A stretch of 54,855 bases of DNA from Bryobacterales bacterium (GTDB lineage Bacteria; Acidobacteriota; Terriglobia; Bryobacterales; Bryobacteraceae): the NCBI GenBank assembly GCA_025463005.1, contig JAOAPR010000216.1, positions 1 through 54,855 of the forward strand. Reading direction: 5' to 3'. Position 1 is the first letter of the stretch; every line of letters starts with the position of its first letter. The notes under the pieces were generated by a model. That model was not told the DNA's origin. It made no database searches and saw only the letters and a program-made list of their open reading frames with translations. This document shows positions 1 through 54,855 of this stretch, piece after piece. The translations under genes were made by a program, and so were the position numbers.

Positions 1-314
1 ACGCCGTTCACCGTGAACCGGTAATTGTAAACGGCGGCACGCAGCGGGCCCAGTGTCAGGGTCCACACGCCGTCCGGACCCTTGGTCATGGTCTGCGCGC
101 CGGTCGCGAAATCGCCCGATACGGTCACAGTCGTCGCTTCGGGAGCGTGCAGCCGGAAGGTGACTTTCCGGTCGGCGCTTACTTCGTACCCTGGCACCGC
201 GGGCGCGGCGCGTCCCCCGCCTTTGGCGGCTCCTTTACCCGGGGCGGGAGGTGCTTGCGCGAGAAGCAGCGAGCTGAGCGTGAACGAGACAGCAAGTACC
301 AGGATTTTTCGCAT
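1..314 (-). CDS. Esterase-like protein with N-terminal E-set domain (partial, N-terminus only)
   Basis: Only the first 104 codons are in the window; the gene runs leftward off the edge. The product begins with a secretion signal (MRKILVLAVSF, then a hydrophobic stretch ending near LLLAQA), a Gly/Ala/Pro linker, and a beta-rich segment (VTFRLHAPEATTVTVSGDF, then DGVWTLTLGPL and YNYRFTVNG) typical of the immunoglobulin-like E-set module that precedes enterochelin-esterase-type alpha/beta hydrolases in secreted bacterial esterases. The catalytic part is not visible, so the hydrolase call is inference. The ATG shares one base with the TAA of the upstream cupin gene and an AAAGGAAAG ribosome site precedes it, so translation is probably coupled. 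A CBM48 glycoside hydrolase is an alternative. Confidence 0.7.
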   Translation of the reverse strand, partial: MRKILVLAVSFTLSSLLLAQAPPAPGKGAAKGGGRAAPAVPGYEVSADRKVTFRLHAPEATTVTVSGDFATGAQTMTKGPDGVWTLTLGPLRAAVYNYRFTVNG

Positions 315-922
315 TACTTTCCTTTGGCTTTGCCTTTTCCGTTGGTCACAGGACTCTTCAAATACGCCTGCGATGCGGTCTCATCCTTCAACGGCAGCAC
401 TTTGTCCGGATCGATCCGTACCATGACGTAGCGGATGTGATCGTCAATCTTGGTGAACCAGTGACCGGTACCGGCCGGGATTACAATTACATCGCCCGCT
501 TTGAGCTCGTGCGTCACGCCGTTACGAATCGTCGAGCCGCCGTTGCCGGGTCCGTTGAACTCGCGAACCGTCTGCAGGTCGGCCGGCCGGCGCGTCATGT
601 CGGCGATATCGGGGCCAGTGACCAGCGTCGCCGACCCGTCGATCACGTGATAGACCTCACTCACGAGATCGTGCTCGGCCACGGAATCATTCGCGGGTTT
701 GTCCAGCTTGCCGCGATAGACCACGCCGATCCCGATATTCGCCTTTCCGATACTCACCGCCCGAGTCTGTTGATCGGTGAGGCCGTTGTCCTGGGCCCGT
801 TTCAGATAGGCCTGTATTTCCTCGTTGCTCACGTAGCTCGCATTGCACTTGTTACAGGTCGGCTGCTGCGCCGACAGCGCGAACAGAGCGACCACCACTC
901 CCAGCATTAGTTTTTTGCCCAT
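314..922 (-). CDS. Secreted cupin-domain protein
   Basis: A 202-residue protein with an N-terminal signal peptide (GKKLMLGVVVALFALSAQ) and a short Cys pair (TCNKCNA) just after it. The rest is a single cupin barrel: one metal-binding half carries the E and H of SEVYHVIDG, the other is AGDVIVIPAGTGHWF. The start is the ATG at 922, which has an AGAGGAAG ribosome site; a longer in-frame start at 949 would run into the upstream gene. The C-terminal tail is basic (GKGKAKGK). It lies 11 bases downstream of the NHL-repeat gene and overlaps the esterase start by one base, so the three form one leftward transcript. Substrate unknown; the cupin fold supports both enzymes and sugar-binding proteins. Confidence 0.75.
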   Translation of the reverse strand: MGKKLMLGVVVALFALSAQQPTCNKCNASYVSNEEIQAYLKRAQDNGLTDQQTRAVSIGKANIGIGVVYRGKLDKPANDSVAEHDLVSEVYHVIDGSATLVTGPDIADMTRRPADLQTVREFNGPGNGGSTIRNGVTHELKAGDVIVIPAGTGHWFTKIDDHIRYVMVRIDPDKVLPLKDETASQAYLKSPVTNGKGKAKGK

Positions 923-933
923 GGATGCTTCCT

Positions 934-2199
934 CTACTTCTTCGGCCAAGCCGGACCCTGATCCTTCTTCGCCACAGCCGCCAGGCCCTTGTACATAAAC
1001 CGTTGGACGCGCTGTCCGCGATAGGTCTCGGTGGTATAGATGTTGCCCTTCGAATCGACGGCGATGCTATGCACGCCGTAGAACAAGCCGGGCTGCCGGC
1101 CGCCGTCGCCGAAACTGGTCAGCAATTCGAGCGTCTGGCGCTCGATGATGTGGACCTTGTCGTTTTCCCCGTCGGCCAGGTAGATGTATTTCTGCTGTGG
1201 ATCTTTCGAGAACGCAATGTCCCACACCGATCCGGAACCGAGCGTCTCTTTGTTGTAGAACATCTCTTTGATGAAAGTTCCGTCGGGTTTGAACACTTGC
1301 ACCCGGTCATTGACGCGATCGCAGACATACAACATGTTGTCGACCGACAGCTCGGCGCAATGCACCGGGTTGCGGAACTGCTGCGGCGGCGGAGCTTTGG
1401 GATCGTACGGCCCCTGATCTACATCGTCCGGACGTTTGCCATACGCGCCCCAATGCCGTTTGTACTTTCCGGTGTCGGCGTCAAACACGATCACGCGATG
1501 GTTGCCATAGCCGTCGGCGACGTACAACTCATTGGTCTTCGGGTCGATGGTCAGCTTGGCCGGTAAGCGAAGGTTCTCGAGGTCGTTGCTGCCCTTGCTG
1601 CGGCCAGGCTTGCCGATCTGCATCAGGAACTTGCCTTCCTGCGTGAACTTGAGAACCATGTTGTCGTTGAACGACTGGACACCGCCCACCTGGCCCTCTT
1701 CGAGCTTAAATTCCTGTTTGGCCTGCTTGCCTTTACCGTCCTTGGTGGCCGCCTGCGCAGCGCCGCGGCCGTTCCCGCCGATCCAGACGTTGCCTTTGTA
1801 ATCGACTGTGATTCCGTGGTTCGAATCCGGCCAGTTGTAGCCTTCTCCAGGACCACCCCAGTGATGGAGGAGGTTCCCCTGTTGATCGAATTCCAGAACC
1901 GGTGGTGCGGGCGCACAGCATTGAGCGGTCGGCGGATTGGTGGTGGCATGAACTTCGCCCGCTTCGAGCGATCCGGCGCGATGGATGATCCACACGTGAT
2001 CCTGCGCGTCGACCGATACGCCGATGGTCTGGCCGAGGATCCAATGGTTAGGCAGCGGCTTCGGCCACAGCGGATCCACTTCGAATCGGGGCGCCATCAC
2101 GCTTGCGCCCTCGGCTCGCTTGGCGAGCACCTCCGACCCAATCCACAGCCCGCCCAATGTCGCCACGAAGGCGGCGCCCACGTACAAATTACGTCTCAT
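934..2199 (-). CDS. NHL-repeat beta-propeller protein, membrane-anchored or secreted
   Basis: A 421-residue protein with an N-terminal hydrophobic anchor (residues 4-22) followed by a propeller built of NHL-type repeats. Repeating blades show the pattern of G-I-x-V-D-x-x-G-N-V/I-W/Y, for example HGITVDYKGNVWIGGNG, LTIDPKTNELYVADGYGNHRV and HSIAVDSKGNIYTTETYRG. This architecture resembles the lyase half of peptidyl-alpha-hydroxyglycine alpha-amidating enzymes and many acidobacterial secreted propellers; no catalytic assignment is safe. A Cys pair (AQCCAP) near residue 94 is unusual. An AAGGGGTGA ribosome site lies upstream of the ATG. It is the first gene of the leftward set with the cupin and esterase-like genes. 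Confidence 0.8.
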   Translation of the reverse strand: MRRNLYVGAAFVATLGGLWIGSEVLAKRAEGASVMAPRFEVDPLWPKPLPNHWILGQTIGVSVDAQDHVWIIHRAGSLEAGEVHATTNPPTAQCCAPAPPVLEFDQQGNLLHHWGGPGEGYNWPDSNHGITVDYKGNVWIGGNGRGAAQAATKDGKGKQAKQEFKLEEGQVGGVQSFNDNMVLKFTQEGKFLMQIGKPGRSKGSNDLENLRLPAKLTIDPKTNELYVADGYGNHRVIVFDADTGKYKRHWGAYGKRPDDVDQGPYDPKAPPPQQFRNPVHCAELSVDNMLYVCDRVNDRVQVFKPDGTFIKEMFYNKETLGSGSVWDIAFSKDPQQKYIYLADGENDKVHIIERQTLELLTSFGDGGRQPGLFYGVHSIAVDSKGNIYTTETYRGQRVQRFMYKGLAAVAKKDQGPAWPKK

Positions 2200-2349
2200 G
2201 CTGTCACCCCTTTCCGATCGCCTCAGCTTACTCCAGAGCAGAGCCAGTATATAGCAAATGTGGTCATCCGGAGGCAGACGTCTGCGGGCCGCTTTGATCC
2301 CCTTGACTCCGCGGGAACCTGGGCGGATGATTCCTCCGGGAGGTCAAGT

Positions 2350-2835
2350 ATGCAATCAGCCCCCGCGCTTCAAGAATCCAATATCCGGTTCGACGAACCG
2401 GTCCGATCCCTGCTTCGCAACAAAGGCCGAAACCAGGTCTGGCACATTACTCCGGAAGAGACCGTCTATCGCGCCATCGAAATCATGTCCGAACGCCAGA
2501 TCGGGTGCCTGGTGGTGCTTAGTGCCGGTCAGCTCGCCGGTATCGTATCCGAGCGGGACTATGCCCGAAAAGTGATCCTCAAAGGACGCAGCTCGCAGCA
2601 AACCCCCGTGCGCGAAATCATGAGCACTCCGGCGCTGTTCGTCACACCCGAACAGACCGTGGCCGATGCCATGCGCATTATGACCACCCGCCGCGTTCGC
2701 CACCTTCCCGTCCTCGAAGGCGACAACGTTGTGGGCATGCTTTCCATCGGCGATCTGGTGAACTGGGTAATGACGGCTCAGCAGCAAACTATCAATCATC
2801 TGCATAACTACATAGCCGGAAAATATCCAGCTTGA
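2350..2835 (+). CDS. Tandem CBS-domain protein
   Basis: The 161-residue product is almost only a pair of CBS domains (about residues 28-85 and 92-150), the module that binds adenosyl nucleotides such as AMP, ATP or SAM. Visible signatures are ERQIGCLVVLSAGQLAGIVSERD in part (GIVSERDYARKV) and RRVRHLPVLEGDNVVGMLSIGD in part (GMLSIGDLVNWV). There is no effector domain, so it probably acts as a small-molecule sensor subunit for a partner. The start was set at 2350 because GGGAGGTC precedes that ATG; a longer open frame upstream overlaps the NHL gene antisense and has no domain content. It is 31 bases from the radical SAM gene and may be co-transcribed. Confidence 0.85.
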   Translation: MQSAPALQESNIRFDEPVRSLLRNKGRNQVWHITPEETVYRAIEIMSERQIGCLVVLSAGQLAGIVSERDYARKVILKGRSSQQTPVREIMSTPALFVTPEQTVADAMRIMTTRRVRHLPVLEGDNVVGMLSIGDLVNWVMTAQQQTINHLHNYIAGKYPA

Positions 2836-2866
2836 CATCAGGCGAATAAAAGGCGAATATGGGAGC

Positions 2867-3835
2867 GTGCCTGAGTTAGTCGGCATCGCTCGCATGGCGG
2901 CTGATGCGCCGTGCCTGGAACCTAAGCGGCGCGTCCAGTATTTCGAGCTTCCTGCGCGCTCCTATCTCGCCCGTTGCGATAGCACCCGTGTGCCCTTCCG
3001 CTGGATGATCAACCCCTATCGGGGGTGCGAGTTCGGCTGCAAGTATTGCTACGCGCGCTACACACACGAGTTCATGGAACTGCGCGATCCGGAGCAGTTC
3101 GAGCGAAAAATTTACGCCAAGGCGTTCGATGCCGCGCGATTCAGCGAAGAGCTGCGGGGACTGCCGCGCGGCGAGACCATCGCCATCGGAACCGCGACCG
3201 ATCCCTATCAGCCGGCGGAGCGGCGCTACGGGATCACGCGGAAGATGCTCGAAATCTTCGCGGACACAGCAGGCTTCCATCTCGGCATCACGACCAAATC
3301 CGACCTCATTGCTCGCGACCTAGGGCTATTAAAAGAAGTGGCCCGGCGGCACTACATAAGAGTCTCGATGACGGTGACCACAGTCGATACGGAACTCGCG
3401 CGTTTGCTCGAGCCCATGGCGCCGCGGCCGGATCTTCGACTAGGGGCGGTTCGGATTCTGGCGGATGCCGGTCTGAGGGTTGTGGTGGGCTGCTCGCCCA
3501 TCATGCCGCTCATCAATGACAGTGAGAGAAGCCTGGATACTCTGGCGCGCGAAGCCGCGGCCTCCGGGGCACGCGAAATATGGGCGAACGTCTTGTTCCT
3601 CAAGCCGTGCGCGTATCAGGTCTTCCTGCCGTTTCTCGAAGAACGCTTTCCGGAACTGGTCCGCAAGTATCGCGAGCGCTATGAACGTGTAGCGTATTTG
3701 CGCGGGGCTTATCCCGAAATGATTCATGAGCGCGTCGAGCAAATCCGGAAACGCCACGGCCTGAATCGCGAACATGACGATCCCGAGCCCGAATTGTGGC
3801 CGCGCGATGCCCAGATGTCGCTGTTTGCGCCTTAG
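2867..3835 (+). CDS. Radical SAM protein, spore-photoproduct-lyase-like (PA0069/Rv2578c-type)
   Basis: A 322-residue radical SAM enzyme. The 4Fe-4S ligands are C54, C58 and C61 (CEFGCKYC), followed by YARYTHEFMEL, which is characteristic of the Rv2578c/PA0069 group related to spore photoproduct lyase. Further family blocks are GTATDPYQPAERRYGITR and ITTKSDLIARD. The reaction of this group is not established; DNA-repair lyase activity is known for spore photoproduct lyase but cannot be assumed here. The start is a GTG at 2867; an ATG at 2894 is possible but has no ribosome site. Ends 19 bases before the methyltransferase start and probably ends its transcript there. Confidence 0.85.
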   Translation: MPELVGIARMAADAPCLEPKRRVQYFELPARSYLARCDSTRVPFRWMINPYRGCEFGCKYCYARYTHEFMELRDPEQFERKIYAKAFDAARFSEELRGLPRGETIAIGTATDPYQPAERRYGITRKMLEIFADTAGFHLGITTKSDLIARDLGLLKEVARRHYIRVSMTVTTVDTELARLLEPMAPRPDLRLGAVRILADAGLRVVVGCSPIMPLINDSERSLDTLAREAAASGAREIWANVLFLKPCAYQVFLPFLEERFPELVRKYRERYERVAYLRGAYPEMIHERVEQIRKRHGLNREHDDPEPELWPRDAQMSLFAP

Positions 3836-3841
3836 CGTTCG

Positions 3842-3847
3842 TATAAT
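3842..3847 (+). promoter_or_regulatory. Consensus -10 box very close to a start codon (leaderless candidate)
   Basis: A perfect TATAAT ends seven bases before the ATG of the O-methyltransferase. No Shine-Dalgarno sequence separates them and no good -35 box is visible 16-18 bases upstream. If used, transcription would start at or next to the A of the ATG, giving a leaderless mRNA. Confidence 0.45.
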
Positions 3848-3854
3848 CGTACGT

Positions 3855-4877
3855 ATGACGCAACCAGCTCCATCGCCTCCGCCGCAAGCCGTGCTACTGC
3901 AGATGTTGACGGGAAAGTGGGTTTCCGCTCTCATCTCGACAATGGCGCGGTTTGGCATCGCCGACCATTTGGAAGCAGGACCCAAGAGTCCCAAGGAACT
4001 GGCTTCGCTCACTGGCACCAATGAACAGGCGCTGTATCGTGTTCTTCGCGCGGCTGCGAGCCTCGGCGTGACCACTGAGTTGGAAGACGGCCGGTTCGCG
4101 CAGACTCCTTTGTCCGATCCGCTGCGCTCTAACGCGAAACCCGGGATACGCAACTTCGCCATGATGTTTCTGGACGAGTGGCACATGCGTACCTGGACCG
4201 AGTTGCCCTGGAGCGTTCAGACCGGGCGCCCCGCGCCGTATAAGGTCTACGGAATGGGGGGATTTGAATGGTTGTCGCAAAATCCCGATCAAGCCGTGAA
4301 TTTCAACAACGCGATGACCGACCTTTCGCAGGACCAGGCGCCCGCGATCGCCCAGGCTTATGACTTTTCGCAATTCCAAAGTGTTGTGGACATTGCTGGC
4401 GGCTTGGGAACCTTGCTGGCGGCCATTCTCGAGCGCGCGCCTAAACTGCGGGGCGTGCTGTTCGAGATGCCCTACTTGATAGGTCAGGCCCACAATTCCG
4501 CGATTCTTCAGAGCTTTCGAGACCGCTGCGATTTTATCGGCGGTAATTTTTTCGAATCCGTTCCGGCGGGAGCCGATGCCTACATCATGAAGTTCATCAT
4601 CCACGATTGGGATGATGAACAGGCCACTAAGATCCTGGCGAATTGCCGGAAAGGAATCCGGCCGAGCGGGAAGTTGCTAGTTGTGGATCAGGTGGTACCT
4701 CCGCGCAACGAACCCGGTTTGGCAAAGCTGATGGATCTCGAGATGCTGGTTGCCCCGGGCGGTCGCGAAAGAACCGGACCCGAGTGGAAGGAACTGTTCG
4801 CCGCCTCCGGTTTCCGGCTGGAGCGGATCATTCCCACGCCCGCGCCACAATGCATCCTTGAAGGCGTGCCGGTCTAA
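3855..4877 (+). CDS. SAM-dependent O-methyltransferase (acetylserotonin OMT-like)
   Basis: A 340-residue protein of the plant/bacterial O-methyltransferase family. Residues 15-90 form the winged-helix dimerisation domain (GKWVSALISTMARFGIADHL); the Rossmann methyltransferase domain starts near 170 with the SAM motif VVDIAGGLG (177-185) and ends with the acceptor-site block FIIHDWDDEQATKIL, where H250 is the expected catalytic base. In this family the substrate is usually a phenolic or polyketide hydroxyl; the actual substrate here is unknown. The ATG at 3855 was chosen because a longer frame overlaps the radical SAM gene; the start has no ribosome site but a TATAAT immediately upstream. tadA follows after two bases. 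Confidence 0.85.
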   Translation: MTQPAPSPPPQAVLLQMLTGKWVSALISTMARFGIADHLEAGPKSPKELASLTGTNEQALYRVLRAAASLGVTTELEDGRFAQTPLSDPLRSNAKPGIRNFAMMFLDEWHMRTWTELPWSVQTGRPAPYKVYGMGGFEWLSQNPDQAVNFNNAMTDLSQDQAPAIAQAYDFSQFQSVVDIAGGLGTLLAAILERAPKLRGVLFEMPYLIGQAHNSAILQSFRDRCDFIGGNFFESVPAGADAYIMKFIIHDWDDEQATKILANCRKGIRPSGKLLVVDQVVPPRNEPGLAKLMDLEMLVAPGGRERTGPEWKELFAASGFRLERIIPTPAPQCILEGVPV

Positions 4878-4879
4878 AC

Positions 4880-5326
4880 TTGACGGACGAAGATTTTCTT
4901 CGAGAGGCGCTGGAGCTGGCTCGGGAAGCCGAACGCGGGGGGGAGGTCCCGGTCGGCGCGGTGCTCGTTATCGACGGCCGCGTGATGGGGCGCGGTCGAA
5001 ATTCCCCCATGGCACGCAGCGACCCCACCGCGCATGCCGAAATTCTGGCCTTGCGCGAGGCAGCCGCCGCGACCGGCAATTACCGGCTGGAAGGCTCCAC
5101 GATGTACGCGACCCTAGAGCCCTGCGTTATGTGCGCAGGTGCATTGGTGGCGGCGCGCGTATCGCGTCTGGTGTTCGGCGCGCGCGATCTCCGCTTCGGC
5201 GGAGTTCGCAGCAAGTTTCGCTTGGCGGACGCCGAGGTCCTGAATCACCGCGTCGAGATTGTCGAAGGCGTGCTGGGCGCCGAATGCGCCGAGCTGATGC
5301 AGCGGTTCTTCATTTCGCGCCGCTAG
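4880..5326 (+). CDS. tadA: tRNA-specific adenosine deaminase
   Basis: A 148-residue cytidine-deaminase-fold enzyme that converts adenosine to inosine at the wobble position of tRNA-Arg(ACG). The zinc and proton-shuttle residues are intact: H52 and E54 in HAE, C82 and C85 in PCVMC. The block EVPVGAVLV and the sequence NYRLEGSTMYATLEPC are diagnostic of TadA rather than of guanine deaminase or RibD. The start appears to be a TTG at 4880, two bases after the methyltransferase stop; no closer ATG exists in frame. Length matches the family (150-170). Ends the rightward run; the next gene is convergent 24 bases on. Confidence 0.93.
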   Translation: MTDEDFLREALELAREAERGGEVPVGAVLVIDGRVMGRGRNSPMARSDPTAHAEILALREAAAATGNYRLEGSTMYATLEPCVMCAGALVAARVSRLVFGARDLRFGGVRSKFRLADAEVLNHRVEIVEGVLGAECAELMQRFFISRR

Positions 5327-5350
5327 TTCGCCCCGCGTTCCTGCATATGT

Positions 5351-5920
5351 TCATGCCGTCCTCCCGATCGGCGGCAAGCGGGGATGCAGGGCGTTTTCCC
5401 GATGCGCAACCACGCTCGTGGCAGGCGCCATGCGGGACGGCCCGTGGAAATAGTCGTCCAGCGGAAACAGCGGATACGGCTCCAGCTCCCGGAACATGCG
5501 GCCAAGCTTTTGTTCGATCCGGTAAACGCTGTGGAAGAAGTTTCCACGATCGATTCCTAGCTTTCGCGTACACAGTTTCCAGTCCGCTCCGAGCAAAAAG
5601 TGGTACCGGAAAAGCCGATACTCGTCTTCATTCAAAGTCCGGCGTGAGACCAGGGAGAAATCCGCGATAAATTCCTCATCTTTCCTTCCCCAGGTGTTGG
5701 GCCGCTGGCGTCCCGCTTGCGGCTCCAGTGAAATGCGGCTCACGTGCCGCTCCTGGGTAACACATTTGACAAACCGGTCATAGCAGATCCGGAAGATACA
5801 GCGCAGCACGCAATTGCAGGGTGTCAACACACCCCTTCTCGCAAGACGCAATCCCGATCCATGGCATTGCGTACACTGAGGCATGGCCAGAGTGAGTGTC
5901 TCTGACCGCGTCCACTCCAT
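5351..5920 (-). CDS. Uncharacterised zinc-finger plus HTH-like protein
   Basis: Not a family I can name. The 189-residue product begins with a Cys cluster: C16 and C19 in CTQCHGSG (one half of a DnaJ-type zinc centre), then C35, C37 and C41 (CNCVLRC) and more Cys at 46 and 53. The middle (about 95-145, NEDEYRLFRYHFLLG, then LGIDRGNFFHSVYRIEQKLGR) reads like a helix-turn-helix of the sigma region-4 type: an activation-independent inference from the spacing of the helices. The C-terminal 45 residues are Pro-rich. The start at 5920 is supported by a GGAAAGGAAG ribosome site; MPQC at 5884 is an alternative. It stands alone between two differently oriented blocks. Confidence 0.65.
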   Translation of the reverse strand: MEWTRSETLTLAMPQCTQCHGSGLRLARRGVLTPCNCVLRCIFRICYDRFVKCVTQERHVSRISLEPQAGRQRPNTWGRKDEEFIADFSLVSRRTLNEDEYRLFRYHFLLGADWKLCTRKLGIDRGNFFHSVYRIEQKLGRMFRELEPYPLFPLDDYFHGPSRMAPATSVVAHRENALHPRLPPIGRTA

Positions 5921-5970
5921 ATGCAGACTTCCTTTCCACGAACATAATACCCCGTTCTGTCTTCAAAGAG

Positions 5971-6000
5971 GTACGGTAATAGTACGTCGAGTACAGTAAT
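5971..6000. repeat. Direct repeat of a 10-bp GTAC motif upstream of the zinc-finger gene
   Basis: GTACGGTAAT (5971-5980) and GTACAGTAAT (5991-6000) differ by one base and lie 20 bases apart, with a third GTAC at 5982 between them. The site is about 50-80 bases upstream of the zinc-finger/HTH start, two helical turns apart, as expected for a tandem regulator site. Function is inference. Confidence 0.45.
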
Positions 6001-6024
6001 AAGTCAAACCATATTTTTGGAAAG

Positions 6025-7152
6025 CTATGACGTTATTTCCCGATAAACGTCAAGCACGGCGCGAGCTGTGTCGCCCCAATCGAATCGTTGCGCACGAGTG
6101 CGGCCGATCCTTGATAATTGTTGCCGCCGGTTCTCATCCAGCAGCACAGAACGCAAGCCGCGGGCGACATCGAAGAGATTGTCGGGAGTAACCAGCTCGG
6201 CCGCATCCCCCACCGCTTCCACCAAGGCAGGGACATCGGAAGCCACCACGGGAGTACCGCAAGCCATAGCCTCCAGCGGTGCCAGGCCGAAGCCTTCGTA
6301 CAGCGACGGAAAGGCGAAAAGAGTGGCGGCGCGATAGAAAACTTTCAATGTGTCCAGCGGAACGAACCCAAGAAAACGCACAAAAGGCTCGACGCGCGTG
6401 GCCACCACGGCGCGCCGCACAGCGGGATATCGGGACAGCTCATCTCCGATAATCACAAGCCGGAGCTGGCTAAAAAGTGGATGGTTTTCAAGCTCGGAGC
6501 GAATCACAGCGAACGCTTCCACCAACCGTGGGACATTCTTTTGGGGACGGATAGTTCCGGCGTAGAGGATGAAAGGAGGCTGTATGGAATAGCGTTGCAG
6601 AATCTGCTGGTCCTGGCTAGTGTCGGGCGGATCAATGGAAAAACAGGGATCAGGAGCACTGTAGATAGTGCGAATGCGCTCGGTGGGAATGCGCATGAAG
6701 CTTTCGATGTCACGGCGAGTCGAATGGGACACCGCAATGATGCGCTCTGCACGCGCCGCGCCGCGCCGGTAGCGTTCCTGATGTATCGCGCCGCGGACCT
6801 CTCCGCGCGCGGGAAATAGCAGCGTGCTCATATCATGGATCGTCACAACGTAGGGTCGCGGCATCCAATAGGGCACAGAATTAAGAGGAATATGTACTAA
6901 ATCAGGATAAAGACGCCGAAGAAAAAAAGGAAATGCGGCATTTTGTATGACGTCGGTGTCAGGTCGGGTATATTCTGCAGTGTGAAAATTAGGTCCCAGT
7001 CCGGCCAGCTCTTCGTTTTGCTTGGGAAGCGTGATCAGCGTGTAGCGATTCTCCTGGTCCAGGCGAGCCAGCGCGCGAACCAGGTTGCGGATGTAGGTTC
7101 CGATGCCAAAGTCGCCCAGGCGACGGACGTCAATGACGATGTGCCGCGGCAT
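6025..7152 (-). CDS. GT4-family glycosyltransferase
   Basis: A 375-residue GT-B glycosyltransferase (family 4 retaining type) that would transfer a sugar from a nucleotide-sugar donor to a glycan or lipid at the cytoplasmic side. N-terminal half: VIDVRRLGDFGIGTYIRNL and VTIHDMSTLLFPARGE acceptor-side blocks. C-terminal half: FILYAGTIRPQKNVPRLVEA and the EX7E donor site in SLYEGFGLAPLEAMACGTP. Donor and acceptor cannot be read from sequence. It starts nine bases after the glyA stop, so it is the last gene of a LysR-rpiB-glyA string although its function is unrelated. No membrane segment. Confidence 0.88.
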   Translation of the reverse strand: MPRHIVIDVRRLGDFGIGTYIRNLVRALARLDQENRYTLITLPKQNEELAGLGPNFHTAEYTRPDTDVIQNAAFPFFLRRLYPDLVHIPLNSVPYWMPRPYVVTIHDMSTLLFPARGEVRGAIHQERYRRGAARAERIIAVSHSTRRDIESFMRIPTERIRTIYSAPDPCFSIDPPDTSQDQQILQRYSIQPPFILYAGTIRPQKNVPRLVEAFAVIRSELENHPLFSQLRLVIIGDELSRYPAVRRAVVATRVEPFVRFLGFVPLDTLKVFYRAATLFAFPSLYEGFGLAPLEAMACGTPVVASDVPALVEAVGDAAELVTPDNLFDVARGLRSVLLDENRRQQLSRIGRTRAQRFDWGDTARAVLDVYREITS

Positions 7153-7161
7153 CGGTAACTC

Positions 7162-8445
7162 TTATCGGAACGCTGCGGGCGTAAGCCTCCAGGCATACAG
7201 AGGAAAGCGATCCGTCAGGGATCGGACGCCGCGGCGGACTTCACTCGCGACCTCCTCATTATGGATTTGATCCAGAACCTGCCCGATGAGTTTCGCAACT
7301 TCGCGAATTTCGGGCTCGCGGAATCCACGTGTGGTTACGGCAGGACTTCCGAAGCGCATCCCGCTCGGATTGAACGGAGGATTCTGATCAAACGGAATCG
7401 CGTTCCGGTTGGCGGTAATGTTCGCGCGCTCCAGTGCGGATTGAGCATCCTTGCCGCGAATCCCTTTCGCGAACACATCCACCAGCAATAGATGAGTGTC
7501 GGTGCCGCCCGAGACGATCCGAAATCCCGATTGGTGCAGGCTTTCTGCCAGCGTGCGCGCATTCGCCAGCACCTGGCGCGAGTACGCCACAAATTCGGGA
7601 GTCGCGGCTTCGCGAAAGCACACCGCTTTGGCAGCGATCACGTGCACCAGCGGTCCGCCCTGTACTCCGGGGAACAGGGACTTGTCGATGGCGGCGCCGT
7701 ATTTCTCTTTCGCCAAGATAAGGCCGCTGCGCGGTCCGCGTAACGTCTTGTGGGTGGTGGAAGTGACGATATCGGCCCATTCGCACGGGTTCGGATGTAA
7801 GCCGGCCGCCACCAGCCCGGAGAAGTGTGCCATGTCGACTAGCAACAGCGCGCCCACGCTGTCGGCGATCTGGCGGAAACGTGGGAAATCCAGAGTGCGG
7901 GGATACGCGCTGCCGCCCGCGATGATCATCTTGGGCTTATGCTCCGCGGCCAACCGGGCGAGCTCGTCGTAATCGATGCGCTCGTCGTCGCGGCGCACGT
8001 TGTAGGGCACGATCTTATAAGTCTTGCCCGAGAAATTCAGCGGATTCCCGTGCGTCAGGTGCCCGCCGTGCGCCAGATTTAGCCCCAGGACGGTATCGCC
8101 CGGATTCAAAACGGCAGCGTACGCGGCCTCGTTGGCTTGCGAACCGGAGTGCGGCTGAACGTTGGCGTACTCGGCATGAAATAGCTTCTTGGCTCGCTCT
8201 CGCGCGAGAGTTTCGACGATGTCGGCGAACTCGCAGCCGCCGTAGTAGCGCTTGCCGGGATAGCCCTCCGCGTATTTATTCGTGAACACGCTGCCGGTGG
8301 CTTCGAGGATCGCCTCGGAGGTAAAGTTCTCACTCGCGATCAACTCCAAATGCGAATTCTGCCGGTCGGTTTCGCTCCGGATGGCTTCGGAGACCTCCGG
8401 ATCCACCTCTGACAGCGGGCGTGCCATGCGTTCCTGCTCAGTCAT
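7162..8445 (-). CDS. glyA: Serine hydroxymethyltransferase
   Basis: A 427-residue PLP enzyme interconverting serine plus tetrahydrofolate with glycine plus 5,10-methylene-tetrahydrofolate. Diagnostic blocks: [11 protein letters not shown] near the N-terminus, [15 protein letters not shown] (55-70), [10 protein letters not shown], the PLP-contact D204 in [10 protein letters not shown], and the Schiff-base lysine K233 in [12 protein letters not shown]. Length equals the bacterial GlyA norm. The ATG overlaps the rpiB stop in an ATGA, implying translational coupling; the glycosyltransferase follows closely. The same coupling of ribose-phosphate isomerase B with GlyA is seen in several bacterial lineages. 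Confidence 0.97.
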
Positions 8446-8885
8446 ATTTGTTCTTCCAGTTCGGCGATTTTCGCGACGCGGCGTTGGTGGCGGCCTCCGT
8501 CAAAGGGGGTCTCCAGGAACACTCGCAGGAGTTCGCGAGCCGTGGCGGGATCCGTGAATCGCGAGCCGAGGGTAAGAATGTTCGCGTTGTTGTGGCCGCG
8601 GGTGAGACGCACTTCCTCGGGAGTTACGCCCAGCGCCGCACGGATGCCTCGCACTTTGTTCGCGGCAATGGACATACCGACGCCGCTTCCGCAGACCAGC
8701 ACTCCGCGTTCGACAGTGCCAGTTGCAACAGCCTTGGCGACCCGCCCCGCATAGTCGGGATAATCGGTGGCCTCGGCCGTATTGGTTCCGTAGTCGCACA
8801 CCTCGTGCCCGCTCTCCCGCAGGACATCCCCCAGCAGGTTCTTGAGCTCGAAGCCGGCATGATCCGCGCCGATGGCGATTTTCAT
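8442..8885 (-). CDS. rpiB: Ribose-5-phosphate isomerase B
   Basis: A 147-residue RpiB/LacAB-fold isomerase converting ribose 5-phosphate and ribulose 5-phosphate in the pentose phosphate pathway. Family blocks: [15 protein letters not shown] at the N-terminus, [16 protein letters not shown], the phosphate/active-site loop [14 protein letters not shown] with the catalytic Cys, and [14 protein letters not shown]. The start is the ATG at 8885; an extended frame to 8921 adds 12 residues that have no counterpart in the family. Stop and glyA start overlap by four bases. It starts 40 bases after the LysR gene ends, so it may share that gene's transcript. Confidence 0.95.
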
Positions 8886-8925
8886 GGGGAGTATCAATTC
8901 TAACGTGTCCCGGAGGAACATGGGG

Positions 8926-9798
8926 TCAGCCTGCCACCACTTCGAGGAACGCCTGCGCCGCGTGGCTCAGGGCCCGACGCGCCGGGTACGCCAGCCGGAT
9001 CTTTCGTTCCACCACCAGCTGCTTCACCTTAATCTCCTTGAGCAAACCGTGGCGGATTTCCTGCTCCACGCACATGCGCGGCAGGAACGCCACTCCCTCG
9101 TTCCGCTCCACCATCTTGCGGATCGATTCGATGGTGGGCATCTCAACGTCGGTGTGCAGCGGGACCTTGTGCCGCTGGAATTCGCGGATAACGACGGCCC
9201 TATACGGCGAGACCACGTTATGGGCGATGAACGCCTCGCCCGCCAATTCCTTGATCGCCACCTGGTCGCGCTTGGCCAGCCGGTGTTGCGGCGAAACGAT
9301 GAACGAAAGGTGATCGGTGTAGATCACCTGCGTGATCAGGCGGTCGTCTTCCGGATCGTACGTCAGAAGGCCAAGCTCCAGCTCCCCATCCACCAGTTGC
9401 GCCGGGATTTTGCTGGATTGGCTGCGGCGCACTTGCACTTTCATTTTCGGAAAGCGCGCGCGATACCGCTCGATGTGATCGAGCAGGTAAAGCGTAGATG
9501 ACTCGTTTGCCCCAATGCTCAGGCGCCCCGAGGACTTGTCGCGCAGTTCGGCCAGGGAGTTCTCCAGATCCCCCTGCAGATTCTCGAAACGGCGGGCGTA
9601 CTCCAGGACGATCTGGCCGGCGTCGGTCAGGAGCAGGTCCTTGGCGGACCGGTCGATCAGCTTTTCCCCCACTTCTCCCTCAAGCCGTTGAATCGCAAGG
9701 GAAACAGCGGGTTGAGTACGGAGGAGCTTCTCCGCGGCCCGGGAAAAACTCTTTTCGGTGGCCACGGTCAGGAACACACGAAGGGGGTGTAGCTCCAT
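8926..9798 (-). CDS. LysR-family transcriptional regulator
   Basis: A 290-residue LysR-type regulator. Residues 1-60 are the winged helix-turn-helix (PLRVFLTVATEKSFSRAAEKL, then TQPAVSLAIQRLEGEVGEKL, shown in parts), and 88-290 the two-lobed periplasmic-binding-like effector domain (RLSIGANESSTLYLL; SQHRLAKRD). The ligand is unknown. It is transcribed away from leuABCD, with 84 bases between the two starts, an arrangement typical of LysR regulators that control the divergent operon. A TATAAT ends eight bases before the ATG and no ribosome site is visible, so the mRNA may be leaderless. rpiB, glyA and a glycosyltransferase follow on the same strand. Confidence 0.93.
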   Translation of the reverse strand: MELHPLRVFLTVATEKSFSRAAEKLLRTQPAVSLAIQRLEGEVGEKLIDRSAKDLLLTDAGQIVLEYARRFENLQGDLENSLAELRDKSSGRLSIGANESSTLYLLDHIERYRARFPKMKVQVRRSQSSKIPAQLVDGELELGLLTYDPEDDRLITQVIYTDHLSFIVSPQHRLAKRDQVAIKELAGEAFIAHNVVSPYRAVVIREFQRHKVPLHTDVEMPTIESIRKMVERNEGVAFLPRMCVEQEIRHGLLKEIKVKQLVVERKIRLAYPARRALSHAAQAFLEVVAG

Positions 9799-9806
9799 AA
9801 GGCAAC

Positions 9807-9812
9807 ATTATA
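9807..9812 (-). promoter_or_regulatory. -10 box of the LysR gene (leaderless candidate)
   Basis: On the minus strand TATAAT ends eight bases before the LysR ATG. No Shine-Dalgarno sequence lies between. The expected -35 zone falls in the palindrome at 9832-9842, so binding there would compete with polymerase. Confidence 0.5.
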
Positions 9813-9831
9813 CAACCTCACAATCTTATTG

Positions 9832-9842
9832 ATTTGCCAAAT
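9832..9842. promoter_or_regulatory. Palindrome ATTTG-C-CAAAT in the lysR-leuA intergenic region
   Basis: A perfect 5-bp inverted repeat with one central base lies between the divergent genes. It overlaps the -35 box proposed for leuA and the -35 zone of the LysR gene. It is short for a full LysR site but has the interrupted-dyad T-N11-A layout of that family. Candidate operator; inference. Confidence 0.45.
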
Positions 9843-9862
9843 CCACGATCGCCCTTGATAAT
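9834..9862 (+). promoter_or_regulatory. Sigma-70-type promoter of leuABCD
   Basis: TTGCCA at 9834-9839, a 17-base spacer and GATAAT at 9857-9862. The predicted start of transcription would be near 9869, just ahead of the AGGAGG ribosome site (9871-9876) and the leuA ATG at 9883. Confidence 0.55.
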
Positions 9863-9882
9863 GTGGTTACAGGAGGCCATAG

Positions 9883-11073
9883 ATGGCTGATCGGGTCTAC
9901 ATCTTCGACACCACGTTGCGTGACGGGGAGCAGTCGCCTGGCTGCAGCATGACGGTTGCGGAAAAACTTCGCATGGCCGCGAAGCTGGTGGAGTTGGGCG
10001 TGGATATTCTCGAAGCGGGGTTCCCGATCGCCTCGCAGGGCGATTCGGAGGCGGTGGACGCGGTGGCTCGCGAATTCCCGTGGGTGAGCGTTGCGGCGCT
10101 GGCTCGGGCCAACCGCAGCGATATCCTGGCCGCGGCGAATTCGCTCAAGAATGCCCGGCGCCCGCGGATCCATACCTTCATCGCCACCAGCGACATTCAC
10201 CTGACGCACAAGCTGAAGAAATCGCGGCAGCAGGTTTTGGACGACGCCGTAGCAGCCGTGCGCCTGGCGCGGGAATACTGCGATGACGTGGAATTTTCAG
10301 CCGAGGATGCGACGCGAACCGATCCGGATTACCTGGAGGAAATATCGCGCGCGGTTGTCGCCGCAGGCGCCCGGACGGTGAATCTTCCCGACACTGTAGG
10401 GTTTTCTGTACCGGAGGAATATCGCGCTCTGATCGCGCGGATCGTACGTGCCCTTGGAGATTCCGCGGTAGTCAGCGTTCACTGCCACGATGACCTGGGT
10501 TTGGCGGTGGCGAATTCGCTGGCTGCTATCCAGGGCGGAGCACGTCAGATCGAATGCACCATCAACGGCATCGGCGAGCGTGCTGGAAACGCCGCTCTTG
10601 AAGAAGTAGTCATGGCGCTGAACACGCGCCGCGATCGACTCCCTTACGAAACCCGCATTGTGACCGAGCATCTATATCCATGCAGCCAACTACTCACCTC
10701 ACTGATCACCTTCGGGCCGCAGCCCAACAAGGCGATCGTCGGCGAGAATGCCTTCGCGCATGAAGCGGGCATCCACCAGGACGGTTTTTTGAAAGAGCGG
10801 ACGACCTACGAAATCATGGATCCGCGGTCAGTGGGCGTGCCTGAATCGAAACTGGTGCTCGGCAAACACAGCGGCCGTCACGCGCTGGCCAAGCGCTGCG
10901 AGGATCTGGGCACCCCGCTGACCCGAGAACAGCTCGATACGCTGTACCATCGTTTTACGGAGCTGGCCGACCGCAAGAAGGGTCTGCGCAACGAAGAGAT
11001 TATCGCGCTGGCGCGCGAGGTGCTTGCCGAGAGCCAAGACGAGACCAGGCAGACCGGAGCCGCCGCGCGCTAG
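9883..11073 (+). CDS. leuA: 2-isopropylmalate synthase, short form without the C-terminal regulatory domain
   Basis: First committed step of leucine synthesis: acetyl-CoA plus 2-ketoisovalerate to 2-isopropylmalate. The TIM-barrel catalytic domain is complete: [13 protein letters not shown] at the N-terminus, the metal-binding HCHDDLG, then [16 protein letters not shown] and [12 protein letters not shown] in the linker subdomain. The protein stops at residue 396, whereas typical LeuA proteins are 500-520 residues with a C-terminal leucine-binding domain. The frame ends cleanly 38 bases before leuB, so there is no room for a lost domain. Homocitrate or citramalate synthase are alternatives by fold, but leuBCD next door favours LeuA. 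AGGAGG ribosome site six bases before the ATG. Confidence 0.9.
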
Positions 11074-11111
11074 AAGTTGCTCCTGAAATCACGCCGAATT
11101 TCTAACATCGA

Positions 11112-12164
11112 ATGAATCTAAAGATACTGTTGTTGCCCGGCGACGGGATCGGAACAGAAGTAACCGCTGCGGCGGTAGACGTACTGAAAACGGTCGGCAA
11201 GAAATTCGGCCACACTTTGGAACTGTCCGAAGGACTACTTGGCGGCGTAGCCATACATAAGACTGGCACGCCGTTTCCCAAGGACACTGAGGAGCTTTGC
11301 CTCAAGGCCGACGCCACCCTGATGGGCGCGGTGGGACTGCCCGAGTTTGATACCGCCCCGCCCAGCCAGCGTCCCGAGGCAGGACTGCTCGGCATCCGCC
11401 GTGTGCTGGACGTGTTCGCGAACTTGCGTCCGGTGCGCACGTGGAAGGCGCTGGTGGATTCCTCGCCTCTTAAGAATCACGTCGTCGAAGGCACGGACAT
11501 GATCATCGTCCGCGAGCTGACTGGCGGGCTGTATTATGGCCAGCCGCGCGGGATCGAGAACGATCGCGCATTCAACACCATGTCCTACACGCGCCAGGAA
11601 GTGGAGCGCGTCACGCACACAGCGTTCAAGCTGGCCGGGAATCGTCGCAAGAAGGTCACCAGCGTCGACAAATCCAACGTGCTGGAGGTTTCGCAATTCT
11701 GGCGAAAGGTCGTGGTGGATGTCGCCCAGCAATATCCCGACATTCAGCTCGAGCACATGCTGGTGGACAACGCCGCCATGCAGATGGTGCTGAACCCCCG
11801 GCAGTTCGACGTGATGCTGACCGAAAATACCTTCGGCGATATCCTGAGTGATGTAGGCGGGATTCTGGCCGGGTCGATCGGTATGCTGCCTTCGGCCTCG
11901 CTGGGTATGAAAAAAGGATTGTACGAGCCGGTGCACGGGTCGGCGCCGGACATCGCGGGCCAGAACAAGGCTAATCCGCTGGGGGCGATCGGCAGCGTGG
12001 CAGCTATGCTCGAATATACATTCGGGTTGAATAAGGAAGCCGCCGCGGTGAACGACGCGATCGGCAAAGTGCTCGAATCCGGCCGCGTGACAGCCGATCT
12101 GAGGCCGAAAGGTTCGCCTGCGACAACGCAAGAAGTAGGCAAAGCAGTAAGCGAGGCAATATGA
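11112..12164 (+). CDS. leuB: 3-isopropylmalate dehydrogenase
   Basis: A 350-residue NAD-dependent beta-decarboxylating dehydrogenase (3-isopropylmalate to 2-ketoisocaproate). Blocks: [11 protein letters not shown] at the N-terminus, the substrate-arginine region [48 protein letters not shown] with the catalytic Lys, and the metal site [19 protein letters not shown] followed by [18 protein letters not shown]. The length is standard. No clear ribosome site precedes the ATG at 11112, which may depend on reinitiation after leuA. The stop overlaps the leuC ATG by four bases. Confidence 0.96.
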
Positions 12165-13564
12165 AACCACGTACGATTGTCGAGAAAATCTGGGATAGCC
12201 ACGTTGTGGCTGAGAAGCCGGGAGCCCCCGCGCTGCTCTACATCGATCTGCATCTCACGCATGAGGTGACGTCGCCCCAGGCCTTTTCGACCTTGCGCGA
12301 ACGCGGCCTGAAAGTTCGGCGTCCGGATCTGACCATCGGGACTATGGATCACAGCACCCCCACCACATCGCGCGATCTGCCAATGCTCGATCCCATCGGC
12401 AAGGCGCAACTGGATCAGATGACCCAGAACTGCAAGGATTTCGGCATCCGCCTCTACGATCTGAAAACCACCAAGCAGGGCATCGTGCACGTGATTGGTC
12501 CCGAGCAGGGACTCACCCAGCCCGGCATGACCATCGTCTGTGGCGACAGCCACACAGCGACACACGGAGCTTTCGGCGCACTGGCTTTCGGCATCGGAAC
12601 CAGCCAAGTGGGGCACGTATTCGCGACGCAGTGCCTGCTGCAGACACCCTCGAAGTCCTACGCGATCCGCGTAGAGGGCGCTCTCAAGCCGGGTGTATCC
12701 GCCAAGGACATTATTCTGGCGGTGATCGCGCGGATCGGTATCGGCGGCGGCACCGGAACGGTGTTCGAATATCTGGGATCCACCATCCGCTCGCTCTCCA
12801 TGGAAGAGCGCATGACCATCTGCAACATGTCGATCGAAGGCGGCGCTCGCGCAGGTCTGGTCGCACCCGACGACACGACGTATCAGTACATCTCCGGCCG
12901 CGAATTCGCCCCTAAGGGCGCTGATTGGGACGCGGCGCTGGCACGGTGGAAACAGCTCCCGACCGATCAAGGCGCGCAATACGCGAAGGAACTCACGCTC
13001 GACGCAGGGGCGCTCGAGCCCATGGTCACGTTCGGCACGAATCCCGGCATGGGCATTCCGATCTCGGGCGCGATTCCCGATCCGGCGTCAGTATCCGACC
13101 CGATCGAGAAATCGGATTTGATCAAAGCCCTGAAGTATATGGATCTCGAGCCCGGCAAGCTCCTGCAAGGGCACAAGATCGACGTCGTGTTCGTGGGGAG
13201 CTGCACTAACTCCCGCATTTCCGATCTGCGCGCGGCCGCGAGCGTCATGAAAGGCCGCAAGGTGAATCCCAAGGTTCGGATGCTGGTAGTGCCGGGCTCC
13301 ATGCAAGTGAAGAAGCAGGCCGAAGCCGAAGGCCTGGACAAAATTTTCCGCGACGCCGGCGCTGATTTCCGCGAGGCCGGCTGCTCCATGTGCCTGGCGA
13401 TGAATGGCGATCAGCTCGAGCCCGGCGAGTACAGCGTCTCGACCAGCAATCGCAACTTCGAAGGCCGGCAGGGCAAGGGCGGACGAACGTTCCTGGCCAG
13501 CCCGCTGACGGCTGCGGCATCGGCAGTCACCGGTATGGTGACGGATGTGAGGACGTTGTTATAA
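12161..13564 (+). CDS. leuC: 3-isopropylmalate dehydratase large subunit
   Basis: A 467-residue aconitase-family subunit that, with LeuD, isomerises 2-isopropylmalate to 3-isopropylmalate. The three 4Fe-4S ligands are present at C348 (GSCTNSR), C408 and C411 (GCSMC), the same positions as in the enterobacterial enzyme. Other blocks: [22 protein letters not shown] and [20 protein letters not shown]. Its ATGA overlap with leuB and the ten-base gap to leuD mark a tightly coupled operon. Confidence 0.97.
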
Positions 13565-13573
13565 GAGGACGTC

Positions 13574-14167
13574 ATGAAATTTGAAAAAATCGAAAGCAAG
13601 ATCGCGGTTCTGCCTGTCGACAACATCGATACTGATCAGATCATTCCCGCTCGGTATCTCAAGTCGATTTCGAAAGACGGCCTGGGCGAGGGACTGTTCC
13701 GCGACTGGCGCCTCAACTCCGATGGAACGCCCAAAGCAGATTTCGTGCTGAACAAGCCCGAAGCCAAGGGCGCCGAGATCCTGGTGACGGGCGATAACTT
13801 CGGCTGCGGCAGCTCGCGCGAGCACGCTCCGTGGGCGCTGGTGCAATCCGGAATTCGCGCCGTCATCAGCACGTCCTTCGCGGATATATTCAAGGGCAAC
13901 GCCCTCAAGAACCAGCTTCTGCCGGTGGTGGTTCCTGCCGACGCCCATGCCGAGCTGTTGAAATCACCATGGGCAGTAGTGAAGATTGACCTGTCCGCCC
14001 AGACCGTCACGCTTCCCAGCGGACGCCTCGTCGAGTTTCCGATCGACAGCTTCGCCAAGCAGTGTTTACTCGAAGGCGTCGACGAGCTGGGTTACATGCT
14101 GCAGCAGGACGCGGCGATCGCGGCGTTCGAGGCCAAGCGAGTGGGTTCCGTGGACACATTGAGGTAA
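13574..14167 (+). CDS. leuD: 3-isopropylmalate dehydratase small subunit
   Basis: A 197-residue swivel-domain subunit pairing with LeuC. Recognised by [35 protein letters not shown] (substrate-phosphate-like loop) and [18 protein letters not shown]. Length equals the bacterial LeuD norm. An AGAGGA ribosome site precedes the ATG. It is the last biosynthetic gene of the operon; a conserved small gene follows 32 bases later and may be read on the same transcript. Confidence 0.96.
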
Positions 14168-14199
14168 CATTGCAGGAGTCCCGAGGGAGGGACCGATCC

Positions 14200-14517
14200 A
14201 TGCGAATGTTACTGAGGGCCATCATACCGAACGAGACAGCCAACGCCGCCGTTCGAAACGGAACTTTAGGATCGACGATACAGAAGATCCTGGCCGATCT
14301 CAAGCCGGAAGCGGCCTATTTCGTCGCCAGCGATAGCGGCGAGCGGTGTGCCGTCGTCGTGTTCGATATGAAGGATTCCTCGGAACTTCCGAGAGTCGCG
14401 GAACCATGGTTCCTGGCGTTCAACGCACAGGTTACGGTAAGGCCGACCATGAATTCGCAGGATCTTGCTGCTGCGGGGCCTGGATTCGAGCGAGCTATCA
14501 AAGAGTTTGGCAAGTAG
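14200..14517 (+). CDS. Conserved hypothetical protein of 105 residues
   Basis: I do not recognise a named domain. The product is a compact alpha/beta protein without signal or membrane segment: MRMLLRAIIPNETANAAVR, a central strand KPEAAYFVASDSGER followed by a hydrophobic strand VVVFDMKDSSELP, and EPWFLAFNAQVTVRP. The layout (a small ferredoxin-like alpha/beta fold with a C-terminal helix) resembles uncharacterised monooxygenase-like dimeric barrel proteins; this is a fold guess. The ATG at 14200 has a strong GGGAGGG ribosome site. The gene overlaps the beginning of the SagB-type gene and sits just behind leuD. Confidence 0.7.
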   Translation: MRMLLRAIIPNETANAAVRNGTLGSTIQKILADLKPEAAYFVASDSGERCAVVVFDMKDSSELPRVAEPWFLAFNAQVTVRPTMNSQDLAAAGPGFERAIKEFGK

Positions 14518-15943
14518 TCCATGGCGCGAATATCACGAAGCTACCAAGCACAGCGTTGAATCGTTGCGGCGAACGCCGCATGTACTCGATTGGGCGAACA
14601 TGCCCGATCCGTTCCGTCATTACGAGGGCGTGCCGGTGCTCGACCTGCCCGCGGATCCGCCCGTCCCTGGCGCATCACCTGCCGCGGACGGGCCGACCTT
14701 CCTTTCGCAACTATTGTTCTATTCCGCTGCGATCAGTGCGTCCAAGCGCGTTCCGTCCACTGGATTCCAATACGCGTTGCGCGTAAATCCGTCGTCCGGA
14801 AATCTGCACCCCACCGAATTCCATTTCCTCACCCGGGGACTTACGGAGTGGCCCGACGGGCTGTACCATTACCGTCCTTCTGCGCACATGGCCGAGCAGC
14901 GCGCGCTGGGCGATTTTCATCTCGCCGGCAGCTCTGCCCCTATCGTGTTCGTCTTGACCAGCATTGCCTGGCGCGAGGCGTGGAAGTATCGCGACCGCGC
15001 CTATCGATACTGCCTGCACGACATCGGGCACGCCAGGCAGGCTCTCGCGCTTGCGGCCCGAGCTATCGGATGCGAGACCTTCGCGGCCGGTCAATTCCAG
15101 GATGATGAAATCGCGCAGGCTTTTCGCCTTAGCGAAGACGAGTGGCCGATGCTTATCGTCGAAATAGGAGACGGACCTATTCCCGTGCGCGAGCCCGACG
15201 CTCGTGAGATTGCCTGGTTCGGCGGACACCCGAATCGGCTCTCCGAAGAAAAAATCGCTTACCCTCGGATTGACGCAATTCACGCAGCGACGAAAGTGAG
15301 CCATCTGGCAGTCGTCGAACCGGCCCCGTCCGGATCCGGCGAGATCAAGCTGCCCCCGCCAGCTCCATACATCCGAGCCTTCAGCGAGGTCGCCCGAACA
15401 CGGCGTTCGGCACTCGACTTTCAGGGTGGCATGCAATCGATGTCGTTGCCGCAGCTCTCCGCCATCCTCGGTGCGGCCACCCAGCAGCCGTTTTCTGCCG
15501 ATTTCGCCGGTACACGTTTCATCCAACTCTATTTGTACGTTCATCGCGTCGACGGCCTCGAACCCGGCGTGTACAGGTTCTGGCCGGAGCGCGGCGAACT
15601 CGAGAAAATCAAAAGCGGCGATCAGCGCGTCGCAGCCGCGGGCCTGAGCCTCGGGCAGGATCTAGCCGGTAATGCATGCGTGGCGTTCTCCATGATCGGC
15701 GACCTCGAGCGTGCCGCCCGCGCCCATGGTGATCGTGGCTATCGCTATGTGCATTTCGAAGCAGGAGCGATCGGCCAGCGCCTGTATCTCGCCGCCGAGG
15801 CGCTAGGACTGGGAGCGACCGGTATCGGCGCATTCTACGATCAGGAGGTGCACCGTTATCTCAACGTCCAGCCCGCGCAGGGACAAGTGGTCTACCATTT
15901 CGCGATCGGTTATCCGGTTCCCGATCCTCGCCTTCAGGCATAA
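14465..15943 (+). CDS. SagB/ThcOx-type flavin oxidoreductase with two nitroreductase domains
   Basis: Up to 492 residues. The N-terminal block REYHEATKHSVESLRR, then DWANMPDPFRHY, and the flavin-site sequences SSGNLHPTEFHFL and HDIGHARQALALAARAIG identify the SagB/ThcOx dehydrogenase family; a second nitroreductase-like domain begins near residue 290 (RTRRSALDFQG, then GVYRFWPERGEL and GAIGQRLYLAAEALGLG). SagB enzymes in RiPP clusters oxidise azolines to azoles using FMN; here no cyclodehydratase or precursor gene is visible, so the substrate is open. The start is uncertain: TTG 14465 or TTG 14507, both inside the preceding gene. The 96-residue gene starts three bases after its stop. Confidence 0.82.
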   Translation: MLLRGLDSSELSKSLASSPWREYHEATKHSVESLRRTPHVLDWANMPDPFRHYEGVPVLDLPADPPVPGASPAADGPTFLSQLLFYSAAISASKRVPSTGFQYALRVNPSSGNLHPTEFHFLTRGLTEWPDGLYHYRPSAHMAEQRALGDFHLAGSSAPIVFVLTSIAWREAWKYRDRAYRYCLHDIGHARQALALAARAIGCETFAAGQFQDDEIAQAFRLSEDEWPMLIVEIGDGPIPVREPDAREIAWFGGHPNRLSEEKIAYPRIDAIHAATKVSHLAVVEPAPSGSGEIKLPPPAPYIRAFSEVARTRRSALDFQGGMQSMSLPQLSAILGAATQQPFSADFAGTRFIQLYLYVHRVDGLEPGVYRFWPERGELEKIKSGDQRVAAAGLSLGQDLAGNACVAFSMIGDLERAARAHGDRGYRYVHFEAGAIGQRLYLAAEALGLGATGIGAFYDQEVHRYLNVQPAQGQVVYHFAIGYPVPDPRLQA

Positions 15944-15946
15944 GAG

Positions 15947-16237
15947 ATGGTCGGCATTCTCGTGCACGGCGACAATCACTTCATCGTTCGCGGTCCATTG
16001 CCCGATCGGGTGACCGCACTCGCACTGGTTCGACACTGGTCCGTGATAAACATCGGAGCGACCACGCCGCCTCCACTGGACCGATGGCAGATCGTCTCGA
16101 AAGAGTTCCGCGAGAACCTGGAATGGGCTGTGGTTGTACCTGCAGACGGCGACACATCTCCCGCTGTGGCGAAGTTGCTGGACGATATGTCCACGCGCGG
16201 AATCGCCATCCACGACTCCCGATTCGAGCCATGGTAA
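15947..16237 (+). CDS. Hypothetical protein of 96 residues next to the SagB-type gene
   Basis: No family recognised. Short soluble protein: an N-terminal strand MVGILVHGDNHFIVRGPLP, two Trp-containing segments (VRHWSVINIG, LEWAVVVPA) and a C-terminal helix then DSRFEPW. It has no signal peptide or cysteines. The ATG lies three bases after the SagB-type stop, so the two are almost certainly co-translated and may work together, for example as a substrate-binding or chaperone-like partner; this is inference from spacing only. Confidence 0.65.
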   Translation: MVGILVHGDNHFIVRGPLPDRVTALALVRHWSVINIGATTPPPLDRWQIVSKEFRENLEWAVVVPADGDTSPAVAKLLDDMSTRGIAIHDSRFEPW

Positions 16238-16253
16238 GAAACGGCAAGCGCCG

Positions 16254-16275
16254 CAACTAGGGACGACCCTAGTTG
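16254..16275. terminator. Perfect hairpin between the SagB pair and the kai cluster
   Basis: Arms CAACTAGGG and CCCTAGTTG (9 bp, perfect) with loop ACGA. The downstream sequence holds only a weak T tract (CTTTTCTC eight bases later). It most likely ends the transcript of the SagB-type pair; an operator for the kai operon 105 bases downstream is the alternative. Confidence 0.5.
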
Positions 16276-16380
16276 GTTGAACTTTTCTCGAACATACTAT
16301 TTGCGTTCGATAGAATAAATCTTTAGCCGGTTCGTAACGCGGCAGTACGCTAGCGCACCTTACAATCTCGTGAGCGCGAC

Positions 16381-18045
16381 ATGAAACTCAAAGCTGGTCC
16401 AGAACTGCCCAAAGCGCCGACCGGCATCCAGGGCCTCGACGAAATCACCCTCGGAGGATTACCCAAAGGACGGCCCACTTTGGTGTGCGGTGGCGCCGGC
16501 TGCGGGAAAACGCTGCTCGGAGTCGAATTCCTGGTCCGCGGCGCGGTGCAATTCGATGAGCCCGGCGTCTGCATCTCATTCGAAGAAACCGTACGCGATC
16601 TGGCGATGAATGTCTCCTCGCTCGGGTTCGATCTCGAAAAGCTTCAGAGGACGAAGAAGTTAGTTATCGATCACATCTATATAGATAAGAGCGAGATCGC
16701 CGAAACCGGCGAATACGATCTGGAAGGTTTGTTCATCCGGCTGAACGCGGCCATCGATTCGATTGGCGCCAAGCGCGTTCTGCTGGACACCCCCGAGGCT
16801 CTCTTTGCCGGTCTTTCCGATACCGGCATTCTACGCTCGGAGCTGCGCCGCCTGTTCGGCTGGCTGAAGGAGAAGGGCGTAACCGCGGTGATCACGGGCG
16901 AGCGCGGCGACGGCACGCTGACGCGTCACGGTCTTGAGGAATACGTCTCTGACTGCGTGATTCTGTTGGACCATCGTGTGCCGTGGGTCGACCCGCGGTA
17001 TTTCAGGACCCGTGTGCCGGTGACGTCGCTCGCGCTTACCCACGACGCGCCCAATGAGCGCATATCGACCGGGATCCCGGAACTGGACGACATGTTCGGG
17101 GGTAAAGGCTATTTTCGCGGCAGCAGTGTGCTGGTGACCGGGACCGCCGGAACGGGAAAGACCAGCATGGGCGCGCATTTCCTCGATGCTGCGTGCCGTC
17201 GCGGTGAAAAGGCCATCTTTTTCGCGTTCGAGGAATCGCCCCAGCAAATTATGCGCAACATGCGCTCGATTGGCATCGATCTTGGCCGCTGGGTGAAGAA
17301 GGGACTGCTGCACATTCACGCTGCCAAGCCGAGCGCGTTCGGCCTGGAGATGCACCTGGTCCGGATGCACCACCTGCTGGCGGAACATAACCCCAAGGCA
17401 GTCGTTATCGATCCGATTTCCGGCCTGCTGCCGGGAGGCTCCGAGTACGACGTAACCGCGCTCGTACTTCGCATCGTCGATTTCCTGAAGCAAACCGGTG
17501 CAACGGGGTTCTTTTCGTCGCTCAGCGCTGCAGACGATCTGCAAGCGACGTCGCTCAACATCTCCTCCCTGGTAGACACCTGGATACTGCTACGGAACAT
17601 CGAATCGAATGGCGAGCGAAATCGAGTGCTGTACGTTCTGAAATCGCGCGGCATGGCCCATTCCAACCAGATCCGCGAGTTTCTGATGACCTCGGACGGC
17701 GTCCGGTTGCGTGACGTGTACCTCGGAGCGGGAGGAGTGCTGACCGGTTCGGCGCGCGTGGCCCGGGAAGCAGATGACCAGCGCCAGGAAACACAGAGGC
17801 AGCAGGAGAATAGAGAACGCCAGCTCGCCGTGAAGGTCAGCCTCCGGTCGCTGGAAGCGCAGATCGCCGCTCTCCAGGCGGAAAAGGACGCCCGCGAAAA
17901 TGAACTGGCGGCCGTGATCGGGGAAAGCGAGACGCAAAAAACGATGGTGCTCGCCGAGCAGGATGCAATTCGCCGAAGCCGCGGTATGATGATCAAGAGT
18001 CCGGGAAGAAATCAGCGGCCCAACGGCCGGGAAGGCAAAGCATGA
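16381..18045 (+). CDS. kaiC: KaiC-like double-ATPase with C-terminal coiled coil
   Basis: A 554-residue tandem RecA-type ATPase. CI: Walker A GGAGCGKT (37-44), catalytic Glu pair E68/E69. CII: Walker A GTAGTGKT (254-261), Glu pair E284/E285, and the phosphosite segment [13 protein letters not shown], where S395-S396 align with the S431-T432 autophosphorylation pair of the cyanobacterial clock protein; then [13 protein letters not shown]. Residues about 463-530 add a long charged, Gln/Glu-rich coiled coil not found in the cyanobacterial protein. Autokinase and slow ATPase activity are expected from the family. Its stop overlaps the first kaiB start in ATGA. No kaiA is visible. Confidence 0.92.
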
Positions 18046-18374
18046 AGCCCGCCAAACCCGCGAAAGCTAAGAATCGCGCAAAAATCGCCCCAACTTTGCC
18101 GCACTACGACCTCCGATTGTATGTTGCGGGTCAGACTCCGCGATCCCTGCAGGCCCTGAGCAACTTGAAGCGAATTTGCGAGGAGCATCTTACCGGCCAC
18201 TACCGCGTAGAGGTCATCGATCTCCTTAAGAAACCGCAGTTGGCGGCCGGCGATCAAATTCTGGCGATTCCCACGCTGGTGCGGGCTATTCCCAAGCCGG
18301 CGCGAAAGATTATCGGGGATCTCTCCAATACCGAACGGGTTCTGGTCGGGCTCGACCTGCGGTCGGTGGGTTAA
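18042..18374 (+). CDS. kaiB: KaiB-like protein, cyanobacterial-type
   Basis: A 110-residue thioredoxin-like/fold-switching protein that in clocks binds the KaiC CI ring. A Lys/Ala-rich leader of about 22 residues precedes the conserved core [36 protein letters not shown] and the C-terminal block [18 protein letters not shown], which is nearly identical in pattern to cyanobacterial KaiB. The ATG sits inside the kaiC stop, so stoichiometric synthesis with KaiC is likely. The next gene encodes a second, more divergent KaiB. Confidence 0.92.
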
Positions 18375-18399
18375 CAGCCGTCGCTTTTAGGAGTGCGTT

Positions 18400-18711
18400 T
18401 TGCTCAAGAAGGATTCACAGCCAAGCAGGCGGCTCAACTGGACAGGCGGTCCGCATATGTTGCGACTGTACGTTGCCGGTTCGAGCCCGCGTTCTCTTCG
18501 CGCCGTCCAGAACGTGAAGCGCGTCTGCGAATCCGAACTTGCCGGCCATTATAATTTGGAGGTAGTCGACATTTACAAGGAGCCGCACCGCGCCACGGAA
18601 GATCAGATCGTCGCGATTCCTACCCTCATCAAGCAGGCCCCGGGCCTGGTTCGCCGCATGATCGGCGATTTATCCCAAACGGCTGTCTTGCGGTACGGTC
18701 TCGGATTATAA
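18400..18711 (+). CDS. Second KaiB-like protein, divergent
   Basis: A 103-residue KaiB-fold paralogue starting at a TTG (18400) with a TAGGAG ribosome site. It keeps LRLYVAGSSPRSLRAV, EVVDIYKEPHRATEDQIVAI and PTLIKQAPGL, but the end is RMIGDLSQTAVLRYGLGL, lacking the S-x-x-E-R-V-L-I/V-G pattern of the first copy. It could be a KaiB variant or a free-standing version of the KaiB-like sensor domain that SasA kinases carry at their N-terminus: the next gene is a histidine kinase lacking that domain. The start is 25 bases after the first kaiB stop. Confidence 0.88.
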   Translation: MLKKDSQPSRRLNWTGGPHMLRLYVAGSSPRSLRAVQNVKRVCESELAGHYNLEVVDIYKEPHRATEDQIVAIPTLIKQAPGLVRRMIGDLSQTAVLRYGLGL

Positions 18712-18721
18712 GGAGCATTTT

Positions 18722-20368
18722 TTGGTCGACGGGAGCCAAGCATCGAGTCCTCAAATGGCGGAGCAGGATCCTCGCATCGAGGATTTGCTCGCCCGGCTCG
18801 CGGAAGCCGAGGAGACTATTCGAGCGATCTATTCCGGCGAGGCGGACGCCGTCGTCGTTAACGATGCCTCCGGCCCGCGAGTGTACGCTCTCGAGGGCGC
18901 CGACCATCCCTACCGGGTCATGGTCGAACAAATGCACGAGGGTACGGTAACGCTCGACTGCGACCACGTGATCCTGTATTCAAATCCGCAGTTCGTGGAG
19001 ATGATGGGCGAGGCCTTTGAGTCAGTAACGGGATCCGAGTTCGCGCGGTTTCTGCCGCCCACCGATGCCAAACTTTTCACCGCGCTGGTGGAAGCCGCGG
19101 TGGTTCGCGGTCACGGTTCGGGTGAGCTTAATGTGCGTGCCGCGGATGGCACTCTGGTTCCTGTCCGTCTGTCTGTGACGCCGCTCAACGTTGCCGGAAT
19201 GCAAAACCTGTGCCTCCTGGTCAGCGATTTACGGGAGCAGCGTCGCAACGTGGCAATACTCAAGGAAGAGAGGCTTTCGCGGCTCATTCTCGAACAGGCC
19301 GCTGAAGCCATCGTCGTAATCGACCCTGAGGGAATCATCGTCCGGCGTAGCGAGTCCACCAGACGCCTCTCCAGCGGACCCGTGCTTATGTGTCCGTTCG
19401 ATCGGGTTTTCAGTCTGACCGTGAATGGGATCCCGTTCCAGACGGAACATATTCTGGCCGCGGCGCGAGCCGGTGAAAACATCACAGGCGTTGAAGTGAA
19501 GATGGTCCATCCCGACGGGAATGTTTCAGCCCTGCTGTTCAGTGCGAGCCCATTATCGTCCGAGGGGAACGAGTCGCTGGGGTCCGTCATCACGTTGACC
19601 GACATAACAGAGCGAAAACGCGCGGAAGAGGCTCTGGCCCGTCAGGCGGACGAGCTCGCACGTTCCAATAGCGATTTGCGCCAGTTCGCTTATTCCGCCA
19701 GCCACGATCTTCGTGAACCGCTGCGCCAGCTCGCCGTCTTCAGTGAATTACTGCAGGCGAAGTATCAGGACAAGCTGGCCGACGGAGCAAGCTTGCTAAT
19801 TCAGCATGCGGTGGACTCTGCCCATCGGATGGAAGGACTGCTCAAGGATCTGCTGGCCTATACGCAAGCGGCGGACGCACCGCAAGACATTGCCGCGCCG
19901 AGCGACACTGGCGACATCGTGCGAAAGACGCTGGCCATCTTTGAGTTTCAGATCGCCGAAAGCGGCGCGCAAGTAGAGTGCGACCCACTTCCCGTGCTCG
20001 ATGTGCACGAAGTGCACCTGACCCAGCTTTTTCAGAACCTGATCGGCAATGCGCTGAAATATCGCGGTCAGGCTCCGCCGCACATTCGTATTTCCGCCGA
20101 GCGCGCCGACGGAATGTGGAAGCTGGCCGTCGCCGACAACGGGATCGGCATCGATCCGGCTTACCAGCGCCAGGTCTTCGGACTCTTTCAACGCCTGCAC
20201 GGAGGCGGCAAGTACTCGGGCACCGGAATCGGATTGGCGATCTGCCAGAAAATTGTGCAACGCTACGGCGGGCGGATCTGGGTGGAATCAGAGCCGGGTC
20301 AAGGTTCGCGATTCATCTTTATGCTGCCCGGAGAAAAACGCGGAGAGAAATCCGAAGAGAAAAAATGA
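18722..20368 (+). CDS. PAS-domain sensor histidine kinase
   Basis: A soluble 548-residue kinase with no membrane segment. Residues 13-45 form a helical lead-in; two PAS domains follow (about 62-170 and 185-298, the second ending VITLTDITERKRAEEAL). The dimerisation/H-box is FAYSASHDLREPLRQL with phospho-acceptor H328; the ATPase domain carries NLIGNALKYR, DNGIGIDPAYQ and GTGIGLAICQKIV. This is the phytochrome-like ASHDLxEPLR subfamily that usually signals to small Rcp1-type receivers; such a receiver follows directly with an ATGA overlap. Start TTG 18722 with an AAGGAG ribosome site. It stands ten bases after the second kaiB. Confidence 0.92.
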   Translation: MVDGSQASSPQMAEQDPRIEDLLARLAEAEETIRAIYSGEADAVVVNDASGPRVYALEGADHPYRVMVEQMHEGTVTLDCDHVILYSNPQFVEMMGEAFESVTGSEFARFLPPTDAKLFTALVEAAVVRGHGSGELNVRAADGTLVPVRLSVTPLNVAGMQNLCLLVSDLREQRRNVAILKEERLSRLILEQAAEAIVVIDPEGIIVRRSESTRRLSSGPVLMCPFDRVFSLTVNGIPFQTEHILAAARAGENITGVEVKMVHPDGNVSALLFSASPLSSEGNESLGSVITLTDITERKRAEEALARQADELARSNSDLRQFAYSASHDLREPLRQLAVFSELLQAKYQDKLADGASLLIQHAVDSAHRMEGLLKDLLAYTQAADAPQDIAAPSDTGDIVRKTLAIFEFQIAESGAQVECDPLPVLDVHEVHLTQLFQNLIGNALKYRGQAPPHIRISAERADGMWKLAVADNGIGIDPAYQRQVFGLFQRLHGGGKYSGTGIGLAICQKIVQRYGGRIWVESEPGQGSRFIFMLPGEKRGEKSEEKK

Positions 20369-20802
20369 TGCGGAATGCCCTTGAAGAGCTTTCGTTACTG
20401 GTAGTAGAAGACAGTCCTGCCGACGTCTTTCTGGTGAAAGAAGCCATGAAAGAGGAAGGCCTGGGCTGTTACGTGGAAGTGGCCGACGACGGAGAAACGG
20501 CTATCCAGATCCTCGATCGCGTGGACGACGGGTCCAAGAACGCACCCAATCTCCTTCTACTGGACGTGAATGTGCCTCGCCAGAACGGAACCGAAGTCTT
20601 GGAACGGATTCGCCGGAGTCCGCGCTGCGGAACAACGCCGGTCGTGATGATGAGTACGTCCGACGAGCCATCCGAACGCAAGCGCGCTTTTGAGCTGGGC
20701 GCCACCGAATATTTCCGCAAGCCGTCGACTCTGGCTGAATTTATGCAGCTGGGTAAACTTGTCCGGCGCCTGCTTGAAGAGAATCACGGCACGGCGGCGT
20801 GA
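20365..20802 (+). CDS. Stand-alone response regulator receiver (Rcp1-like)
   Basis: A 145-residue receiver domain with no output domain. The acidic pocket is E15-D16 (VVEDSPAD), the phospho-acceptor D67 (LLLLDVNVPRQNG), followed by the switch MMSTSD and the Lys of YFRKPS. The Rcp1 pattern SPADVFLVKEAM matches receivers that pair with phytochrome-type kinases. ATGATG at 20365 overlaps the kinase stop, so kinase and receiver are made together. The open frame extending to 19978 is antisense-free noise in another frame of the kinase gene. Target unknown: without a DNA-binding part it must act by protein contact or phosphotransfer. Confidence 0.92.
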   Translation: MMRNALEELSLLVVEDSPADVFLVKEAMKEEGLGCYVEVADDGETAIQILDRVDDGSKNAPNLLLLDVNVPRQNGTEVLERIRRSPRCGTTPVVMMSTSDEPSERKRAFELGATEYFRKPSTLAEFMQLGKLVRRLLEENHGTAA

Positions 20803-20822
20803 AGGTTAAACGCAGGCCTCGG

Positions 20823-21617
20823 CTAGCCCACCAGCGGTGACTGGTAGTAATACTGGGCGCGTGCGATGATCTGATCAGCCTGTCCCGCCAGATTCTTTCT
20901 CAGCCATAGAATTATCGATTCTGCGGTCGGCATCACTGCCCAGCCGGGACGGTGGTTGGCTTTGATCAGGACCCGCAACGCCTCCGCTTTCGAACCGAGG
21001 ACCTCGTCCATCGAGCGAGTGAGCGCGGTTTCCAACGTGCCATTGGGTTGTGCTGGGACCAGATGGGTGTGCGTGCACAGCACACCGTCGAGATTGGACA
21101 CCTCGAATTCTTTTCCGAAGACGTCAATAGCGTACGCGCAGTACAAGCTGAAAGACGATTGCTCCAGGAGCTTATTCCATAGCTGTTCTAGGCGGATCGC
21201 GGCGGCGAATTGCCGCGCCTTCCAGAGGATTCCTACCATCTCCCCGTAGGCTCGCAAGCCTTCAGCGCCCATCGCCGGACCGACCTGCCGCATAGCGGCG
21301 CGTATCACGCTCTCAAAGCGCAGCCAATCCGGTTGGCCTGCGACCATGAACTGAGAGAGGGTGTGCTTGGCATCCCAGAAGATTAGCTGCTTGCTGCCCA
21401 GGAGTTCCGGAAGATCGGCGCCCAAATGATCCAGATGCTTGGAGAATAGTTCCTGATGTTCCGGCGTTGCGATAACTAATACACCCTCGCCGTGCCGCAG
21501 ACCTTCCCAAAGATAGTACCCGACGTTCTTGGTGAGAGCTACTTCGTTAGCCTCGTAAAGCTGCACAAAGTGGCCTCGGGAATGGGGTCGTTCGAGGAGT
21601 TTTTCCCAGGGTGACAC
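20823..21617 (-). CDS. MEDS-domain protein (DcmR-type sensor)
   Basis: A 264-residue soluble protein. Residues 15-175 match the MEDS domain: HFVQLYEANEVALTKNVGYYL, GEGVLVIATPEHQELF, and MRAYGEMVGILWKA-like core (LRAYGEMVGILWKARQF), ending SLYCAYAIDVF. MEDS domains are proposed to bind small hydrocarbon-derived ligands and often sit near histidine kinases. The C-terminal 70 residues (TRSMDEVLGSKAEALRVLI) have no named domain. The start is a GTG at 21617. It faces the kai cluster tail to tail, 20 bases away, and is the last of three leftward signalling genes. Confidence 0.85.
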   Translation of the reverse strand: MSPWEKLLERPHSRGHFVQLYEANEVALTKNVGYYLWEGLRHGEGVLVIATPEHQELFSKHLDHLGADLPELLGSKQLIFWDAKHTLSQFMVAGQPDWLRFESVIRAAMRQVGPAMGAEGLRAYGEMVGILWKARQFAAAIRLEQLWNKLLEQSSFSLYCAYAIDVFGKEFEVSNLDGVLCTHTHLVPAQPNGTLETALTRSMDEVLGSKAEALRVLIKANHRPGWAVMPTAESIILWLRKNLAGQADQIIARAQYYYQSPLVG

Positions 21618-21666
21618 GTGCGCTACCCGTACCTATTCTAGCGCAGGCCGTGGTCGCAGGCGTGCC

Positions 21667-22110
21667 CTAAGATTCGCTGATATTCGGCGGAAGAAAGCGT
21701 TTGATAAGCTGCCCAAGCGCCATATACGCGGCCAGGTCCTTGGGCTTTTGGAAGTACGCATCTGCGCCCAGATACTCCACTGCAGCGCGATCTGCTTCCG
21801 CCGTGGAGGAGGTCACCACGATCACCGGCGTGCGCTTACAGTGCGAGCCACTGCGAAGTTGTCGCAATATCTCAATGCCGTCAACCCTCGGCACGTTCAA
21901 GTCCAGCAGCACCAGGGCAGGACACGCAGGCTTCTCGCCGCCCGCAAGCGCTTGCAAATACAGCAGCGCGTCCTGTCCGTTTCTCACGATGCGGAGATCG
22001 ATATTCAGTCCGCTGGCTTCAATCACTTTCCTGATGACGAATACGTCGGTCTGATTGTCTTCCACCAGCAATACGGTGGGGAGCCGACCTGGTGAACCGC
22101 TCCCGGGCAA
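21667..22110 (-). CDS. Stand-alone response regulator receiver (second copy)
   Basis: A receiver of about 147 residues, paralogous in type to the one ending at 20802. Pocket VLLVEDNQTDVFVI, phospho-acceptor D70 in VLLDLNVPRVDG, switch VVTSST and Lys in YFQKPKD. No output domain. The start is uncertain: no ATG lies between the kinase stop and the receiver core; a TTG at 22110 is the best candidate, and an ATT at 22140 overlapping the kinase stop is another. It follows the GAF/PAS/GAF kinase and precedes the MEDS gene. Confidence 0.85.
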   Translation of the reverse strand: MPGSGSPGRLPTVLLVEDNQTDVFVIRKVIEASGLNIDLRIVRNGQDALLYLQALAGGEKPACPALVLLDLNVPRVDGIEILRQLRSGSHCKRTPVIVVTSSTAEADRAAVEYLGADAYFQKPKDLAAYMALGQLIKRFLPPNISES

Positions 22111-22135
22111 GTCCTCGGAGTTCGATCGTTCGCCG

Positions 22136-24349
22136 CTAATGGGTGCGCGAGGGAATCGAGAAGCAGAAGGTGGATCCTCGTCCGGGCTCAGAGTGCTCAA
22201 GCCAGATGCGGCCGCCGTATTGCTCCACCACGCGTTGACAGATCGCCAGGCCGATGCCGCTTCCCGGGTACTCGTCGCGGCCATGCAGCCGTTTAAAGAG
22301 GCCGAAAATTCGCTCGGCGTACTTCGATTCAATCCCGATGCCGTTGTCAGCCACGGAGAACACACACCAGCCGTCCCGTTCATCGGCTGTGACATGGACA
22401 CGACAAACCTCCTCACTCCGATACTTAATGGCGTTACCGATCAGGTTCTGAAAAACCTGCGCCAGCCGGCTTTCGTGAATGGCGACCATCGGCAACTTGC
22501 CCGCGGTGACGGTTGCACCCGTCTGCTCGATGGTCCCCAGCAAGCCTGTTAAAACGTTGGCGAGGACCTGCGCCGAGTCGACGTAAGGCGGAGACCCTTC
22601 CTCATATTTCGTCGCCCTGGTATACGCGAGAAGATCCTCGATCAGGACACTCATACGGTTGGAAGCGGCGAGGATGTTCGTCAGGAACATGCTGTCTTCG
22701 CCTTTAAGTTGCTGTCCCCACTCCCGTTCGATGAGCTGCGCCGAAATCGAGATGGTCCGCAGTGGCTCTTGCAAGTCGTGACTCGCTGAGTAAGCGAACA
22801 TCTCCAGGTCCTGATTGGTGCGCCGCAGTTCTTCGTTTGACCGCTTGAGTTCCGATTGGGCCCATTGCGCCTGCTCGAACAGGCGAGCATTATCCATGGC
22901 GATCGACGCTTGCGCGGCCAGGCCGGCAATTACCGCTTCGTGGGTCTCGGTGAATCTCCCGGGTGCGGAATGACCGAAGAAAAGTCCGCCCAACACTTCC
23001 CTTGACTGCGCGATGACAGGTGCAGCGAGGTAGCTGCGGACCGGCACGTGCCCTTTCGGCATGCCATGGTATGGCGGATTCTTGCCGTACCGGGGATCCT
23101 GAGTCACGTCTTCACAGCGAAAGACGGCTTCGCCACGAAAGGTTGCACCAAAGAGATCCGTGTTGCGGGGCATCGGAAAGCTCGCAAACGCTTCCCGCGG
23201 CACCCCCGAAAGCGAGTACAGCATGTAGGATTCGCCCTTCTCGTTGGTCACGTTGTGAAAGAACGCGCCGAACTCCGCTCCTACCAGCGTCGTTGCGATG
23301 TCGGTCACTTCTTGGACCAGCTTCTCAATATCCAGTTGTGCCGCCAGACGCGGAGCCACGCGATTGAGCAGCTCAGCAGTCCGGCGCGCTTCCTGCTCTC
23401 GCGAGTGGAGCAATGCACGTTCCTGCTCAGCGCGCCTGCGATCGGAAATATCGCGCGCTATCTTCGACGCCCCCACAATCTCACCCGCCGCATTGCGGAC
23501 CGGCGATACGGTGAGAGCGACATCAATGACTTGCCCGTCCTTTCTCCGCCGCCGCGTCTCATAATGCTCAACACGATCCCCCGCCTTTATCTTGGCGAGG
23601 ATTGCTGGCATCTCATCCAGGCGCTCCGGTGCCGCTAGCATAGCCACCGGTTTGCCAACCGCTTCATCAGCGGTGTAGCCAAAAAGGCGCTCCGCGCCGC
23701 TGTTCCAACTGGTGATGATTCCGTTTAAGTCTTTGCTGACGATCGCGTCGTCTGAGTTCTCCACAATCGCCGCCAGGCGCTGCTCGCTGCGAGTGCGGGC
23801 AAGCTCTGCGCGTTTGTGTTCTGTGGCTAACGCCACGTGCGCGGCGATGGCGCTTGCGATCTCGAGTTCCTCCGTCACGCATTCATGTGGCTCCGCATAG
23901 TACAGCATGAACTTGCCGAAGACACCGGCGTCAAGCGCCAGGGGCACGAATACCAGGGCGCGGATTTCTTCCCGCCGCAACACGTCCCCGTATGCAGCGA
24001 GAGCACCCTCCAGCAGGACGTCGGGCACTACGATCGGCTCCGCGGTCCGGGTTCCTCGCGGCCAGGGGCAGTGTCCCGTGACTGCCTCCTGGTATTCGGG
24101 GGACAGGCCTCGGGAAGCCTTGAAGCGGATGACACCATCCTCATCGAATAGCAGAATCGCCGCACGATCCGCTCCCGTCGCATCGAGCAAACTGGTCAGG
24201 GCGGCCTCGTATACGTCTTCTAGAGCACTAGCGCGGCTCAATGCCGCGAGGAGTTGGTATAGCGACCGGAAACGCTCCGCTCCGCTGGCCCAACCTGGCT
24301 GCGCAACGATCCCCATCGCTACAATGTTATCGCGCCCGCATAAGCACAT
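22136..24349 (-). CDS. GAF-PAS-GAF sensor histidine kinase
   Basis: A soluble 737-residue kinase. Order: GAF about 25-180 (ATGADRAAILLFDEDG), PAS 190-305 (VENSDDAIVSKDLNGIITSW), GAF 330-490 (VGAEFGAFFHNV; SYLAAPVIAQSREVLGGLFF), helical linker, H-box AYSASHDLQEPLR with H524, ATPase domain with NLIGNAIKYR, DNGIGIESKYAERIFGLF and GSGIGLAICQRVV. The last 200 residues are closely similar to the kinase at 18722-20368, so the two are paralogues of one subfamily. No haem or bilin cysteine is evident. The start may be M1 at 24349 or M12 at 24316; neither has a good ribosome site. The receiver gene follows. Confidence 0.92.
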   Translation of the reverse strand: MCLCGRDNIVAMGIVAQPGWASGAERFRSLYQLLAALSRASALEDVYEAALTSLLDATGADRAAILLFDEDGVIRFKASRGLSPEYQEAVTGHCPWPRGTRTAEPIVVPDVLLEGALAAYGDVLRREEIRALVFVPLALDAGVFGKFMLYYAEPHECVTEELEIASAIAAHVALATEHKRAELARTRSEQRLAAIVENSDDAIVSKDLNGIITSWNSGAERLFGYTADEAVGKPVAMLAAPERLDEMPAILAKIKAGDRVEHYETRRRRKDGQVIDVALTVSPVRNAAGEIVGASKIARDISDRRRAEQERALLHSREQEARRTAELLNRVAPRLAAQLDIEKLVQEVTDIATTLVGAEFGAFFHNVTNEKGESYMLYSLSGVPREAFASFPMPRNTDLFGATFRGEAVFRCEDVTQDPRYGKNPPYHGMPKGHVPVRSYLAAPVIAQSREVLGGLFFGHSAPGRFTETHEAVIAGLAAQASIAMDNARLFEQAQWAQSELKRSNEELRRTNQDLEMFAYSASHDLQEPLRTISISAQLIEREWGQQLKGEDSMFLTNILAASNRMSVLIEDLLAYTRATKYEEGSPPYVDSAQVLANVLTGLLGTIEQTGATVTAGKLPMVAIHESRLAQVFQNLIGNAIKYRSEEVCRVHVTADERDGWCVFSVADNGIGIESKYAERIFGLFKRLHGRDEYPGSGIGLAICQRVVEQYGGRIWLEHSEPGRGSTFCFSIPSRTH

Positions 24350-24496
24350 TTGCTAAACGCTAGGGCACTCCCCAGTTGTAGGTTGGTTTCGTATTGATTA
24401 ATTTGAAAACGGGTAGTCGTTGGAACGCCAGTTGCGTTCACCAGACCACCCAATTCTGTCGTTCAACTCTTTTGTGTACACCGGGAGGTTAGGTTT

Positions 24497-24781
24497 ATGC
24501 CAAAGAATGTTGAGTCGGCCCAATTTGATTCACAACGGATTCTTGACACCCTCCGCACCGAGCTAAAGGCAGCCCAGGAGCGGAGAGATAGCGCCTTCAA
24601 ACGCTACGCTGAGGCTCTGCGGACTCATAACGCTCGCCGGAATGGACACGGCACGGACGCATTGAGACGAGCATATTTCGAATACAACCGGAGCCAACAA
24701 GAGGTGCTCGATGCAGTTGTGAAGCTTAACGCACATCTGCTTAAGAATGGGTTTTCGCAGCGAAACCATCGGCCCAAGTGA
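24497..24781 (+). CDS. Small helical hypothetical protein
   Basis: A 94-residue, highly charged protein predicted to be two long helices (TLRTELKAAQERRDSAFKR; YFEYNRSQQEVLDAVVKL). No domain recognised, no signal, no Cys. A GGGAGG ribosome site lies nine bases before the ATG, which supports a real gene. It is divergent from the GAF/PAS kinase and monocistronic, ending at a strong hairpin. Confidence 0.7.
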   Translation: MPKNVESAQFDSQRILDTLRTELKAAQERRDSAFKRYAEALRTHNARRNGHGTDALRRAYFEYNRSQQEVLDAVVKLNAHLLKNGFSQRNHRPK

Positions 24782-24805
24782 ATGCGTAATAGGTCAGTGC
24801 GCAAC

Positions 24806-24832
24806 GTGGGGCTGGTTGAAAACCTGCCCCAC
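24806..24832. terminator. Bidirectional-type hairpin between convergent genes
   Basis: GTGGGGC-t-GGTT, loop GAA, AACC-t-GCCCCAC: 11 paired bases with one T/T mismatch. It sits between the helical small gene and the BON lipoprotein gene, both of which end here. There is no long T tract on either strand. Confidence 0.6.
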
Positions 24833-24857
24833 ACAAATTGCCCCTGTACCCTACGCG

Positions 24858-25403
24858 CTAGTGCGTTGAGGTCGCTTTTTGGTTCTTCACCTCAAGCTTG
24901 TTGACTACCTGCTGGACGTTAGGCACACGCGCCGCGATTTGCTCGGAGGCCGAACGGGTGGTTTGCGAGTTCACGTCGCCGGTCAATGTCACCACCCCAT
25001 TCTTGACGTCGTACTTTACGTTGTCGTGCAGCGAATTTTGCAGAAGTGCGGCGTCCAGATTCTTCTTGATTCCGTCATCCAGGTCGGAGTTGATGTTCTT
25101 GGCCACGCTTTCCGACCCTCGCGGCAGAACAGCGATTTCATTGGCGACCACCTGTCCTCCGGCTAGTGACCTCGCAATGGACTCCGCACGCATCTTGTCA
25201 CTGTCGTCGGGGACATTGCCTTTGAGTGTGACGACGCTTTTGTCGCGATCCTGGCTGACCGAGACGTCCTTCAGTCCGGCCTGGTTTAAGGAATCACGGA
25301 TCGTGCCCGTGACATCCGGTGCCTTGGCTGGCGTCGAGCACGCGGCTAGAAGTACGAAAGCGGCCGGTGCGATTTCAAACAAACGTAGCGAAAAATGTGT
25401 CAT
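24858..25403 (-). CDS. BON-domain lipoprotein
   Basis: A 181-residue exported protein. The signal peptide ends in the lipobox LLAAC with lipid-accepting C22. Two BON domains follow (about 32-95, IRDSLNQAGLKDVSVSQDRDKSVVTLKG in parts; and 110-170, LHDNVKYDVKNGVVTLTGDV). BON domains bind phospholipids and help maintain the envelope in OsmY/DolP-type proteins, so a periplasmic envelope-stress role is likely. A good AGGAGG ribosome site precedes the ATG. Transcribed towards the hairpin at 24806. Confidence 0.88.
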   Translation of the reverse strand: MTHFSLRLFEIAPAAFVLLAACSTPAKAPDVTGTIRDSLNQAGLKDVSVSQDRDKSVVTLKGNVPDDSDKMRAESIARSLAGGQVVANEIAVLPRGSESVAKNINSDLDDGIKKNLDAALLQNSLHDNVKYDVKNGVVTLTGDVNSQTTRSASEQIAARVPNVQQVVNKLEVKNQKATSTH

Positions 25404-25625
25404 GTTTCCTCCTGTACACCCTGGAGTTGCAAAGCACGCAAAGGGCCGCTTCTTATACCGGCTTTATTTTCATGGTCGTAAGATTTGCGTGCTCCCTTCG
25501 GCCGGTTAAGATTCTTTTGTCCGGCCCAAGTTCTTGTGTTTAGGCAACTTCTACGTCGGTATTATGCCTGCAAGAGATATTGCGGAACGCGCCTCCTCAA
25601 ATGGGGCGTTTATAGGAGGAAAAGC

Positions 25626-26471
25626 ATGAAACGTTTTTCGTTGTTGTCTATGGGAGCCCTGGCCTTGATTTCCCTTGCACCGCCGGCTGCCCACGCTGAC
25701 GAGTATGACAAAAAGACGATCGTTACCATCAGCGCACCCACCGAGGTTCCTGGAATTATCCTGCAACCCGGTACGTACGTCATTAAGCTCCTCAATTCTT
25801 CATCGAACCGGCACATTGCCGAAATCATGAATGAAAGAATGGACCATCTGTACGCTCTGACTTTCACGGCCGCGGCGGAGAAGATCGACCGCTCCGGCAA
25901 GACCGTACTGACGTTCTATGAAGGGAGCGCTGGTCGTCCGCAAGCGCTGCGAAAGTGGTTCTGGCCGGGCGATACCATCGGCCAGGAATTCATCTATCCC
26001 AAAAACCAGGCCGCAAGGATTTCCGCGGCGACCGGGCAGAAGGTCCCGGAAGGCAACCTCCCGACCCTGGCCGAGAGCGGACAATCTTTGAATCCTGATA
26101 ACGCCAAGGGCCTGGATCTTGACGAAAAAGTTGAAGTGAGCGAAAAAACCAGCGTTACAGAGACACCCGCGCCGCTTATTGCACGCGCAGCCGAGCCGGA
26201 GCCCCCCGTTGAGCCAGCCCCGGTCGTAGCACAGAACACCCCTCCGCCGGCCCCTGTGGAGCCCCAGCGAGTAGAGGAAACCCGGCAGCCTGAGCCTGCT
26301 CCCGCCCCCGTAAGCACGCCGCGGGAATCAGCTTCGGTTGATACCTCGACGACGACCTTGCCGCAAACTGCCAGTCCGCTTCCGTTAATCGGCGTGATTG
26401 GTATTGGTTCGCTGGCTTTGGCCCTTTGCGTCGGGTTCATGCGACGACAGCGTTCGGCGCGTGGATTGTAG
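25626..26471 (+). CDS. Surface protein with LPXTG-like C-terminal sorting tail
   Basis: A 281-residue exported protein. Signal peptide (residues 1-23, ending AAHA), a globular beta-rich domain (TIVTISAPTEVPGIILQPGTY; FYEGSAGRPQALRKWFWPGD), then a long Pro/Glu/Ala-rich stalk (about 175-235), and a tail LPQTA at 245, a hydrophobic segment (LPLIGVIGIGSLALALCVG) and a basic end RRQRSARGL. The tail has the tripartite layout of sortase signals, with A replacing the G. The start is the ATG with AGGAGG ahead; a longer frame upstream is unsupported. Ends at a strong terminator. Confidence 0.8.
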   Translation: MKRFSLLSMGALALISLAPPAAHADEYDKKTIVTISAPTEVPGIILQPGTYVIKLLNSSSNRHIAEIMNERMDHLYALTFTAAAEKIDRSGKTVLTFYEGSAGRPQALRKWFWPGDTIGQEFIYPKNQAARISAATGQKVPEGNLPTLAESGQSLNPDNAKGLDLDEKVEVSEKTSVTETPAPLIARAAEPEPPVEPAPVVAQNTPPPAPVEPQRVEETRQPEPAPAPVSTPRESASVDTSTTTLPQTASPLPLIGVIGIGSLALALCVGFMRRQRSARGL

Positions 26472-26498
26472 TTAGATTTTTCGGACGATACGAACTTC

Positions 26499-26534
26499 AG
26501 GGCGTTCTTGAGCAACAAGGACGCCCTCTTTTTA
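26499..26534 (+). terminator. Rho-independent terminator after the surface-protein gene
   Basis: Stem AGGGCGT-t-CTT / AAG-g-ACGCCCT with loop GAGCAAC, followed by a run of five T. It overlaps the last codons of the convergent lipase gene by three bases. Confidence 0.85.
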
Positions 26535-28043
26535 TTGGACCGGAATCGTCACGGAATTGCTGGCCATACGGCCTACGGTTATGGTGATGTTTCCTGTCGC
26601 GAGTGCCGACGGCAATTGGACATTGATCAGATCCAGTCCATTAAACGGCGGCGCCGGCCCCGCATAACTTACTCGAATACGCTGGCCATTCAGAAAAACA
26701 GCAGGCAAGTTCCCTTCGACACCCAGTCCAGTGAGATATATCGAAAGGTAGTCGTCGATATGGATTGCAGCCGCGGCTCCCGTCCCCGAACCGTCCATCG
26801 TAAAGATCGCCGGCACCGCAGGCTCCACTAAAACGCTTACAGTTTGAGAACCTTGGGGGCCAGTTACGGTCAGCTTTGCGACTCCTGGCGCGATGTCGCC
26901 GGGAAATAGCGTATTGATTTGATGATCGTCACCGTAGTTCACGGGGAGGCTGCGGCCGTTTATCGTAACGGCGCTTCCCGCTAGATTATTTCCGTAGATA
27001 GAAACCAGCATGCGAGGTGCGAGGCTCAGCGCTGGCAGAAATGCGGCCGAAGGTATGGCCAGCAGAATCTGCGGGCCGGGCTTGTCGATCATCACCGTAT
27101 AACCGCCCTTTAACGGTGGATTCGTAACAAACGGTTGGTCCGTCAACGATCCCAGCACCGAGTCGTTCCGGTCGCGTGTCTGACGCAGTATTCCGCCGAA
27201 ATTCGATAAGTATGAGTCGTGGCTGGGTGAATGGCCGATCGTTTTCCAGTCGTCGGTTCCCGTCAGGAAAGAATCGATGATTTGCCAGGACAGCGGATTA
27301 TCGGTCTGAATTTTCGCCAACGGAGGTGAATCGCATCCTAAACCGAGAATGGATGTGAGATCTCCCGCTCCATGGCAATAGGGAAGCACGCGCGTGCGTT
27401 CGTCAGGCAATGCGAATGACATGGACGCGGAAGTTACCGCCACGGTCCCGTCATTCGACCCCGCCACCGGCCCGACACCGCCCGCATTTCCGATAATACC
27501 GACTGTGTCGACCCCGCGCAGATCGTCTCGGTTTTGATTCCAAGTTGCGAGGTCAAACAAAAAGCGATTTGCAGGGACCAGCTCCCGCGCTTGAGCATCG
27601 GGCAGAAACGGCAGGGCAATGGTCGGAAGGAGCGCTCCGAAATTCGGAGTAGCTATCGATACCCACTTGCGCACTTTGGGATCCATCGGGGGATTAAAGA
27701 CCGCCCCGGAGGATTGCTTTCCGGAAAGGTACGATCGGACGATCAGGCCGCCCATGCTGTGCGTCACGAGATCGACCTGAGGAACGTTCAGACTGCGAAT
27801 GGCTGCGCCGAGCGTGTTACCCAAATCCTCAATGGAGGGCCTTCCGCTAACCGAACACGTCGCGAAAAAAGCGGTGCGAACACCTTCGGCATTGAGCCTC
27901 TGTTCGAGTTCGCCGAAATCGTGCTGCGAAGAGAGATTATCTTTTTGACACAGCAGATGATATCCGTCAACCAGGAGCACCGGAGGGCGCTGCCCGGCTG
28001 CCAAGCCACACACCACAAGCAACGGAAGAAAACGTCCCACCAT
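26532..28043 (-). CDS. Secreted lipase-like alpha/beta hydrolase with Solibacter-type C-terminal domain
   Basis: A 503-residue exported enzyme. Signal peptide 1-17; alpha/beta hydrolase domain with the nucleophile elbow THSMGG (S96) after VPQVDLV, as in class-2 triacylglycerol lipases and PGAP1-like hydrolases. From about residue 335 a beta-rich domain follows: LAPRMLVSIYGNNLAG, VNYGDDHQINTLFPGDI, LTVTGPQGSQTVSVLV and VEPAVPAIFTMDGSG, which is the repeated pattern of the TIGR03437 family first described from Solibacter. That domain is assumed to help surface attachment or substrate binding. The start ATG lies at the end of the leftward frame; the gene is monocistronic and convergent with the surface-protein gene. 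Confidence 0.85.
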   Translation of the reverse strand: MVGRFLPLLVVCGLAAGQRPPVLLVDGYHLLCQKDNLSSQHDFGELEQRLNAEGVRTAFFATCSVSGRPSIEDLGNTLGAAIRSLNVPQVDLVTHSMGGLIVRSYLSGKQSSGAVFNPPMDPKVRKWVSIATPNFGALLPTIALPFLPDAQARELVPANRFLFDLATWNQNRDDLRGVDTVGIIGNAGGVGPVAGSNDGTVAVTSASMSFALPDERTRVLPYCHGAGDLTSILGLGCDSPPLAKIQTDNPLSWQIIDSFLTGTDDWKTIGHSPSHDSYLSNFGGILRQTRDRNDSVLGSLTDQPFVTNPPLKGGYTVMIDKPGPQILLAIPSAAFLPALSLAPRMLVSIYGNNLAGSAVTINGRSLPVNYGDDHQINTLFPGDIAPGVAKLTVTGPQGSQTVSVLVEPAVPAIFTMDGSGTGAAAAIHIDDYLSIYLTGLGVEGNLPAVFLNGQRIRVSYAGPAPPFNGLDLINVQLPSALATGNITITVGRMASNSVTIPVQ

Positions 28044-28078
28044 ATCTGTCAGCTTAGCGTGTCGCCTAAAACAGCCGT

Positions 28079-28084
28079 TACAAT
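28079..28084 (+). promoter_or_regulatory. -10 box (TACAAT) next to the rlmA-like start
   Basis: TACAAT ends six bases before the ATG at 28091, with no ribosome site between; a second case of the leaderless layout seen at 3842 and 9812. Confidence 0.4.
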
Positions 28085-28090
28085 CGGTCG

Positions 28091-28891
28091 ATGCTCCTCT
28101 GCCCCGTCCGCGACTGCCACTTGGCGCTGGGGCGCGTGGAGCGGCGGCTGATCTGCCCGCGCGGGCATTCGTTCGACGTCGCCCGCAGCGGATACATCAA
28201 CCTGCTCCAGCCTCAGGAGCGCCGATCGAAGCACCCTGGCGACACCGTGGCTGCCGTCGCCGCCCGCCGGCGATTGCACGATCGCGGCGTCACTGAGCCT
28301 CTGCTGAACGCTGTCGCTACAATGATCGACGCACGCCCCGGCGACGTCGTTCTCGATGCCGGCTGCGGTGACGGTTTCTACCTCGGCACCCTGGCTCGCC
28401 GGATCGGCTTCGAGGCGCATGGCGTCGACATCTCAACTACGGCCGTGGATGCGGCCGCGCGCCGCTATCCCCCATCGGAAGGACGATGCGAGTGGATCGT
28501 CGCCAATGCCGATCGCTTCCTGCCCTACGCCGATCGTTCCTTTTCGACCGTCCTCTCAATCACGGCGCGCATGAACACGGCCGAATTCCGGCGTGTCCTG
28601 CGCGACGACGGACGGCTCCTGGTGGCGCTTCCCGCGCCTGGCGATCTGATCGAGTTGCGTGGCGCAGGTCGCGATCGAGTGTCGCGAACTCTCGAGACAT
28701 TCGCCAACGATTTCACGCTCCTCGATCAGCGCCGCGTCGTCACCGCTGCCGACCTCGACGCTGCCGCCGTTCAAGATGTTCTGCTTTCGATTTATCGCCC
28801 CATGCGCGCACAGCCTGCCGAAGCCATGCGCGTAACGTTCAGCCTGGATCTGCTGCTATTTCGACCCACGCTGCCCCCATCGAAAGAATGA
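28091..28891 (+). CDS. RlmA-type 23S rRNA (guanine-N1) methyltransferase
   Basis: A 266-residue SAM-dependent methyltransferase. The N-terminal zinc ribbon (C4, C9, C22, H26: LCPVRDC, CPRGHSFD) followed by ARSGYINLLQ is the hallmark of RlmA/RrmA, which methylates N1 of a guanine (G745/G748) in 23S rRNA. The Rossmann domain has VVLDAGCGDGFYLG (85-98). The MNTAEFRRVLRDDGRLLVA segment replaces the usual acidic motif region. Resistance variants of this family exist, but the gene context gives no sign of a resistance role. Its last 36 bases overlap the convergent pyruvyltransferase gene. Confidence 0.85.
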   Translation: MLLCPVRDCHLALGRVERRLICPRGHSFDVARSGYINLLQPQERRSKHPGDTVAAVAARRRLHDRGVTEPLLNAVATMIDARPGDVVLDAGCGDGFYLGTLARRIGFEAHGVDISTTAVDAAARRYPPSEGRCEWIVANADRFLPYADRSFSTVLSITARMNTAEFRRVLRDDGRLLVALPAPGDLIELRGAGRDRVSRTLETFANDFTLLDQRRVVTAADLDAAAVQDVLLSIYRPMRAQPAEAMRVTFSLDLLLFRPTLPPSKE

Positions 28892-30055
28892 ATGACGTTC
28901 GGCAACCGGCTGCTGACTGGAACTCTTTTCGAGCAAGAAGGGCAGCTTCTGGAAAAGAGAAGCAAGGCGAGAGTAATGTGTGCGGGGCCGAGTAGTCACG
29001 ATCGCGCTGACGCGTTCCCAATGCGTTGCCAGAGCCGCGCAAAACCCTTCGATTTGGGCTGATCGACTGCCGCGGTTCAGGATCGTGTTCGCGATCACGT
29101 CATGAACCCGTTCTAGCGGAAACACGCCGGGCAGATCGTGCAAGGGCTGGTACTTGATGAGACCGTTCTGGAAAGGCCGCAGCACCGGAACACCGAACGC
29201 CAGAGCCGTGATGCTCAGATGAAGGCTCACCCCAACCACCGCCGCCGCATTCGCGATCGTGGTGACCACCTCAGCAGGATCGGTCCACATCCGCCTCACA
29301 GCCCCACTCCCCACGATCTCTTTCAGGATCTCCGGGTCATCCCCCAGCGCTGGAGAAATTGGCAACAGCACCGCTTCGTACTGCTGAGTTCTGAGCCACA
29401 GAAGAAGCTCCCGGATGGAAGCTGCATACGGCTTCAGATGTGGCGTGGCCTGGATGACTACGTACGGGCGGACGCTGGTGGGCTTTTCGAGGTTGAGATT
29501 TCGAATGCCATAGACAGTGTCGGGAACGATCAGGACCTCGCGATCGCCCGCCAATTCCTGAAGCGCCTTTTGCGAAATGTCATCGCGCACCGAGATGTAG
29601 GTGCTGGCGCGCAGCACTTCTCTCAACAGCTCGCATCCCCACGGCGGCAACTCTGAAGATGCTCCTATCGCCGACCAGATCAGAGGAACGTTCGCTTCCA
29701 GCGCCAGCAGCGCGGGGAAGAGCCAGTACGACGTGGGGTGATGCATTTCCGGAGACGGAGGAGCGTAGCCGGCAGCAACGTCCTTATCGAACCGGATGAG
29801 GTGACCGCCTCCGATCACCACCGCATCGAAAGAATGAACAACGTCCGGTAACCGGCTTATCGGCGAGACCGGAAAAGGCCAGTCCGGCGGCATCTTTTCG
29901 TAGTACGAAAAGCACTCGACTTCGGTCCCCGGCACGCGTTGGCCGAGCTCATGCCGCAGCACCAGCGGAAACAGCAAGTCTCCGTAGTTCTTGACGTCGA
30001 ATGTCCCGCACATCGCCACCCGCGCCGCAGGCACGTTATCGCCTGAAGCCGCCAA
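28856..30055 (-). CDS. Polysaccharide pyruvyltransferase family protein
   Basis: A 399-residue GT-B-like protein of the polysaccharide pyruvyltransferase family, which transfers pyruvate from phosphoenolpyruvate to sugar hydroxyls as ketals. Recognisable blocks: MCGTFDVKNYGDLLFPLVL at the N-terminus (nucleotide-independent start, GDLL), VVIGGGHLIRFD, ISVRDDISQKAL, and VGVSLHLSITALAFGVPV near 285, where the His-Leu motif is conserved. It starts inside the end of the 2OG-Fe oxygenase gene (20-base overlap), so the two are co-transcribed. The C-terminus overlaps rlmA antisense. A role in modifying a cell-surface glycan is inferred. Confidence 0.82.
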   Translation of the reverse strand: MAASGDNVPAARVAMCGTFDVKNYGDLLFPLVLRHELGQRVPGTEVECFSYYEKMPPDWPFPVSPISRLPDVVHSFDAVVIGGGHLIRFDKDVAAGYAPPSPEMHHPTSYWLFPALLALEANVPLIWSAIGASSELPPWGCELLREVLRASTYISVRDDISQKALQELAGDREVLIVPDTVYGIRNLNLEKPTSVRPYVVIQATPHLKPYAASIRELLLWLRTQQYEAVLLPISPALGDDPEILKEIVGSGAVRRMWTDPAEVVTTIANAAAVVGVSLHLSITALAFGVPVLRPFQNGLIKYQPLHDLPGVFPLERVHDVIANTILNRGSRSAQIEGFCAALATHWERVSAIVTTRPRTHYSRLASLFQKLPFLLEKSSSQQPVAERHSFFRWGQRGSK

Positions 30056-30770
30056 ACAGGCCGCTCAATCGCGAGCGTTTATAATCCGACAACTTCGCAC
30101 GATCTCCGGGCGGCCACATCGTGCTGACCGCAGCAGGCGAGTGGAAAATCACGTTCAGGCTGCGGCGGGAGAGCCGGCAGCCTTCCGCAACGCGAGCCAC
30201 GGAATGCCACGACTTGTCGGACCGGACGAGCACGGCCGAATTGCCCACCAGCGGCATCGTCTCCGCGACCACACCGCACGGATCCGATGAATTGAGAATC
30301 TCCAGATAGCCCCCGTCCTCTCGATTCCACGACTGGTTGAAATAAAGTATGTGGCTAACGATCTTTTCCCTCAGATCCACGTGAGGGCCCAGCCAACAGT
30401 TGGGACCATAATGAATGACGTTGACTTCGAGCGGCGCTTCCGAAAGGTCCCGGCCCGTGAGGCGCGACATGGTTTGCCGGTAGGCCGGCGACAAAAGATC
30501 GTAGGCCAGTTCACGCCAGGTCTCGCTCAAACCCTCGACGTGCGAAGGCTGCTCCGCACCCATGTGGATGAGCGATCGCGCAAAATACTCGTAGCCTTTT
30601 TCTCCATCATATCCAGCGACTTTCTTAAACTTGTCGCAAGGAAATGTGGCCGCCAGATGCGCCGCGTTCGCCGCCGGAAACAACTGATCGATGAACGCCC
30701 ATTTGTAGGGCTCTGTTTGTAGAACTGCTTGGTTGATTCTGTCGAATTCCAGCACCGGCATGATTAACAA
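30036..30770 (-). CDS. 2-oxoglutarate/Fe(II)-dependent oxygenase
   Basis: A 244-residue jelly-roll dioxygenase of the 2OG-FeII family. The metal triad is visible as H-x-D in GPHVDLREK and the distal H in KSWHSVARV; the 2OG-binding Arg is probably in RRSLNVIFHSP. An N-terminal block WAFIDQLFPAANAAHLAATFP is typical of prolyl-hydroxylase-like members. The start is either TTG 30770 or ATG 30761; neither has a clear ribosome site. With the overlapping pyruvyltransferase it may tailor a surface glycan or an exported molecule; this is inference from the overlap. Confidence 0.85.
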   Translation of the reverse strand: MLIMPVLEFDRINQAVLQTEPYKWAFIDQLFPAANAAHLAATFPCDKFKKVAGYDGEKGYEYFARSLIHMGAEQPSHVEGLSETWRELAYDLLSPAYRQTMSRLTGRDLSEAPLEVNVIHYGPNCWLGPHVDLREKIVSHILYFNQSWNREDGGYLEILNSSDPCGVVAETMPLVGNSAVLVRSDKSWHSVARVAEGCRLSRRSLNVIFHSPAAVSTMWPPGDRAKLSDYKRSRLSGLFGGFRR

Positions 30771-30863
30771 TTATCGTTCAAGCGGCGCAGGTAGGATCAT
30801 CGTCCGGTCCGTCGATCCAGCCTTCAAAAGGCCGATTATTCTACATCCTCTATATATGCGCAG

Positions 30864-31088
30864 TCAAGATGCGGAGCCGTTGTAGGACATTGCGGAGGTA
30901 AGTCCCTTAACCCATCGTGTCCGCCGGTTCGCCGCAAGGCTCCGGACGTCCCGCTCTGTGTTAGTAATCTTGAGTTCAGCCGCGAGCTTCCGGTTTTCCT
31001 TCTTAAGCAGGTAACAGAACGAAGCGAGGCTGCTTACGCCTGTGATCGCAACTACGTTAAAGACTAGCTGAAGCTGAGCTGGTTCCAT
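30864..31088 (-). CDS. Small single-span membrane protein, hypothetical
   Basis: A 74-residue frame with one hydrophobic segment (QLVFNVVAITGVSSLASFCYLL, residues 7-28) then a basic, hydrophilic tail. No family recognised. It is supported only by length, the N-terminal membrane span and its position in an otherwise empty stretch; the ribosome site is weak. It could be spurious. Confidence 0.4.
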   Translation of the reverse strand: MEPAQLQLVFNVVAITGVSSLASFCYLLKKENRKLAAELKITNTERDVRSLAANRRTRWVKGLTSAMSYNGSAS

Positions 31089-31310
31089 GACATCTCAATG
31101 ATGCAGAATGTAGACGCTTGAGCGAATAGGTAGGTGGCTTCAAATCGGCGTGGAACGTCAGTACTAGGGCGGGCCGCTTTTGCTTCGACCCTTTCTCCCC
31201 ATCCGAGCCGCGACAGCCGGCATCGCCTGCCACTCCCTGCCAACGTAGTGCGCTAATTGCGTGCCTCTTGGTATAGTGGACGGCTATGGGCGAAAGGGCC
31301 ATTTTCGGAG

Positions 31311-31493
31311 ATGGCAATCGAATGTCCAGACTGTCACAGGGTAATCGACAACGATGATGCACCGCACTGCGCAGCTTGCGGACGGAATTTTTACAAACAG
31401 GAACGCCGCTCCAATAACGATTGGCAGATTCTCGCTGTCTGCCTCGTCATTGGGACGCTTCTGACCATCTTCGTGGTGCAGCGACGCTGCTAG
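31311..31493 (+). CDS. Small zinc-ribbon membrane protein
   Basis: A 60-residue protein: a four-Cys zinc ribbon (CPDC near residue 5 and CAAC near residue 19) followed by a charged linker and a C-terminal membrane span (ILAVCLVIGTLLTIFVV). This layout occurs in many small bacterial zinc-ribbon proteins of unknown role. The ATG at 31311 is chosen because the family-like sequence begins there; GGAG sits directly against it, so a slightly different start is possible. Upstream, 31089-31310 shows no other gene; a TATAGT at 31272 may be its -10 box. Confidence 0.6.
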   Translation: MAIECPDCHRVIDNDDAPHCAACGRNFYKQERRSNNDWQILAVCLVIGTLLTIFVVQRRC

Positions 31494-31602
31494 CGAAACC
31501 CTCTGACTTTGGGGTTCTTCCTGCCCCACCCCCGGCTGCGGAGTCCTCCCATGCAGCCGGGGCTTCTGTCCTCGCCCGCGGACACCCATCCCCAAACCAT
31601 TT

Positions 31603-31929
31603 ATGAAACAATATGGTTTGGACTTCTCCGCCACCTACGCGACCAGCCTCGCCCGAGCGCTCACCCACTCCCGAGCCCTCCGCTTCGCCCGCGTAAAAGT
31701 GGCCGAGATCCAGCTTTATCAGGCCTCCCACGTCAAATCCGGCCGTGCCGCGCGCGATTTGTACAGTGCGCTCCGCCCTCACATCGACGCCGCGCGGGGA
31801 GCCTTCCGCGAACGCTTCCTGGTACCCTTGGATGGGGTGCCGGACTACCTTCACCAGGAACTGGTGAAGTCCTTGGCGAAAGAAGATGCAGTACTGCTCG
31901 GTCCTTCTTATCCCGGCCCGCTGGCGTAA
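31603..31929 (+). CDS. Conserved-looking hypothetical protein upstream of the transglycosylase
   Basis: A 108-residue soluble helical protein. The C-terminal two-thirds (YQASHVKSGRAARDLYSALR, FRERFLVPLDGVPDYLHQEL) look structured and basic/acidic balanced; no domain recognised and no signal peptide. The frame continues to 31929 and overlaps the start of the transglycosylase by 44 bases, which suggests a coupled pair. No clear ribosome site precedes the ATG. Confidence 0.6.
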   Translation: MKQYGLDFSATYATSLARALTHSRALRFARVKVAEIQLYQASHVKSGRAARDLYSALRPHIDAARGAFRERFLVPLDGVPDYLHQELVKSLAKEDAVLLGPSYPGPLA

Positions 31930-33991
31930 AGCGGCTCTGTCTGCCGCGGCGGTTGCCGTCGTCGGCGTGACCACGCTCGCGCTGCACGCGGCTGCCGATC
32001 CGCTGGGCGATCTCAAAGCCGGCGCCGATGCTCTCGAAGCTGGCCGCTATCCCTTCGGTCTCGCCTCTCTTAAAGGTCTGCCCGCGCGCCTGCCCAAGCT
32101 GGCCGATTACGCCGCTTGGTTCCTCGCCTCCGCGCAGTCAGCCTCCAAGGATTACGCGGTGGTCCCCGCAACGCTCGATACGGTTTTCAAGCAGTCTCCG
32201 CCCTCGCCTCTGGTCCCTCGGTCGGCGCTGCTCGCCGCGGGCGCGTTAACCGACAACAATAATCCTGCCGCCGCGCTCGACCTTCTGCGCAAATATTACT
32301 CGGTACTCCCCCAGCCCAAGGGCGATCTGGCGATGGCCGCGGCGTTTGCGGGCTCTGGCGACGACCTCAGCGCCGCCATCTACTACCAGCGCGTCTACTA
32401 CGGATTCCCGCTTTCGGCCGAAGCAGCCCAAGCCGCTACGGAAACGGAACGGCTCCGCACTAAGCTCGACGAAAGGTATCCGCCAGCCCTGCCCACGGCC
32501 ATGCTCGGGCGCGCGCTCAAGATCCTCGATGCCGGCCAGGCCGTTCGCGCTCGCAAGGAATTGGAATCTCTGATCCCGCAGCTCGGCGGCGCCGAGCGCG
32601 ATCTGGCGCGTGTCCGCATCGGCGTCGCTCATTACACCGCCGAGGAGAACGCCGTTGCCTACAGGTATCTTTCTACACTGGAGGTCGCCTCAGCAGAAGC
32701 CGACGCCGAGCGCCTGTATTACCTCATGCAGAGCGCGCGCCGCCTGAACAACCTTGATGAGATGGATACGTTGGCCGCCAAACTCGGCCGTCTCCATCCC
32801 AACTCGCCGTGGCGCCTGCAAGCGGTTCTGGCGGCGGCGAATCGCTACCTCACCGAAAATAAGGTCGATCAGTATGAGCCGCTGTATCGCGCCTGCTTCG
32901 AATCTTTCCCTCAGGATAAGCAGGCCGCCGGCTGCCACTGGAAGGTCACCTGGGCGCATTACCTCCGGCGCGAATCAGACGCCGCGGATCTCCTCCGCGC
33001 GCACCTGCGCCTGTTCCCCGCATCCGACAACGCTTCCGCCGCCCTGTACTTCCTGGCAAGGCTCGCCGAGCAGTCCCGCGATCGCGCTTCTGCCCGCGCC
33101 TATTATGATGAAATCGCGCGTGAATATCCGAACCAGTACTATGCGATGCTGGCGCGCGATCGCCTGACATCTGTCACTTCGGTAACCCCTTCTCCCGCCA
33201 CGTCCGAGTTTCTGCGCGCGGTCGCCTTCCCGCAGCGCGCGCGAGTGTCTGTTTTCGACGCGAGCGTAACTTCACAGGCCCGCATCGATCGCGCCAAACT
33301 GCTGGTCTCCGCTGGATTGAAAGACTGGGCCGAAATCGAGCTGCGCTACGGCGCTCAAACCGGCGATCAGCCCCATCTGCTCGCCATGCAGCTCGGCGCG
33401 TTGATCGGAGACGGCAGGCCCTCACAGGCCATCCGATATATCAAGAGCTACGCCGGCAATTATTTGTTCCTGCCGATTGACTCCGCCCCGCTCGATTTCT
33501 GGCGCCTGGCGTTTCCGTTGCCCTATCGCGCGGATCTGGAGCGCTTCTCCAGGCAGAACAAGCTTGATCCGTTCCTGATGGCCGCGCTCATCCGGCAGGA
33601 ATCCGAGTTCGACGCGGCAGTCACTTCTCCCGCCAACGCACGAGGTCTGACGCAGATTGAGCCGTCCACGGGCCGCGAGCTGAGCCGCAAGCTGAAGATC
33701 CCGAGGTACACCACGGCCAAATTATTCCAGCCGGCGCTGAATCTTCAGTTCGGGACGTATTATCTGCGTCTAGTGACCGACCAGCTCGGCGGCCACACCG
33801 AAGCAGCGCTGGCAGCCTATAACGCCGGGATGACGCGGGCGAAATCATGGCTCACCTGGGGCGATTTCAAAGAGCCTGCCGAATTCGTCGAGACCGTGCC
33901 CTTCACGCAAACGCGCGGCTACATCCAAGCCGTGCTGCGCAACGCCGACGCCTACCGCCGCATCTACGGCCCGCAACCCACGCAACAATAG
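31886..33991 (+). CDS. Soluble lytic murein transglycosylase (Slt-type)
   Basis: A 701-residue exported enzyme that cleaves peptidoglycan strands with formation of 1,6-anhydro-muramic acid. An N-terminal membrane/signal segment (residues 14-36) is followed by a long alpha-helical superhelix with TPR-like repeats (about 45-530) as in Slt70, then the goose-lysozyme-like catalytic domain: FLMAALIRQESEFDAAVTSP with catalytic E572, GLTQIEPSTGRELSR, LNLQFGTYYL and AALAAYNAGMTRAKSW. The ATG at 31886 lies in the preceding gene. A class I aminotransferase starts four bases after its stop. Confidence 0.92.
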   Translation: MQYCSVLLIPARWRKAALSAAAVAVVGVTTLALHAAADPLGDLKAGADALEAGRYPFGLASLKGLPARLPKLADYAAWFLASAQSASKDYAVVPATLDTVFKQSPPSPLVPRSALLAAGALTDNNNPAAALDLLRKYYSVLPQPKGDLAMAAAFAGSGDDLSAAIYYQRVYYGFPLSAEAAQAATETERLRTKLDERYPPALPTAMLGRALKILDAGQAVRARKELESLIPQLGGAERDLARVRIGVAHYTAEENAVAYRYLSTLEVASAEADAERLYYLMQSARRLNNLDEMDTLAAKLGRLHPNSPWRLQAVLAAANRYLTENKVDQYEPLYRACFESFPQDKQAAGCHWKVTWAHYLRRESDAADLLRAHLRLFPASDNASAALYFLARLAEQSRDRASARAYYDEIAREYPNQYYAMLARDRLTSVTSVTPSPATSEFLRAVAFPQRARVSVFDASVTSQARIDRAKLLVSAGLKDWAEIELRYGAQTGDQPHLLAMQLGALIGDGRPSQAIRYIKSYAGNYLFLPIDSAPLDFWRLAFPLPYRADLERFSRQNKLDPFLMAALIRQESEFDAAVTSPANARGLTQIEPSTGRELSRKLKIPRYTTAKLFQPALNLQFGTYYLRLVTDQLGGHTEAALAAYNAGMTRAKSWLTWGDFKEPAEFVETVPFTQTRGYIQAVLRNADAYRRIYGPQPTQQ

Positions 33992-33995
33992 ATAG

Positions 33996-35153
33996 GTGAA
34001 CCGCTTTCGGGCCCAACGAACTTTAGGAATCACGGAAAGTGTCATCCGCGAGATGACGCGCCTCGCCTTGAAACACAAGGCTGTCAACCTTGCGCAGGGG
34101 TTTCCTGACTTTCCGGCACCCCAGATTTTGAAGGATGCCGCCCGCCAGGCTATCGCGGATGACATCAATCAGTACGCAATTACGTGGGGTTCGAAGCGTT
34201 TTCGAGACCAAATAGCGGCGAAATATCGGCGAAACTACGGCCTCGAGATCGACCCCGAACGCGAAATCACGGTGTGCTGCGGATCCACCGAAGGCATGAT
34301 CGCGTCGCTGCTCGCCGTCTCGAATCCCGGTGACGAAGTCGTGATCTTTGAACCCTTTTACGAAAACTTCGGACCCGATACATTGCTGTGCTCCGCGAAT
34401 CGCAAGTTCGTGAAGCTCCATCCTCCTGATTGGACGTTCGATCCCGACGAGCTTCGCCGCGCATTCTCCGCGCGCACCAAAGCGATCATCATTAATTCTC
34501 CAGGGAACCCGACCGGACAAGTGTTTGATCGCGCACAACTTCAAATCATCGCCGATCTCTGCCAGGAGTTTGACGCGCTCGCCATAACCGACGAGATCTA
34601 CGAACACATCATCTATGACGGAACGCGCCACATCCCCATCATGACGCTCCCGGGCATGCGGGAACGCACCATTCTTATCAACAGCATGAGCAAGACGTAT
34701 TCGGTGACGGGGTGGCGCGTGGGGTGGGTTCTCGCGAATCCGGAGATCACCGAATCCGTGCGAAAAGTGCACGATTTTCTCACAGTTGGCGCTGCGGCCC
34801 CATTGCAGGAAGCGGGCGTGGTCGCGCTGGGGCTGCCCGAAAGCTACTACACCGATCTCGCGCGCGACTACACTGCGCGGCGCGACCTGATGCTCCAAAT
34901 GCTGGAGCGGGTGGGGTTTCGCTGCACATGCCCGCGCGGTGCATACTACGTGATGGCTGATTTCTCGAAGTTAAGTAAAGATGACGATATTCAGTTCACG
35001 AAACACCTGATCGAGACGGTGGGCGTCGCAGCCGTTCCAGGGTCGAGCTTCTTTGAAAAACCCGAGGACGGGGCGCGCTGGATACGCTTTTGTTTTCCGA
35101 AAAAGTATGAGACCCTGAGGGAGGCGGAGGCCCGCCTCACCAAGCTGGGTTAA
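33996..35153 (+). CDS. Class I/II PLP-dependent aminotransferase
   Basis: A 385-residue fold-type-I aminotransferase, kynurenine-aminotransferase/methionine-aminotransferase-like by its opening (VNLAQGFPDFPAP). PLP contacts: NPGDEVVIFEPFYENF, INSPGNPTGQVF, ITDEIYEHIIYDG and Schiff-base lysine K233 in SMSKTYSVTGWRVGW; the C-terminal carboxylate-binding Arg is in RWIRFCFPK. Exact substrate unresolved between aromatic, methionine and glutamine-type enzymes. Starts with GTG four bases after the transglycosylase stop; the 126-residue gene begins immediately after its own stop. Confidence 0.93.
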   Translation: MNRFRAQRTLGITESVIREMTRLALKHKAVNLAQGFPDFPAPQILKDAARQAIADDINQYAITWGSKRFRDQIAAKYRRNYGLEIDPEREITVCCGSTEGMIASLLAVSNPGDEVVIFEPFYENFGPDTLLCSANRKFVKLHPPDWTFDPDELRRAFSARTKAIIINSPGNPTGQVFDRAQLQIIADLCQEFDALAITDEIYEHIIYDGTRHIPIMTLPGMRERTILINSMSKTYSVTGWRVGWVLANPEITESVRKVHDFLTVGAAAPLQEAGVVALGLPESYYTDLARDYTARRDLMLQMLERVGFRCTCPRGAYYVMADFSKLSKDDDIQFTKHLIETVGVAAVPGSSFFEKPEDGARWIRFCFPKKYETLREAEARLTKLG

Positions 35154-35534
35154 ATGCTCTCGCAGCTTTTACTCTCGGAAACCGTCGTCCGTGAAGATGG
35201 CACGGGCGAGGAGATGGCGATCGATATCCAGATTCTCCGGCTGACCCTGGGTATCACGCGGATCATCGCGCAGGAAAGCCTGGAAGTTTCGATCTGGGGC
35301 TCGCATGATGGGGAAGAATGGCGTCCTCTGTTTGCCTTCCCGCAAAAGTTCTATTGCGGAACCTACTATATGGTGATCGATCTTCGCCGGCATCCGGACG
35401 TGCGGTATTTGCGCGCTCAGTGGAAGCTGGGGCGCTGGAACCGGGACGAACGGGCGCCGCTGTTCGGGTTTTATCTAAAAGCCGAAGACGGACTACTGTA
35501 CCAGGTGGGCAAGGTTGCGTCGGATGCTTTCTGA
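35154..35534 (+). CDS. Hypothetical protein coupled to the aminotransferase gene
   Basis: A 126-residue soluble protein, beta-rich (SIWGSHDGEEWRPLFAFPQK, TYYMVIDLRRHPDVRYLRAQW). The fold looks like a discoidin-type or other jelly-roll sandwich; this is inference from strand pattern. Its ATG directly abuts the aminotransferase TAA, so it is the last gene of that transcript. The end overlaps the convergent TPR gene by 42 bases. Confidence 0.65.
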   Translation: MLSQLLLSETVVREDGTGEEMAIDIQILRLTLGITRIIAQESLEVSIWGSHDGEEWRPLFAFPQKFYCGTYYMVIDLRRHPDVRYLRAQWKLGRWNRDERAPLFGFYLKAEDGLLYQVGKVASDAF

Positions 35535-36437
35535 CAACGGGCCGTCGGGACGGATCGCCAGCAGAGCTTCGAGCTCCCTCACCGCGGCGCTGCGATTCCC
35601 ACGCCGCGCATAGATATCGGCCAGAAAGAGCTGTGGCTGGGAAAAGTGTGCGGGGTCCAATCGCTCGGCCGTCCGCAGATACTGCTCGGCCTGATCGAAC
35701 TGATCCAGCTTGAAATAGTTCATCCCAAGCTGCGCATTGGCGAGGGCGTCTTCCGGGCGGTCATGCACGGCGCGCTGATTGAACGGTAGTGCATCGACAG
35801 CCGCGCTTTTTTTCAGCAGGACTCCGCCGAGATTCACGAGCGGCTCAAAAGCGCCGGGATCGGCTGCGAGCGATTTGCGGAATAGGAGTTCGGCGCGGGC
35901 GGCATCCCCGTTCTGAAACGCGATGACACCGAGCGCGTTCCAGGCGGCGGAAAATTGGGGCGCGATCGCGACAGCCTCCTCCAGACTGCGGACCGCGCCC
36001 GCCGGATCGCGGGCGGCCAGCCGCCGTTGCGCATCGACGTATTTGGCCGACGCGTTTCCCGGAACAGAAATCTGCTGCACCGAAACCACGCCGCCGCTCG
36101 GGTTGGCGGCCGCTTCGGCGGAGGTATATGGAATGGCGGCGTACACCACTCCGGACTTATCGGCCACGGCGGAACTCACCACCACGGTGCGGCGGACTTC
36201 GCCCAAGCCGTTGCGGACCACGGCCACGGTGTAATTGCCGGGCGCGAGCGAGCGGAAGCGAAATTCGCCGGAGTGATTCAGCTCGGCGGATTCGGCGTAG
36301 GGAGTTTCGACGCTAAAGAGATTGACGCGCAGGGTGCGCACGTGGGGGGCCCCTGTGATCTGACCACGAAGCTCCAGATCGGCGGCGGACACGTCCAGTG
36401 CGAACAACGCAACTGAGACAGCGAGCGTCCGAAACAC
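35493..36437 (-). CDS. Secreted TPR-repeat protein with carboxypeptidase-regulatory-like domain
   Basis: A 314-residue exported protein: signal peptide (residues 1-18), a Cna-B/carboxypeptidase regulatory-like beta domain (LRGQITGAPHVRTLRVNLFS, then FRFRSLAPGNYTVAVVRNG), a loop, and from residue about 135 at least four TPR units (AAWNALGVIAFQNGDAARAE, AFEPLVNLGGVLLKK, ANAQLGMNYFKLDQFDQAE). TPR proteins are protein-binding scaffolds; the partner is unknown. It begins four bases after maf and so shares a leftward transcript with it. Confidence 0.82.
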   Translation of the reverse strand: MFRTLAVSVALFALDVSAADLELRGQITGAPHVRTLRVNLFSVETPYAESAELNHSGEFRFRSLAPGNYTVAVVRNGLGEVRRTVVVSSAVADKSGVVYAAIPYTSAEAAANPSGGVVSVQQISVPGNASAKYVDAQRRLAARDPAGAVRSLEEAVAIAPQFSAAWNALGVIAFQNGDAARAELLFRKSLAADPGAFEPLVNLGGVLLKKSAAVDALPFNQRAVHDRPEDALANAQLGMNYFKLDQFDQAEQYLRTAERLDPAHFSQPQLFLADIYARRGNRSAAVRELEALLAIRPDGPLSESIRRNLAHLVQ

Positions 36438-36441
36438 CCCA

Positions 36442-37023
<582 letters not shown>

Positions 37024-37105
37024 AGGACAGGTATAGCATGCGAGGGGCTCTTGAGGATCACGGGCGAAGCGGCTCGGGCGAGATCCGCTCCCGTCGCCCC
37101 GCAGT

Positions 37106-39505
37106 CTATCTAGTCGTACACTCTAGGGCGGCTCTGAAGGTTGGATGAATCGTGTAGACGTGACTTGCATCCAAGCCACTCCGCATCTTTCTCAAATCAT
37201 GCTGAAACTCATGTGAGAAGCGTTCAACCTCAGGCGCAGCCCACAATCCTAGAAATCCGAACCAAACGAGCAGATCCCGAGCCCGATCCGTTTCGCTCGG
37301 ATCTATACCGGCCTGCTGCATCCTGGCTTTAACTTCTTCTTGGGTGAGTGGCAGTTTCGCACCATGAAAGGCGTACGGTAGCTCACTGAACTGTTCAGCT
37401 ACGTCTTTAAGTTCAAAAGAAACATCTACGAGAGAATCTTCAGAGCATTGACGCTCGGCTTGGTAAATATCGGACTCTGTCACTCTGTCTCTTCCCCGAC
37501 TGACCGCTACATCGATACACGTTCGGCAAAAGCGCAACACTTCTCTCGGACGCCTGAGCGTACGGTTCAGAATATACGCGAAAGACTCCTCGCCCCCAAC
37601 GTGCGAGTCGAAAATGGCTCGCCACAAGGTTTCGAACTCACCATCCAGTCCGGTGCTTCGGATTACACGCCGTCGGATGATCTCTTTAAACACCTCCGGA
37701 TCCGCCCAGTCAAGAATGACAGCTGTATCTTTGCCCCGGTCCGGGGTGTCACGCACAAGGTGTTCATAGATGTCATTCCTGATAAAAACAATCACATGGC
37801 ATTCTGTTCCACGAGTCTCGAATTGCCTCTGCAACTTGCGCGACGCTTCAAGAAGGCTCCTAATGAGCAATATATCCTCTGTGCGGGCCGACTGGACCGG
37901 CCAACCTTTATCGAGGTTGTCGATCAAAAGCCAAACGGCTTCTTTTCGGCTGGAGCTCATGTAAGTACTAAGCGAGTCACCTAAGCCACGGATGTCGCCG
38001 CCGTACACCAGTTGCGTAACCTCAGGAGTAGAGGCGATCGACGCAATAGTTTGTTTTCGGGCAATAATGCCGTCGACGAGAGACAACAACCGCTCGGAAA
38101 AGTCGCCTTGCTCGCTACGTGTGTCTTGACCGAACTGTGTGGCAACAGCCAGCTAAGCCGCACGGCGGTCGGCGGTTTGATAAGAAAGTTTGGACTCATC
38201 ATCAACGATCTTTCGGGCGATCTCCATCAGGAGTATATAGTTCCAAAAGGCCGTTAAGACATGTTGCTGAACCCCTTGGGACAACTGTTCAAGGACCGAT
38301 TCCTTAAGCTTCGCGAACTGGTGTCCTTCAGGCTTGAGGTCGATCACCAGGTGAGATCGACTTGGTTTATAAGTGCTGCGAACCCCGTAAAAAATAGCAG
38401 TCTTCCCAGCGCCTTTTCTTCCAACGACCAGTCGGGCGTGGCCGCGCTTCGCTTCGTTGTATTCCCCCGTGGGCACAAAGTATGAGCTCAATCCCTTTAT
38501 CTCGTTCTCGGCAGCAAGATCACCGAGGTCGACCTTCTCGAGGAGGTTGAGGGGTAGAGCTACGGCAACGAACTGTGATTCCTGTAATTCTTCCACCACG
38601 CTCTTGATCAAAGGAATCACATAATCGCTCACTTGCGTTGCGGTTGTGTAACTCTTGACCACGTCTCTGAAATCAATTGGCTGGCGAACCTCGCCCTCCT
38701 GGAGCATAAGTACTCGTTTACCTTGGGCCATTGCTAAGCCAGCTAACAGTGCGCCGCGGGCGTTGTTAACCACGCTCCCGCTTCTTGCCGGTGCAACTAA
38801 GTGAACTATCACCGCTAGGGAAGCGCTTACCTGCTTGGCGGCATCATGCAGCGAGAGTCGAGGTGTTTCTCTTGGGTCGAATGCTCGAAACCGAAGCCCG
38901 GACTTTTTGAGTGCGGACATTAGGTGGACCATACCATCGTTCTGTACATGACTGCGAACCAGATAGACTGGCTGCTCACGGTTTATGGCCGAACGCGGTT
39001 GAAGAAGCGGTTGACCCTCGTGAGAAATCAGTTGCGCCGCCAGATCCTCGGAATTTTCGAAGGTAGTGTAGCCGAATGTGTCGAGCATACCCAACTCTTC
39101 GAACACCTTTTCGTCACGAACATAGCTACGATCGCGCACAGGCTGGACAGCCACGCCAAGGCCGATTGCATACCCGATTTCGAAGAGGACATTCGGGTTG
39201 AGTGTAGTAACATCCGCAACGACCTTTTGGGTTGAGCGCAGGGCTTTACAGACCTTGCAAAATATGATTTGACCCGGAATGTTTAGATCTTCCCAGGTTT
39301 GCCACCGCCGCGACGGCTGCTGCTGCTGTACTCGCCGCACTGCAGCCTCTATCGTCTGAGCAATGAGTGGCGGGTCTGAAGCATAGACGGCGAAACCATC
39401 GGCAGGCTTCAGATCGTCGAACGTTTGATCGCAAGCGCCACCGGCATACTCGCAAAAGTCCGGCGGTGCAACCGGGAGCAACGGAAACGCCGTTTGAGTA
39501 GCCAT
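37106..39505 (-). pseudogene. NDT-like x2 / P-loop ATPase (defence-like), interrupted by an in-frame TAG
   Basis: The frame runs 800 codons (37106-39505) with one internal TAG at 38153-38155 (codon 451); both halves share the same frame, so this is a nonsense codon, not a frameshift. First half: a nucleoside 2-deoxyribosyltransferase/TIR-like domain (about 10-165; VVADVT with D98, NVLFEIGYAIGLG with E109), a second degenerate copy (about 178-305, with NNARGALLAGLAMAQGKRV), and a Walker A GRKGAGKT (362-369). The second half holds the Walker B (LLIDNLDK) and a helical region like the Sll1717-type ATPases. An N-terminal fragment would lose Walker B. Base use is less GC-rich than neighbours, suggesting transfer. 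Readthrough or assembly error is possible. Confidence 0.75.
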
Positions 39506-39836
39506 GTAGATTTACTTGTATTGTGCGTTATTGCAACATAAGTCGCAACCTTAAATGCTCAAGTGTATCGGCTAGCGAGCCATGCCCCGCAGCGTTGTCG
39601 TGTAGTCGTCCTGCTGCATGACATGTCAAACTACTCAATCCGAATGGTGAGGGAATTTCAGCGGGGCGAGCAACTCGTCGCGAGAAGAAGATTGGGATGC
39701 AAAACGGTTTACGTCCCCCTTCTCGCTGTTTCACATCTTTTTTCGTGAGCTGATTCTGAACGACTTAACTGCTTCTGACGTTTGTTTCTGCAACACTCGA
39801 TCCGAGTGCTTTATCTACATTACGGGAGATGTATAT
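39506..39836. other. Intergenic stretch without a gene (331 bp), with a short hairpin
   Basis: Lies between the divergent ATPase and the secreted-protein gene and must contain both promoters. A small perfect dyad CACTCG-ATC-CGAGTG at 39794-39808 stands 29 bases upstream of the ATG at 39837. Frames on either strand look non-coding. No tRNA-like cloverleaf seen. Confidence 0.5.
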
Positions 39837-40589
39837 ATGAAAGCAGTAGCTATAGCGACAATCCCGCTTTTCGCGGGTTTCCTTTTTGCACAGAATCAGA
39901 GTCGCACTGAGACTCGAACCACCACTACGAAAACCACCTGGAATGGGACCCTGGTGGACGCAGCCTGCCAAAGCACACATACCGAGCGGCGGGAGACTAC
40001 TTCGAATCGAGGCGTTACCAGAAGCGAGACGACTCACACTGAAAGTGTCGACTGCCCCGTAACAACGTCTACCAGCTTATTCGGTCTGCTGACCGCAGAC
40101 GGCCGATTTATTCGCTTCGATGACCCCAGCAACTCGCGAGTCGTCGAAATTGTCAGAAGCAACCAGGCTATGAACAGGTACCTGGCGGACCGTGCTCCCA
40201 TCAGAGTGAACGTCATTGGCACGGCCAACGGCGATGTGGCTGTGGTGGAGTCGCTCAACCCCGAGGGTCAGGTGGTGACGTCAGTCGACGCTGACCGCGT
40301 CGATAGCCGGCTGCAACCGCAGACGGTATTCGACGTCCGTTATCACGACGACCGCGGGAAGCTCGTTATAACCGATAGTGGCGTCCGTTTTGAAGACATT
40401 TCTAATGCCAAGCATTCGCGCACCTGGAATTACGCGCAGATCAAAGAGCTGAAGCGCAACGGCGGCAATGAGGTCAAAATAGAACCCTATTCCGGCGACT
40501 CCTACGAGTTGCAGGCGGAAGGACCGTTCATGTCGGATGCCGTCTACAACACCATTGCAGACCGCATCGTCGCGGCCCGAGGTCGTTAA
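39837..40589 (+). CDS. Secreted hypothetical protein with Thr-rich N-terminus
   Basis: A 250-residue exported protein. Signal peptide 1-18 (AIATIPLFAGFLFAQ). Then a Thr/Arg/Ser-rich stretch (RTETRTTTTKTTWNG) and beta-rich blocks; two Cys (positions about 44 and 73, AACQS and VDCPV) could form a disulphide. The middle (FGLLTADGRFIRFDD, NRYLADRAPIRVNVIG) resembles small periplasmic beta domains. No named family. GGGAGA ribosome site upstream. Ends at a strong hairpin facing the multicopper oxidase. Confidence 0.7.
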   Translation: MKAVAIATIPLFAGFLFAQNQSRTETRTTTTKTTWNGTLVDAACQSTHTERRETTSNRGVTRSETTHTESVDCPVTTSTSLFGLLTADGRFIRFDDPSNSRVVEIVRSNQAMNRYLADRAPIRVNVIGTANGDVAVVESLNPEGQVVTSVDADRVDSRLQPQTVFDVRYHDDRGKLVITDSGVRFEDISNAKHSRTWNYAQIKELKRNGGNEVKIEPYSGDSYELQAEGPFMSDAVYNTIADRIVAARGR

Positions 40590-40612
40590 TTTTCCTAGCA
40601 GTTCGCTTTATC

Positions 40613-40641
40613 GGCGGGGTTCGCCCACGGGCAGCCCCGCC
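40613..40641. terminator. Nested hairpin between convergent genes
   Basis: Outer arms GGCGGGG and CCCCGCC (7 bp) with an inner GCCC-AC-GGGC pair. It overlaps the last base of the multicopper oxidase gene. No T tract, but the stem is strong and the position fits a shared terminator. Confidence 0.55.
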
Positions 40642-41996
40642 TATGCGTACTTCACCAACATCTTGAAGCCGTAATCCATGTGCTGTTGCATGTGGCAGTG
40701 CAGTAATGACGGACCCGGATTGTTCGCCACGAAATCGACTTCAACGGTGGTGTTGCGGGGCACGTTCACCGTATCCTTGATGATCCCTGCCGTGGGCTTT
40801 CCGCCGACACTCACCAGTTCAAAACTGTGGCGGTGCAGGTGTACAGGATGGCCGTCCTCCATTCCGTTGTGAAGCGCAATCCGATAGCGCTTGCCTGCTT
40901 TCACCATCAATGGATCAACGTTGGGCCAAGCCTTGTCATTGATGGTCCAGCGGTTGAACGGCTTCCCTTCGTCAGGCAGCATCATGAACATCAAATCGAA
41001 TTTGCCGTCGGGCTGGGGAACTTTCGCTTGGGAACCGAACACGGTGTAGTCCCAGGTCGGGTTTTCCAGTGCCTTCCATTGCGGCTCGCCTTTGCGATCC
41101 GCGTACTCAATCACCACGCCCATTCCGATCTTCCGGTCTTCATCTCTGGTAGAACCCAGCACCCAGACGCCCGGCTGGTTCATCTCGACCACCGCATCCA
41201 CACGTTCGGCAACCGCCACTGTAAGCAGGTCCACGGCCTTGGGCGTAGGCACAGGGTTGCCGTCGAGGGCGATGACCTGGAACCGATGGCCCGGTAAAGC
41301 GAGATTCAGTTGACGCGTGGCGTCGGCATTCAGAATCCGGAAAAGCACTCTTTGTCCCTGACGCACCCGAATAGGCTCGCCATGTCCGAGCGCGCGGTCG
41401 GTCAACGAGCACAATTTGTAATCCACGGTCCAGTCGTTGTTGGGCGCTCCCCGATGGAGGATTACGGGATCCCAGTGGCGGCCGGCAAGAAAGACCTCTT
41501 GATCGTAGTTGCCCGGCTGGCTCTTCGGCTCAACCAAGAGGAATCCGTACTGGCCCGAGTACGCGCCTCGCGTCAGATCGTCCATCGCCATCGCATGAGT
41601 GTGGTACCAGCGTGTCCCCGCCGGTCTGGGCGTAAAGCTGACTCGCAAGTGGCCGTGGGGCGGCACAAACGGGCTTCCTTCTTCTTCTGCTCCGTCTGCC
41701 TCAGCCGATACTAACTGCCCGTGCCAATGAACCAGCTCGGGAACATCGGTATCGTTAAACACATCGACACTGATGCGTTTTCCTTCCTTCATTCTTAGAA
41801 CGGGTCCCGGTATGCTTCCGTTATAGGCAATCGTCCGGATGGTTTGGCCGGGCGCGAGCTCCACGGAAACCGGCGCGATCCGAAGTGTAAAGTCTGCTTT
41901 GCCGGCAGCGGCCTCCAGGCGGGCGGGCTGGCCCACGCCCAATGCTGTTTCGAGCGCGATTCCCCCGGCGAGAAATGTGAACTCCCTACGCTTCAT
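40641..41996 (-). CDS. Tat-exported multicopper oxidase
   Basis: A 451-residue copper oxidase. The N-terminus MKRREFTFLAGGIALE is a twin-arginine signal. Copper-site motifs: HWHG (90-93), HTH (132-134), HLHRH near 390 and HCHMQQHMDYGFKM near 433, giving type-1, type-2 and type-3 copper sites with an axial Met. The size and HWHGQLV pattern fit small bacterial CueO/SpoCotA-like or bilirubin-oxidase-like enzymes; copper detoxification or phenol oxidation are the family options. It is transcribed towards the hairpin at 40613. Monocistronic. Confidence 0.92.
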   Translation of the reverse strand: MKRREFTFLAGGIALETALGVGQPARLEAAAGKADFTLRIAPVSVELAPGQTIRTIAYNGSIPGPVLRMKEGKRISVDVFNDTDVPELVHWHGQLVSAEADGAEEEGSPFVPPHGHLRVSFTPRPAGTRWYHTHAMAMDDLTRGAYSGQYGFLLVEPKSQPGNYDQEVFLAGRHWDPVILHRGAPNNDWTVDYKLCSLTDRALGHGEPIRVRQGQRVLFRILNADATRQLNLALPGHRFQVIALDGNPVPTPKAVDLLTVAVAERVDAVVEMNQPGVWVLGSTRDEDRKIGMGVVIEYADRKGEPQWKALENPTWDYTVFGSQAKVPQPDGKFDLMFMMLPDEGKPFNRWTINDKAWPNVDPLMVKAGKRYRIALHNGMEDGHPVHLHRHSFELVSVGGKPTAGIIKDTVNVPRNTTVEVDFVANNPGPSLLHCHMQQHMDYGFKMLVKYA

Positions 41997-42075
41997 AGCG
42001 CCTCCTGAATGCGACGTGATCAGGTTATCGCAACGGAGGACAATAGAACAAGACTGCGGGGTATTTGGCTTGCAC

Positions 42076-42939
42076 TTATCGGCCGCCGAAGGTATCGCAG
42101 GCGGATATTTTGCCGGAATTCAAGCCGGCTTGAAACCACTGCATGCGTTCTCGCGATGATCCGTGCGTGAACGTCTCAGGGCTCACGTGACCTGTGGCCA
42201 TCTTCTGCAGCCGATCGTCGCCGACAGCGGCGGCTGCTCGCAACCCCGCCGCGATGTCGCTCTGGTCGACAATCTTTCGCTGCTCGGTCGACATGGCCCA
42301 CACGCCCGCAAAGCAGTCGGCCTGTAGTTCCAAGCGCACGGACAACGGATTCGATTGAGCGGGGTTGCTCTGCCGCATGCGCTGCACCTGACCTTCGATT
42401 CCGAGCAGCTTCTGTACATGATGTCCGATCTCGTGGGCGATCACGTAGGCTTGCGCGAATTCCCCGGGCGCTCCGAAACGGCCTTTCAGCTCGTCAAAAA
42501 AGCCCAAGTCCAGGTACACCTTTTCATCGTCCGGACAGTAGAAGGGGCCGGTTGCGCTTTCAGCCTGCCCGCATGCGGAGTCGATCGAATCGCGGAAAAG
42601 CACCAGCTTGGCGTGCCGGTATTGCTTGCCGGTCTGCATGGGGAGTAAATTCTGCCAGGTCCCCTGCACATCGTCGAGCACGAACGATACAAATTGAACC
42701 TCGGCGTTTTCCGCTGCGCTGGAGGCGGGCGCGGATGTAGCGACTGGCCGGTCAGACGCGCTGTCGCCCAAAAACAGCGTGAAGAGATTGCGATGAAAGA
42801 GCAAGCTAAGGACCAGAAGGACGAGGAATCCTCCGATCCCAATGTGCCGCCCTCCCAGGCCCATGCCTGAGAAACCGCCACCGCTTTCATTGCGTCGATC
42901 CTCGACGTCGTCACTAACTCCGCCTGGCTTCCAGTCCAT
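42076..42939 (-). CDS. Neutral zinc metallopeptidase (YpfJ/KPN-type) with one membrane span
   Basis: A 287-residue membrane-linked peptidase-like protein. The start at 42939 was chosen because family members begin with a W-K-x-R/G-x-x-S-D-x-(V/I)-E-D-R-R block and here MDWKPGG, then SDDVEDRRNE, fits; an extended frame to 43020 adds 27 residues without parallel. A Gly-rich turn and a membrane span follow (GIGGFLVLLVLSLLF), then the metal site HEIGHH inside FAQAYVIAHEIGHHVQKLLG and ERMQWFQAGL near the end. Physiological substrate unknown. Monocistronic. Confidence 0.85.
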   Translation of the reverse strand: MDWKPGGVSDDVEDRRNESGGGFSGMGLGGRHIGIGGFLVLLVLSLLFHRNLFTLFLGDSASDRPVATSAPASSAAENAEVQFVSFVLDDVQGTWQNLLPMQTGKQYRHAKLVLFRDSIDSACGQAESATGPFYCPDDEKVYLDLGFFDELKGRFGAPGEFAQAYVIAHEIGHHVQKLLGIEGQVQRMRQSNPAQSNPLSVRLELQADCFAGVWAMSTEQRKIVDQSDIAAGLRAAAAVGDDRLQKMATGHVSPETFTHGSSRERMQWFQAGLNSGKISACDTFGGR

Positions 42940-43387
42940 GACGGTGCCAGTGCAATTGACGGTCCAATGTTTGTTAACAATGCCTGTTGCAGTCGAAATG
43001 CCATCGTTCGGCACGCTCATTGCTTGCCGAAAAAAACACTTTCAATTCTGATCGAGGGGTGTATACTCGTCGTGAAAGCTAGTAGTTGTTCGTAGGGTGC
43101 GCACTTGGGCCCACGGAAAACGGTCCATGCGCGTCACATATTGTGTATGGCGTCGTAGCGTGTTGTTCTTCCTCCAAGATCGAATTTCTCCCACCGGATT
43201 CTCCTAAAGCGGATATGTGTCCGCGAGGACGACCGGCAAGAAACACGTAGGTTCAAGAACAGCGCCGCGACGCCTTAGACTTGGCCGGAATCCAAATCCG
43301 TCGCCAACAGACGCCTAGGTGTGATTTCACGTAAGTGTGATTTCAAATATGTGTGTAAATCAAATCGAAAAACTAAGGAGTTTCGAA
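42940..43387. other. Gene-free stretch upstream of the Gln-rich gene, with short repeats
   Basis: About 450 bases with no convincing gene. Contains a perfect 10-bp palindrome TTGTTAACAA (42971-42980), a TATACT -10 candidate (43062-43067) with a weak TTTCAA-type -35, and two copies of TGTGATTTCA at 43320-43329 and 43336-43345, 16 bases apart. The direct repeat is about 45-65 bases before the ATG of the Gln-rich gene and is the best operator candidate there. Confidence 0.45.
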
Positions 43388-44056
43388 ATGGAAGGAATTC
43401 AGTACGGAATTCAGCAGGGATACAATCCGATGACCACGGGAGCATACGGTTCTCAGCCGTATGGTTCTCAATTTGGACAACAGGGATTATTCGGCGGCGC
43501 CGGCAATCCCTATAGCGGGCTGATGGGAAGCGGCATACCCGGGCTTATGGGCGGTCAGAACATCGATCCGATTACCGCGGCTCAGATTCAGCTCCAGCAG
43601 CAGGCGCAGCTTGCTCACCTGGCCCAGCACGCTCAGCTTGCGCAGCAACTGGCACAGCAGCGCGCGCAGTTTGGTCAGCAGTCGCCGGTTGGTCCGTGGC
43701 TCGGCATGAATCCTCTGAATCGGATCGATCCGATTACTGCCGCTTACATCCAGCAGGCGATCGCGCAGCTGGTCCAGCAGCTCGCGCTGCAGAGCCAGCT
43801 TGGGCAGCAGGGCCAGTTCGGCAATCAGTTCGGACATCACTTAGGGCATCAGTTCGGACAGGGGCAGTTCGGCCAGGGCCAGTTCGGTCAGGGCCAGTTC
43901 GGTCAGGGCCAAGGGTGGGGCAGTTCTGGACAAAACCTGGGTGGACAAAACTTTGGCGGATACAACGCTGGCGGGCAAAACCCGTGGGTGAATCCGCAGT
44001 TTGCGACGCAGTTTGGGCGGAACTTCCAGTATGGAGGTCCGCTTCCCGTCTACTGA
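43388..44056 (+). CDS. Gln/Gly-rich low-complexity repeat protein
   Basis: A 222-residue protein with no signal peptide or membrane span and almost no charge. It holds two copies of an IDPITAA block, at about residues 58-64 (IDPITAAQIQLQQQAQL) and 117-123 (IDPITAAYIQQAIAQLVQQL), each followed by a Gln-rich amphipathic helix, and four FGQGQ repeats near 158-175, then a Gly/Asn/Gln-rich tail ending QYGGPLPVY. The composition is like self-assembling or prion-like proteins. The start ATG has AAGGAG ahead; the longer upstream frame is unsupported. A subtilisin-like gene follows 112 bases later on the same strand. Confidence 0.75.
   Translation: MEGIQYGIQQGYNPMTTGAYGSQPYGSQFGQQGLFGGAGNPYSGLMGSGIPGLMGGQNIDPITAAQIQLQQQAQLAHLAQHAQLAQQLAQQRAQFGQQSPVGPWLGMNPLNRIDPITAAYIQQAIAQLVQQLALQSQLGQQGQFGNQFGHHLGHQFGQGQFGQGQFGQGQFGQGQGWGSSGQNLGGQNFGGYNAGGQNPWVNPQFATQFGRNFQYGGPLPVY
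43850..43909 (+). repeat. Four tandem 15-bp units encoding QFGQG
   Basis: Units of CAGTTCGGNCAGGGN, codons Gln-Phe-Gly-Gln-Gly, at 43850, 43865, 43880 and 43895. Units 3 and 4 are identical; units 1 and 2 differ only at third codon positions. Reads as recent slippage expansion. Confidence 0.85.
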
Positions 44057-44168
44057 GGCGCTGAGTCGCAGAAGGAGCGAGCGGGTCTCCAGCAATAGAG
44101 CCAGGGCTATGGAGGCCCGTGCCGCTCTGCACGCTGCTTTGCGCCCTAGAGAAGGAGGATCAATCCAA

Positions 44169-46025
44169 ATGGCAGACAAAAACGAACAAACAACGACGAC
44201 TCAACCCAGTTCCGGCCGGTCGGGATCGGCAGGCTCGAGCGGGGCGGCGACGCGCACGGCCCAGAGCGGAATCTCAACGCCACCGGGCAAGGTGCTCAGC
44301 GCCAAACAAAAGCAGTTCATCATTGCGCCTCGCCGGATTAACGGAATGATGATGCAGCCCATGGGCATGCAGCCCATGGCGCTCGACTACGTCGAACAAG
44401 CCTTACGAGCGAGCCCGGATGTCGAGGTGGTGGATCGCATCGGGCCCAGAGGCTTGGCCGGCACGCTGGCCGACGGGATGGGAGGAGTGCCGCACATCCT
44501 GATCGTCAAGATGGCCGATGAAAAAGCGGAAATTCTGAAGCAGCAGAGCATGGGGCAATTGATCGTGGAACGGGACCAGCCCTTGCATCTGGACTTGTCC
44601 GAGACGGGCGAGCCGGGACTGGTCGCGGCGGCTGTCGCCACGGGCGGTCCAGCAGTGTCGATCGCAGTGATGGTTCTGGGGAAGGACAACGCGCCGATCA
44701 AAGACGCCGAGGTGCATCTGTTCGGCAGCCTGCTGCCAGTAAGCGGCGTGACGGACGAGCGCGGCCTGGCGACGTTGTCGCTGTCCGGCGATACCGTGCA
44801 ATCGGTGACGGGAGTGTATGTCAAACCCAAATCCGATTACTGGACCTTCTATCAGGCCGACCCTGCGATCGAAACCGATCAGACCAACCTGGTGTATCTG
44901 CGATCGCTGTCGGATTCGTTTCCGGGGTTTCCACGGCAGCAGGTGCTGGGCTGGGGTCAGAAGGCAATGCGCCTGGATCAATTGCCGGGCAATTATCGGG
45001 GGCAGGGCATCCGCGTCGCGATTGTCGATTCGGGGGTGGCCACCACTCACCCGGATCTGCAGGGAATCAAGCACGGCTTCGACGTCGCCAAGAAGAAATC
45101 GGATCCGTCCGCGTGGAGTCACGATACGATCTCGCACGGCTCGCACTGCGCTGGAGTGATCGCCGGGGCCGATAACGGCACGGGCATCCGCGGGTTCGCG
45201 ACCGATGCCGAGGTCCATGTCTGCAGGCAGTTTCCCGGCGGGCAGATCAGCCAGTTGATCGAGGCGCTGGAATACTGCATCGAGAAACAGATCGATCTGG
45301 TCAATCTGAGCCTCAGCGGCACCGAGCCGTCGGAGGCGCTGGAGCAGCAGATCCTGCGCGCCAAGCGATTGGGCGTGGCCTGCATCGCGGCAGCAGGAAA
45401 TTCGGGAGGTCCAGTGCAGTATCCGGCATCGTCGCCGAACGTGCTGGCAGTGGCGGCGATCGGAAAGATGGGCGAGTTCCCACCCGACAGCTACCACGCG
45501 CACACGGTGAGCATGGTCAACGGAACCGGGTTCTTCTCTCCGAAGTTCACGTGCTACGGGCCGGAGATCGCGGTGTGCGCTCCGGGCGTCGCGATTCTTT
45601 CGTCGGTTCCGCCGAACAACTACGCGGCGTGGGACGGAACGTCGATGGCGGCATCGCACGTGACCGGTCTTGCGGCGCTGGTGCTGGCGCACCACCCTGA
45701 TTTCCAGGGCGCGTTCCGGGCGCGAAACGCCGATCGAGTGGATCGGCTGTTCCAGATCCTGAGGGCGAGCGCACAGCCGGTGAGTATGAGCGATCCACTG
45801 CTGAGCGATCCGCGGCGCACCGGGTTCGGGATGCCGGATGTGCTGATCGCGCTAGGGCTGGCGCCGCAGGTGCAACCGGGCTTCTACGCGAATGCAAGAA
45901 TGTTCGCGTACGGGCGATATCCGGCGTTCGCGCAGTTCGGCGGCCTGGGATTCGGACAGCCCATGGGATTCGGCCCGAGCGCCGTGCCATATCCGCAACC
46001 GCAAGTTCCAGTCGGGACTTGGTAA
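44169..46025 (+). CDS. Subtilisin-family (S8) serine protease without signal peptide
   Basis: A 618-residue S8 protease. Catalytic triad D287 (VAIVDSG), H323 (SHGSHCAG) and S492 (DGTSMAASH), oxyanion N411 (AAAGNSGG). Before it come a Ser/Thr/Gly-rich leader (1-40), a region with MMMQPMGMQPM (60-70), an inhibitor-I9-like segment (about 72-135) and an Ig-like beta domain (163-222). No signal peptide or membrane span, unlike most secreted subtilisins; cytosolic action or non-classical export is inferred. The tail (GGLGFGQPMGFGPSAV) has FGQ/Gly-rich sequence echoing the Gln-rich neighbour. Start at 44169 with GGAGG ahead. The 110-residue gene downstream is on the opposite strand. Confidence 0.92.
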   Translation: MADKNEQTTTTQPSSGRSGSAGSSGAATRTAQSGISTPPGKVLSAKQKQFIIAPRRINGMMMQPMGMQPMALDYVEQALRASPDVEVVDRIGPRGLAGTLADGMGGVPHILIVKMADEKAEILKQQSMGQLIVERDQPLHLDLSETGEPGLVAAAVATGGPAVSIAVMVLGKDNAPIKDAEVHLFGSLLPVSGVTDERGLATLSLSGDTVQSVTGVYVKPKSDYWTFYQADPAIETDQTNLVYLRSLSDSFPGFPRQQVLGWGQKAMRLDQLPGNYRGQGIRVAIVDSGVATTHPDLQGIKHGFDVAKKKSDPSAWSHDTISHGSHCAGVIAGADNGTGIRGFATDAEVHVCRQFPGGQISQLIEALEYCIEKQIDLVNLSLSGTEPSEALEQQILRAKRLGVACIAAAGNSGGPVQYPASSPNVLAVAAIGKMGEFPPDSYHAHTVSMVNGTGFFSPKFTCYGPEIAVCAPGVAILSSVPPNNYAAWDGTSMAASHVTGLAALVLAHHPDFQGAFRARNADRVDRLFQILRASAQPVSMSDPLLSDPRRTGFGMPDVLIALGLAPQVQPGFYANARMFAYGRYPAFAQFGGLGFGQPMGFGPSAVPYPQPQVPVGTW

Positions 46026-46080
46026 TCGCGAGCGGCCGCGGATGAGTAGTGGATAAGTTGCCGGGCTCGTTCGCGGCCGT

Positions 46081-46413
46081 TTACAAACGCATCCAGCCTT
46101 CGAGAACCTCGGCCTCAGCGTGTCTCCGGCCCATCGTGTAGCCGGTCTGGAGCATTGTCCCCGCCAGCAGGACCAGCGGAACAGAAAAATCGCCGCCTGC
46201 TTTCAGCGTTCCCATCAAAGAGTCGAGCATCGTCAGCATGAGTTGGCGGCTGGCGGGCGATTCGACGCAGATCCGGCAGGTCTCCGCATAGCGCGCGCGG
46301 AACCATTGCGCCGTCTGGAAATCCAATTCCTCCAACGCTGCGTTGAATTCCTGAATCGGGATCATAGGGCCGTCTTGCTCCGTGTGTGCCGGTGGCAGCC
46401 CAAAATTGCTCAT
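46081..46413 (-). CDS. Hypothetical protein of 110 residues, convergent with the S8 protease
   Basis: Not recognised. The product is largely helical with a middle Cys pair (ETCRICVE) and a C-terminal amphipathic helix (RRHAEAEVLEGW). No signal peptide. A GGAGG ribosome site lies nine bases before the ATG, so the gene is likely real. It converges on the protease gene with 55 bases between. Function unknown; a link to the Gln-rich/protease pair is only positional. Confidence 0.65.
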   Translation of the reverse strand: MSNFGLPPAHTEQDGPMIPIQEFNAALEELDFQTAQWFRARYAETCRICVESPASRQLMLTMLDSLMGTLKAGGDFSVPLVLLAGTMLQTGYTMGRRHAEAEVLEGWMRL

Positions 46414-46553
46414 GCTTCGAAACCTCCAACATCCGAGCGTCCATATAGACCCCTGCGACCACCTGAATCGGCGGCTACGCGGTTTTATGAAGCTGCGGTT
46501 TAAGATAGTTTACAGCAGAGCTTCGCTAAAGGAAATATGAATTTTTCGCGTGT

Positions 46554-46591
46554 TCTGATTAAGACTTCGCTTAGCTCTGATTAAGACTTCG
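46554..46591. repeat. Two copies of a 16-bp direct repeat
   Basis: TCTGATTAAGACTTCG at 46554-46569 and again at 46576-46591, 22 bases apart, both exact. They lie immediately downstream of the membrane-protein stop (minus strand, 46601) and 140-180 bases upstream of the 110-residue gene start. Two helical turns apart, so a tandem protein site is possible. Confidence 0.7.
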
Positions 46592-46600
46592 TAAGACAAG

Positions 46601-46891
46601 TCAATCCCGCCGCGATTGTCGGTGGGCGCCGCCACCTATGCCACCGAGATCGATAATCACCGCAATCAGCAGCCACAAGAGATTGATTCCCGCGGTCGGC
46701 ATGCCGTTGTTGATTTCCCAGGCGTACACGATAGTGGTGAGCGGCAGGAAAATGAAGCCGAGGATCGGCAGCAACAGACTGCCGTGGAACGCGCGTTCCA
46801 GGTAGGTGGTAAAGAGCCACATGAGAACGAGCGTGACGCGGGGAAACAGCAGTATGACGAGCAGCAGAAGGCAGGGCACAGTGACTCTCAA
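46601..46891 (-). CDS. Small membrane protein with three hydrophobic spans
   Basis: Up to 96 residues, mostly hydrophobic: VPCLLLLVILLFPRVTLVLMWL, LLLPILGFIFLPLTTIVYAW and INLLWLLIAVIIDLGGIGGG, ending in a basic tail RQSRRD. The pattern is of a small YggT- or DUF-like inner-membrane protein; no motif allows a name. Start uncertain: TTG 46891 or GTG 46879, without a clear ribosome site. Confidence 0.6.
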   Translation of the reverse strand: MRVTVPCLLLLVILLFPRVTLVLMWLFTTYLERAFHGSLLLPILGFIFLPLTTIVYAWEINNGMPTAGINLLWLLIAVIIDLGGIGGGAHRQSRRD

Positions 46892-47062
46892 GCCGGGCTG
46901 AGCCCAGGCAACGCGATCATAGCAAATTCGCGCGTAAGCTTAACATTCCATAATCGTTGGCCGGCCTAAAAACACCAGCCTGGTGCGCCCGCACCACCCA
47001 AAAACCCCTGCAAAAACGAGTATTTCGCACGTCCCATTGCACTTAATGTTCGGCCCTTGCAA

Positions 47063-47079
47063 TGCACTAACAGAGTGCA
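47063..47079 (+). promoter_or_regulatory. Small hairpin just before a ribosome site
   Basis: TGCACT-AACAG-AGTGCA (6-bp stem) lies directly ahead of the AGGAAGGA ribosome site of the 162-residue surface protein. It may affect translation; inference. Confidence 0.35.
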
Positions 47080-47097
47080 GGAAGGACGAATACTCAA

Positions 47098-47586
47098 ATG
47101 AAAACGAAATTGCTGGCGGTGATGCTCCTGGCTGGAGGAACGATGTTTGCCCAAACCCGATTTTCGGTGGGCGTAGGCTTCGGAGGGAACGGCGGCGGAT
47201 TCTACCAGCAGCCTCCTTCTTATGCATACGTGCCGCCATGCCCGGGTCCTGGCTATAGCTGGGTCGACGGCTATTGGTCGCAAGATTATGGGCGCAATAC
47301 CTGGGTTAACGGATATTGGAACGCGCCACCCCTTAGCAGCGATTACGGCCGCTACTACGATCGCGACCGCTTCGACAATCGCTTCCGTGGAGGCGACGAC
47401 CGCCAGCGTTTTGCTCGGGGCTCCGAACAGGACCGCAACCGAGGAAGCTTTGACCAGGGCCGAAATTTCAGCGGGCAGGACCGCAATCAGAATCGTGGAT
47501 TCAACCAGGTCCAGTCACGTGATTTTGGGCGCAATCAAAACGAGAATCAGAATCGCAATCAGAACGGCGGGAATCGCAACCGCTAG
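47098..47586 (+). CDS. Secreted low-complexity protein with W-V-x-G-Y-W repeats
   Basis: A 162-residue exported protein. Signal peptide residues 1-18 (KLLAVMLLAGGTMFAQ). Two aromatic repeats follow, YSWVDGYWSQDYG and NTWVNGYWNAPP, of the kind found in YXWGXW-repeat proteins, then an Arg/Asp/Asn/Gln-rich tail (RGSFDQGRNFSGQDRNQNRG) reaching the C-terminus. It has few hydrophobic residues after the repeats, so the tail is likely disordered. Function unknown; surface or extracellular matrix role is inferred from export and composition. Ends at a strong terminator. Confidence 0.75.
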   Translation: MKTKLLAVMLLAGGTMFAQTRFSVGVGFGGNGGGFYQQPPSYAYVPPCPGPGYSWVDGYWSQDYGRNTWVNGYWNAPPLSSDYGRYYDRDRFDNRFRGGDDRQRFARGSEQDRNRGSFDQGRNFSGQDRNQNRGFNQVQSRDFGRNQNENQNRNQNGGNRNR

Positions 47587-47610
47587 CCTAACAGCACGGA
47601 TCTAAGAAGA

Positions 47611-47637
47611 GCCGGTCGCGCATGCGACCGGCTTTTT
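47611..47637 (+). terminator. Rho-independent terminator
   Basis: GCCGGTCGC, loop GCAT, GCGACCGGC (9-bp perfect stem) followed by CTTTTTG. Ends the transcript of the W-repeat surface protein. Confidence 0.92.
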
Positions 47638-47699
47638 GTTTTACGGCCAGCTCTGGCGGGCACAAATTTACTAGAATGGACAGCCACGAGGCTTCCTTT

Positions 47700-49679
47700 A
47701 TGAACGAAAGTCTAGCAGCGCGGATCATAGGCTTGGCTGTTGTGGCCTTAATGTCTTCGATGGCGGCTCTGGCCGACCTGAGTGAAAACACGGTTCTTCA
47801 ATCAAATACCGCCCTCAACCTGGAAACCGGTGCAATCGTCAGTGCCGGAGGCGATATTCTGTGGAATGGAAGTACCATCGCCCCGCAGGGCAGTGCGAAG
47901 TTAAGTAATCTCGGCAACCTTGGTGCCACTAATTTCAACGGTCTGCCTCAATCCTATTGGGTCAGTATTGCGCCCGGTGCCAAATCGACTCCTATCGCCG
48001 CCAACTTGCTGGTAGGCGGAGATGCGTTCGTGGCCGTCACCAACAGCGGGAAGATTGCGAAAGTTCTGGTCACCGCTAACAGCGGCGGCGTCATATCGCT
48101 TCAATTCACGACCTTCGGAGTATCAGCTGGTCCCGGAGTGCCCACCATCACGCAAGTACTGAACAACTCCAGCCGCATTCCCGTGGGATTACCCAATTAT
48201 GGGATCGCGCCCAGCAGTCTGTTTGTCGTCATCGGAAGCGGTCTGGCCGACCCGGGAGTTCCGGTGTTACAGGACACGCAGGCGCCGGGCGGTCTGCCGT
48301 TGACACTGAACGGAGCCAGCCTCACAGTCGTCGTGAACAACGTGACGACACACCCCGCTTTGTACTACACCAGTCCCACCCAGCTCGCCGCGGTTCTGCC
48401 CGCAGCCACTCCGGTGGGAACCGGGACGCTCACGGTAACTTATAACGGCGCTACCAGCGCTCCGGCGCCCATCCAGGTGGTGCCGAGCGCCCTCGGGATC
48501 AACTCCTATAGCCAGCTAGGAGTCAGTAACTCCAATGTCAATGTGGGAGTGGCGACGGACGCCTTTACCGGCGCTGTGCTCACATTTTCCAACTCGGGCT
48601 CGCCCGGACAGACGATTGTGGTGTGGAGCACCGGCCTCGGCGCAGATCCCGCCGACAGCGATACAACATATACTTCGACGCCGCACGCGGTGAACACACC
48701 CATGCAGGTTTACTTCGGCGGCGTGCTGACGCCCGTCATCTATCAAGGCGCGTCGACGTACCCTGGCGTGAATGTGATTATTTTCACGATACCGGCGTCG
48801 GTTCCCACGGGCTGTTATGTTCCCCTGGTGGCCGTGACCGGAACTGTCATCAGCAATGTGGTGACGTTCCCTATCAATTCCGGCGGCGGGGCGTGCGTCG
48901 ATGCGACCTCCGGGCTCAACGGCAACCAAATCCTGCGAAATACGCAGGATACCCTCAAGACAGGGTTAGTATCCCTGGTTCAGACGAATTCGCCGGGCAG
49001 CGCCGGAACTCGTGCTACGAGCAACAGTGCCAACGCGGCTTTTCAGAAATACAGCGGACTGCTTGCCGCCGCTACCGGTCTGATGGTTTCGCCAGGCGGG
49101 TGCGTGGTGGGGCCGGTTGTGCCTGGAGGCCAACTCATCCTGGTGGGTCTTGACGCGGGCACGATTACTCTTGCTGGGCCCGCAGGGCTGGCGGTAACGC
49201 TGGGTTCGCAGTTCGGCATTAAGGGCGCATTCACGGCGACTCTAGCGGTCGGGTCGATTCCTTCGTCGGGCGGAACCTTCACATTCAAGGGCTCCGGCGG
49301 AGCGGACGTGGGTTCCTTCACCACCACGATCACATTGTCGAACCCAATTCTCACTTGGACGAATCTAAGCGCGGCCGCCACCGTCGACCGGACACAGGGA
49401 CTGCCGGTCAGCTGGACCGGAGGCAATCCGGGCACCTACGTCGTCATTAGCGGAACCTCGACTTCAACCGCATCGGGAGCGATTGCGGGCTTCACGTGCC
49501 GGATAGCGGCGGAAGCCGGACAGTTTACCGTGCCCTCCTATATTCTGCTCGGCCTGCCGACCGGCAATGGAGGCGCAGCGGTGCAGAATGATATCTTTTC
49601 GACGTTTTCGGCCACCGGCCTTGATGCGGCCACGGCGGGCGGAGCGATTTCCCACAACGTAACGTCGGCTTACAGATGA
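47700..49679 (+). CDS. Large secreted protein with Solibacter-type C-terminal domain (TIGR03437-like)
   Basis: A 659-residue exported protein. Signal peptide about 1-28 (RIIGLAVVALMSSMAALA), a beta-rich N-terminal region, and from about residue 155 to 400 blocks typical of the TIGR03437 domain: IAPSSLFVVIGSGLADPG, LYYTSPTQLAAVLPAATPVG, GSPGQTIVVWSTGLGADP and NVIIFTIPASVPTGCYVPL. The last 250 residues (LMVSPGGCVVGPVVPGGQLI, then VSWTGGNPGTYVVISG) look like another repeat-type beta domain. It is assumed surface-bound or extracellular. The ATG at 47700 has GAGG ahead; an earlier frame to 47622 is unsupported. Confidence 0.85.
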   Translation: MNESLAARIIGLAVVALMSSMAALADLSENTVLQSNTALNLETGAIVSAGGDILWNGSTIAPQGSAKLSNLGNLGATNFNGLPQSYWVSIAPGAKSTPIAANLLVGGDAFVAVTNSGKIAKVLVTANSGGVISLQFTTFGVSAGPGVPTITQVLNNSSRIPVGLPNYGIAPSSLFVVIGSGLADPGVPVLQDTQAPGGLPLTLNGASLTVVVNNVTTHPALYYTSPTQLAAVLPAATPVGTGTLTVTYNGATSAPAPIQVVPSALGINSYSQLGVSNSNVNVGVATDAFTGAVLTFSNSGSPGQTIVVWSTGLGADPADSDTTYTSTPHAVNTPMQVYFGGVLTPVIYQGASTYPGVNVIIFTIPASVPTGCYVPLVAVTGTVISNVVTFPINSGGGACVDATSGLNGNQILRNTQDTLKTGLVSLVQTNSPGSAGTRATSNSANAAFQKYSGLLAAATGLMVSPGGCVVGPVVPGGQLILVGLDAGTITLAGPAGLAVTLGSQFGIKGAFTATLAVGSIPSSGGTFTFKGSGGADVGSFTTTITLSNPILTWTNLSAAATVDRTQGLPVSWTGGNPGTYVVISGTSTSTASGAIAGFTCRIAAEAGQFTVPSYILLGLPTGNGGAAVQNDIFSTFSATGLDAATAGGAISHNVTSAYR

Positions 49680-49688
49680 AGACGGAAC

Positions 49689-49719
49689 GGCAAGCGCAGT
49701 ATTGGGTACGACGCTTGCC
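49689..49719. terminator. Hairpin between convergent surface-protein genes
   Basis: GGCAAGCG and CGCTTGCC, 8-bp perfect arms with a 15-base loop, between the large secreted gene and the PEP-CTERM gene. No T tract on either strand. Confidence 0.4.
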
Positions 49720-49746
49720 ACCGCTGGTTGGTTGGAGCGCTAGCGA

Positions 49747-50352
49747 CTAATGTTTAATAACGCGTCCTTGCCGCGCATACAGGCCGATCGCCAACAAGCC
49801 TAGAAACATGATGCCTAGGCTGGCGGGCTCCGGGACCACTAAATCGGAACTAAACGATGCCGTCCAACCGCTTTGCTGCAGGGAGCTGGACAAGTACCTG
49901 GTGGCGCTGAAGGGGCCGCCCGAGCCCTCCGCGAGTGTAATCGCATTACTTGTTCCCTGGTCGTCATAGAACAAGTGGGCTTGTGATGTCTCGCTGTCTG
50001 AAACAAACGCGAGAACATACTGGTGCTCGCCTCGGTCGCAATCGGCGTTGTCGAGCCGGCAGAGATCTGCCACACCGAAAATATCGCTTCGGGTATTATT
50101 AGGCTCGGTCAGTATGGTAAAAGATCCAAGCTGGCTCGAATCCACCTGTAGACCCGCGCAGCTACTGGCATTTAGAAAAAAGATCTGCGCGGCACTATCC
50201 GGCTCACTGGCGGAAACCGAGCAGGTTGTCGTGCCATGAACCACACTCAAAATATCCGAATTTATCACCGCGGCAGCTCGTGCCGGGACGGAGGACAGGA
50301 GCACTGCGGCAAGGCCTCCAAAAAAAATCACACTTCTGGCCCGTACATTCAT
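49747..50352 (-). CDS. PEP-CTERM exported protein
   Basis: A 201-residue exported protein. Signal peptide residues 1-26 (VIFFGGLAAVLLSSVPARAA). The body is Ser/Asp-rich with Cys at about 44, 65 and 99. The C-terminus VPEPASLGIMFLGLLAIGLYARQGR is the exact PEP-CTERM arrangement: VPEP, hydrophobic span, then basic residues. Such proteins are processed by exosortase and displayed through EPS-linked surface anchoring. The chosen ATG (50352) has GGAG upstream; the earlier frame is unsupported. An exosortase is not in this window. Confidence 0.9.
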   Translation of the reverse strand: MNVRARSVIFFGGLAAVLLSSVPARAAAVINSDILSVVHGTTTCSVSASEPDSAAQIFFLNASSCAGLQVDSSQLGSFTILTEPNNTRSDIFGVADLCRLDNADCDRGEHQYVLAFVSDSETSQAHLFYDDQGTSNAITLAEGSGGPFSATRYLSSSLQQSGWTASFSSDLVVPEPASLGIMFLGLLAIGLYARQGRVIKH

Positions 50353-50517
50353 TGTCAATTTTCTCCGAATCACTAGAATGGCAACAGCAGAATCGAAATA
50401 TAGCACGAGCGATCTATTTGGACAAATATTTAGGGGTAAGAAAGTACTGGTAAGTACGACGCGCGGTATAGCTAAAGATACAAGAATCAATATGGTGGAG
50501 TTGTGGTAAAAGGCCGG

Positions 50518-52980
50518 CTATTCTGCGCGCAGAGCGTCGATCGGATCCACCGCGGTAGCACGGCGCGCGGGAAGGTAGCTGGCGAGCGCAGCGGCCGCGA
50601 TCAGGAGCACTGCGACACCCGCGTACGTGAACGGATCGAGCGCGGCGACTCCGAATAGTAACGAAGACATCAGGCGCGTCAATCCCGCGGCTGCGGCCAG
50701 TCCGATCACGGCGCCGATTCCGGCGAGCAGCAGTCCGTGGCGCACGAACATTTGCCGGAGTTCCGCGGCTTCAGCGCCCAACGCCATACGGATGCCGATC
50801 TCGCGTGTGCGCTGCGAGACCGCGTAGGCGATGACGCCGTAAATTCCCACGACGCCGAGCACCAGCGCCATTGCGCCGGCGAGGGCGAGCATCACCAGCG
50901 TAAAAGAAGTGCGGGCCAGGGACTGATCGTAGACGTCCTTGAGAGTACGGACCAGGAACACAGGCGAATTGGAGTTGACCGACCAGATAGCCTGGCGGGC
51001 CTCGGTCAGGAAACTTTCCGTAGCCGCGCGGCTGGTGCGGATGATGAACACGCCGGTGCGGTTGATGTGCACCGGGTCGGCCCAGAAGGTGTCCATCAGG
51101 GCGGGCCAGTAGGCGAACGCGGGCGGCTTTTGCTGCGCGCCATTATCGCAGACGTCCGCGGCCACGCCCACGATCTCACGCCAGGGATCGTTCGGGCCCT
51201 CGCGGATTCGTTTGCCTAACGCAGCGCCAGGGTTGCCCCACAGCTCGCGGGCCATGTTTTCGGAGACCATTGCGACGTGGCGCTTCTCATAGTGGTCGGT
51301 CCAGGTAAAATCGCGCCCAGCGATCAGAGCCGTGCCGGTGGTCTTGAAGAACTCCGGGGAGATGAACCGGTAGCGCCGGAGGGGAGGAATCTGACCCGCT
51401 GCGTAGTCCTTATCCTCTGCATAGAGAAGATCGTTGGAATTGAATCCTTCGAGCGGCGCGCTGTTTGCGAATGCAACCGATGTGACGCCCGGAATCGCCG
51501 CCAGTTTGTCCAGCATGGCGTTCTGCATGCGCATCACTTGGTCGGGTTCCCTCACTTGCACAGTGGTAATGGACGTGCGCAAGAGTTGGACCTCTTCGGG
51601 CCGGGTGAATCCCGGCTGGACGTTCCGCAGGGCTTGGAACGTGCGAATCATCAGGCCGGAGCCGATCAGCAAAACCAGAGCCAACGCGACCTGGACCACT
51701 ACCAGGACGTTGCGTGTGCGATGCCGCTCCCGGCTGTGGCTCAGGCTGCGTCCGACGGCGCGCAAGGCAGTAGCGAGGTGCGGTCCCGCATACTTCACTG
51801 CCGGGATGAGTCCGAATAGCAGCCCCGCGAGCAGTGACACCGCCAGCGTGAACGCGAGTACCAGCGGATTGATTCCGATCTCGTGGAGGCGCGGCAGCGT
51901 GGCGGGACCACGGGCCACGAAAATTCGTAAGGCGGTATACGCCAGACCCAAGCCCAGGAGGCCTCCAAGGACACCCAGGGTGAGGCTTTCGAGCAGCATT
52001 TCGCGGGCGATTTTGCCCCAGCCGGCGCCGAGTGCAGCGCGGATGGCCAACTCCTGCTGGCGGCCTTCGGCCCGCACCAGCAGCAGATTCGCGACGTTCG
52101 CGCAGGCGATCAGCAGCACCAATCCGATGGTCCCCATTAACACCCACAGCACCGTGCCGACATCGCCCACCACTTCTTGTTTCAGGGGCTGGACCTTGGG
52201 ACCGAAGCGCGCACTTTCAAACACCGCGCGCTCGAATCCTGGGGGCGGGGCCCAGGCTTTGATCCAGATCGCCAGCATGCGTCCAACGTCGGCATTGGCC
52301 TGCTGCAGCGTAACACCGGGCTTCAGGCGCGCGATGCCCTGGTAACTGAAATTTCCCAGATAGATCTTGTTGCGGTCAAGCCGCTGCGGCATGATCACCT
52401 CGGGGTCGATATTCAGAAACCGGAAATCCTGCGGCATTACGCCGATTACCGTGCGGAGGCGGGAATCGACCGTGAGCGTGCGCCCGATCACGGACTTGTC
52501 GCCGCCGAAGCGGCGCTGCCAATAGCCGTAGGACAGAATTATGGTGTTGGCCGAGCCGGGCGCGTCGTCGGCTTGGGAGAACCAGTGTCCCATCGCAGGC
52601 TGTACGCCCAGGGCTTGCAGGGTGCCATAGGTCACGAACAGAACCCGTACCTGCTCGGGCTCGGCCAGGCCGGTCACACTTACCCCGCCGCTCGCCCACA
52701 GGCCCATTTCCTGGAACGTCTGGTTTTCTTCGCGGTAGGTGAAATACATGGTGGGCGAGCAGTTGATGTCGCCCGGGGTGGATGTTAATCCGGGGGCGAC
52801 GTGCCAAATGCCCACCAGCGCGTCGGACTGCGGATACGGCAGGGGCTTGATCAAGACGCCGTTAACTACGCTGAAAATGGCCGTGTTGGCGCCAATCCCA
52901 AGGGCCAGGGTGATCAGCGCGACGGTGGTGAACATGGGGGCCCGCCCGAGTCGCCGGAAGACGTGTTGGATGGATCTCAT
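50518..52980 (-). CDS. ADOP-family MacB/FtsX-like permease
   Basis: An 820-residue permease of the acidobacterial duplicated orphan permease (ADOP) type. N-terminal: MRSIQHVFRRLGRAPMFTTV, then ALITLALGIGANTAIFSVVNG, the hallmark of that family; four-span MacB/FtsX segments occur around 20-60 and 280-430, and are repeated at about 690-810, with two extracytoplasmic domains between. ADOP proteins usually lack their own ATPase gene nearby, as here. Substrate unknown; MacB relatives act in mechanotransmission from the inner membrane. Stop near 50518; upstream of the start there is only a short region before the PilZ gene. Confidence 0.92.
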   Translation of the reverse strand: MRSIQHVFRRLGRAPMFTTVALITLALGIGANTAIFSVVNGVLIKPLPYPQSDALVGIWHVAPGLTSTPGDINCSPTMYFTYREENQTFQEMGLWASGGVSVTGLAEPEQVRVLFVTYGTLQALGVQPAMGHWFSQADDAPGSANTIILSYGYWQRRFGGDKSVIGRTLTVDSRLRTVIGVMPQDFRFLNIDPEVIMPQRLDRNKIYLGNFSYQGIARLKPGVTLQQANADVGRMLAIWIKAWAPPPGFERAVFESARFGPKVQPLKQEVVGDVGTVLWVLMGTIGLVLLIACANVANLLLVRAEGRQQELAIRAALGAGWGKIAREMLLESLTLGVLGGLLGLGLAYTALRIFVARGPATLPRLHEIGINPLVLAFTLAVSLLAGLLFGLIPAVKYAGPHLATALRAVGRSLSHSRERHRTRNVLVVVQVALALVLLIGSGLMIRTFQALRNVQPGFTRPEEVQLLRTSITTVQVREPDQVMRMQNAMLDKLAAIPGVTSVAFANSAPLEGFNSNDLLYAEDKDYAAGQIPPLRRYRFISPEFFKTTGTALIAGRDFTWTDHYEKRHVAMVSENMARELWGNPGAALGKRIREGPNDPWREIVGVAADVCDNGAQQKPPAFAYWPALMDTFWADPVHINRTGVFIIRTSRAATESFLTEARQAIWSVNSNSPVFLVRTLKDVYDQSLARTSFTLVMLALAGAMALVLGVVGIYGVIAYAVSQRTREIGIRMALGAEAAELRQMFVRHGLLLAGIGAVIGLAAAAGLTRLMSSLLFGVAALDPFTYAGVAVLLIAAAALASYLPARRATAVDPIDALRAE

Positions 52981-53034
52981 GGGGATTGTTACAGCAGCCT
53001 AAAGCCTCCCCGATATCTACCGATAATCTGGTCA

Positions 53035-53370
53035 GTGGATCGCCGTTTACGTAACCGCTCGCTAGCCGATCTGGACGTGCAAGTCGTCCGGCTCAGAAAG
53101 CAGCAGCATAGTGTCCCGGGCCGGCTCGAGGACATTTCGGAAACGGGTCTCTGCATCATTCTGCCTTGCGAATTCTGGCCGGAAGAACTGGTGAAGCTGG
53201 AAGCGGCCGACAGCACATTGTTCGGCCACGTCGTGTACTCGACGTGGAAGCGGAATGCGTTCCGGACGGGCATTGAGATAGAGCAGGTATTGCTCGGCGG
53301 AACCGATCTGGCGCAGCTGCTGGGCACGGTATTGCGGAACACAATGCCCGGAGTTTCGTTGTCACGCTAG
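53035..53370 (+). CDS. PilZ-domain protein (candidate c-di-GMP receptor)
   Basis: A 111-residue protein consisting of one PilZ domain. The c-di-GMP motifs are recognisable: RNRS near the start as the R-x-x-x-R region, and D-x-S-x-x-G as EDISETGLCI. The rest is a beta barrel (FWPEELVKLEAADSTLFGHV, then TGIEIEQVL). Start GTG at 53035. Role: probable cyclic-di-GMP effector; binding is inferred from the motif and not proven. The DciA-like gene follows 40 bases later on the same strand. Confidence 0.8.
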   Translation: MDRRLRNRSLADLDVQVVRLRKQQHSVPGRLEDISETGLCIILPCEFWPEELVKLEAADSTLFGHVVYSTWKRNAFRTGIEIEQVLLGGTDLAQLLGTVLRNTMPGVSLSR

Positions 53371-53410
53371 TGGTAGAATCGTAACTCTCCCCCCACAGTA
53401 TGCAACGAAC

Positions 53411-53791
53411 ATGGAACGCGCTGGGACTCTCATCGGAAAATTGAAGCTGTCGCCGGGTATGGCCGATCCGGAAACGCGTGCTCGTGCGGCGTGGACGCTG
53501 GCCGCGGGGAAAAAGATCGCCGCGCACACGCTGGCCTCGGCACTGGTCCGGGGGACGCTGGTGGTGGAGGTGTCGGACATCGTTTGGCAGAAGCAGCTTA
53601 ACACGCTGCGGCATTTTCTGCTTCGCAATCTCAAAGAAGCGCTAGGGGAAGAGCTGGTGACGGGGATCGACTTCCGGCCGATGCCTGCGCGAAGAAAACC
53701 GCAGCGAGCGGGAGCAGCGCGGCGTGGGTCAGACGGAATCGAAGATCCGGTGATGGCGATGCTGTACAGGGAGTCAAAACGGAGAGCTTAG
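53411..53791 (+). CDS. DciA-like protein (DUF721)
   Basis: A 126-residue DUF721 protein. The KH-like N-terminal part is AAWTLAAGKKIAAHTLASAL, then VRGTLVVEVSDIVWQKQLNT and LRHFLLRNLKEALG, followed by a basic, disordered tail. In bacteria without DnaC, DciA loads the DnaB replicative helicase, so that role is likely. No ribosome site is clear; TAGAAT at 53374 may be a -10 box. gatC lies about 100 bases downstream. Confidence 0.82.
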   Translation: MERAGTLIGKLKLSPGMADPETRARAAWTLAAGKKIAAHTLASALVRGTLVVEVSDIVWQKQLNTLRHFLLRNLKEALGEELVTGIDFRPMPARRKPQRAGAARRGSDGIEDPVMAMLYRESKRRA

Positions 53792-53894
53792 GAAACGGGG
53801 GACCGCCAGCCGATTTCGGCGAGCTCTGGAGGATGGCGCGGGAATCGTTCTTCGAAATCGGAAGCAGTCCCCGGTTTTCGATACTAGGAGGGTC

Positions 53895-54194
53895 GTGAAG
53901 CTTACTGAGCAGGAAATCCGGCGAGTGGCGGAGCTGGCCAACCTGGCCCTGACCGAGGAAGAAATCGTCCGCATGACGCACGATATGGACGGAATTCTCA
54001 CGTATATCGATAAGCTGAACGAGCTGGATACGTCGAACGTGGAGCCGATGGCGCAGGTCCTGTACGACGCCGAGGAAACCGCGACACTGCGCGCGGACGT
54101 GGAGCGCAAGCCGCTGGGGAATGCGGAGGCGCTGGCGAATGCGCCTGTGGCGGGGCAGGGGTATTTCAAGGTGCCCAGGGTGATCGAGAAGTGA
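53895..54194 (+). CDS. gatC: Glutamyl-tRNA(Gln)/aspartyl-tRNA(Asn) amidotransferase subunit C
   Basis: A 99-residue Gat[39 protein letters not shown] and the C-terminal [19 protein letters not shown] are the standard blocks. It stabilises GatA in the GatCAB complex that converts Glu-tRNA(Gln) to Gln-tRNA(Gln). Start GTG at 53895 with AGGAGG ahead. Its stop overlaps the gatA GTG in GTGA. Confidence 0.95.
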
Positions 54195-54855
54195 GTCCCA
54201 CGATTGATTCCATTCGGACCGATCTCCTTTCTAAGAAACGTAGCGCGGAGGAGATCGCTCGAGAAGCGCTCAAGTTCGCGGAGTCTGAGAATCCGAAGAC
54301 TAACGCGTACCTGACATTCGCTCCGGAACGGGCCCTGGCAGCGGCGCGGGCCGTGGATCAAAAGATCGCTGCAGGAGAGGATCCGGGGCCGCTGGCAGGC
54401 GTGCCCATCGCCATCAAAGACGTGATTCTCACGCGCGGGCTGCGCACTACCTGCGGGTCGCGGATGCTCGAGACCTATATTCCTCCCTACGACGCCACGG
54501 CGGTGATCCGCATCGAACAGGCGGGCGGCGTGATCATCGGCAAGACCAATTGCGACGAGTTCGCCATGGGATCGTCGAACGAGAATTCGGCCTTCGGGCC
54601 GGTTCGGAATCCGATCGCCCTCGACCGGGTACCGGGCGGATCGAGCGGCGGATCGGCGGCGGTGGTGGCGCAGGGGACCGCAGTGCTCTCGCTGGGATCA
54701 GATACCGGCGGGTCGATCCGGCAGCCGGCGTCGTTCTGCGGCGTGACGGGCGTGACGCCGACCTACGGACGCGTGTCGCGCTACGGGCTGACGGCGTTCG
54801 CCAGCTCGCTGGATCATATCGGGCCATTTTCACGGACGGTGCGGGATTCGGCGCG
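54191..54855 (+). CDS. gatA: Glutamyl-tRNA(Gln) amidotransferase subunit A (partial, 5' end)
   Basis: The first 221 codons of the amidase subunit; the gene runs off the right edge. Start GTG at 54191 overlapping the gatC stop. The catalytic Lys is in [10 protein letters not shown], the amidase signature Ser-cisSer in [13 protein letters not shown] and the nucleophile loop in [14 protein letters not shown]. Together with GatC and GatB (not in view) it produces ammonia from glutamine for transamidation of misacylated tRNA. Confidence 0.95.

Follow-up and report, generated by a model that had tools for sequence, protein, structure and literature searches.

The kai operon of a soil acidobacterium, located in a window of 54,855 nucleotides (the whole stretch of DNA that was analysed), is reasonably likely to encode a KaiA-independent KaiBC timer of the hourglass type, driven by ATP/ADP and equipped with its own phosphorelay. 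Three points that bear on this were absent from the first, sequence-only reading of the DNA: the arrangement is widespread, the two KaiB proteins appear from their tree to be old paralogues, and the N-terminus of the kinase is linked to Kai genes. The last of these bears on how non-cyanobacterial KaiC timers are read out; the words ‘histidine kinase’ are absent from the main text of the Rhodobacter sphaeroides KaiBC paper (PMC10076222).

Layout and conservation of the operon

The kai genes form five same-strand open reading frames (Table 1) which, as originally described, are joined by ATGA overlaps or short gaps: ATGA overlaps occur at two of the four junctions (kaiC/kaiB and kinase/receiver), and gaps of 25 nt (kaiB/kaiB') and 10 nt (kaiB'/kinase) at the other two. 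The Pfam matches of these frames and the lack of a match to KaiA (PF07688) agree with the reading of the locus as an acidobacterial signalling operon of Kai type without KaiA; PF07688 had no match anywhere in the host genome, which is 96% complete, and the Synechococcus control was positive. None of the six KaiC matches in the host genome is a second two-domain KaiC, and a search of Rfam at gathering thresholds gave no match within the window. We considered and rejected a common promoter or operator in front of kaiC: alignment with locus L065, the single relative tried, revealed no evident common block, and scanning for promoters and terminators gave no excess over shuffles.

Table 1. Coordinates of the kai genes (16381-20802) and of features within them.
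Feature	Position	Strand	Description
kaiC	16381..18045	+	554 aa, ATG; two RecA-like domains (CI, CII), phosphosite S395/S396, C-terminal coiled-coil tail
kaiC part encoding the tail, about residues 455-554	17743..18045	+	From alignment to 8dba
kaiB	18042..18374	+	110 aa, ATG; canonical side of the KaiB tree
kaiB' (second, paralogous KaiB)	18400..18711	+	103 aa, TTG start, AGGAG upstream
Soluble sensor kinase	18722..20368	+	548 aa, TTG; N-terminal Kai-linked segment, PAS, HisKA, HATPase_c
Kinase pre-PAS Kai-linked segment, residues 15-64	18764..18913	+	HMM match; only match in the host genome
Receiver, stand-alone, Rcp1-like, without output domain	20365..20802	+	145 aa, ATG; Response_reg

The order kaiC-kaiB-kaiB' was found in 37 of the 55 kai loci examined, across five named phyla (L064, which has no KaiB match, was omitted from this tally). 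Among the 33 acidobacterial KaiB loci 20 have it, as do 17 of the 22 loci from the KaiC scan. It is conserved among relatives, the nearest locus, L065, possessing the same set of five genes. Since the order recurs across phyla the grouping of the five genes is not due to chance, and the presence of the same arrangement in other phyla excludes tandem KaiB as an acidobacterial peculiarity. The proposal that the five genes constitute one unit is strengthened by this conserved order and by the kinase and receiver being adjacent (six loci) or fused (14 loci) in 20 of the 37 tandem-KaiB loci. Counting against a timer is the patchy occurrence of KaiB: of 396 Acidobacteriota genomes no more than 31 have one over the cut-off, and it is absent from both other same-genus genomes in the sample.

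KaiC and the proposed timer

The KaiC protein matched the Pfam KaiC/ATPase model at 326 bits, and the intact double Walker sites and S395-S396 phosphosite first ascribed to it stood up to motif inspection and an alignment of 50 KaiCs. Walker A is intact in both CI (GGAGCGKT) and CII (GTAGTGKT) and both EE pairs are present, whilst column 395 is S in 47 of the 50 proteins and column 396 is S in 46 and T in four, the serines falling in the conserved phosphosite and aligning with the two adjoining serines of R. sphaeroides KaiC. The stretch of CI that we take to be the B-loop is well conserved across the 50 KaiCs. R. sphaeroides KaiC (8dba) is the nearest by far, at 583 bits compared with 345 for the next type, and its alignment extends as far as query residue 535, within the tail. 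The score against NF006799 was 646 bits (cut-off 408) and that against TIGR02655 circ_KaiC was 313 bits, under its cut-off of 546. Judged from these sequence comparisons, KaiC belongs to the KaiA-independent, coiled-coil-tailed type solved from R. sphaeroides. By a pattern-based count the tail exceeds 80 residues in 38 of the 50 aligned KaiCs; the KaiCs of tandem-KaiB loci L034, L048, L052 and L054 (482-518 aa) have no tail, which counts against the timer reading.

The R. sphaeroides (Cereibacter) KaiBC system (KaiC 8dba/8fwi, KaiB 8fwj) resembles the host locus in the paired serines and coiled-coil tail of KaiC, in the order kaiC-kaiB-kinase, in a kinase that begins with the same pre-PAS segment and, in the available parts of PMC6627678 and PMC10076222, in having no KaiA, but it differs in having a single KaiB at the locus, an HWE-class kinase and no adjacent receiver. 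A kaiC-kaiB-kinase operon, no KaiA and a tailed KaiC, the marks of an R. sphaeroides-type hourglass, are all found at the host locus. The kaiC1-kaiB2-kaiB1-kaiR1 cluster of Methylobacterium (Methylorubrum) extorquens AM1 likewise has one KaiC, two KaiBs and a gene behind them, and a cluster of the host-locus make-up is already published in Methylobacterium (PMC8069551, in the portion available). Phosphorylation of M. extorquens KaiC1 at paired serines and the UV sensitivity of its deletion mutants, given in the same source, count in favour of the timer. Methylobacterium loci L079-L083 and L085 have tandem KaiB and a segment-bearing hybrid kinase, and differ from the host locus in that the kinase is fused to the receiver. 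Rhodopseudomonas palustris, which has a proto-circadian timer, shares the kaiC-kaiB-PAS kinase arrangement without KaiA but has a single KaiB (PMC4794148, available text).

From the genes, motifs, conserved order, paralogy and segment linkage, all of which are observed, we infer the biochemical steps, all of them putative. KaiC would be a two-ring ATPase and autokinase, probably joined tail to tail via the coiled coil. By analogy with the R. sphaeroides homologue, which needs no KaiA for its autophosphorylation and responds to ATP/ADP as a reset signal (PMC10076222, sections available), S395/S396 would be phosphorylated without KaiA and a falling ATP/ADP ratio would lead to unphosphorylated KaiC. 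As in the solved R. sphaeroides homologue, KaiB would bind the ADP-bound CI ring (the KaiB binding site on CI is given by PMC6769508), and KaiB' may likewise bind the CI ring, alongside KaiB or in its place, in one state of the cycle. The kinase would sense which KaiC-KaiB-KaiB' assembly is present via its N-terminal segment and PAS domain and pass phosphate to the Rcp1-like receiver, a step to which the fusions and the gene neighbourhood point, and the receiver would then work through protein contact. The cell would gain an energy, day-night or stress timer of the hourglass type, a free-running clock being less likely.

The operon might instead be a stress module without timing in which KaiC acts as an energy-charge switch, as the UV and temperature phenotypes of Methylobacterium would suggest, an explanation we regard as possible but doubtful. 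The UV sensitivity of M. extorquens kaiC1 mutants (PMC8069551, as far as the text was available) is in line with such a role, but R. palustris kaiC affects photoheterotrophic growth in 24-h cycles, with no effect when the light is constant or the cycles are short (PMC4794148, likewise in part). Because the chemistry is identical, an energy switch and an hourglass overlap.

Kinase, receiver and the pre-PAS segment

In the kinase the Pfam architecture is PAS, HisKA and HATPase_c, with the first match beginning at residue 64, and the 145-aa receiver consists of Response_reg alone, in accord with the soluble PAS kinase and stand-alone receiver without a DNA-binding domain reported from the letters. 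The parallel with the KaiC-KaiB-SasA-RpaA chain drawn in the same reading did not hold in detail. The cyanobacterial KaiABC-SasA-RpaA system is alike in its homologous KaiC and KaiB and in a kinase and receiver as presumed output, but the host locus has no KaiA, its kinase lies within the operon and gave no match to a KaiB-like domain in a Pfam profile search, and its receiver, lacking the DNA-binding domain of RpaA, is not RpaA-like. The SasA model NF006800 matches residues 325-536 only, which is the kinase part, and the closest matches to the kinase core are 8f71 and bacteriophytochromes. The receiver most resembles 6xvu (94.4 bits) and Rcp1-type receivers (RCP1 at 58.4), RpaA being far lower at 39.7. 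Homology to SasA-RpaA was therefore rejected, and the R. sphaeroides kaiC-kaiB-kinase and M. extorquens kaiC1-kaiB2-kaiB1-kaiR1 loci are better comparisons.

The segment ahead of the PAS domain is present in 44 of the 46 downstream PAS/kinase effectors, as the core alone in four of the 44 (L056, L059, L060 and L063), and the outputs behind it vary between HisKA, HisKA_3, HisKA_2/HWE and GGDEF-EAL. Its absence from the other two effector ORFs directly downstream, those of Methanoperedens loci L075 and L076, counts against the linkage; both genomes have a segment-bearing kinase at most 5 kb from a KaiB. The kinase is not essential to the kai core, as follows from four tandem-KaiB loci with a Crp-family regulator next to kaiB' and from L039, with no recognised effector in that position, all without an adjoining segment-bearing gene. 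Across 396 + 19 genomes there were 43 strong matches, of which 40 have a KaiB nearby and one has a KaiC beside it, whilst two (L105 and L106) had no Kai gene within the 14-15 kb fetched and argue against the linkage. No sampled genome of the 396 + 19 without KaiB had a strong match; as a rule up to 17 first-look candidates were scored per genome in the 396-genome scan, and nearly all candidates in the host genome and in further genome searches. The segment model, A1, was built from Kai-adjacent rows, many from genomes later searched, so those rows' own matches are by construction; informative for the linkage are the lack of other strong matches and a cross-phylum test of the model, whose two misses at E <= 3e-7 were L056 and L063. 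A tblastn search of plasmids with one 50-aa segment query gave no match, which is a matter of sensitivity because the HMM matched five plasmid loci reached through KaiB.

Against solved structures the best match of the segment was 3i6v (E 0.0013), to a piece of a periplasmic binding protein. Weak matches (E 1e-9 to 1e-3) numbered 11 in the 396-genome scan, and five of these loci were fetched. Two lie near the front of large hybrid kinases, the stretch in both being taken for a binding-protein domain, and the others comprise a 347-aa ORF that looks much the same, an ordinary PAS kinase, and a kinase beside an 82-aa KaiB remnant which is probably a decayed kai locus.

Such matches bear on whether the segment is a generic dimerisation coil and strand before PAS, with the Kai link a by-product of the effectors' common descent, for which we see a minor chance. 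Its hydrophobic residues (L, L, A, L, I) are spaced much as in a heptad when judged by eye, its helix-strand piece resembles periplasmic binding proteins, and common descent of the N-terminus plus PAS is likely; however, the segment persists while the four output types swap behind it, the L063 effector retains the core though it has no PAS match, and the 365 sampled Acidobacteriota genomes without an over-cut-off KaiB contained no strong match (usually at most 17 candidates scored per genome). A more far-reaching reading, which we consider possible but less likely than not, is a modular timer with a read-out unlike SasA or CikA, in which the segment of the tandem-KaiB cassette would be a Kai docking plug for varied outputs (kinase classes and cyclic-di-GMP enzymes). 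In this reading KaiB' would be a second, dedicated fold-switching partner, entering mixed rings together with KaiB and setting when the plug engages. If the segment is a docking element, direct tests of read-out could be made in R. sphaeroides, in Methylobacterium and with the host operon, and the segment would be a sequence marker for Kai-controlled kinases and cyclic-di-GMP enzymes. Its sharing by differing downstream effectors appears new relative to the literature searched. The kaiC-kinase loci of Ramlibacter, which are without KaiB, likewise encode a family of kinases that is linked to KaiC and recognised by a particular N-terminus, RtaNt, but this is described as distantly KaiB/SasA/receiver-like and in genomes without kaiB (PMC3164672, available part).

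The second KaiB

Two distinct KaiB proteins had been proposed, and both indeed exceed the Pfam KaiB cut-off of 27 bits (93.8 for KaiB, 83.0 for KaiB') and are placed apart on the tree. KaiB lies above the NCBIfam KaiB equivalog NF006798 cut-off of 110 bits (110.3) and KaiB' below it (80.2), both are under the TIGR02654 cut-off of 145, and the R. sphaeroides protein 8fwj is the nearest structure to KaiB. In a tree restricted to the 37 KaiB pairs and two reference KaiBs, a supported branch (99/95), present in all 200 bootstrap trees checked, separates all 37 second-position KaiBs from the two canonical references; an earlier tree omitted L061 and L062 as too divergent. Recent locus-by-locus duplication was rejected for the sampled pairs, the first and second labels requiring one change on the tree. 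By this topology KaiB' is an old paralogue of KaiB, a relationship that appears new relative to the literature searched. At the site of reference L48 the second KaiBs have Y (32), H (3) or A (2) and the first mostly L, M or I, and at that of K67 K is found in 32 of 37 second KaiBs versus R in 32 of 37 first KaiBs. With a conserved second KaiB, a further partner would enter a system for which KaiB and KaiC alone are thought to suffice, though the partner of KaiB' may be something other than KaiC.

We consider it unlikely that KaiB' is an adaptor bridging the Kai complex to the kinase segment, as an unfused counterpart of the KaiB-like domain of SasA. The gene order, in which kaiB' separates kaiB from the effector and overlaps the latter by 4 nt in 11 tandem loci, would suit an adaptor, as would the near-fixed differences at the L48 and K67 sites on a single branch, but single-KaiB loci including that of R. 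sphaeroides have the segment without KaiB', the four Crp loci have KaiB' without an adjoining segment-bearing gene, and there is no KaiB-kinase fusion among the labelled ORFs.

Less probable still are mixed KaiB/KaiB' rings on CI in which a basic residue meets the partner's acidic ones, giving a cooperative switch from non-cooperative binding. In Thermosynechococcus elongatus the KaiB-KaiB contact sets R23 and K26 against E84 and D91 (PMC6769508), and R. sphaeroides KaiB makes no contact with a neighbouring KaiB (PMC10076222, in the part available), both of which count for mixed rings. A basic residue occupies position 23 in five of the 37 first KaiBs and in 30 of the 37 second ones; among the first, 36 are acidic at 84 and 28 at 91. 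A KaiB' basic at 23 is combined with a KaiB that is not basic there but is acidic at both 84 and 91 in 22 of the 37 pairs, the host pair (KaiB Q, S, E, D; KaiB' R, Q, A, G) being one of these. The case rests on single residues at positions taken from one cyanobacterial complex, however, and the remaining 15 of 37 pairs do not show this combination, whilst 12 of 37 KaiB' proteins could also pair with themselves. An ATG at 18457 is an alternative start for kaiB' that also preserves the KaiB domain.

A KaiA-less cassette of the R. sphaeroides type

The Kai cassette of the window is a real finding and belongs to the KaiA-less, R. sphaeroides-type KaiBC systems, from which it differs in having a conserved second KaiB (KaiB') and a detached receiver; the paralogy of KaiB', together with a pre-PAS N-terminal stretch of the effector (the 'Kai-linked segment'), offers testable handles on the read-out of such timers. 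Domain searches of the five proteins, all encoded on one strand, confirmed the domain content named in the sequence-only reading. The double Walker sites and S395/S396 that it had assigned to KaiC were also borne out, both Walker A motifs and both EE pairs being intact and the columns conserved among 50 aligned KaiCs, as was the absence of KaiA, since this genome of 6.36 Mb (342 contigs, completeness 96%) contains no PF07688-type KaiA match, nor a second two-domain KaiC elsewhere.

Features of the window and of other kai loci (L-numbers: fetched kai neighbourhoods of other genomes)
Feature	Locus	Position	Strand	Length	Details
kai cassette	window	16381-20802	+		five genes
kaiC	window		+	554 aa	ATGA overlap with kaiB
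kaiB	window		+	110 aa	start overlaps kaiC by ATGA
kaiB'	window		+	103 aa	TTG start preceded by AGGAG; 25 nt behind kaiB
kinase	window		+	548 aa	TTG start; 10 nt behind kaiB'
receiver	window		+	145 aa	ATGA overlap with kinase
KaiC tail	window	about 17743-18045	+
Upstream ORFs	window	12161-15943	+		two resembling leuC, leuD (from translation); SagB-family peptide dehydrogenase
Convergent genes	window	20823-24349	-		MEDS-domain (DcmR-like) protein; second stand-alone receiver; GAF-PAS-GAF HisKA kinase
Crp-family regulator	L050	5545-6231			after kaiB'
Crp-family regulator	L053	6755-7432			after kaiB'
Crp-family regulator	L057	6713-7465			after kaiB'
Crp-family regulator	L058	5538-6239			after kaiB'
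Kinase, shortened segment	L118	4650-5741	-		beside 82-aa ORF with weak partial KaiB match
Receiver/KaiB-like ORF	L061	6363-9305	-	980 aa	receiver and C-terminal KaiB-like domain; further ORF inside labelled KaiC by profile

The best solved relative of the window KaiC is R. sphaeroides KaiC (8dba, 583 bits; next type 8zn5, 345 bits), with an alignment that continues as far as residue 535, within the C-terminal tail, and the nearest solved relative of its KaiB is likewise the R. sphaeroides protein. Excerpts of PMC10076222 describe two R. sphaeroides KaiC hexamers joined by the 12-helix bundle of the tail, an extended A loop, autophosphorylation that does not require KaiA, a cycle reset by the ATP/ADP ratio, and a KaiB that binds the ADP-bound CI ring nearly regardless of phosphorylation state. 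R. sphaeroides KD131 carries its kaiC-kaiB-HWE kinase locus on a plasmid. Among loci with two adjacent KaiBs ('tandem' loci; n = 37, window included), the KaiCs of L034, L048, L052 and L054 (482-518 aa) end before the tail. The tail consensus (38 rows) terminates in a 'dR..marxRxAd' pattern, from which the window KaiC differs (AIRRSRGMM); this end pattern could be an additional contact site.

According to excerpts of earlier reports, kaiC or kaiB is directly followed by a gene for a histidine kinase or a GGDEF/EAL protein in nearly all non-cyanobacterial kaiC-kaiB clusters (PMC3164672, 2011), R. palustris has kaiC-kaiB-PAS kinase (PMC4794148), M. extorquens AM1 has kaiC1-kaiB2-kaiB1-kaiR1 (PMC8069551), and in both R. 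rubrum and R. sphaeroides PAS kinases adjoin the kai genes (PMC10931921, PMC5520375, PMC6627678); the arrangement as such is thus known. In M. extorquens, mutation of S432 and S433 removes the phosphorylated bands of KaiC1 and the kaiC1 mutant is UV-sensitive (excerpts of PMC8069551); an excerpt on a sponge microbiome confines circadian gene homologues to its cyanobacterial bin (PMC12879404). A word-matching search of openly licensed papers turned up neither a description of the second KaiB as its own subfamily nor one of a shared N-terminal segment of kai effectors.

Beside the cassette, the core of the convergent GAF-PAS-GAF HisKA kinase resembles that of the kai-linked kinase (5e-66). Neither this kinase nor the convergent receiver has a counterpart in the 3.3 kb downstream of the cassette in L065. 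This locus, from a Bryobacteraceae MAG (75% KaiC identity), is the nearest of our KaiC scan and puts the origin of the window close to Bryobacteraceae.

Gene order and paralogy of the two KaiBs

KaiB scored above the Pfam cut-off in 31 of 396 sampled Acidobacteriota genomes, in tandem by coordinates in 19 of the 31; the two further genomes of the window's own genus in this sample had none. The order kaiC-kaiB-kaiB', checked for conservation in relatives, recurs: two KaiBs were present in 20 of 33 acidobacterial loci (33 fetched neighbourhoods plus the window, minus L064, which lacks a KaiB match), with KaiC directly upstream in all 20 and upstream in 30 of the 33. A scan of named genomes, seeded by KaiC similarity and thus not a census, returned 22 loci, all with KaiC upstream and 17 with two KaiBs; by record titles its tandem loci belong to Acidobacteriota, Verrucomicrobiota, Bacteroidota, Spirochaetota, Pseudomonadota and one further bacterium, and its Methanoperedens have single KaiBs adjoining KaiC. 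Another tandem locus, on Pararhizobium plasmid p3, has a gene annotated 'response regulator' behind the KaiBs. In L107 (Methanoperedens) a tandem KaiB pair and a kaiC-kaiB pair are separated by about 8 kb that contain several kinases, one of them bearing the Kai-linked segment.

The 37 pairs were placed in a tree with 8fwj (R. sphaeroides) and 2qke, which we take to be T. elongatus KaiB. All 37 second-position KaiBs fell on one side of one branch (99/95; 200/200 bootstrap trees checked) and both references on the other, and adding 16 single KaiBs still required only one change of first/second label; the inner order is not resolved because there are only 86 columns and several long-branched rows. 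At the site of reference L48 second KaiBs have Y (32), H (3) or A (2), whilst first KaiBs most commonly have L (21), M (8) or I (4), and at K67 32/37 second KaiBs have K whereas 32/37 first KaiBs have R. On this tree, KaiB' is an old paralogue of KaiB.

Lateral KaiB-KaiB contact positions, 23, 84 and 91 among them, are described for T. elongatus in excerpts of PMC6769508, with whose numbering 2qke residues R23, K26, E84 and D91 agree. Position 23 is basic in 30/37 KaiB' proteins vs 5/37 KaiBs, and the first KaiB is acidic at 84 in 36/37 and at 91 in 28/37. Charge-complementary pairs, with KaiB' basic at 23 and its KaiB not basic there and acidic at 84 and 91, number 22/37 and include that of the window. 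This complementarity of contact residues suggests that KaiB and KaiB' may form mixed rings.

The Kai-linked segment of effectors

A PAS or kinase ORF lies directly downstream of the last KaiB in 46/55 loci, and 44 of these 46 effectors start with the segment L..RL.EAEETL.AIR.GEVDALVV.G..G..VYTL.GAD, reduced to its core (AL..G..DAVV) in L056, L059, L060 and L063. In the window's kinase it spans residues 15-64 and the first Pfam match begins at its end; in L063, where no PAS is matched, a HisKA_2 kinase follows the core at once. The part behind the segment varies among the 44 effectors: HisKA is matched in 23, HisKA_3 in 9, HisKA_2 in 4 and HWE in 4 (overlapping), GGDEF together with EAL in three, and a receiver is present in 16.

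Using a model built from 31 Kai-adjacent segments, 22 strong matches (E < 1e-15) were found in the 396 Acidobacteriota genomes, none in a genome without KaiB. Twenty adjoin KaiB, one adjoins KaiC at a contig end (G242:C23), and one (G062:C220) has no Kai gene within the 15 kb fetched. Within the genome of the window, nothing but the kinase matched (all 94 candidates scored). For 19 of the 22 KaiC-scan loci the source genomes, 19 in all, gave 21 strong matches (E <= 1.4e-13), 20 within 5 kb of KaiB, the lone exception lying in Methanoperedens.

As the model derives from Kai-adjacent rows, it was tested across phyla: with a model of the nine rows not assigned to Acidobacteriota searched against 2340 ORFs, 26 of 28 Kai-adjacent acidobacterial effectors took ranks 1-26 (E <= 3e-7), the best other ORF reaching E 2.8e-4 despite 23 other PAS or kinase ORFs present. 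Eight of 18 KaiB-bearing plasmid records (nine of the 18 R. sphaeroides) were also taken, their loci being in no model; five had the segment, including R. sphaeroides (E 9e-17), in the order kaiC-kaiB-kinase or kaiC-kaiB-kaiB'-kinase, and the three without it (two Hymenobacter, one Aquisphaera) also lack that order. Locus L118, with its shortened segment, is probably a decaying kai locus.

Output of the cassette

The parallel with cyanobacterial SasA-RpaA drawn in the sequence-only reading proved loose: the closest matches of the kinase core are 8f71 and bacteriophytochromes, and those of the receiver are 6xvu (entry titled 'Response regulator'; presumably the partner of the D. radiodurans phytochrome) and Rcp1-type receivers, a class in which an output domain is usually absent. 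A separate receiver follows the kinase in 6/37 tandem loci (window, L065, L070, L072, L078 and L043, where it carries a LuxR output domain) and is fused to it in 14/37, of which the distance tally shows 12, missing L071 and L081 (ORF calls too long at the front). The other 17 comprise ten with a kinase and no receiver in reach, a GGDEF-EAL protein (L074), no recognised effector (L039), a contig end inside the effector (L069), and four acidobacterial loci in which a Crp/Fnr-type regulator replaces the kinase directly after kaiB', a possible direct route from Kai to transcription. In both L043 and L049 a LuxR-type regulator lies behind the HisKA_3 kinase. A single ORF in L061 joins a receiver to a KaiB-like domain.
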